From the IMG/VR virus record IMGVR_UViG_3300047364_000021, positions 1 to 23,910 of that record: a stretch of DNA of 23,910 nucleotides, one strand, 5' to 3'. Under the pieces are notes generated by a model. That model was not told the origin of the DNA, made no database searches, and saw nothing but the letters and a program-made list of their open reading frames with translations. This DNA comes from a virus. Below, one piece after another: positions 1 to 23,910 of the stretch. Position numbers and translations under genes: made by a program. The stretch's first letter is position 1. Every line of letters starts with the position of its first letter.

Positions 1-389
1 TATTCGCGTGCGCAGGTCCAATGACAACGCAGAAACCGACATTGGATTTAGCACGAACGAATTAGACACGACTGCACTTGCGGCGCATTGCGGTTCTAAT
101 GACGGTTTTGTAGTGACTTGGTACGACCAAAGCGGAAACGCTAACAACGCGACACAGAGCACGACGGCGAATCAGCCAAAGATTTACGACGGCACTACGG
201 GCGTGGTGACGGAGAACGGAAAGCCTGCTGTAGAGTTTGATGCCAGCAACGATACAATGGTATCATCTTTCAGTAGCAGTTCCAACTACAGCGTCTTTCA
301 GGTTTTTGCGCAATTGCAAATTTTGACCACTGGCAATTTGTTTAGCACGATTGACTACGGAACAAGCGGCGCAAAGTCAGGCGTTCAAG
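1..389 (+). repeat. Left-hand copy of the terminal repeat segment
   Basis: Partner of 23519-23910. The two copies encode nearly the same protein (differences around residues STNELDTTA versus NVFGELSTVS, A/T, N/D and V/F), and the reading frame passes from the right end to base 390 without interruption. Confidence 0.85.
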
Positions 390-691
390 TTAGAAACAGT
401 CAATATTTTGTCAGAGGTAATGGCGGAAATTTTGGATCACAAGATTTGAATCAAAACCTGATTGAGGTTACTCATGATAGCGGACAATTTGATTTTGTTA
501 AAAACGGTACAAGCGTTGCAAGTGCCTCAAGCACCTTGGTTGCTATTGACGGCGTGACCATAAACAGGCTAATTGGAAGTACAAGATATGCAAGCGGACA
601 GTGGCAGGAGTTGATAGTTTACCCATCAAGCCAATCTAGCAATCGCTCAGGAATCGAATCGAACATCAACACCTTTTACAGCATCTTCTAA
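2..691 (+). CDS. C-terminal part of the neck/fibre protein (GH54-like/LamG-like module), partial at window start
   Basis: The frame is open from the first bases and ends at the TAA at 689-691, giving 229 residues. The segment contains WYDQSGN, a hallmark seen in alpha-L-arabinofuranosidase B (GH54) catalytic-like jelly-roll domains and in many phage tail proteins, followed by ANQPKIYDG and NGKPAVEFDASND; the module closes with a QELIVYPSS strand and a helix ending at the stop. It is the same module as at the right end of the window (from 23449), and both are in the same phase, so a circular map would make this the C-terminus of the 21423 gene. I infer a glycan-binding or glycan-hydrolysing virion appendage; activity cannot be judged from sequence. 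The second half is visibly more AT-rich than the first. Confidence 0.8.
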   Translation: MRVRRSNDNAETDIGFSTNELDTTALAAHCGSNDGFVVTWYDQSGNANNATQSTTANQPKIYDGTTGVVTENGKPAVEFDASNDTMVSSFSSSSNYSVFQVFAQLQILTTGNLFSTIDYGTSGAKSGVQVRNSQYFVRGNGGNFGSQDLNQNLIEVTHDSGQFDFVKNGTSVASASSTLVAIDGVTINRLIGSTRYASGQWQELIVYPSSQSSNRSGIESNINTFYSIF

Positions 692-1092
692 TGGCGCAGC
701 AGTACATCATCGTTTTAGCCGAAGGCACATTGACAAGCGAGAAACGCGCCAAGTCTATCACGCGCGAACTCTACAACATCACAACGCCGCTGGCCGTGCA
801 GGAGCCGTACCAAAAGGAAGGCACCGTATTCGGCGTTATCGTGCATCCTGACGGCGTACAACACGCGCTGCAGGTAGATACCGAGTATACGATTCCCGTA
901 CACGAACAGGCGACGCTGGAAAAGCTGGTCAGCCTCTTTCCTGAACTGACAGCGGAGGAACGGTTTGCATTGCAATCGTATGCGCTCAACACAGACGAGT
1001 TCCCATTTGCCGCCATCATACCCAGCACGACGACGGTGCGGGATCAGGACTACATGGTGCAAAACGGTTGGTTCGAAATAGACGATATTTGA
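691..1092 (+). CDS. Hypothetical protein, 133 aa, following the fibre gene
   Basis: The ATG overlaps the fibre stop (TAATG), so translation is probably coupled. The 133-residue product is soluble, with no signal peptide or membrane segment, and I do not recognise the family. It starts with a beta-rich segment (QQYIIVLAEG), has a middle stretch reading VFGVIVHPDGVQHALQV, and an acidic C-terminus (WFEIDDI). Its position directly behind the appendage gene fits a fibre-associated or fibre-assembly protein, but that is inference from position only. The frame is open and shares the codon style of its neighbours, so the gene itself is likely real. Confidence 0.75.
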   Translation: MAQQYIIVLAEGTLTSEKRAKSITRELYNITTPLAVQEPYQKEGTVFGVIVHPDGVQHALQVDTEYTIPVHEQATLEKLVSLFPELTAEERFALQSYALNTDEFPFAAIIPSTTTVRDQDYMVQNGWFEIDDI

Positions 1093-1094
1093 AC

Positions 1095-1307
1095 ATGGAA
1101 CAAATAACAGCGGCGATGATATTCGAGTTCATCGCGTTGCTCGGTGGCGGCATCGCAGCATGGACTAAGATAAACCAAGAGGTGACCGTGCTGAAATCGC
1201 GCATCATCAACCTTGAGAAGCGCGAGAACGATATGGCCAAGAAGCTGGACACGCTGCTGGATGCTGTGAATGAACTGAAGATTCTGCTGGCCAAGAAAGG
1301 CATTTGA
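1095..1307 (+). CDS. Small membrane-anchored coiled-coil protein, 70 aa (XhlA-like architecture)
   Basis: I chose the ATG at 1095, three bases after the previous stop, giving 70 residues. Residues ~8-23 (IFEFIALLGGGIAAW) form one predicted membrane segment; residues ~27-66 form a heptad-like charged helix (VTVLKSRIINLEKRENDM and following). One N-terminal membrane helix plus a cytoplasmic coiled coil is the plan of haemolysin XhlA-type phage membrane proteins, which can act with holins, though its place between fibre and tail-tube genes is not a typical lysis position. The function is therefore open. Confidence 0.7.
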   Translation: MEQITAAMIFEFIALLGGGIAAWTKINQEVTVLKSRIINLEKRENDMAKKLDTLLDAVNELKILLAKKGI

Positions 1308-1335
1308 TGCAATCAATGATTTTGCCGTAAATTGC
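1303..1335 (+). promoter_or_regulatory. Candidate Bacteroidota-type promoter before the tail operon
   Basis: A TTTG at 1303-1306 matches the -33 element and TAAATTGC at 1328-1335 is a partial match to the -7 element TAnnTTTG; the spacer is 21 bases, within the usual range. The box ends four bases before the ATG at 1340, so the transcript would be nearly leaderless. It would drive the 53-aa protein and the tail genes, including the abundant tube protein. The -7 match is imperfect. Confidence 0.35.
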
Positions 1336-1339
1336 AGCC

Positions 1340-1501
1340 ATGAAGGTTACAATCATGAAGGCGTGCAAGCTGCGCGGGAACAACTTTAAGAAAGGCGCCA
1401 CGCCAAGCGTGACGTCTGAGTTTGCTGCAGAGCTGAAAGCAAAAGGCTACCTTGACGCGCCAAAGAAAAAGACCGACGACGAATCTATAGAATCAGAATA
1501 A
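1340..1501 (+). CDS. Small virion-region protein, 53 aa
   Basis: This short gene begins MKVTIMKACKLRGNNFKKG and ends with an acidic tail (DDESIESE) at the TAA at 1499-1501, one base before the ATG of the tube gene. The pattern (an N-terminal beta strand, a loop with G and K, then a helix with EFAAELKAKGYL) resembles the very common tiny phage proteins of the form 'KVKVLK...G...V...A.eL...G' found among head and head-tail connection genes. I infer a minor structural or assembly role; the family name is not certain. An in-frame second ATG at 1355 is a possible alternative start. Confidence 0.65.
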   Translation: MKVTIMKACKLRGNNFKKGATPSVTSEFAAELKAKGYLDAPKKKTDDESIESE

Positions 1502-1502
1502 A

Positions 1503-1916
1503 ATGGCCATTTTTAACGGAACAGAATTAGGCGTGTACATTGACACCACGCTAATCGCAGCAGCTACCGACTGCTCGCTGTCTCTTAACACGGAGACAAT
1601 CGACATCACAACCAAGGACAGCGCGGGATACCGTGAGCTGCTCGGCGGTTTGAAGTCAGGTTCAATCAGCTGCAGCGGTTTGATTGACTACGCAGATGCA
1701 GACTCAAACAAGGACCTCGCTGACTTGTGGACCGCTTGGGAAGGTCGCACAGTTTTAACGCTGAAGTTTCAGAAGGCAAACGAGGTGACTGGCGACTTGT
1801 CTTTTACATGCGGCGGCATCATCACAAGCCTCGAGCAGTCAGGCGGCACAGAGGATACAGCTACTTACAGCTGCACCTTTGAGTTGACTGGACCAATCAC
1901 TGACACTGTTGCTTGA
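1503..1916 (+). CDS. Major tail tube protein
   Basis: The 137-residue product has the features of a phage major tail tube protein: N-terminal strand FNGTELGVYIDTTLIAAATD, the conserved TETIDITTKDSAGYRELLGG segment, GSISCSGLIDY, and a late strand with YSCTFELTGPI. The motif 'T(E/D)..D.T.KDS.G..E...G..' is typical of the TP901-1/SPP1-like tube family. The protein polymerises as hexameric rings around the tape measure. It sits immediately before the assembly chaperone pair and tape measure, the canonical siphovirus order. Codons look expression-adapted, as expected for an abundant structural protein. Confidence 0.88.
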   Translation: MAIFNGTELGVYIDTTLIAAATDCSLSLNTETIDITTKDSAGYRELLGGLKSGSISCSGLIDYADADSNKDLADLWTAWEGRTVLTLKFQKANEVTGDLSFTCGGIITSLEQSGGTEDTATYSCTFELTGPITDTVA

Positions 1917-2200
1917 TGATTGAAATCAACGGCAACGAGTACCCAGTGCGTTACTCGATGAAGGCGCTAAAGAAGTTCGAACGCAAGGCAAAGGTCAATG
2001 TGTTCAGCTTGTCAGATCCTTCAAAGCTCTCAGCCGATGCCTGCGCTTTCTTATGCTTTGTGGGCGTAGAGTGCGGTTGCAACTTCGAAGGTGTCGAGTT
2101 CGACATGGAGCTGCAGGAGTTCGAGGAGCACATAACGCTTGCACACGTCACCCAATGCTTTGACGTGCTTGGTGAATACAGCGACCAAAAAAAAGCGTAG
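1916..2200 (+). CDS. Tail assembly chaperone, upstream frame (gpG-like)
   Basis: I start the gene at the ATG at 1916, which overlaps the tube stop (TGATG); an in-frame TTG at 1913 is less likely. The 94-residue product begins IEINGNEYPVRYSMKALKKF, the classic opening of siphovirus tail assembly chaperones, and sits between tube and tape measure genes. It ends on an A8 run (2187-2194) followed by GCG TAG. The -1 frame is open from the slip through into the next ORF, so a fraction of ribosomes should make a longer gpGT-like protein. The role of the pair, by analogy with lambda G/GT, is to chaperone the tape measure and recruit tube subunits. Confidence 0.85.
   Translation: MIEINGNEYPVRYSMKALKKFERKAKVNVFSLSDPSKLSADACAFLCFVGVECGCNFEGVEFDMELQEFEEHITLAHVTQCFDVLGEYSDQKKA
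2188..2194 (+). promoter_or_regulatory. Probable programmed -1 ribosomal frameshift site (A_AAA_AAA)
   Basis: In the zero frame the codons are CAA AAA AAA GCG TAG, so the heptamer at 2188-2194 fits the X_XXY_YYZ slip rule with both tRNAs re-pairing perfectly after a -1 shift. The shifted frame reads SVDGNDKPVGWQDVIRMG without a stop into the downstream chaperone ORF. The stop lies one codon beyond the slip. This matches the conserved frameshift of siphovirus tail chaperone genes. I did not find a convincing downstream pseudoknot by eye. Confidence 0.75.
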
Positions 2201-2538
2201 ACGGTAACGATAAGCCAGTAGGATGGCAAGACGTGATTCGGATGGGGATGGGTGTGCTACACCTGTCCCCTTCTGCGTTTTGGGAGATGACCTTTGGCGA
2301 GTTGAGCTTGGCGCTGGAGGCGAACCGCGAGACGGCAGAGATGCAGGAGCGCTTTGAGTGGGAGCGCACGCGGTGGCTGGCTACAATCTACATGCAGCCC
2401 CATCTACGGAAAGGCCGTAAATTGCGACCAAAGGATATGATGCAATTCCCTTGGGAGCGACCAAAGCAGAACGCAAAGAAACTGACTAAGGAAGAGCTAA
2501 GAAAAGTAATTGAAGAGCGCGACAAATGGCAAAGCTGA
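2194..2538 (+). CDS. Tail assembly chaperone, downstream frame (T part of the frameshift product)
   Basis: The frame is open from base 2194 to the stop at 2538 and gives 114 residues when reached by -1 slippage; joined to the 93 residues upstream this makes about 207. The segment MGMGVLHLSPSAFWEMTFGE matches the phage TAC pattern 'lgl.P..fw.mT..El', followed by a charged helical C-terminus (KKLTKEELRKVIEERDKW). An independent start at the in-frame GTG at 2233 is possible and would give 101 residues, but no strong initiation signal is present. The stop overlaps the tape-measure start by 13 bases. Confidence 0.8.
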   Translation, partial: SVDGNDKPVGWQDVIRMGMGVLHLSPSAFWEMTFGELSLALEANRETAEMQERFEWERTRWLATIYMQPHLRKGRKLRPKDMMQFPWERPKQNAKKLTKEELRKVIEERDKWQS

Positions 2539-4481
2539 ACGATCTCATAGTAACGATAGGCGCACAAACAAAGCAGTTTGACAAAGCGCTGGGCAGCAGC
2601 ATGTCCAAGATGCGCAACTTTGGACGCAGCACCAAGCGCCTTGGTAAGAGCATGACGATGAACCTGACGGCGCCTATTGCGGCGCTCGGGTTTACAGCCG
2701 TCAAAGCATTTGACCAGCAGCAGAAAGCGATAGCACAAGTCGAGGCAGGCCTGAAGTCCACAGGCGCCAGCGTAGGCTTTACTTCGAAGCAGCTGCAGAA
2801 GATGGCGAGCGACCTGCAGAGTAAGACGCTATTCGGTGACGAGGAGATTCTGAAGGACGCGACGGCACAGCTGCTGACGTTTACCAACATCACAGGCGAC
2901 CAGTTCGCCAAGAGCCAAGAGGCGGCGTTGAACCTTGCCACACGATTGGACGGCGACCTAAAGAGTGCCAGCATCATGTTGGGTAAGGCGCTCAACGATC
3001 CAGTTGCAAACCTGAGCGCAATGAGCCGCGCGGGTATTCAGTTCAGCGAGGACCAAAAGGAGGTTATCAAGTCGCTTGCTGAGAGCGGCGACATGGCGCA
3101 GGCGCAGAGCATCATACTGGAGGAGCTGGAGAAGCAGTACGGAGGCAGTGCTGAAGCTGCAGCCAAGGCGGGCACGGGTGGCCTCAAGCAACTGGCCAAC
3201 GCATTCGGCGACCTGCAGGAGGAGTTCGGTAAGATTATCATGGAGTTTTTGCCGCCAGTCATTGACGGCCTCAAGAATATGTTAGCAGCATTTCAGAACC
3301 TCAGCCCACAAGCCAAGCGATTTATGGTTATTGGTTCAGGTATTGCCGCTGCATTGGGGCCGCTGCTTGTAATACTGCCGTCATTGATACAGGGCTTCAT
3401 GGCGCTGCTTTCACCTGTCGGCCTCATTGTTGGCGCCATTGTAGCGCTGGGCATTGCCATCGTGACGTTTGCCGATGAGGTTGCTGTGCCGATCACAGCA
3501 GTAGCCAACTACTTTATCACGCTGTACAACGAAAGTGCAGCGGTGCGCGGCATCATTGGAGCCATCAAGGGCACAGTGCAAACCGTGTTCGACTTCTTTG
3601 CGTTTGCCGTCAACAACGTAATTGAGAGCTTCAAAGACCTTGGCGCAATAGTTAAGGCCATTTTCACACGTGACTTTGCTGCGATTCCTGAGCTGGTCCG
3701 TACAGCGTTTAGCGATGCAGCAGAACGCACTGCAGAGTTTGGCAGAAAGGCCGCCGAGAACATTCGCACAGGCATCGAGGAGGAGTTGAAGCGCGACCCG
3801 ATACAGCTCTTAACTGAGGAGGGCGTGGCGGAATCACTGAGGACGCTTGGAGGTTTGACCAACTTGCTACCAACTGCAGGAGGTGTTGCAGGTGGAGGAG
3901 GTGGCGCAGGTGAAGCAGCAGTGACTGTTCCTGCTGCGCTCAACATTGTCGACATCGACATGCCTGAAGACATCGTGGAAGATGAGGACATTGACGCGGT
4001 GATTGCGGCCAGCACAGCAGTACAGAACCGCATGAACGCCATGGCGCAGGCCGTTGCAGGTTTTGTAGATAGCGCCTTCCAACAAATTGCAAGCGGCACG
4101 GCTACGTTCGAGCAGGTGATGCTGGACATGATTAAGCGCTTGGCCATGCAGCTCGCATCGCTGGTGGCACAGTTCATGATTCTGTCTGTATTGTTTCCGA
4201 ATGTTGGTATGGTAAAAGGCGGCCTTGGCAAGTTTATCACTGGCGGATTTGGCTTACCAATGATGGCAAACGGCGGACTGTTTACAGGCGCATCACTTGC
4301 AATGGTCGGCGAAGGCTCAGGCACCAGCAGTGTGAACCCCGAGGTGGTGGCACCGCTCGACCGCCTGCAGGAAATGATGGGCGGCCAGCAGGTGCAAGTC
4401 ACTGGTAAGATTTCAGGCCGCGACATCTTGCTGACCAGCGAGCGCAATGCAATTGACCGTAACCGTGTAAGAGGATTTTAA
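2526..4481 (+). CDS. Tape measure protein
   Basis: The 651-residue protein is alanine- and glycine-rich and mostly helical. It opens with LNDLIVTIGAQTKQFDKALG and has the tape-measure N-terminal segment SMTMNLTAPIAALGFTAVKA. Residues ~265-320 are strongly hydrophobic (GIAAALGPLLVILP, SPVGLIVGAIVALGIAIVTF), giving two or three membrane-type segments, with another near residue 550. Tape measures set tail length at about 0.15 nm per residue, so a tail of roughly 95-100 nm is expected (inference). It overlaps the chaperone T frame and its stop overlaps the next ATG (TAATG). No lytic domain is visible. Confidence 0.9.
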   Translation: MAKLNDLIVTIGAQTKQFDKALGSSMSKMRNFGRSTKRLGKSMTMNLTAPIAALGFTAVKAFDQQQKAIAQVEAGLKSTGASVGFTSKQLQKMASDLQSKTLFGDEEILKDATAQLLTFTNITGDQFAKSQEAALNLATRLDGDLKSASIMLGKALNDPVANLSAMSRAGIQFSEDQKEVIKSLAESGDMAQAQSIILEELEKQYGGSAEAAAKAGTGGLKQLANAFGDLQEEFGKIIMEFLPPVIDGLKNMLAAFQNLSPQAKRFMVIGSGIAAALGPLLVILPSLIQGFMALLSPVGLIVGAIVALGIAIVTFADEVAVPITAVANYFITLYNESAAVRGIIGAIKGTVQTVFDFFAFAVNNVIESFKDLGAIVKAIFTRDFAAIPELVRTAFSDAAERTAEFGRKAAENIRTGIEEELKRDPIQLLTEEGVAESLRTLGGLTNLLPTAGGVAGGGGGAGEAAVTVPAALNIVDIDMPEDIVEDEDIDAVIAASTAVQNRMNAMAQAVAGFVDSAFQQIASGTATFEQVMLDMIKRLAMQLASLVAQFMILSVLFPNVGMVKGGLGKFITGGFGLPMMANGGLFTGASLAMVGEGSGTSSVNPEVVAPLDRLQEMMGGQQVQVTGKISGRDILLTSERNAIDRNRVRGF

Positions 4482-6880
4482 TGGCTGACCCGATCCGACT
4501 ATTCGCTGAGTTTCAAGACGACCTCGGCACAGCGTACAAGCTGAACATTCACGAAGCTGGATACGGCGGCAGTACGCGCGAGTTTAACCTCGGCGCTGAT
4601 GGTTTTACCTTACGCTACAGCGGAAACAACGAGGACCGCATGCAGCCAATTATTGGTAGCGAGGTGACGTTCACGTTGGTAGAAAACGAAGCGGCGCACA
4701 CTACGTTTCTGACCGCGTTAGCCACGAGTGAAGACGCCGATTTTACGGTCAGCATATTCAAAGACCCTGACGGCGCCAATACTTTGTTTTGGACGGGCGT
4801 GCTGCTGCACGAGCAGGTCGAGCTGCAGGACGAGGCATATCCAATACAGAACACCATGACAGCGGTGGACGACTTAGGCAACCTGAAAAACATTACATAC
4901 GATAACAACGGCACTTTTTTCACAGGTCAAAATACTATTGTCGAACACCTGACCAAGCTACTAAACAAGACGCGCGCGCTGCATGTATTTGCTAGCGGCG
5001 ACGTGTTTCTAAAATACGCCAACGACTTCAAACCAACGACGTTCTTAAGCGCAAACGCCTTGATTGAACTACAGGTTGGACACGCAGCGTTTTACAACCT
5101 TGACGACGCAGGCAACGCGCAGGGCATGGACTGCTTTACCGTGCTGAAAAACTTTGCCATCACGTTTAACGCTCGCGTGTTCCTGCACGAAGGATGTTTC
5201 TACTTTGTGCCTGTAGGTGCCGTCATTAACAACACCACCGTAAACTTGTTTACAGTGACTAAAGCGGGCACCATTAGTGGATCGGCCACAGCAACTGATA
5301 CACAGCTAACAGTTGACACCGATATGGAGCGCATGCGCGGAGGCGTGACGACCTTTTTGCCGCCGCTCAACAAGGTGCAGCGTACTTGGCGCACCGATGC
5401 CAACCTGCCCGTGGTCGGTCCTGAAACGCAGTTCCTAAACGCTACATCACAGCAGACGGAACTGGGTACAGACATCACCGACAACAACCTGCTGTATGAT
5501 AACGGCACAGAGTTCCGCTTGCGCTTTAGGTATACACATGCTTATGATGGTGACGGCACAAGCACAGGTGACGACGTGCCTGCACGCATCTTGCTCAAGA
5601 TGCAAATCAAGGTTGGTAGCTTGTACTACAACAACGCGGTCACATTCGGGCCAAGCACTATGAATGTGGGTTATGCTGGTGATGCTTACACTATGGACAC
5701 AATGACGTTTAGCGCGCCAGCATGGTCATCAAGTGCAGGCCATTTCTACTTTGCCGTGACGCCGACACCAGCATATTTAAACAGGAACAACGGCCTGTTC
5801 TACAACTTGACGTTTACGCCGCAAGGTTTTGCGAGCATTGCCCAATACAATCAACCTGTGCTGATTGACTTAGATGGCATAACAAGTGCGCAAACAGGAT
5901 TAACAGTTACCGTCAACGTAGAAGGGTATGACCACGATGGCACGCTAATCACGGATGTAACTGGTACAGATGCGTATGGGAAGCTCGAAGGCTTTGGCAT
6001 GTTTGTCGTCAACGGCAATGCAACCAATGGCGACCGCGTAGTGTATGAGGCGTTGACGACGTCGAACAACCAAGAAACACTGACGCAGGATGAGGTCGTT
6101 ATTGGATCGAGCATATTTGAGGATCACCGCAACATTTACGAGAACAACAGCTCACCAGCACAACCAGTTGACAGCTTTGCGAGCTTTGCAAACAGCTCGG
6201 CAACTTTAAGCATTCACCAGCTTGGTGTCAAGGAGGTAATTTCGGGCCAAAACTTTAGCACGCGAGTAAAGCGCGGGAGCTTTTACAAGGCGTTCGTTAG
6301 CCCATACCACGCGCTGCTGTTTTCAACGCGCAACTTTTTGCCGTTTGAAACTACGTTCATCGCGCGTGCCGTGCAGACAGAGTACGAAGCCTTTCACATC
6401 AGCAGCGACGACACCAACGTAAGCACGCCAACGCCTGAGGTAATCAATGACCGGCCACCCATTGACGACAGTGAGCCAGTGTACGACTTGCGCAATACGT
6501 TCACGCCGTCTGAAGGTGACATACCGCCCAACATTTTTCAGCGGTTCCTGCAGAGCGACGTGCGTGCGATAGCGCACAGAGACACCTTGACCAATACAGT
6601 GAACGATTTTGACGATCGCATCTTTAACACATGGCAAGGCGGCACAGGAACGGCGACGTTGAACCTGCCAGTAGTATCAGGCAACGAAGGGCGGTTGATA
6701 CGCTTCCATTCTGATACATCGATTGCAGCGAACAAGCGCGTGTTGATACAGCCTAACCCGAGCGATTCAGGTGTCACCATTGACGGCGCATCGAACTATG
6801 CCTTTGATAGAGATTACGACGGCGTGGCAATCTTGTGCCATGGCGGGCAGTGGTACGTTGTACAGAAGAAAGAAAAATGA
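4481..6880 (+). CDS. Large tail-tip protein (baseplate hub/distal tail-like), 799 aa
   Basis: This 799-residue, beta-rich protein follows the tape measure directly, the position of the distal tail and hub proteins. The first ~150 residues (IRLFAEFQDDLGTAYKLNI, then FNLGADGFTLRYSG and an FTLVENEAAHTTFL strand) look like a distal-tail/hub N-terminal domain; the middle part is a long beta-structured region, and residues ~715-799 (GGTGTATLNLPVVSGNEGRL to GGQWYVVQKK) form a C-terminal fibre-like beta domain. No catalytic motif is evident. It is the only large tail-tip gene, so it may combine roles that other phages spread over two or three proteins. The exact family is not recognised. Confidence 0.72.
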   Translation: MADPIRLFAEFQDDLGTAYKLNIHEAGYGGSTREFNLGADGFTLRYSGNNEDRMQPIIGSEVTFTLVENEAAHTTFLTALATSEDADFTVSIFKDPDGANTLFWTGVLLHEQVELQDEAYPIQNTMTAVDDLGNLKNITYDNNGTFFTGQNTIVEHLTKLLNKTRALHVFASGDVFLKYANDFKPTTFLSANALIELQVGHAAFYNLDDAGNAQGMDCFTVLKNFAITFNARVFLHEGCFYFVPVGAVINNTTVNLFTVTKAGTISGSATATDTQLTVDTDMERMRGGVTTFLPPLNKVQRTWRTDANLPVVGPETQFLNATSQQTELGTDITDNNLLYDNGTEFRLRFRYTHAYDGDGTSTGDDVPARILLKMQIKVGSLYYNNAVTFGPSTMNVGYAGDAYTMDTMTFSAPAWSSSAGHFYFAVTPTPAYLNRNNGLFYNLTFTPQGFASIAQYNQPVLIDLDGITSAQTGLTVTVNVEGYDHDGTLITDVTGTDAYGKLEGFGMFVVNGNATNGDRVVYEALTTSNNQETLTQDEVVIGSSIFEDHRNIYENNSSPAQPVDSFASFANSSATLSIHQLGVKEVISGQNFSTRVKRGSFYKAFVSPYHALLFSTRNFLPFETTFIARAVQTEYEAFHISSDDTNVSTPTPEVINDRPPIDDSEPVYDLRNTFTPSEGDIPPNIFQRFLQSDVRAIAHRDTLTNTVNDFDDRIFNTWQGGTGTATLNLPVVSGNEGRLIRFHSDTSIAANKRVLIQPNPSDSGVTIDGASNYAFDRDYDGVAILCHGGQWYVVQKKEK

Positions 6881-6999
6881 TTTATATTATCTTAGCAACC
6901 GTGGTGGCTAACATCATATACAAGGCCAAGCAATATGGCCGAGGTGATATTGCCGACGTTATCATACTTCTTGCAGCCATCTCTATAGCCCTATTATGA
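6877..6999 (+). CDS. Tiny membrane protein, 40 aa, holin candidate
   Basis: This gene is short but fits exactly: its ATG overlaps the upstream stop (ATGA at 6877-6880) and its TGA overlaps the endolysin ATG (6996-6999). The product has two hydrophobic stretches (MIYIILATVVANIIY and IADVIILLAAISIALL) around a charged loop (KAKQYGRGD). Two short membrane helices directly upstream of the endolysin and coupled to it suggest a holin or antiholin-like role; this rests on size, topology and position. Confidence 0.6.
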   Translation: MIYIILATVVANIIYKAKQYGRGDIADVIILLAAISIALL

Positions 7000-7358
7000 G
7001 ATACTTCAACTATCATGAGTTCAACTGCCCCATCGAGGGGGAAGGAAGTGGTGAGCGCATGATGGACGAAACTTTTCTTGACATGCTTGACCGCGCTCGC
7101 GCAATTGCTGGCATCCCCTTTGTGGTGACGAGTGGGTACAGATCAGAGGCAGAAAATCGGAGGTGTGGAGGGGTCAAGGACTCGGCGCATATGAAGGGCC
7201 TCGCGGCTGACATCCGCTGCAGGAACTCACGAGAACGTGCTTATATCGTCGGCGCGCTTATTGACGCTGGCTTTCACCGCATAGGTTTAGGCGACGGCTT
7301 CGTGCATTGCGATGCTGACGAAACCAAAGACGAGGATGTCATTTGGCTATATCCATGA
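6996..7358 (+). CDS. Endolysin, M15-family zinc D,D/L,D-carboxypeptidase
   Basis: The 120-residue protein is a compact M15 peptidase (Peptidase_M15_3/VanY-like). It starts with YFNYHEFNCP, typical of this phage group, then has SGYRS (residues 46-50), the zinc motif SxHxxGxAxD as SAHMKGLAAD (H65, D72), and the second metal site FVHCDAD (H104, D106). All metal ligands are present. It would cleave peptidoglycan stem peptides at the end of infection. There is no signal peptide or SAR anchor, so it should need a holin. The next gene overlaps it by ATGA at 7355. Confidence 0.9.
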   Translation: MRYFNYHEFNCPIEGEGSGERMMDETFLDMLDRARAIAGIPFVVTSGYRSEAENRRCGGVKDSAHMKGLAADIRCRNSRERAYIVGALIDAGFHRIGLGDGFVHCDADETKDEDVIWLYP

Positions 7359-8191
7359 AGATTGAACAAATCAGCCGCACCGTCCACGCCGTCAAGCTGG
7401 ACAAGCAACCGCAGCGTATGCTGTTTATTTCTGACGTCCACTATGATAGCGTGAAGTGCGACCGCGTGATGCTGCGCAGGCACCTTGACGAAGCCAAGCG
7501 AACGAACACGCCCGTGTTCATCTTTGGCGACTGGTTCGACTTGATGGGTGGTAAGTACGATCCGCGGTCCAGCTACAGCGACATCCGACCTGAGTACAAA
7601 AGTATCACGTACCTCGACGACGTCATCGAAGACAGCGCCGAGTTCCTGACCAAGTACAAGGACATCATCAAGTTCTTTTGCCGTGGCAACCACGAGACGA
7701 ACATAGAGAAGCGTATGCACACCAGCCCGCTTGACCGCGTGGCGTACATCGTAAACAAGAACGGCGGCAACATAACCGTTGCAGGCTACAGCGGCTGGCT
7801 GTGGATGCAGATGTACACAAAAGGCAAGCGCCGCAGCTCGACGTTCGTACACTACCATCACGGCATGGGTGGCAACGCCCCACGATCTAAAGGCGTGCTG
7901 CGTGTTGACATTGACCAAATGCAGTTCAAAGACGCCAGCTTGATCGTGCGCGGGCACACACATCAGAAGTGGCACCTGCCTGTGACGTCGGACCGCATCA
8001 GCCGCTTTGGTAAGCTGTATCAAGACAGCGTTCACCATTTGCAGCTCGGCAGCTACAAGATGCTCGGCGACCGCTTTGCAGGTTGGGCGACCGAGAAAGG
8101 CTTCAACACGCCACGCCTTGGCGGTTGGTTTGTTACCTTGCACAACTCACATCACGATCAACCATACTGGAAGGTCGAAGAAGCACAATAA
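7355..8191 (+). CDS. Calcineurin-like metallophosphoesterase, 278 aa
   Basis: I use the ATG at 7355, overlapping the endolysin stop (ATGA); an in-frame TTG at 7343 is less likely. All core motifs of the dimetal phosphoesterase superfamily are visible: FISDVHYD (D27, H29), FGDWFD (D59), CRGNHE (N112, H113), VHYHHG (~residue 167) and RGHTHQ (H201, H203). Members include lambda-type protein phosphatases, Mre11/SbcD nucleases and phosphodiesterases; length and the lack of a capping domain do not settle the substrate. Placement between endolysin and a small membrane protein is odd for a repair nuclease and puts it under late expression. Confidence 0.88.
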   Translation: MKIEQISRTVHAVKLDKQPQRMLFISDVHYDSVKCDRVMLRRHLDEAKRTNTPVFIFGDWFDLMGGKYDPRSSYSDIRPEYKSITYLDDVIEDSAEFLTKYKDIIKFFCRGNHETNIEKRMHTSPLDRVAYIVNKNGGNITVAGYSGWLWMQMYTKGKRRSSTFVHYHHGMGGNAPRSKGVLRVDIDQMQFKDASLIVRGHTHQKWHLPVTSDRISRFGKLYQDSVHHLQLGSYKMLGDRFAGWATEKGFNTPRLGGWFVTLHNSHHDQPYWKVEEAQ

Positions 8192-8192
8192 C

Positions 8193-8363
8193 ATGAAAGA
8201 GATTCTCTCACTTTACTGGGCCGAGATTGCACTGGCCATTTTAACTGCTGCAGGTACCATTACTGCACTGACCGCAACTGAGAAGGATGACAAGGTCATT
8301 GACATTCTCAAGCGCATCATTAACGCCGTAGTGTTCGGCGATAGCAAAAGAGGACGGAAATAA
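8193..8363 (+). CDS. Small membrane protein, 56 aa, last gene of the late operon
   Basis: The ATG at 8193 follows the phosphoesterase stop by one base. The 56-residue product has one hydrophobic segment at residues ~8-28 (YWAEIALAILTAAGTITAL), a short amphipathic helix (DKVIDILKRIINAVVFG) and a basic tail (DSKRGRK). Such single-pass proteins are common at the end of the lysis genes of Bacteroidota phages and may act as holin or holin regulator; the function is inferred from position. A terminator follows 64 bases downstream. Confidence 0.7.
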   Translation: MKEILSLYWAEIALAILTAAGTITALTATEKDDKVIDILKRIINAVVFGDSKRGRK

Positions 8364-8365
8364 CC

Positions 8366-8373
8366 TATATTTG
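8366..8373 (+). promoter_or_regulatory. TATATTTG box (exact TAnnTTTG), possible promoter of a short transcript
   Basis: TATATTTG is an exact match to the Bacteroidota -7 element and lies just after the late-operon stop. No convincing -33 TTTG is found at the usual spacing. Transcription from here would run only ~80 bases to the terminator at 8427-8461, so it would give a short RNA unless read through. Confidence 0.3.
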
Positions 8374-8426
8374 CTACGTCCAAGGTGGACAAGTAAACCT
8401 TTATTTCATCAGGTTTTTGGTTTTGG

Positions 8427-8461
8427 AGCGGCACTCTTGCAGGGGGGTGCCGCTTTTTTTT
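8427..8461 (+). terminator. Rho-independent terminator between late and early genes
   Basis: AGCGGCAC (8427-8434) pairs perfectly with GTGCCGCT (8447-8454) around a 12-base loop, and the stem runs into a tract of eight T (8454-8461). It closes the late transcript before the early region. Confidence 0.88.
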
Positions 8462-8471
8462 GTGCTTTTTG

Positions 8472-8507
8472 TTGTACAGGTGTGTAAATAGTTGTACAAT
8501 TGCACAA
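8472..8507 (+). promoter_or_regulatory. Candidate early operator: two TTGTACA sites and an imperfect palindrome
   Basis: TTGTACA occurs at 8472-8478 and 8492-8498, exactly 20 bases apart, about two helical turns. The second is part of a 16-base imperfect palindrome (8492-8507, TTGTACAATTGCACAA) with 14 of 16 positions symmetric. The sites flank TAAATAGTTG (8484-8493), which loosely resembles a -7 box, with a TTTG in the terminator T tract about 22 bases upstream. A dimeric repressor, for example the small HTH protein encoded at 10420, could bind here. No protein-site link is shown by sequence. Confidence 0.4.
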
Positions 8508-8519
8508 GAAACGCAACAG

Positions 8520-8774
8520 ATGGAAGACCAAATCCTGCTCAAACTTGACGACGGCCTCGAGATGGTCGTGACCTTTGAGGTCGAAGCTGGCGAGGAAGCC
8601 ACGCACATCTCGCCGAGCCATCCAGCTACCGTGCGCATTATTCGCGTGGTGCTGTGGCAGAAGAATCATACCAGCTTTGAACGGATTGACATCACCTGTG
8701 CTGATGACAACCTGCTGGACTACAACCACGAACGCATTGAACAAGAGATATGGGAACATTTACAAAACCAATAA
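8520..8774 (+). CDS. Hypothetical early protein, 84 aa
   Basis: This is the first gene after the operator region, starting at the ATG at 8520 and ending with a stop that overlaps the next ATG (TAATG). The 84-residue product is acidic with alternating strands (LLKLDDGLEMVVTFEVEAGE) and a C-terminal helix (HERIEQEIWEHLQNQ). I do not recognise it. As the promoter-proximal early gene it could be a host-takeover or regulatory factor, which is inference from position only. Confidence 0.7.
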   Translation: MEDQILLKLDDGLEMVVTFEVEAGEEATHISPSHPATVRIIRVVLWQKNHTSFERIDITCADDNLLDYNHERIEQEIWEHLQNQ

Positions 8775-8932
8775 TGATGAACAAACCTATTTGTGTGCGC
8801 AGCAGTGTGCACGTTAAACCTACGCGCGACTTCAACCACCAGCAACAGGAGCTTGCTGAACAGAAGCGCTTCGAACAATTGATGGAACAATTCAAAGCCG
8901 ACCTCATTGCGGCATATACCAAGGACCGATGA
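8774..8932 (+). CDS. Hypothetical early protein, about 52 aa
   Basis: Two adjacent ATGs (8774 and 8777) can start this gene; the first overlaps the upstream stop and the gene's own stop overlaps the following ATG (ATGA at 8929), so it is well embedded in the operon. After a short N-terminal strand (ICVRSSVHVKPTRDF) the rest is a single charged helix (QQELAEQKRFEQLMEQFKAD). It is too small to classify. No membrane segment is present. Confidence 0.6.
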   Translation: MMNKPICVRSSVHVKPTRDFNHQQQELAEQKRFEQLMEQFKADLIAAYTKDR

Positions 8933-9444
8933 ACGTAAACGACATTTATGTAAGCGCCTGCCGTGGCGCCTTCGATCGCAACACTACAGAGGTGCGATTG
9001 ATTGACTGGCTTGAGAACGTTCGACCTGAACAGCCACGTAACGACTGGGAAAAGAAGCAGCTACCTGCTATCATGCCGCACGGCCTTTTCCTAAACCGAC
9101 GACAGGACACCTTTCAAACGCACAGCGGACTGGTGCAGATTGACATCGACGCCAAGCATCAGCCTGACGGCATGGACGTTGACAAGGTCCTGCACAGTGC
9201 AGCTTACAGCGATTACATTGTTGCAGCTGGCAAGAGCTGCAGCGGAACAGGTGTGTACATGCTGGTTGCTGTCGATGGCATCGAGCAAGACAATTTTCGA
9301 GAGTGCGCAGATCGAGCCATTCAATACGTTGAAAAAGCCTTTGACGTGGTGTGCGACTCACCAGTCAGCATGAACCTGAGCAGCCTGCGCTTTGCGTCGC
9401 CGTTTGCTCCTTACATCAACCTTGACCCCACACCACTACCATGA
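8929..9444 (+). CDS. Stand-alone BT4734-like (VirE N-terminal) primase-polymerase domain
   Basis: The 171-residue product matches the BT4734-like N-terminal family, a PrimPol-type archaeo-eukaryotic primase group found in Bacteroidota mobile elements. The segment SGLVQIDID contains the acidic motif I (D72, D74); SCSGTGVYML (residues 103-112) matches the SxSGxG motif, and SSLRFASPFAPYINLDP near the C-terminus matches the closing motif. In most relatives this domain is followed by a helicase domain on the same chain; here the protein stops after it. It may prime replication or work with host helicase at the origin. Coupled by ATGA overlaps on both sides. Confidence 0.72.
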   Translation: MNVNDIYVSACRGAFDRNTTEVRLIDWLENVRPEQPRNDWEKKQLPAIMPHGLFLNRRQDTFQTHSGLVQIDIDAKHQPDGMDVDKVLHSAAYSDYIVAAGKSCSGTGVYMLVAVDGIEQDNFRECADRAIQYVEKAFDVVCDSPVSMNLSSLRFASPFAPYINLDPTPLP

Positions 9445-9812
9445 GCGTAATCGATGAACTCAAAGCGCTGTCAAACAAGTACGACATGCGGCCAGACCAT
9501 TTTCACAAGGACCCGCGAGGCTTTGTCATTATGACGCGCCGAGGCGTGGAACACGTACAAGCCAAAATAAAGGCCGTGGTGACCTTCGAAACGGTCCCTG
9601 AATGGTCTGACCCCAGCGAAGGGCGTTATTGCGTTAAAGCGCACGCAAAATGCGAAATAGGGCATGTGGAGACATACGGCGAGGTGAGCAAGAGCAACAA
9701 CCGTAACGCGTACCCAATCGCCATGGCCGAAAAGCGGGCGCTGTCACGTGCGATTTTGAAGCTTGCAGGTTTCTATCAGCTTGAAGTATACGGAGAGGAT
9801 GAACTGGAATGA
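9441..9812 (+). CDS. Putative single-strand annealing (Rad52/Erf-like) protein, 123 aa
   Basis: The protein shows a small alpha/beta pattern ending in NAYPIAMAEKRALSRAILKL and an acidic tail (YGEDELE). The signature 'YP.AMAEKRA.SRA.LKL.GFY' recurs in short Bacteroidota phage proteins and resembles the helix AxTxAxKRALxRAL of Sak/Rad52- and Erf-type annealing proteins. It lies beside PrimPol-like and OB-fold genes, which suits a recombination or annealing role. The assignment rests on one helix motif and context, so it could equally be an uncharacterised replication accessory protein. The next gene starts inside its last codons (9799). Confidence 0.5.
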   Translation: MSVIDELKALSNKYDMRPDHFHKDPRGFVIMTRRGVEHVQAKIKAVVTFETVPEWSDPSEGRYCVKAHAKCEIGHVETYGEVSKSNNRNAYPIAMAEKRALSRAILKLAGFYQLEVYGEDELE

Positions 9813-10083
9813 ACTGGACGACTTTTTTGACGACGTCGAGGCCGATCAGCAAGCGCATCAGGAGCGCCTCAAAGATTACGCGCTGTTCCTGCTGCTTAAC
9901 AGCACCATGCGAGACGACGACGAAGGACTCGAAGACGAGATAATTGACACAGAGCCAACGCTGGAGCGCTGGCGTGAGATATTCGAGCGCTTGAAGCTCA
10001 ACCAACTACGGACAATCGACCTGCCTAATTGGTCACAAACATCATTTAACAAATCATATAAACACAATGGAATTGATAATTGA
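9799..10083 (+). CDS. Hypothetical acidic protein, 94 aa
   Basis: I choose the ATG at 9799, overlapping the previous stop; an upstream in-frame start at 9763 would overlap it further without added conserved sequence. The 94-residue product opens with a strongly acidic stretch (MNWNELDDFFDDVEADQQ) and continues as charged helices (LERWREIFERLKLNQL). No domain is recognised. Its start is in the recombination/replication block and its end overlaps the next start by 17 bases. Acidic small proteins in phage early operons are sometimes inhibitors or DNA mimics, but nothing here proves that. Confidence 0.6.
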   Translation: MNWNELDDFFDDVEADQQAHQERLKDYALFLLLNSTMRDDDEGLEDEIIDTEPTLERWREIFERLKLNQLRTIDLPNWSQTSFNKSYKHNGIDN

Positions 10084-10423
10084 AGGACAGGTGCACCGCA
10101 TCTGCAAACCATTTGAACACGAAAGCGGGTTCCGTAAATGCGAGGTGCACGTAAAAGTTACAGATGGGGAGTATAGCGAAATCATCCCTGTAGAGTTTAC
10201 AAAAGAGCTAACCGATGAGGCTGTAGGGCTAACAGTGGGAGCTGACATAAAAGCACGCTGCAACGTCAGAGGCCGCGAATGGATGAGTAAAACAGGAGAG
10301 CACAAGGCCTTTATGAGCTTGCGCGTTTGGACTTACGATCTGCCGCAAAAAAGCCTTAAGGAAAAAGCAATGGACAAAGCGCAAGCAGCGCCTCAAACAA
10401 GTGACATGCCATGGGACAAATGA
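10067..10423 (+). CDS. DUF3127-like OB-fold protein, probable ssDNA-binding
   Basis: The 118-residue product begins MELIIEGQVHRICKPFEHES and continues GFRKCEVHVKV with the strands of the DUF3127 family, an OB-fold group almost restricted to Bacteroidota and often next to recombination genes. Strand IKARCNVRGREWMSKTGEHK and the aromatic WTYDLPQ end the fold. The tail finishes in DMPWDK, reminiscent of the acidic tip of SSB proteins that recruits partners. It probably coats or protects single strands during replication and annealing. The family match is good; DNA binding is inferred. Confidence 0.72.
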   Translation: MELIIEGQVHRICKPFEHESGFRKCEVHVKVTDGEYSEIIPVEFTKELTDEAVGLTVGADIKARCNVRGREWMSKTGEHKAFMSLRVWTYDLPQKSLKEKAMDKAQAAPQTSDMPWDK

Positions 10424-10629
10424 ACCTGAAAATGTACCTGCAACACCACTACGGTAGCCTGACGGCCTGCGCTGAGGCTATCGAGGTAAGCAGAGGCACC
10501 TTGCACAATTACGTGACCAAGGACCCCGAGGGCGTGCTGCGACACACCAGCCGCCTGATGAAGAATGAAAACATTAAACCACAGGACTTGATAAAGGCAG
10601 TCCTGACAACACAAAACCAACATGTTTAA
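10420..10629 (+). CDS. Small helix-turn-helix DNA-binding protein (Cro-like), 69 aa
   Basis: The ATG at 10420 overlaps the upstream stop (ATGA); an in-frame ATG at 10411 adds three residues. The segment GSLTACAEAIEVSRGTLHNY is a clear helix-turn-helix (helix 2 around ACAEAI, turn EVS, recognition helix RGTLHNYV). The protein is the only obvious small transcription regulator in the window, so it is the best candidate to bind the TTGTACA sites upstream of the early operon, acting as Cro-like repressor or early-late switch. It lies within the operon it may regulate. Binding target is inference. Confidence 0.68.
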   Translation: MNLKMYLQHHYGSLTACAEAIEVSRGTLHNYVTKDPEGVLRHTSRLMKNENIKPQDLIKAVLTTQNQHV

Positions 10630-11473
10630 CCTTGCACAACGTTCTGAGGAGAACACAAACACCCAACGCACCGTGGTCATGCTGACGAAGGACTATGGAA
10701 TGTTTCAACACATAGCAGGCAATCGCGTCTTGATTGAAACGAACATTCAGGCTATATCAAATCAACTGCTTCAGCGCGGTCAACAGCAGCCGATTATTGT
10801 CAATGAACGCAATGAAGTCATCGACGGCCAGCACCGACTTGAAGCATGCAAACGGTTAAAGATGCCTGTGCAATACATCAAAAGGACTGGTGCTAATCTT
10901 GACGACGTGATTAGCACCAATATTGTCGGCAAGAAATGGTCATTGATGGACTACATCAATCGCTTTGCAGTTGAAGGTAAAAAGGACTACATCAAGCTGC
11001 AAAAATTCATCATTGAAGCTAAGGGATACGGTTTTGCGCCAAGCACTGCGGTCAAAATTGCTCAAGGGAACAACACCAATGATGCATTTTACATGTACGA
11101 GGATGGCGTCATACGAAGAGGTCGCGATCAGAAAGCATCGAAAGCTTTATATCACGTTGGTGATGCCATCAAACGAGGCAGCTTTAAAATGCCAAATGAA
11201 GACGAGGCAAAAAAACGTTTGGAGCAAATACACGAGTTCAAGGAGTGGACTTTTTACAATAAGGTCACCTTTGTGAATGCTATCATTCAATGCATGCGCA
11301 TCAAGGAAATGGATTTTGACCGTCTGCTCGAAAGCGCACGCAAGTATCAGAGACGTTTCACCAACGAGGCAAGCACGGAAAACTTTGTTAAAATGTTTGA
11401 GGAGGTGTACAACTGGCGCCGCAAAAACAAGCTGCCGATTGTAAACAACCCACAGCGACACGCGCGTGGATGA
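10622..11473 (+). CDS. ParB-like (ParB/sulfiredoxin-fold) nuclease-domain protein, 283 aa
   Basis: Residues ~25-90 form a ParB N-terminal domain: QQPIIVNERNEVIDGQHRLE, with the DGQHRLEA motif at 68-75 in place of the GERRxxA loop, then MPVQYIKR. Such domains bind or hydrolyse nucleotides or nick DNA. The remaining ~190 residues are helical and not recognised, lacking a typical ParB centromere-binding domain match by eye. No ParA is encoded, so partitioning is unlikely; many phages use ParB-like proteins for replication or host modification. It overlaps its neighbours by 8 and 4 bases, and its codons are visibly more AT-rich, hinting at a separate origin. Confidence 0.7.
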   Translation: MFNLAQRSEENTNTQRTVVMLTKDYGMFQHIAGNRVLIETNIQAISNQLLQRGQQQPIIVNERNEVIDGQHRLEACKRLKMPVQYIKRTGANLDDVISTNIVGKKWSLMDYINRFAVEGKKDYIKLQKFIIEAKGYGFAPSTAVKIAQGNNTNDAFYMYEDGVIRRGRDQKASKALYHVGDAIKRGSFKMPNEDEAKKRLEQIHEFKEWTFYNKVTFVNAIIQCMRIKEMDFDRLLESARKYQRRFTNEASTENFVKMFEEVYNWRRKNKLPIVNNPQRHARG

Positions 11474-12204
11474 ACCGCAAGTACATCAACATACCGATCG
11501 AGATTTGGCACCTGAGCGAGCTGCACCCCAACGAGCGGGTGCTGCTTGCTGAGGTCGCCAGCTTTAAAGAGTGCTTTGCAGGGAACGATCACTTTGCGAA
11601 GCTGCTGAACGTATCTGAGGCGACTGCACGAGGGTATATCAGCAACCTCATAAAGGCTGGTTACCTCATCCGAGAGGGCAGCAGATACAACCGACGACTG
11701 CGTAAATCTGCGCAAACGAATGCGCAAAATAGCGCAAACGAATGCGTAAATCCGCGCAAACGAGTGCGTAAATCCACGCAAACGAGTGCGCAGAATTCAG
11801 CACATACTAATACATATACTAATACACCTACTATTACATCTACTAAAAGCACGCCTGCGCGTGCGGGTGTGGTGTTGCCGTATGAAACCGAAAAATTTAG
11901 AGAAGCGTGGACCGAGTGGCTGGAGTACAAGCGCACGGATCACCGCTTCAAATACAAAACCGCCCAAACAGAACAACGGGCATTAATGACCTTAGCAAAT
12001 GAACACCCTACAGAAAGCAGAGCAATCGAAGCAATTCATACAGCAATTGCAAACGGCTGGAAAGGCCTCGTATTTGGTGCATCCAAGAGCAGGCGAACTA
12101 GAACCAGCGGAAAGGCAGCGCTTGAAGGAGGCGAGCTTGGCGATCAGCTTAGAGAGCTTGCAGAAACAGGAAATATCACAGGTGACAATCGAAACCGCCT
12201 TTAA
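11470..12204 (+). CDS. Replication initiator (lambda O-like organisation)
   Basis: The 244-residue protein starts with a winged helix: IEIWHLSELHPNERVLLAEV, then DHFAKLLNVSEATARGYISN and LIKAGYLIREG, the pattern of phage replication initiators. Residues ~77-128 are a low-complexity linker encoded by 22-bp DNA repeats and a TACNNN tract. The C-terminal domain (YETEKFREAWTEWLEYKR, AIEAIHTAIANGWKGLVFG) is the conserved 'A.e.I..siaNGWkGl' segment of Bacteroidota phage initiators. As in lambda O, the origin seems to lie in the initiator gene. It should bind the iterons and recruit host helicase. Its last 206 bases overlap the next gene out of frame. Confidence 0.78.
   Translation: MNRKYINIPIEIWHLSELHPNERVLLAEVASFKECFAGNDHFAKLLNVSEATARGYISNLIKAGYLIREGSRYNRRLRKSAQTNAQNSANECVNPRKRVRKSTQTSAQNSAHTNTYTNTPTITSTKSTPARAGVVLPYETEKFREAWTEWLEYKRTDHRFKYKTAQTEQRALMTLANEHPTESRAIEAIHTAIANGWKGLVFGASKSRRTRTSGKAALEGGELGDQLRELAETGNITGDNRNRL
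11699..11786 (+). repeat. Four tandem 22-bp iterons, probable replication origin
   Basis: Four units of exactly 22 bases follow one another (11699-11720, 11721-11742, 11743-11764, 11765-11786), each with TGCG at its start and GCAAACGA near its end; neighbouring units match at 18 to 21 of 22 positions, and a decayed fifth begins at 11787. Since 22 is not a multiple of three, each unit is read in a different frame, so the conservation is at DNA level. About two helical turns per unit is typical of initiator-binding iterons. Confidence 0.82.
11805..11846 (+). repeat. TACNNN hexamer tract, candidate DNA-unwinding element
   Basis: Seven consecutive hexamers begin with TAC (TACTAA occurs three times), directly after the iterons. 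The tract is AT-rich and encodes alternating threonine (HTNTYTNTPTITST). On the complementary strand it reads as a series of TAG/TAT/TAA-like trinucleotides, recalling the DnaA-trio elements of bacterial origins. AT-rich repeats beside iterons commonly melt first. It could instead be only a threonine-rich linker. Confidence 0.5.
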
Positions 12205-12709
12205 AGGGACCAACGTCCGCACAGCGCTCAAGCTGGACGAGCAGGCGACCCGTGCGGCGCTCATCGCGATGTTGGCGAAGTGCGTGCGGTTCGTAGACGC
12301 AAATAAGACGCTGACTGAGGGCGACGAGTACAAGATGGTACTGGACGAGCTGGTCAAAGGCTTTCCGACGTTTACTATCGAGGACTGGCGCCTGTGCCTG
12401 TATATGATGGCCAAGGAGACCTTTGGCGGCTATTACGAGCGCCTGAAGCTCGCGCAGTTTGTGGAATGCTTTACCAAGTACGAGCAGCTCAAGCAACCAG
12501 TCATCACCAAGATACGTCAGGACGAAGCCGCAGACTTTGAGCGCATGCGAACGGAGGCACTGCGACACATCACGCCTGAGTTCGCAACGGAGTTCAACCC
12601 GATCGCAGCGCGCGTGTCAGCACAGGACTGGATGCGAGGCGAGAACCGCCTGACGTACACCGAGCGCGAGGAGATGGAGAAACGAGCAAAAGCACGCACC
12701 AATGACTGA
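11999..12709 (+). CDS. Replication-module protein, 236 aa, overlapping the initiator gene
   Basis: The ATG at 11999 gives 236 residues but overlaps the initiator by 206 bases in another frame. The conserved-looking core starts near residue 73 (RTALKLDEQATRAALIAMLA) and includes TFTIEDWRLCLYMMAKETFG and LKLAQFVECFTKYEQL, a helical pattern I associate with Bacteroidota phage proteins encoded beside the initiator. An in-frame GTG at 12182 would reduce the overlap to 23 bases, so the N-terminus is uncertain. There is no Walker motif, so it is not an AAA+ helicase loader, although position suggests a role like lambda P. It ends in a basic tail. Confidence 0.65.
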   Translation: MNTLQKAEQSKQFIQQLQTAGKASYLVHPRAGELEPAERQRLKEASLAISLESLQKQEISQVTIETAFKGTNVRTALKLDEQATRAALIAMLAKCVRFVDANKTLTEGDEYKMVLDELVKGFPTFTIEDWRLCLYMMAKETFGGYYERLKLAQFVECFTKYEQLKQPVITKIRQDEAADFERMRTEALRHITPEFATEFNPIAARVSAQDWMRGENRLTYTEREEMEKRAKARTND

Positions 12710-13151
12710 CCTCGAACGCTTTTGGCACGACCTCATCGACGGTCGGCGCCACATCATTAACGAAGTGTATGGCAACGAGGCTATGCTGAGATACAGGCCG
12801 CACCCAAAGGAGAAGGAATACTTCCTCGCCAACAACGGGCGCGTGGCGTACAGCATCGAAGTGTCAGAGCACACCCGTAGCTTTTGGGACATGTGTGAGC
12901 GCATGTACGGACACAAGCGGCTGGCGTATGAGGACCGCCTGACCAAGAACAGGATCAAGGCGCAGAGCTATCCCGAGTACAAGAAAGGCAAGGCAGAGCG
13001 TGAGGCATTGGCGGCAAAGATTCGCGGCGTAATATTGGACCATGCCAAAGAGGAGCACCAAGACGGACAGCAAGGCCAGCAAGCAGCTGCGCAAGAAACG
13101 CAAGGCCAAGAAGCCGCTGACACACGCACAACTCAAGAAGAAGGTAGATGA
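12702..13151 (+). CDS. Hypothetical protein, 149 aa, with Gln/Glu-rich tail
   Basis: This gene overlaps the previous stop by 8 bases. Residues 1-115 look like a folded helical protein (LERFWHDLIDGRRHIINEVY, FWDMCERMYGHKRLAYEDRL); the last ~30 residues (HQDGQQGQQAAAQETQGQ and on) are low complexity and coincide with the first 110 bases of the NinG frame. The acidic/glutamine-rich tail is therefore probably a by-product of the overlap. No family recognised; position argues for a replication or recombination accessory. Confidence 0.62.
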   Translation: MTDLERFWHDLIDGRRHIINEVYGNEAMLRYRPHPKEKEYFLANNGRVAYSIEVSEHTRSFWDMCERMYGHKRLAYEDRLTKNRIKAQSYPEYKKGKAEREALAAKIRGVILDHAKEEHQDGQQGQQAAAQETQGQEAADTRTTQEEGR

Positions 13152-13599
13152 GTGGTTCAGCAAATACATCCGCTACAGAGCGGCAGACAAGTACGGTGAA
13201 GCCGAGTGCTACACATGCGGAAAGCGTCACCATGTTAGGAATCTCCAAGCGGGACATTTTGCGTCTCGGAGGTACATGGCCACCCGTTGGCACGACCCAG
13301 CGGACGGACACGGCAACGTGCAATGTCAGTGTGTTGCCTGCAATTTGTACGACCAAGGGCGTCAGTGGGCTTTCGGTAGACGACTTGACCAAGCTGTCAA
13401 AGGACGCGCTGAAGAGATTATGCGAGATACAGAACAGGCTCGACCGTATGGAGTGGCAGAGTTGCGTCAGCTCGCCGATCACTACAAGGGAGAAGTCCAA
13501 AGATTCCTTTTGGAGAAACCTGCCATCAATGAGCGAAGAGATAAAGCAGCGGCATATAACCGAGCTGAGAGACGCAAGGCGGAGGATACTGCTGGCTGA
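13042..13599 (+). CDS. ninG: NinG/Rap-like recombination protein
   Basis: The 185-residue product matches lambda NinG (Rap), a structure-specific nuclease acting on recombination junctions and D-loops. After a lysine-rich N-terminus, THAQLKKKVDEWFSKYIR leads into the zinc module AECYTCG (C56, C59), NLQAGHFASRRYMATRWH and NVQCQCVACNLYDQG (C95, C97, C100), then FGRRLD. All expected cysteines and the AGHF..R motif are present. It probably resolves recombination or replication intermediates together with the annealing-type proteins upstream. It overlaps the upstream gene by 110 bases and a likely downstream gene by about 150. Confidence 0.85.
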   Translation: MPKRSTKTDSKASKQLRKKRKAKKPLTHAQLKKKVDEWFSKYIRYRAADKYGEAECYTCGKRHHVRNLQAGHFASRRYMATRWHDPADGHGNVQCQCVACNLYDQGRQWAFGRRLDQAVKGRAEEIMRDTEQARPYGVAELRQLADHYKGEVQRFLLEKPAINERRDKAAAYNRAERRKAEDTAG

Positions 13600-13699
13600 C
13601 CATACAACACAATACACCGCACGCATGCGCAAGGTTGAGGAGAAACTATTTGCGCTGACGGGGAACCTCATATACGCCTATGCCAACGATTCCGCGTAA
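13448..13699 (+). CDS. Hypothetical protein, ~83 aa, mostly dual-coded with the end of ninG
   Basis: This frame is open well upstream (to 13148), but the part that looks like protein begins around 13385-13448: LTKLSKDALKRLCEIQNRLD, then MEWQSC and SEEIKQRHITELRDARRRIL, ending LTGNLIYAYANDSA. Codons in this part follow the style of the phage. Start options are TTG 13385, ATG 13448 and ATG 13529; the last gives 56 residues and the smallest overlap with ninG (71 bases). The stop lies 20 bases inside the HNH gene, so the operon would otherwise have an 80-base gap. Helical, function unknown. Confidence 0.5.
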   Translation: MEWQSCVSSPITTREKSKDSFWRNLPSMSEEIKQRHITELRDARRRILLADHTTQYTARMRKVEEKLFALTGNLIYAYANDSA

Positions 13700-13961
13700 G
13701 CAGACGCCCGACCCACGCAAGAAGAAGCAGCAACGCGATCGGCCACAAGACAAGCGCTACTGGTCAGGGGCATGGCGACGTGCGCGGCTGGCTTACATCA
13801 AGAAGCATCCGACGTGCGTAGTGTGCGACAGGCTGGCCAAGGTGGTGGACCACATTGAACCCGTCAGGCTGGGCGGTGAGTTTTGGGATAGCAGCAACTG
13901 GCAGAGCATGTGTGAACGATGCCACAATGCCAAGTCAGGCCGCGAAGCCCACGAGGGATAG
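13680..13961 (+). CDS. HNH endonuclease, terminase-associated
   Basis: The 93-residue protein is a classic small phage HNH nuclease: basic N-terminus, RYWSGAWRRARLAYIKKHP, zinc cysteines C46-x2-C49 (CVVC) and C78-x2-C81 (CERC), and the active-site VVDHIEPV (D57, H58) with HN at 82-83. It lies 100 bases upstream of the small terminase. In HK97-type cos phages such HNH proteins cooperate with the terminase in cutting the packaging site, so the same role and a cos mechanism are likely here. It is not an intron or homing insertion because the flanking genes are intact. Confidence 0.88.
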   Translation: MPTIPRKQTPDPRKKKQQRDRPQDKRYWSGAWRRARLAYIKKHPTCVVCDRLAKVVDHIEPVRLGGEFWDSSNWQSMCERCHNAKSGREAHEG

Positions 13962-14061
13962 GGGGTGCAAAAAATATGAGCAATTTGCTGCAGCATCGCC
14001 GTAGTAACATGGGCGAAATATTGCGTTTTTTTTGTCGCGATTTGACAGCTAGCTTTGACAC
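13962..14061 (+). other. Intergenic region before the terminase, candidate cos/packaging site
   Basis: This 100-base gap separates the HNH and small terminase genes. It contains the palindromes GCTGCAGC (13988-13995), TCGCGA (14035-14040) and AGCTAGCT, a T8 run (14026-14033) and two of three TTTGACA repeats. The gap before terS is where the cos or pac site often lies in HK97-like phages. No terminator hairpin was found here. Confidence 0.4.
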
Positions 14062-14076
14062 ATGAACGATTTGACA
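14038..14076 (+). repeat. Three TTTGACA direct repeats across the terS start
   Basis: TTTGACA occurs at 14041-14047, 14054-14060 and 14070-14076; the first and last are part of an identical ten-base word CGATTTGACA (14038-14047, 14067-14076). The cluster straddles the terS start codon. Repeats of this kind may be small-terminase or regulator binding sites. Confidence 0.45.
14050..14057 (+). promoter_or_regulatory. TAGCTTTG box, candidate leaderless promoter for the head operon
   Basis: TAGCTTTG is an exact match to TAnnTTTG and ends four bases before the ATG of the small terminase, so transcription would begin at or next to the start codon. A TTTG at 14031-14034 could be the -33 element but at a short 15-base spacing. 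It would drive terminase, portal and capsid genes. Confidence 0.5.
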
Positions 14077-14424
14077 CCAAAGCAACAGGTAGCATACGCC
14101 CGCATCAAGGAGGCGCTGCGCAGTGCTCGGCACATCGGCGCACTGGACGAGGACCTGCTGAAGATGGCGGCATGCTTAACCGTAGAGGTGAGCGAACTGC
14201 AGGCCATCATTGATGAAAAAGGGTACACCTACGAAACGGTGAACCGCGCAGGCGACACGATGACCAAGCACAGGCCTGAGCACCAAATGCTGGTCGAGTC
14301 CCGATCCAAGTACCTCGTAGTTCTCAAAGAGTTGGGCATGACGCCCGCAGCCCGCAAGCGCATCGAGGTCGATGTGGAGATTGACGACGAACTGGAGCAG
14401 CTGCTGACGTTCAAAGATGCTTGA
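14062..14424 (+). CDS. terS: Terminase small subunit, P27 family
   Basis: The 120-residue protein has the P27-family plan: an N-terminal helical region (LTPKQQVAYARIKEALRSA), the central ACLTVEVSELQAIIDEKG, the GYTYETVNRAGDTMTKHRPE segment matching 'G......G....NP' strands, then SRSKYLVVLKELGMTPAARK, the hallmark helix-turn 'LGLTPAsR.Rl'. It recognises phage DNA and recruits the large subunit. It overlaps the large terminase start by 8 bases. P27 small terminases with HNH neighbours are usual in HK97-like phages. Confidence 0.9.
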   Translation: MNDLTPKQQVAYARIKEALRSARHIGALDEDLLKMAACLTVEVSELQAIIDEKGYTYETVNRAGDTMTKHRPEHQMLVESRSKYLVVLKELGMTPAARKRIEVDVEIDDELEQLLTFKDA

Positions 14425-16111
14425 AGGTGAAGGGCACCAGTATGCGCTCGACGTAGTGCATGGCAAGCTGGTCGCCAGCAAGTACACGCGCAAAGCGTGC
14501 GAGCGCTACCTGACCGACCTCGACACCGCCGAGGAGCGCGGCCTTGAGTTCAGGCCAAAGACGGCGCAGGCGTACATCACCTTTTTTCAGCGAGCCATCA
14601 GGCACACGGTAGGCGAATGGGATGGCAAACCGTTTGACCCACTACCGTGGCAAAAGTTTATCTTGTGGAATCTTTACGGCTGGTTCCGAGAGGACGGCAC
14701 AAGACGATTTAATTATGCTTATATCACGGTTGCTCGCAAGAATGGTAAGACGACTCTCATGGCGGGTGCTGCGCTCGCAGCTCTATTCTTTGATCAAGAA
14801 AAAGCTGCTGAGGTATATTTTGCAGCAACTAAGAAAGACCAAGCCAAGATTGGATTCGACGAAGCGCAGCGGATGGTTACGATTTCGCCGCCGCTCCGCA
14901 AGCACCTCAAAGCAGGCAAGCACGACATCAAGGCGCCGACGCTCTCGGCGCGGTGCACGTACCTCAGCTCGGAGCGCGACACGCTCGACGGACTGAACGT
15001 CCACTTTGCAGGGATTGACGAATACCACGCACACACCACCGACGGCGTGGCCAACGTCCTGCGTTCAGGTATGCAGGCGCGTCGCAATCCTTTGCACCTC
15101 ACAATCACAACGGCTGGGTTCAATCGCGAGTCACCATGCTTTGAACTGCAGAAGACGTGCAAGGAAATACTTGACGGTATCAAGCACGATGACGCGCAGT
15201 TTGCCATCATCTACGAACTCGACGATGATGACGACTGGACCGACAGCAGTACATGGATCAAGGCAAACCCGTCGCTGGGTACTGCGCTGCGTGGCCAGCT
15301 GCTCGACAGCCAGCTGCAGCAAGCCATCAACCTCGGCGGTTCGCGTGAGGTAGAATTTAAGACGAAGCACCTGAACAAATGGGTGACGGCTTCAAAGACG
15401 TGGATACAAGATGAGGTGTGGATGCGCAACAAGCGCGAGGCCAACCTTGACGGCCTGAAATGCTGGGGCGGCCTTGACCTTGCAAGCGTCAGCGATATGA
15501 CGGCGCTGGTGATGTGTTACCCTGAAGACGGCGGCTATCACGTGCGCGGTCACTACTTCCTACCAAGCGACACGGTGCACCAAGTGCTGGACCGCGACCC
15601 GTCGCACATCTACCGCACGTTTCTTGAGCTGCCCAATGTACACCTGACCGACGGCAACGTTACCGACTACGCCAGCATACGCCGAAAGGTGAGCGGCGTG
15701 ATGAACAAACCCGAGGGGCAAGTGGTAGAAGAGTCGAGCCTGATGCACACGTACAACGTGCAGAAGATTGCCTTTGACAGATACAACAGCACGCAGATCG
15801 CCATCGACCTTGTTGACGACGGTGTGCCGCTGGTCCCGTTCGGTCAAGGCTTTGTTTCAATGAGTTCACCCACTAAGCAGCTTGAGGTGCTGGTACGAAC
15901 GGGCAAGCTGTGGCACGACGGGGACCCCGTACTGCGTTGGGCGCTCGGCAACGTCGAGCTGAAGATGGACCCAGCGGGCAACATCAAAGCCGACAAACAA
16001 AAGAGCGGCGGAAAGATTGACCCGATCGTGGCCATGATTATGGGCATCGGCGAACACATGAAATCGCCAGCAGAGGACGAGGGCTATTTTGAGATTATCA
16101 ACCTTTCGTAA
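14417..16111 (+). CDS. terL: Terminase large subunit
   Basis: The 564-residue protein carries both activities of the packaging motor. The ATPase has Walker A ARKNGKTT (residues 106-113) and Walker B VHFAGIDE (195-202) followed by YHAHTTDG and the coupling segment LTITTAG. The nuclease domain starts at WGGLDLASVSDMTALV (first acidic residue near 353), includes IAFDRYN (~residue 450) and ends with GGKIDPIVAMIMGIG (last acidic residue near 533). Length and motifs fit the HK97-type (YmfN-like) family. It cleaves concatemers and pumps DNA through the portal encoded next. Confidence 0.95.
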   Translation: MLEGEGHQYALDVVHGKLVASKYTRKACERYLTDLDTAEERGLEFRPKTAQAYITFFQRAIRHTVGEWDGKPFDPLPWQKFILWNLYGWFREDGTRRFNYAYITVARKNGKTTLMAGAALAALFFDQEKAAEVYFAATKKDQAKIGFDEAQRMVTISPPLRKHLKAGKHDIKAPTLSARCTYLSSERDTLDGLNVHFAGIDEYHAHTTDGVANVLRSGMQARRNPLHLTITTAGFNRESPCFELQKTCKEILDGIKHDDAQFAIIYELDDDDDWTDSSTWIKANPSLGTALRGQLLDSQLQQAINLGGSREVEFKTKHLNKWVTASKTWIQDEVWMRNKREANLDGLKCWGGLDLASVSDMTALVMCYPEDGGYHVRGHYFLPSDTVHQVLDRDPSHIYRTFLELPNVHLTDGNVTDYASIRRKVSGVMNKPEGQVVEESSLMHTYNVQKIAFDRYNSTQIAIDLVDDGVPLVPFGQGFVSMSSPTKQLEVLVRTGKLWHDGDPVLRWALGNVELKMDPAGNIKADKQKSGGKIDPIVAMIMGIGEHMKSPAEDEGYFEIINLS

Positions 16112-16121
16112 CTTGCGCGCA

Positions 16122-17309
16122 ATGGCTAACTGGTTCCAAAGAATTTTTCAGCGTGACGGCTATCAAGTAGCGTACACAGGTCACCACAGTTTCGCATCGC
16201 ACTTGCGCGGTATCAGCACGCGGGCGGGTGCTTTTGTAGACACCGAGTCAGCCATGGGCTTGTCCACAGTTTACGCTTGCGTCCAGCGCATCAGCAGCAC
16301 GATCGCGCAGCTGCACCTCGACGTTATGCGACGAACCGAGAACGGAGTGCAGGTAAGCGTCGGCCACACCATTCAGGACCTCATCAGCGTAGAGGCGGAA
16401 GAAGGCTACACAGCCTACGACTTTTGGCAGACCTACGTGGCGAATATCTTGATCTATGGCAAGGCTTACGCCATCATCAAGCGCCTACCCAATGGCGACC
16501 CGTATGAGCTTTGCATTGTCAACCCCAAGTCGGTAAAGGAGAAGATGGTTGACGGTGAGGTGATGTACGAGGTCAAGGACCGTGGTGTGTACATGCACGC
16601 CGACATGCTGCGCGTCTGCAACCTGTACGGACAAAGCCCGATTGAATTGCACCGCGAGATGCTCGGACTCGCCAAGGCAGCGCAGGACTTTGCTGCTGAG
16701 TTCTTTGGTAGCTCAGGCAACATGACTGGCATCTTGTCCAGCAACGAGCCGCTGAAGAAGGAGCAGATTGACATCATTAAAGACAGCTGGAACAATAGCG
16801 GCGACCAGCTCGGCACTAAGCTCCTGCCATTCGGCTTCCGTTACGATCGCATCGCAGTTGATCCTGAGAACGCGAGCCTGACCGAGCAGCGCGACTTTTT
16901 GAATCAGGAGATATGCCGAATCTTTGGTGTACCGCCGAGCCTTGTGGGTGTGCAGTCGAATGTGACGTACAGCAATACGGAGCAGCAGGCCATCCAGTTC
17001 GCCAAGTACACCATCGTACCATGGACTCGGCAGATAGAGCAGGAGATGAATTGCAAGCTCATCGCACCTGACGAGCGCCTGACGCATTTTACACGCTTCG
17101 ACCTTGCAGACCTTTTGCGAGGCGACAGCGTGAGCCGCGCCCAGTATTACGACACGCTGGTGAAGGCGGGCATCATGAGCATCAACGAAGCACGACGCAC
17201 GGAGGACATGAACGGCGTAGCAGGTGGCGACGCTCACATGGTCCAAGTCAATCAGATCGCGCTCGACAAGCTCGACGAGTACAGCACTAAACTCAGCAGC
17301 GGTGTCTAA
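16122..17309 (+). CDS. Portal protein, HK97 family
   Basis: I place the start at the ATG at 16122 (MANWFQRIFQRDGY), ten bases after the terminase stop; an in-frame upstream start at 16089 would overlap terL. The 395-residue product shows the portal signatures: SAMGLSTVYACVQRISSTIA near the N-terminus, FFGSSGNMTGILSS, and ICRIFGVPPSLVG followed by TYSNTEQQAIQFAKYTIVPW and an RQIEQEMN helix. It forms the dodecameric channel for packaging and tail docking. The capsid polyprotein start overlaps its last codons. Confidence 0.93.
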   Translation: MANWFQRIFQRDGYQVAYTGHHSFASHLRGISTRAGAFVDTESAMGLSTVYACVQRISSTIAQLHLDVMRRTENGVQVSVGHTIQDLISVEAEEGYTAYDFWQTYVANILIYGKAYAIIKRLPNGDPYELCIVNPKSVKEKMVDGEVMYEVKDRGVYMHADMLRVCNLYGQSPIELHREMLGLAKAAQDFAAEFFGSSGNMTGILSSNEPLKKEQIDIIKDSWNNSGDQLGTKLLPFGFRYDRIAVDPENASLTEQRDFLNQEICRIFGVPPSLVGVQSNVTYSNTEQQAIQFAKYTIVPWTRQIEQEMNCKLIAPDERLTHFTRFDLADLLRGDSVSRAQYYDTLVKAGIMSINEARRTEDMNGVAGGDAHMVQVNQIALDKLDEYSTKLSSGV

Positions 17310-19923
17310 GGATTATCCACAGGCTGCAGTTAACAACGCCAAGCGTGCGCTTAAGTACGCCGAGGAGAATGGCTGGGGCAGCTGTGGCACACCAGTCGGT
17401 AGGCGCAGAGCATCGCAAATCGCAAGCCGCTCGGAGCTGTCGGACGATGTGATAAAGCGTGTCTATAGTTTCCTAAGCCGCCACGCACAGAACGCTGACG
17501 TGCCTTATGACGAAGGCTGTGGCGGTTTGATGTATGACGCTTGGGGCGGCAAGTCGATGCTGCCATGGGCCAAGAAGAAAGTCAAGGAGATGACCGAACG
17601 CCAGCAGCGCAATCGTGCTGAGGCGCTCAAGAATAAAGTCGAGGAGCACAACAAAGATGTGGACGCTGCACACAAGAAGGCGACCGTGTCCATGCTGGAG
17701 AAGGTATACGACCGAGGCGTGGGTGCATACAAAACGAACCCGTCAAGCGTGCGGCCCTCGGTCAAGACGCCTGAGCAATGGGCCATGGCTCGCGTGAACT
17801 CATTTTTGTATGCCTTGAAAAACGAACGGTTCCGAGGCGGCAAACACGATACTGACCTGTTCCCCAAAGGTCACCCGCTACGATCAAAAGAAAAAGAAGA
17901 AAAGATGGAAGAGAAAAACAGCAAGCAGCTGGCAGAGCTGCGCAATAAATACGGCGACGACGTCGAGCTGAGAACAGCCGAGGTCCGTGCTGCAGGTGAT
18001 GACTCGCTTGTCATCGAAGGCTACGCTGCCAACTTTGAGCAACGCACAGACCTTGGATATTTCAAGGAGGAGATTGCACGCGGTGCATTCGAGGACGTCA
18101 TGGAGGACGACGTTCGGCTGCTGCTCAATCACGACGGCGCACCGATGGCACGCACCACAAACGGCACGCTGGAACTCAGCGTTGACGAGAACGGACTGAA
18201 GTACCGCGCAGCATTGGCCGACACGCAAGACGGTCGCGACATGTACAAGTTGATCAAGCGTGGCGATATCACGCAGTCCAGCTTTGCCTTTACGATTGGC
18301 GAGCAGGAGTTCAGCGAGGACCGCAGCGTGCGCCGCGTGCTGAAGGTGGCACGCCTGTTGGACGTTAGCCCAGTCACGTACCCAGCGTATCCAACCACTA
18401 CGGTGGCAGCGCGACAGATGGCCATGCAAGAGCCTGAGCCAGTAGAAGAAACTGAAACGATTTCAGAGGCGCAACCTGAAAAGCAGGAAGTGCGTACCTT
18501 TGAACAAACAGCGGAAAGTAAGCCCGCAAAACAATTTAAGATTATGAACTTACGCAACTCAAATGATGCGGCCCGCTACATTTCCCAGCTGGAAGACAAG
18601 TTGGCTAACATCAACGCCCTCGCAGAAACCGAGGAGCGAGCGTTGACTTCTGAAGAATTGGAAGAGACGCAAGACATCCACGCAAAGCTCGAAGCTGCAG
18701 AACAGCAGCGCGACGCCCTTGCAAAAAACGAACAGCGCCTCAAGGCTCGTGCCGTTGCCGCCGATGCGGTTGTACGAAGCGACAAGGAAGCTATCAAAGC
18801 AAACGCCAAGTTTGACTTTGGTAAGGCTATGCGCGAATTGTCCAACGGTCAGGCTTTGACAGGTTTGGAGAAGGAAGCATTGGAAGAAGCACGACACGAA
18901 GCATCTTCTCGCGGCCTTGAGATTCGCGGAAACTTTGCGATTCCACAGAGCATGTTGGTTCAAGCCCGTAACGTATACGGTGTTGATTCATCACAGTCAG
19001 GCGTAAACGACGCAGTGACAACTGTAGCCACAGAGGTTACTGAGTTGGTTGGTGCTTTGCGTGCAAACTCTTTGCTTGCAGCTACTGGTGCCACACAGCT
19101 CAACGGCTTTGTTGGCGACATCAAGATGCCATCGCTTCCAACTGATGCCGCTTCTACACCAGTAGAAGGTGCTGCAGTAGGCAGCAACACAGGCGCAATG
19201 GGTTCAGCTACTCTGTCACCGCAACGCATCGCGCAGCAGATGATCGTGACTAAGGAGGCCATGAACCAAACAAGCGGCAACATGAGCAACGTAATCGCTG
19301 CAGACTTTGGTCGAGCTATTGCCATCGCTCAGGACAAGATTGCTTTGAACGCTATTCACGGTGTTGGTGGAGCAGCTGCTTTGGCTGGTCAAACTGGTAC
19401 TGTTGTAGGCCGTGTTGAAACAGGTGACAACGACATCCCAGCTATCACTGCTGACAATGTCCGCGACTTGTGGAGCACAATCACTGCAAACGGTGCAGAG
19501 AACAACACAGCGTTTGTTGCTCACCCGTCTGATTTTGCTTTCTTGATGAGCCTCGCCAACGTTTCAAACGTAAGCGCTTTGGTTGAGAACGGTCAAATCA
19601 TGGGATACAATGTTTTGTCAAGCGGAACAGTGCCGTCAATTGACGCTACTGCTGTCAATGCAAATGAATTCCTGAGCAACGCAGAAGCAGAGCCATTTGG
19701 TGCAAACGGTTCAGCTTTGCGCTTCTTGTACTACGGAGATTGGACAGACTTGTTCTACGCCAACTGGGGTGGATTGGATGTAACTATTGATCCATTCAGC
19801 CAGTTGTCAGAGGGCAATGTTAAGATTGTAGTAGACACTTTCTTCGACGCAAAAGTGCGACGCGCTGAGTCTCTCGGTGCTATGGTATTTGCACAGGAGA
19901 CAATCTTGGGAGCTAACGGATAA
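17302..19923 (+). CDS. Fused prohead protease-major capsid protein with two extra N-terminal domains, 873 aa
   Basis: I start at the GTG at 17302, overlapping the portal stop by 8 bases; an ATG at 17224 in the same frame only translates portal sequence out of phase. Domains: (i) residues ~3-98, a helical module (ENGWGSCGTPVGRRRASQIA, IKRVYSFLSRH, MYDAWGG) found in several phage virion proteins; (ii) ~130-195, a DUF5824-like segment (VYDRGVGAYKTNPSSVRPSV, QWAMARVNSFL); (iii) ~227-370, an S78/U35 prohead protease with LLNHD (catalytic His ~276) and TQSSFAF (catalytic Ser ~325); (iv) from Met415 (nt 18544), HK97-fold major capsid protein with a coiled-coil delta domain. Codons become AT-richer and more uniform in the capsid part, suggesting stronger expression. 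Confidence 0.9.
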   Translation: MSKDYPQAAVNNAKRALKYAEENGWGSCGTPVGRRRASQIASRSELSDDVIKRVYSFLSRHAQNADVPYDEGCGGLMYDAWGGKSMLPWAKKKVKEMTERQQRNRAEALKNKVEEHNKDVDAAHKKATVSMLEKVYDRGVGAYKTNPSSVRPSVKTPEQWAMARVNSFLYALKNERFRGGKHDTDLFPKGHPLRSKEKEEKMEEKNSKQLAELRNKYGDDVELRTAEVRAAGDDSLVIEGYAANFEQRTDLGYFKEEIARGAFEDVMEDDVRLLLNHDGAPMARTTNGTLELSVDENGLKYRAALADTQDGRDMYKLIKRGDITQSSFAFTIGEQEFSEDRSVRRVLKVARLLDVSPVTYPAYPTTTVAARQMAMQEPEPVEETETISEAQPEKQEVRTFEQTAESKPAKQFKIMNLRNSNDAARYISQLEDKLANINALAETEERALTSEELEETQDIHAKLEAAEQQRDALAKNEQRLKARAVAADAVVRSDKEAIKANAKFDFGKAMRELSNGQALTGLEKEALEEARHEASSRGLEIRGNFAIPQSMLVQARNVYGVDSSQSGVNDAVTTVATEVTELVGALRANSLLAATGATQLNGFVGDIKMPSLPTDAASTPVEGAAVGSNTGAMGSATLSPQRIAQQMIVTKEAMNQTSGNMSNVIAADFGRAIAIAQDKIALNAIHGVGGAAALAGQTGTVVGRVETGDNDIPAITADNVRDLWSTITANGAENNTAFVAHPSDFAFLMSLANVSNVSALVENGQIMGYNVLSSGTVPSIDATAVNANEFLSNAEAEPFGANGSALRFLYYGDWTDLFYANWGGLDVTIDPFSQLSEGNVKIVVDTFFDAKVRRAESLGAMVFAQETILGANG
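18495..18546 (+). promoter_or_regulatory. Possible internal expression signal for the capsid part
   Basis: TACCTTTG at 18495-18502 is an exact TAnnTTTG match inside the protease-capsid linker, 41 bases before an in-frame ATG (18544) placed exactly at the start of the delta domain in AT-rich context (ACAATTTAAGATTATG). An independent start here would yield a 459-residue capsid protein of normal length. No -33 element is evident, so promoter status is uncertain. Confidence 0.35.
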
Positions 19924-19947
19924 GGTTAGATTGATTGAATGAGAAAG

Positions 19948-19977
19948 GGCCTCGCAACCATGCGGGGCCTTTTTTTT
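19948..19977 (+). terminator. Rho-independent terminator after the capsid gene
   Basis: GGCCTCGCA (19948-19956) pairs with TGCGGGGCC (19961-19969), one T-G wobble, loop of four, followed by eight T (19970-19977). It would end the head transcript right after the capsid gene. Confidence 0.87.
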
Positions 19978-19984
19978 ATCTTGC
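19977..19984 (+). promoter_or_regulatory. TATCTTGC box, candidate promoter for the connector operon
   Basis: TATCTTGC resembles the Bacteroidota box TATCTTTGC with one T missing and lies at the edge of the terminator T tract. It ends four bases before the ATG at 19989, the same arrangement as at the terS start. A -33 match is not evident. Confidence 0.35.
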
Positions 19985-19988
19985 ACCC

Positions 19989-20561
19989 ATGTACTACACT
20001 TTAGAGATTACTGGCGCAGCTGCCGAGGCCAGCATCGTCAGCACCGCAGACCTCAAGACATTTTTGCGCGTAGACCACAGCGACGAGGACACGCTGATTG
20101 AGGCGCTACGCAGCGCGGCCATCGAGTACGTGCAGAATTATTGCAACGTACAGCTCGGCGACGTCACGGCGGTTATGTATCTCGACGAGTTCCGTGGTAC
20201 GTGGGAAATCCCTGTTGGTCCTGTGCGCAGCATCACCAGCATCGTCTACAACAACACGCCGAGCACGACGCTCACCTTGGCGACCTCGCAATACTACAGC
20301 GACCTCAAGCGCAAGCCCGCACGCATCACCACCATCTCGCCACCGACTGTGCACCCTGATACAAGCAACGGCGTGCAGGTGACGATGGAGTTGGGGTACC
20401 TTGAGGCCGAGGTGCCCGACGGTTTGATTCACGCGATCAAGCTGCTGGTCGCACACTTCTATGAGAACCGCAACATTGTCGTGGTGGGCACCATCACAAG
20501 CGAGGTACCTAACCTGATCCACAGCTTGCTTAATCCTTACCGCGTAATTTCAGACCGATGA
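19989..20561 (+). CDS. Head-tail connector protein, gp6-like
   Basis: The start is the ATG at 19989 (MYYTLEITGAAAEASIVSTA), downstream of the terminator; an in-frame ATG at 19935 lies before the terminator and is unlikely. The 190-residue protein has the connector pattern: VSTADLKTFLRVDHSDEDTL, then EALRSAAIEYVQNYCNVQLG, a central beta part and the closing helix VPDGLIHAIKLLVAHFYENR. This matches the HK97 gp6/SPP1 gp15 family that forms a ring under the portal. It heads a tightly overlapping connector operon. Confidence 0.9.
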   Translation: MYYTLEITGAAAEASIVSTADLKTFLRVDHSDEDTLIEALRSAAIEYVQNYCNVQLGDVTAVMYLDEFRGTWEIPVGPVRSITSIVYNNTPSTTLTLATSQYYSDLKRKPARITTISPPTVHPDTSNGVQVTMELGYLEAEVPDGLIHAIKLLVAHFYENRNIVVVGTITSEVPNLIHSLLNPYRVISDR

Positions 20562-20890
20562 GGATAGGCAAGAGCGACCGACGTATAACGATAGAGCGCT
20601 ATACGACTGCAACGAACGTGTACGGCGAGCGGCGGCTGGACTACACGACGCTGATGACCGTATGGGCTGAGTTGATGAAGACGGGCGAAGGTATGACCGA
20701 GCGCATCAGTACGAACCAAGACATGCCCATTCAGCGCGTGCGCTTTAAGATTCGCAGCAGCAGCGACAGCCGAGGCATCAAGGCTGACGACCGCGTGCTG
20801 TATGACGGCAAGTATTACAACATTCAAGGCATCGAGGAGGTGGGCCGACAGGACCAGCTTGTATTGCTTTGTCAAATTACTGGGACGTAA
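20558..20890 (+). CDS. Head closure/head-tail joining protein (SPP1 gp16-like)
   Basis: The ATG overlaps the connector stop (ATGA at 20558). The 110-residue product has the head-tail adaptor pattern: RIGKSDRRITIERYTTATN, the YGERRLDYTTLMTVWAELM segment, then VRFKIRSSS, ADDRVLYDGKYYNIQGIEEV and a closing strand DQLVLLCQI. These proteins form the ring that closes the filled capsid. Order gp6, gp16-like, gp10-like and terminator is canonical. Confidence 0.88.
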   Translation: MRIGKSDRRITIERYTTATNVYGERRLDYTTLMTVWAELMKTGEGMTERISTNQDMPIQRVRFKIRSSSDSRGIKADDRVLYDGKYYNIQGIEEVGRQDQLVLLCQITGT

Positions 20891-21426
20891 TGGCAAAGGG
20901 CAGCCTCGAAATGAAGGGCGGCGGCGTAGGCTTTGAAGGCATCGGCGTCGACATACAGCCATTGCTGAAGCAGTTCGAAGAATTGCGAAAGCAGGTCAAG
21001 GATAAGGACGTGCAGAAGCGCATCCACCGATCCGTTGGCAACATCTACAAAAAGGAGATGGTGAACAACATCAAGGACGCGCGTGAGGTTATCCGTATTC
21101 GCAGAGGTCAGGACGAAATCAAAGAGCGCGATAATATTCCAATTGGTACGCTGCGCCGCTCCATCCGCGTGTGGCTCATTGACAAGCAGGCCAGCACGTA
21201 CTGGGTAGGGCCTCGCGTAGGTCGCAGGATGCCATACCAAAATGACGGATGGTTTGCTAATATTGTAGAAGGCGGTGACCAAAAGTTTGGCGGCGGCAGA
21301 AACAAGGGCGTGTTTGAGCGCTCTATTCGCAACAAGCGGCAGATGGCGCTCACAACAATGCGCAAAAAGTACGAGTTCCAAATTCGCAAGGCAGCACGCA
21401 AGGCGGCAAAGAAGACAAAGAAATGA
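20890..21426 (+). CDS. HK97 gp10-like head-tail/tail completion protein
   Basis: I select the ATG at 20890 (overlapping the upstream stop, TAATG) rather than an in-frame TTG at 20869. The 178-residue protein has the gp10 layout: a GIDIQPLL-like start (VDIQPLLKQFEELRKQVKDK), IYKKEMVNNIKDA, the strand RRSIRVWLIDKQASTYWVGP, YQNDGWFANIVEGGDQKFGG matching 'yA..vE.G', and a long basic C-terminal helix (RKAARKAAKKTKK). It sits in the neck region in related phages. Its stop overlaps the next ATG. Confidence 0.85.
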   Translation: MAKGSLEMKGGGVGFEGIGVDIQPLLKQFEELRKQVKDKDVQKRIHRSVGNIYKKEMVNNIKDAREVIRIRRGQDEIKERDNIPIGTLRRSIRVWLIDKQASTYWVGPRVGRRMPYQNDGWFANIVEGGDQKFGGGRNKGVFERSIRNKRQMALTTMRKKYEFQIRKAARKAAKKTKK

Positions 21427-23910
21427 ACGCAGGAAAAGCAGTATACGGAATTTTGAGCGCCAACAGCGGCGTCACTGACTTGGTAAGCACGCGCATCTTT
21501 CCTGAGATTGCAGAGCAGGAAGCGGCGACGCCATTTATAGTGTATCAGCTGCAGAGCGTAGCGCCTGAGGATACGCACGACGGACCGTCAAAGCTCGATG
21601 AGGTGCGCTTTGAGTTCCTGTGCTATGCCGACACCTACGACACAGCGGCTGACGTAGGCGTCAAGGTCCGTGCTGCTTTGGATCGTGTGAGCGGAACGTA
21701 CAACGGCGTCAACGTGGAAAGCGTACAGTTCAATGACGTTGACATTGATATTGAATACCAGCCACGCCGATACAGCCAAGTGCTCAAGTTCACCTTTCGC
21801 ATCAAGCGCGACGATTTTACGATTGCACAAGGCACGCCAGTCACGGGTGCGCAACTTGGTCAACTTGCTGACGTAGACGTTGACGGCGTATCGAACGGCC
21901 AGCTAATTGCATACAACAGCACGAGCGGCAACTGGGAAGCGGCGGACGATGCAACAGGCAGCAACACGCTGACAGGTTTAACAGATACCAGCATTACCAC
22001 GCCTGCAGATCGTGAAGCTCTTATCTACGACGGCGGCAACTGGGTCAACGATAACATAAGCAAGTCGGACGTCGGGCTGGGCAACGTGGACAACACCAGC
22101 GACGATGATAAGCCCGTAAGTTCAGCGACGCAAACGGCCTTGAATGCGAAGGCAGACACGAGCGCAGTACCTACGGAGCTGAACGACTTGAGCGACGTGA
22201 CGATAACAGGCACGCCCGCAGGAAACGAGGTGTTGATTTTCGACACGGCTACGAGTTCATTCAAGTCGCTGCCGAACTTTACTAACCGCTTTGAAGACGA
22301 CGCGGAGAACAACAAGCCCGCCACGCCATTTGGGGAGCGGGTGTATACGGTCAAGGCAGACGGGGACGGCATTTTTATTGACGCGCAATCTGACACGCCA
22401 TCAGCGGGCAAGGTTATCGAGCGCAAGATTTACTACAAGGCGGGCTTTCTTGAAAGCGGCGACGCCATCGGCGATTTCACCTTGATCCACACGTTCGCAG
22501 ACGATACCGCTTATTCTGCTACGGAAAGCGTGTTTGAAGGGTTTAGGGATGGTGACACGTACGGCACGCCGCCGTTCACGCTGTTGCAGACGTGGGAGGA
22601 GGCGACAGCAGCGCCAACCTTTACGGGCTTATTAAACGAATCATACGGCAGCGGCGCGGCTGCGGCGTATTCGGTGCGGCGATTGAATGGTAATTACACG
22701 GGCGCGGCGATTGAGGTAGAACGCAGCTCTGACAATACTTATCAGGACATCGGCTTTGATTCCAACGGCGACTTGGACGAGAGCGCACTTACGACGTTCT
22801 GCACGGGTACGACGTGCAAAGTCCGAAGCTGGTACGACCAATCGCAGACGGGCGGCACGGGTTCAGGCAACGACGCAGTACAGACGACGCACGCGAACCA
22901 GCCGACTATTTACACGGGCGGCGCGATTGTGAAGGAGAACGGACGGGTGGCGTTGGATTATGAAGGTTCGCAATCATTGTATAGTTCAGGCGTAAGCATC
23001 GCGGCAAGTATGGATATTTACCATACAACGAAAAAAGACACGTCTACGCGACAGGCTTGGTTTGCGTTTGATGCTTCTTCGAACACCAATTACTTGCGGC
23101 AAGAGGCGACCAGCGAACAAGTATTATTTCAATTTACAGACGGCTTTAATTTTTTCCTATCAGGGAATGCACCCGCCTCAAACAGGTTGACACAAAATCT
23201 ATACAATGCAAATGCAACATCAGGAGCGCAAGAAGTGCGGTTGAATGGTGTTTCTTTATTTACCGATACCGACACATATTCGGCGACAGGGATTAGCGGT
23301 TTGTACATTGGTGTACAAAATAATGGCGCTAATGATTTAGACGGCAAGTATCAAGAGTTCATAATTTATGACAGCGTAAAAAACTCGACCGACCGCAGCG
23401 ACATCGAAGAAAACGTCGGCGACTACTTCACCCAAAACACGCCACTCCTCGACACGTATACAGGAGCGGCGGCGGCCTACTCTTTGCGCAAGCTGCGAAC
23501 TGCCTACAGCGGGAGCGCCGTTCGAGTGCGACGAAGCAACGACAACGCCGAAACCGACATCGGATTTAACGTATTTGGTGAGCTTTCTACGGTGAGCCTT
23601 GCGGCGCACTGTGGTTCGAACGACGGATTCGTGGTGACGTGGTACGACCAAAGCGGGAACACGAACGACGCGACGCAAAGCACGACGGCGAATCAGCCAA
23701 AGATTTACGACGGGACGACGGGCGTGGTGACGGAGAACGGAAAGCCTGCCTTTGAGTTTGATGCAAGCAACGATACAATGGTATCATCTTTCAGTAGCAG
23801 TTCAAACTACAGCGTCTTTCAGGTTTTTGCGCAATTGCAAATTTTGACCACTGGCAATTTGTTTAGCACGATTGACTACGGAACAAGCGGCGCAAAGTCA
23901 GGCGTTCAAG
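21423..23910 (+). CDS. Tail terminator fused to fibre shaft and GH54-like modules (neck appendage), partial at window end
   Basis: The ATG overlaps the gp10-like stop (ATGA) and the frame stays open for 829 codons to the window end. Residues 1-127 match a DUF3168-like tail terminator (GILSANSGVTDLVSTRIFPE, TPFIVYQLQS, VRFEFLCYA, RRYSQVLKFTFRI). Residues ~145-285 hold three fibre-shaft repeats (such as LADVDVDGVSNGQLIAYNST and DLSDVTITGTPAGNEVLIFD) plus SKSDVGLGNVDNTSDDDKP. Two GH54 catalytic-like/LamG-like modules follow (from ~398 and ~676), each with an AYS(V/L)R(R/K)L start and WYDQS; the first has TTFCTGTTCKV, close to fungal GH54 enzymes. If the map is circular, the protein ends at 691 with about 929 residues. 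Catalysis is unproven. Confidence 0.82.
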   Translation, partial: MNAGKAVYGILSANSGVTDLVSTRIFPEIAEQEAATPFIVYQLQSVAPEDTHDGPSKLDEVRFEFLCYADTYDTAADVGVKVRAALDRVSGTYNGVNVESVQFNDVDIDIEYQPRRYSQVLKFTFRIKRDDFTIAQGTPVTGAQLGQLADVDVDGVSNGQLIAYNSTSGNWEAADDATGSNTLTGLTDTSITTPADREALIYDGGNWVNDNISKSDVGLGNVDNTSDDDKPVSSATQTALNAKADTSAVPTELNDLSDVTITGTPAGNEVLIFDTATSSFKSLPNFTNRFEDDAENNKPATPFGERVYTVKADGDGIFIDAQSDTPSAGKVIERKIYYKAGFLESGDAIGDFTLIHTFADDTAYSATESVFEGFRDGDTYGTPPFTLLQTWEEATAAPTFTGLLNESYGSGAAAAYSVRRLNGNYTGAAIEVERSSDNTYQDIGFDSNGDLDESALTTFCTGTTCKVRSWYDQSQTGGTGSGNDAVQTTHANQPTIYTGGAIVKENGRVALDYEGSQSLYSSGVSIAASMDIYHTTKKDTSTRQAWFAFDASSNTNYLRQEATSEQVLFQFTDGFNFFLSGNAPASNRLTQNLYNANATSGAQEVRLNGVSLFTDTDTYSATGISGLYIGVQNNGANDLDGKYQEFIIYDSVKNSTDRSDIEENVGDYFTQNTPLLDTYTGAAAAYSLRKLRTAYSGSAVRVRRSNDNAETDIGFNVFGELSTVSLAAHCGSNDGFVVTWYDQSGNTNDATQSTTANQPKIYDGTTGVVTENGKPAFEFDASNDTMVSSFSSSSNYSVFQVFAQLQILTTGNLFSTIDYGTSGAKSGVQ
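23519..23910 (+). repeat. Right-hand copy of the segment also found at 1-389
   Basis: This stretch aligns in frame with 1-389. The first part differs by many mostly synonymous changes and one codon length difference; the last 106 bases (23805-23910) are identical to 284-389. It is either the overlap of a circular genome assembled from two variants or a tandem copy of the fibre module. Confidence 0.85.

Follow-up and report, generated by a model that had tools for sequence, protein, structure and literature searches.

In the window analysed here, which is the entire IMG/VR virus record of a marine phage (23,910 nucleotides), two small modules (M1 and M2) precede a prohead protease and a major capsid domain in a single open reading frame, and in related viruses M1 and M2 are an optional in-frame insert, the slot being polymorphic and lying where the portal gene meets the protease-capsid gene. 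The explanation to which we give somewhat better than even chances is that they are accessory modules, delivered into the head on a minor full-length chain, while the capsid protein is made mainly from an internal start.

The frame runs on the + strand from GTG 17302 to TAA 19923 and encodes 873 aa. As the sequence-only reading of this DNA had stated, it holds four parts, which Pfam and PHROG profiles place in the order M1, M2 (DUF5824), S78 prohead protease and HK97-fold capsid (Table 1). Peptidase_S78 (PF04586) scored 143.6 bits against a cut-off of 21 and Phage_capsid (PF05065), in the same frame, 60 bits against a cut-off of 24.2; the capsid part matches HK97 Prohead II in Foldseek with a TMt of 0.71. 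The protease His (NH) and Ser (QSSFAF), noticed in the same reading, are conserved in 8 of 8 aligned close chains. In the AlphaFold2 model of the whole chain (mean pLDDT 73.2, 59-row alignment) low-confidence linkers at residues ~199-233 and ~372-414 join the folded parts. A MuF domain (PF04233) gave no Pfam match in the chain up to an E value of 1. The terminator lies directly 3′ of the capsid stop, where it would part the head mRNA from the downstream genes. Elsewhere in the window, two long same-strand ORFs in different frames (13042-13599 and 13148-13699) overlap by ~450 bases.

Table 1. Features of the fusion ORF and its surroundings in the window.
Feature	Position	Strand	Description and evidence
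Portal gene	16089..17309	+	PF04860, E 7.7e-83; stop overlaps the GTG of the fusion
M1	17302..17598	+	aa 1-99, helical, basic, pI 9.2; phrog_2859, AlphaFold2, charge
M2 (DUF5824)	17599..17904	+	aa 100-201, helical, basic, pI 9.9; PF19141, AlphaFold2
In-frame ATG, candidate internal start	17905..17907	+	aligns with the first Met of the protease chain of module-less relatives
S78 prohead serine protease	17977..18426	+	aa 226-375; PF04586, E 8e-42; TIGR01543, E 7.9e-30
Disordered linker	18427..18543	+	AlphaFold2 pLDDT <50 at 372-414; within the stretch of lowest synonymous divergence (codons about 375-450)
ATG 18544 (aa 415), candidate capsid start, with helical delta-like region (aa 415-545)	18544..18936	+	
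HK97-fold major capsid domain	19030..19887	+	aa 577-862; PF05065, E 3.2e-16; Foldseek
Strong intrinsic terminator	19941..19976	+	MFE -24.1 kcal/mol for 19930-19985, z -4.55

For M1 no Pfam match was obtained, and the module matches phrog_2859 with an E value of 8.5e-12. M2 had been called DUF5824-like, and DUF5824 (PF19141) is indeed matched at aa 92-174 with 30.9 bits against a gathering threshold of 25. Modelled alone with AlphaFold2, M1 and M2 consist of helices only (mean pLDDT 91.7), as expected for two helical domains ahead of the protease. Searches with Pfam, TIGRFAM-type and PHROG profiles matched neither module to an enzyme family or characterised domain; a PDB fold search with M1-M2 returned nothing at E <= 0.001 (the best hit being VIA, Z 4.2), and sequence profiles against the PDB gave none for M1 and two weak matches for M2 (E 0.36 and 0.38). 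Both modules are under purifying selection (dN/dS 0.02-0.12 against the loci L002-L005), and comparative genomics bore out the module order, the four-part arrangement recurring in 55 distinct ORFs; selection and recurrence together place the architecture far beyond chance. Loss of the frame in relatives, named in the sequence-only reading as a sign against the fusion, was found in part: besides M1-M2-S78-capsid and M1-S78-capsid, BLAST revealed M1-M2-S78 followed by a separate capsid gene and a separate M1-M2 gene before S78-capsid.

M1-M2 have a net charge of +8.2 per 100 residues, compared with -6.5 for their carriers; M1+M2 are net positive in 187 of 193 cases and more basic than their own carrier in 193 of 193. 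Putative DNA binding by M1-M2 is likely. A third small module, M3, is DUF3721-like (L004:1365-4196, L066:318-2564, L030:4661-7462) and, unlike M1-M2, acidic; it joins M1 and M2 in several orders, and its conserved Cys and His suggest metal binding.

In order to escape the bias of module queries, protease domains alone were used for a further scan. The protease group of the window (L498-L561) comprises 60 distinct chains, 6 of them cut at the 5′ end and 54 uncut. Modules are absent in 33 of the 54 uncut chains, and the others contain M1 (10 chains), M1+M2 (4), M1+M2+M3 (3), M1+M3 (3) or M3 (1). Among the module-less chains listed, the portal passes directly into the protease chain, whose first Met corresponds to window ATG 17905. 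Identical protease domains with unlike module sets occur in six sets; in 6 such pairs identity is 88.8-93.8% over the last 600 portal bases and 89.7-99.1% over the protease DNA. On a 50-row protease tree, from which 5′-cut chains and duplicates were left out and to which 19 earlier loci were also offered, the module set requires at least 21 changes (least possible 5, shuffled mean 25.8); this tree is short and poorly resolved, so that 21 changes describe one topology, and the identical-protease sets are independent of it. At several loci of another protease group a different small gene occupies the slot between portal and protease. In comparison with the window, L006 is 83% identical in M1-M2 and 27% in the capsid, a difference that is, judged by sequence, a swap of the capsid with retention of the modules.

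The M1-M2 scan gave 80 loci, four further scans were made, and profile searches covered 419 loci. They yielded 383 distinct ORFs that contain M1, M2 or both, arranged in 29 architectures and, with M3 counted, in ten module orders; these numbers depend on the module queries and are not frequencies. A portal, S78, XkdF, MuF or capsid domain is present in the chain of 278 of the 383; in the chains of the other 105 no head domain was detected, and 62 of these have no detected head gene within 3 kb, by profiles that do not cover all phages. M1-M2 were also found by BLAST at the C-terminus of longer proteins, of which L063 and L066 are portals of different families and L074 is an XkdF protease according to Pfam. 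M1, M2 and M3 all occur on portal and XkdF protease chains as well, and M1 also on portal-MuF. In haloarchaeal viruses M1 is carried by portal-MuF (HRTV-28, and HRTV-4 by annotation), by a portal (HATV-3) and by a protein annotated as prohead protease (HGTV-1).

The position of the modules is C-terminal to portal in 56 of 56 chains, C-terminal to XkdF in 65 of 66 and N-terminal to S78 in 153 of 153, the S78 label resting on a window-seeded profile in 114 of these chains and on a divergent profile in 39 (hhalign match to the former at 96.7% probability). From established portal and HK97 structure, the module-bearing ends of portal and HK97-type chains face the head interior. A tree of 121 M1-M2 rows, thinned from 203, requires at least 9 changes of carrier (portal, S78, XkdF or none), where 3 is the least possible number and the shuffled mean is 63.8. 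Carriers were thus switched several times yet not often, and most clades hold one. Fused as they are to head proteins, M1 and M2 are most naturally read as being delivered into the procapsid, and the basic charge of M1-M2, the inward-facing ends and the rapid gain and loss together point to accessory head cargo that binds DNA.

Two other readings of the same distribution have to be weighed. The modules could be injected anti-host effectors following the theme of polyvalent proteins; their fast gain and loss resembles an arms race, and portal and MuF fusions have been proposed as a delivery route (PMC5512222). However, M1 and M2 match no enzyme family and the basic charge suits DNA binding better, and we regard this reading as rather unlikely. 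Alternatively, the modules might work in the infected cell, in DNA packaging, replication or the nucleoid, having been fused to head genes by adjacency only and being freed by cleavage. Standalone M1 ORFs of 152-179 aa recur. At the locus whose neighbours were analysed (L298:4821-5294) a standalone M1 of 157 aa separates a helicase/methyltransferase from the terminase large subunit, and an M1 ORF of similar size is present at many loci of one of the further scans. Standalone M1 is also found beside topoisomerase genes in PaBG and elsewhere in SCTP-2. The M1 of L298 immediately precedes the gene of the large subunit, a place often taken by the small terminase; the setting fits a DNA role and not head delivery, and it is standalone M1 in the neighbourhood of terminase that speaks most strongly against a role in the head alone. 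Moreover, M2/DUF5824 is present on a cytidylyltransferase-like protein of T4-like Pelagibacter and Methylophilales phages (L090:2483-4270, L091:2840-4789). On the other side, several different head carriers are fused with consistent polarity and another small gene can fill the slot instead, which makes a role confined to the infected cell improbable.

Taking the one ORF of the sequence-only reading to mean one product is not supported; the frame is probably nested, with ATG 17905 and ATG 18544 as retained internal starts. Among seven close chains, synonymous divergence reaches its minimum for the ORF at codons 375-450, at about 0.16-0.44 of expectation (P 0.003 by position shuffle, which treats codons as independent), and it is lowest around ATG 18544, the candidate capsid start. 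In other clades the dip at the capsid start is clear in two, weak in one and absent in one. The 15 codons upstream of the capsid-start Met show none of the synonymous changes expected there in the 6 chains of clade C; among the 4 chains of clade B the lowest stretch, the 5′ end excepted, is just upstream of this Met, which by the 15-codon measure is outside the six lowest; in the AT-rich clade E the lowest stretches are within the capsid domain. When in-frame Mets were ranked by upstream synonymous divergence, the Met with the lowest value marked a domain boundary in all of the 5 clades except B: it was the protease start in A, where the capsid start came second, and in E, and the capsid start in C and D. 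ATG 18544 and ATG 17905 are the least structured of the 22 in-frame ATGs of the window ORF, although A-rich linker codons alone could cause this, and a Met is found at the delta start in 13 of 13 distinct coil-type fusions listed. Recombination at the linker could partly explain the synonymous dip, since L002 and L027 have a common capsid N-terminal type and different protease types. A sigma-70 scan of 14000-21500, which covers promoters of sigma-70 type only, listed no internal promoter near 18544. A break in codon usage at the capsid was rejected as a general feature, GC3 falling from 0.64 to 0.47 in the window but the mean shift over 128 fusions being -0.015.

If there were no internal starts, all capsid subunits would be synthesised as 95 kDa full-length chains and then cleaved, as proposed for the PAJU2 polyprotein. 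Several clades keep an open frame across all parts, and a protease-capsid fusion with self-cleavage is already on record as a proposal (PMC8306868). On the other hand, 415 copies of aa 1-414 would add 19.4 MDa of protein per head, ~80% of a sphere of 190 Å radius (T=7 capsid size assumed), and the synonymous dip and the unstructured ATG at 18544 also argue against this reading, which we consider decidedly improbable.

According to the preferred explanation, M1-M2 were inserted in frame in a way that preserved ATG 17905 as the start of the protease and ATG 18544 as that of the capsid; the capsid protein would come mostly from 18544 as a product by itself, while full-length chains, being in the minority, would co-assemble through their own capsid domain. 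For these steps the support is indirect. The N-terminal 414 residues of the full-length chains would then be located in the procapsid lumen, the protease could cleave the disordered linkers, and the freed basic modules might remain with the incoming DNA and later exit with it. Their action may resemble that of the variable internal proteins in the heads of T-even phages, with the DNA being bound and possibly shielded from host defence. That M1-M2 form an assembly part instead (a scaffold, as suggested in the sequence-only reading, or a portal-docking adaptor) that aids procapsid building and is then digested would suit their helical models and the fact that most ORFs place them on a portal, protease or capsid chain, but they are missing from most uncut chains of the window's protease group and the capsid retains its own delta-like helices, so that this is very doubtful.

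A wider picture, which we put forward only tentatively, would unite M1, M2 and M3 in a cargo system that tailed viruses of bacteria and archaea use independently of the carrier: the modules would be shuffled in many orders onto portal, MuF, XkdF and S78-capsid chains, enter heads on them, be cut free, bind the genome and be ejected together with the genome as a fast-evolving counter-defence layer. An electrostatic tether was also considered, as poly-Glu linkers were at first seen in 16 of 16 chains without fused modules versus 0 of 112 with them; it was dropped because the protease-anchored sample contains acidic linkers in chains where no module was detected and in one M1-fused chain. The acidic linker looks like a clade trait. 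Very long poly-Glu linkers lie between protease and capsid in one group, with a net charge down to -33 in 40 residues (several among L019, L023-L036, L038-L047 and L446-L466).

If the preferred explanation is true, some marine 'major capsid protein' annotations conceal optional head cargo, the protease-capsid chain can bring small domains fused to it into phage heads, and one natural slot gives close relatives with and without each module for testing cargo function. Protease-capsid fusions are already known, and the remaining features less so. The PAJU2 capsid may be protease-fused and self-cleaved (PMC8306868), the only remark on protease-capsid fusion and internal starts that the literature search found, in the accessible part of that paper. 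Like the fusion of the window, the PAJU2 capsid polyprotein and PHROG 617 have an S78 protease in frame with an HK97-fold capsid, whereas in the accessible text M1/M2 modules are not mentioned and nested starts not discussed for PAJU2. No paper on DUF5824 or DUF3721 was found in the literature search. In the Roseobacter phages CRP-821, CRP-822, CRP-823 and CRP-831, as in the window, M1-M2 begins the capsid gene downstream of the portal gene, and in Synechococcus phage S-CBS1 the capsid gene begins with M1, a module that the roseophage CRP-406 carries too; the capsid genes of the CRP-821 to CRP-831 set and of S-CBS1 are annotated only as 'major capsid protein', and the words protease, fused and fusion are absent from the main text of the CRP paper.

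Extra domains on portal, MuF and other head proteins, delivered with the DNA, have been described as polyvalent proteins (Iyer et al. 2017) and MuF polymorphic proteins (Jamet et al. 2017). The fusion of the window likewise joins several different domains in one chain encoded among head genes; enzymatic domains are stressed in the accessible parts of those accounts, whereas here small basic modules of no known enzyme family ride a protease-capsid chain. The internal head proteins of T-even phages are variable, basic cargo released by the prohead protease. M1/M2 are also basic and variable, but ride whole head proteins, while the T4 internal proteins use a short targeting peptide. In lambda C/Nu3 and herpesvirus UL26/UL26.5 an in-frame nested start adds a short form, the major one, to the long form that contains the protease, and in contrast to these the short form here would be the capsid protein and not a scaffold. 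Long minor and short major forms co-assemble in Gag-Pol/Gag and lambda C/Nu3, and the window, if the preferred explanation is true, would provide a bacterial-virus example of such co-assembly for a capsid protein.

Follow-up and report, generated by a model that had tools for sequence, protein, structure and literature searches.

In a common group of marine phages known from uncultured viral contigs, the tail terminator probably carries on its C-terminus a long, exchangeable adhesin that would be displayed at the neck of the virion. The case described here comes from an IMG/VR record, classed as linear, the whole 23,910 bp of which were analyzed and are referred to as the window. A single uninterrupted plus-strand frame runs from position 21423 to the end of the window and encodes 829 amino acids, remaining open at its 3' end; it comprises a tail terminator domain, a fibre shaft, a linker and two modules related to the GH54 catalytic domain (Table 1). 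The fusion constitutes neither a new terminator family nor a new glycosidase family. A tail terminator that anchors a mobile adhesin cassette is, however, a real, widespread and new variant of neck or tail decoration, for which a neck-mounted appendage would be the most economical reading.

Table 1. Features of the terminator fusion and of the neighboring genes in the window.
Feature	Position	Strand	Basis
C-terminal end of a terminal-class module with stop codon, same gene type as the fusion	2..691	+	87% identity to window end; ends IESNINTFYSIF
133-aa partner gene (o691) of GH54-type arm	691..1092	+	association with GH54-type arms; travels with cassette
Tail tube protein	1503..1916	+	PF06199 1.1e-16
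Tape measure protein	2526..4481	+	phrog_27166 1.2e-66
Large tail-tip gene, 799 aa	4481..6880	+	sole large gene between tape measure and M15 peptidase; same place in relatives
Head-tail adaptor Ad1	19935..20561	+	PF05135, phrog_442
Head closure protein Hc1	20558..20890	+	PF05521 6.6e-16
HK97-gp10-like neck/tail completion protein, directly upstream of terminator fusion	20869..21426	+	phrog_5 2.6e-6; PF04883 weak
Tail terminator domain, residues 1-127	21423..21803	+	PF11367, phrog_347, AlphaFold and Foldseek
Fibre shaft region, residues 128-270, with 'GNVDNTSDxxKPVS' fibre motif at ~210-252	21804..22232	+	phrog_35419, 13892, 8780; kept in relatives
Beta-rich linker domain, residues 271-401	22233..22625	+	AlphaFold from residue 284 on; alignment
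GH54/ConA-like module 1, internal class, residues 402-671	22626..23435	+	PF09206; Foldseek GH54 AbfB E 3.7e-12; class definition
Hypervariable core of module 1, residues 522-641	22986..23345	+	column entropy over 73 modules
GH54/ConA-like module 2, terminal class, cut by window end	23436..23910	+	PF09206 match 23463-23696; class from 'NTPLLDTY' start

The remainder of the gene is apparently found at the other end of the window, where the first gene finishes in the canonical '...IESNINTFYSIF'. Over 389 bp this gene overlaps the window end with 87% identity, and the final ~106 bp are the same in both. The modules fall into an internal class, ending in '...NIGDYFTQ', and a terminal class, ending in '...NINTFYSIY/F'. 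Since both window ends lie in a terminal module, closure of the contig would give a two-module protein of ~929 amino acids, with a tandem copy as an alternative; relatives of the fusion are about 900-970 amino acids long, consistent with this figure. A third module, created by joining the two ends, is less likely, given that both ends are of the terminal class and two-module lengths are the norm, and strain variation in the assembly is a better fit to the overlap.

Residues 1-127 are shown by their family, predicted fold, single copy and gene position to belong to the tail terminators, in agreement with the original prediction of a DUF3168-like domain. The Pfam family PF11367 spans residues 5-127 (2e-13; 51 bits against a curated cut-off of 24.5), and the PHROG family phrog_347, 'tail terminator', matches residues 1-130. 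The structure-prediction check that had been proposed for this domain was carried out with AlphaFold on residues 1-135, using a 17-sequence alignment (pLDDT 84, pTM 0.80), and a Foldseek search of the PDB with the predicted domain retrieved almost exclusively tail terminators and neck or collar terminator homologues: Mu, T5 p142, Bxb1, R-pyocin, RcGTA (TM 0.74), Milano, lambda gpU and SPP1 gp17. The domain is encoded between the neck genes and the tail tube gene. A separate terminator gene elsewhere would have spoken against the prediction; a PF11367 search of 19 whole records (this one and 18 related) found none, and each holds exactly one PF11367 domain, always within the fused frame.

The Bacteroides phage Bacuni_F1 has its genes in the same order (adaptor, Hc1, gp10-like, terminator, tube); a tail completion protein of 129 aa, encoded separately, serves as its terminator and shares 31.5% identity with the domain described here. 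TP901-1 also has this order, with a 129-aa Ttp whose loss leads to polytails (PMC4493119). The terminators SPP1 gp17, lambda gpU, T5 p142 and TP901-1 Ttp share their domain family (PF11367 and structural kin), predicted fold and gene position with the fusion, but are stand-alone proteins of 129-161 residues, whereas here some 800 more residues of fibre and lectin-like modules follow. A stand-alone size of ~130 residues is typical of terminators and not required for function: the present chain has at least 829 residues, against 129 in Bacuni_F1 and in two close relatives from different metagenomes (L084 and L085).

The arm itself begins with a shaft in which residues ~210-252 match three tail fibre or minor tail families of PHROG (phrog_35419, 13892 and 8780). 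Further along, PF09206, the GH54 catalytic domain, matches two stretches of the fusion (4e-19, above cut-off) and two copies of the WYDQS motif are present, the second module being truncated by the contig end. AlphaFold modeled residues 284-671 with a pLDDT of 84, and Foldseek placed a GH54 arabinofuranosidase first (E 3.7e-12; 6sxt/1wd3), followed by accessory domains of GH43 arabinanases, the PilC minor pilin (ConA-type, lectin) and CBM40; against a viral library the same residues retrieved ConA-like phage proteins. A single-sequence search found no solved structure related to the full protein. The fibre shaft and the two GH54/LamG-like modules with the WYDQS signature are confirmed by the phage-fibre families, PF09206, Foldseek and the motif itself. 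Minor tail or fibre proteins of Gordonia, Arthrobacter and Synechococcus S-CBS4 phages also carry the shaft motif or the module, but are unfused to a terminator in the records inspected.

The modules combine a constant frame with an exchanged center. Over 73 modules the first ~105 and the last ~30 residues are conserved, and ~120 residues in the middle reach column entropies of 2.8-3.4 bits, compared with mostly 0.65-1.3 before them. Between module 1 and its counterparts in three relatives (L007, L008 and L010), dN is 0.09-0.10 in the conserved half and 0.77-0.89 in the next half, and a step so abrupt suggests that the core has been replaced by recombination rather than altered by drift. Such replacement of the middle ~120 residues would be expected of a binding surface under diversifying exchange. 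Together with the predicted GH54/ConA-type fold, also seen in PilC and CBM40, this hypervariability suggests carbohydrate recognition; weak, multivalent binding to glycans, either of the host or of particles, would be the most likely role of the modules.

There are some grounds for regarding the modules instead as enzymes, namely GH54-like glycosidases acting on capsule or slime, which they would trim from their position at the neck. The alpha-L-arabinofuranosidase AbfB (1WD3, 6SXR) is the best fold match and has a WYDQSG-type N-terminal stretch in common with them, PF09206 scores above its cut-off, and a nearly invariant Glu is found in the C-terminal 'QE' strand of the modules; a conserved Glu lies at module column 244. 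We consider this unlikely, however, as detectable sequence similarity to GH54 is restricted to the first ~70-80 residues (chain residues 16-87) and, in the comparison with AbfB, ends after ~75 residues. With respect to the catalytic nucleophile E221 and the acid/base, the profile alignment spans chain residues 16-87 only. The stretch that follows is hypervariable, unlike an active site, and a Pfam search found no C-terminal AbfB arabinose-binding domain. Because the similarity is so confined, a glycosidase function is not supported. True GH54 enzymes that might have served for mapping the catalytic residues were sought in 149 genomes of the phylum of Pirellulaceae, and none was found.

The fusion is conserved well beyond the window. 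Relatives of residues 1-396 are encoded by 147 viral contigs, and among the fetched loci complete terminator-shaft-module frames with one to three modules are present in ~60 from independent assemblies, which argues that the frame is not a one-off sequencing error or mis-join. The uninterrupted frame reported in the original prediction is open throughout the window and complete from start to stop elsewhere, and the search for fusions in related phages that it called for has uncovered them in dozens of marine viral contigs. Among cultured phage records, matches extend to no more than part of the fusion; the cultured terminators inspected are stand-alone, and no description of a terminator-adhesin fusion was found in the literature collection searched. 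One further example, with a terminator 49% identical and a module frame that meets a stop after its conserved first half, is filed under a Pirellulaceae MAG (L149; JAGYIQ010000025.1). This sole bacterial-genome match is a 17-kb contig with phage genes throughout that is possibly mis-binned, and so gives no ground for naming Pirellulaceae as the host.

It is conceivable that the arm is made with the terminator and is then cut off during assembly to act as a separate or soluble adhesin or decoy, given that a structural ring fused directly to ~800 residues invites processing. We see only a small chance of this. Over residues 110-150, dN/dS is 0.03-0.23 against close relatives; there is purifying selection across the terminator-shaft junction, similar to that in its surroundings. 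At the junction in the window, no start codon is accompanied by a clear ribosome site, on which ground an internal start giving a separate fibre was also rejected. Moreover, several types of arm are all attached in frame.

These arm types are borne by near-identical, and sometimes identical, terminators, which carry GH54-like, coiled-repeat or Lcl_C-like arms or none. The arm-less terminators, found in L084 and L085, are 83% identical and followed directly by a 79-aa gene whose counterpart in the window lies at 1068-1307. A coil-repeat fibre arm is found in L086, L105, L107, L127 and others, and in L119 (4155-5306) a short arm has an Lcl_C-like end (E 1.8e-4, below the Pfam cut-off); the Lcl_C-like domain is another adhesion-type domain. 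At least six switches of arm type have to be placed on the terminator tree, where the types are scattered to the same extent as shuffled labels, and in five cases a set of identical terminator domains is spread over two or more arm groups. Chimeric assembly could be the source of a few of these switches; arm type and downstream partner gene agree throughout. Some contigs with coil-type arms encode a GH54-like module in a separate downstream gene (L138:2281-3153, L132:5510-6424 and L133:5306-6247).

The partner of the GH54-type arm is a gene for a 133-aa protein. Where only arms with enough downstream DNA are counted, it adjoins all 45 of the GH54-type arms, none of the 15 other arms and none of the three stand-alone terminators. 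Its product has no Pfam or PHROG family match and no cultured-phage relative, and is perhaps an assembly, folding or attachment factor for the arm. The same ensemble is found on other proteins. In L058, which has a different terminase, a shaft 83% identical, the modules and the partner gene stand behind an unrelated 154-aa N-terminus; this second anchor is encoded by 261 contigs, and those that were fetched contain 36 complete GH54-type frames and 13 long frames of other kinds. Partner genes follow both terminator fusions (72 full frames) and second-anchor fusions (32 complete), as well as seven module proteins with other or truncated N-termini. Shaft, modules and partner gene are thereby shown to move between anchors as a single cassette. 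The N-terminus of L305, one of those seven module proteins, is weakly terminator-like in sequence (PF11367 E 0.045, phrog_347 E 0.019) and may provide a third anchor. In addition, the profile of phrog_10356, 'virion structural protein', joins a head-closure Hc1 N-terminus, rather than a terminator, to the same module family, which suggests that Hc1, another neck protein, may also anchor such modules in some phages.

The second anchor has no match in Pfam, PHROG, the PDB or cultured phages and, being without a recognizable family, lends no independent support to a placement at the neck. The presence of the cassette on N-terminal domains of unassigned place might also be taken to mean that the domain in the window is a terminator paralogue working elsewhere, for instance at the tail tip; this is very improbable, as it is the sole PF11367 domain in each of the 19 records and occupies the same spot as the stand-alone terminator gene of relatives. 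A 40.3-kb contig, L239 (fusion at 4986-8429 of the locus), has the terminase region of the second-anchor phages and window-type tail tube and tape measure genes directly after the cassette, and may have arisen either by recombination at the cassette or by chimeric assembly. That possible chimera and the ending of the window inside a repeated module are what could be said for an assembly artefact joining a terminator gene to a fibre gene, an explanation that can be set aside since dozens of contigs, drawn from many metagenomes, have the same open frame and downstream partner gene, as does one MAG contig.

The neck arm need not be the only surface-binding device of these phages. The large tail-tip gene of the window is without Pfam or PHROG match, and the relatives examined have one tail-tip gene of ~690-800 amino acids after the tape measure and no other recognized fibre gene there. 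The tail-tip gene is also variable among close relatives, which makes it unusable as a conserved control and brings the candidate devices to at least two, the neck arm included. A chaperone-like gene sits between the tail tube and tape measure genes. The gp10-like neck gene differs sharply, at 47-92% identity, between contigs that match the window at 95-100% identity in the connector genes on either side, as if its alleles had been swapped, and its variation has no clear link to arm type. The prohead protease and major capsid protein share one 899-aa frame (17224-19923), preceded by a DUF5824 match.

The nearest known counterpart is the neck passage structure (NPS) of the lactococcal 936 and P335 phages, for which fibres with variable carbohydrate-binding modules have been proposed at the neck (PMC6669499, PMC4493119). 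One NPS module bound host cells, and NPS modules bind weakly (PMC6669499). The NPS is encoded by a separate gene with a BppU-like N-terminus, is proposed to form an 18-mer with a coiled-coil shaft and is non-essential in TP901-1 (PMC6669499, PMC4493119). A constant N-terminal anchor and exchangeable C-terminal modules are common to both systems. However, the anchor here is the tail terminator itself, by direct fusion, and Pfam and PHROG reported no BppU family in the fusion. The earlier view that the arrangement was without known parallel therefore needs qualifying: the lactococcal fibres make it less isolated (PMC6669499), yet they are carried by a separate BppU-like protein.

By analogy with the NPS, our best reading is that a hexameric terminator would act as the socket for an exchangeable neck adhesin, built in this case by direct fusion. 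Six copies of residues 1-127 would assemble into a ring of the usual kind, which ends growth of the tail tube and docks the tail to the head, and the shaft and beta-rich linker would present one to three GH54/ConA-fold modules at the neck. Six chains would be present per virion, perhaps as two trimeric fibres. A C-terminal arm need not run outward: the T5 terminator polymerized aberrantly when tagged at its C-terminus, and the authors suggest that the tag may fold into the lumen (PMC11784142). In a wider and more tentative form, the neck proteins, above all the tail terminator, may serve in general as sockets for an adhesin cassette that is mobile, evolves fast and has a dedicated partner gene, such that recognition at the head-tail junction could be swapped in widespread uncultured marine phages without touching the tail tip; we hold this to be possible, if somewhat short of probable.

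Host recognition in siphophages is usually sought at the tail tip, and the function of neck appendages has largely been left standing as a question since the description of the non-essential whiskers. Arms at the neck would probably give these phages a grip on hosts or surfaces besides that of the tail tip. If so, a gene annotated as 'tail terminator' or 'tail completion' would encode part of the receptor- or surface-binding capacity of a common group of marine phages, and host-range prediction from tail-tip genes only would miss the neck arm. The natural series of arm-less, GH54-type, coil-type and Lcl-type forms on near-identical terminators would provide a ready comparison for the function of neck appendages.
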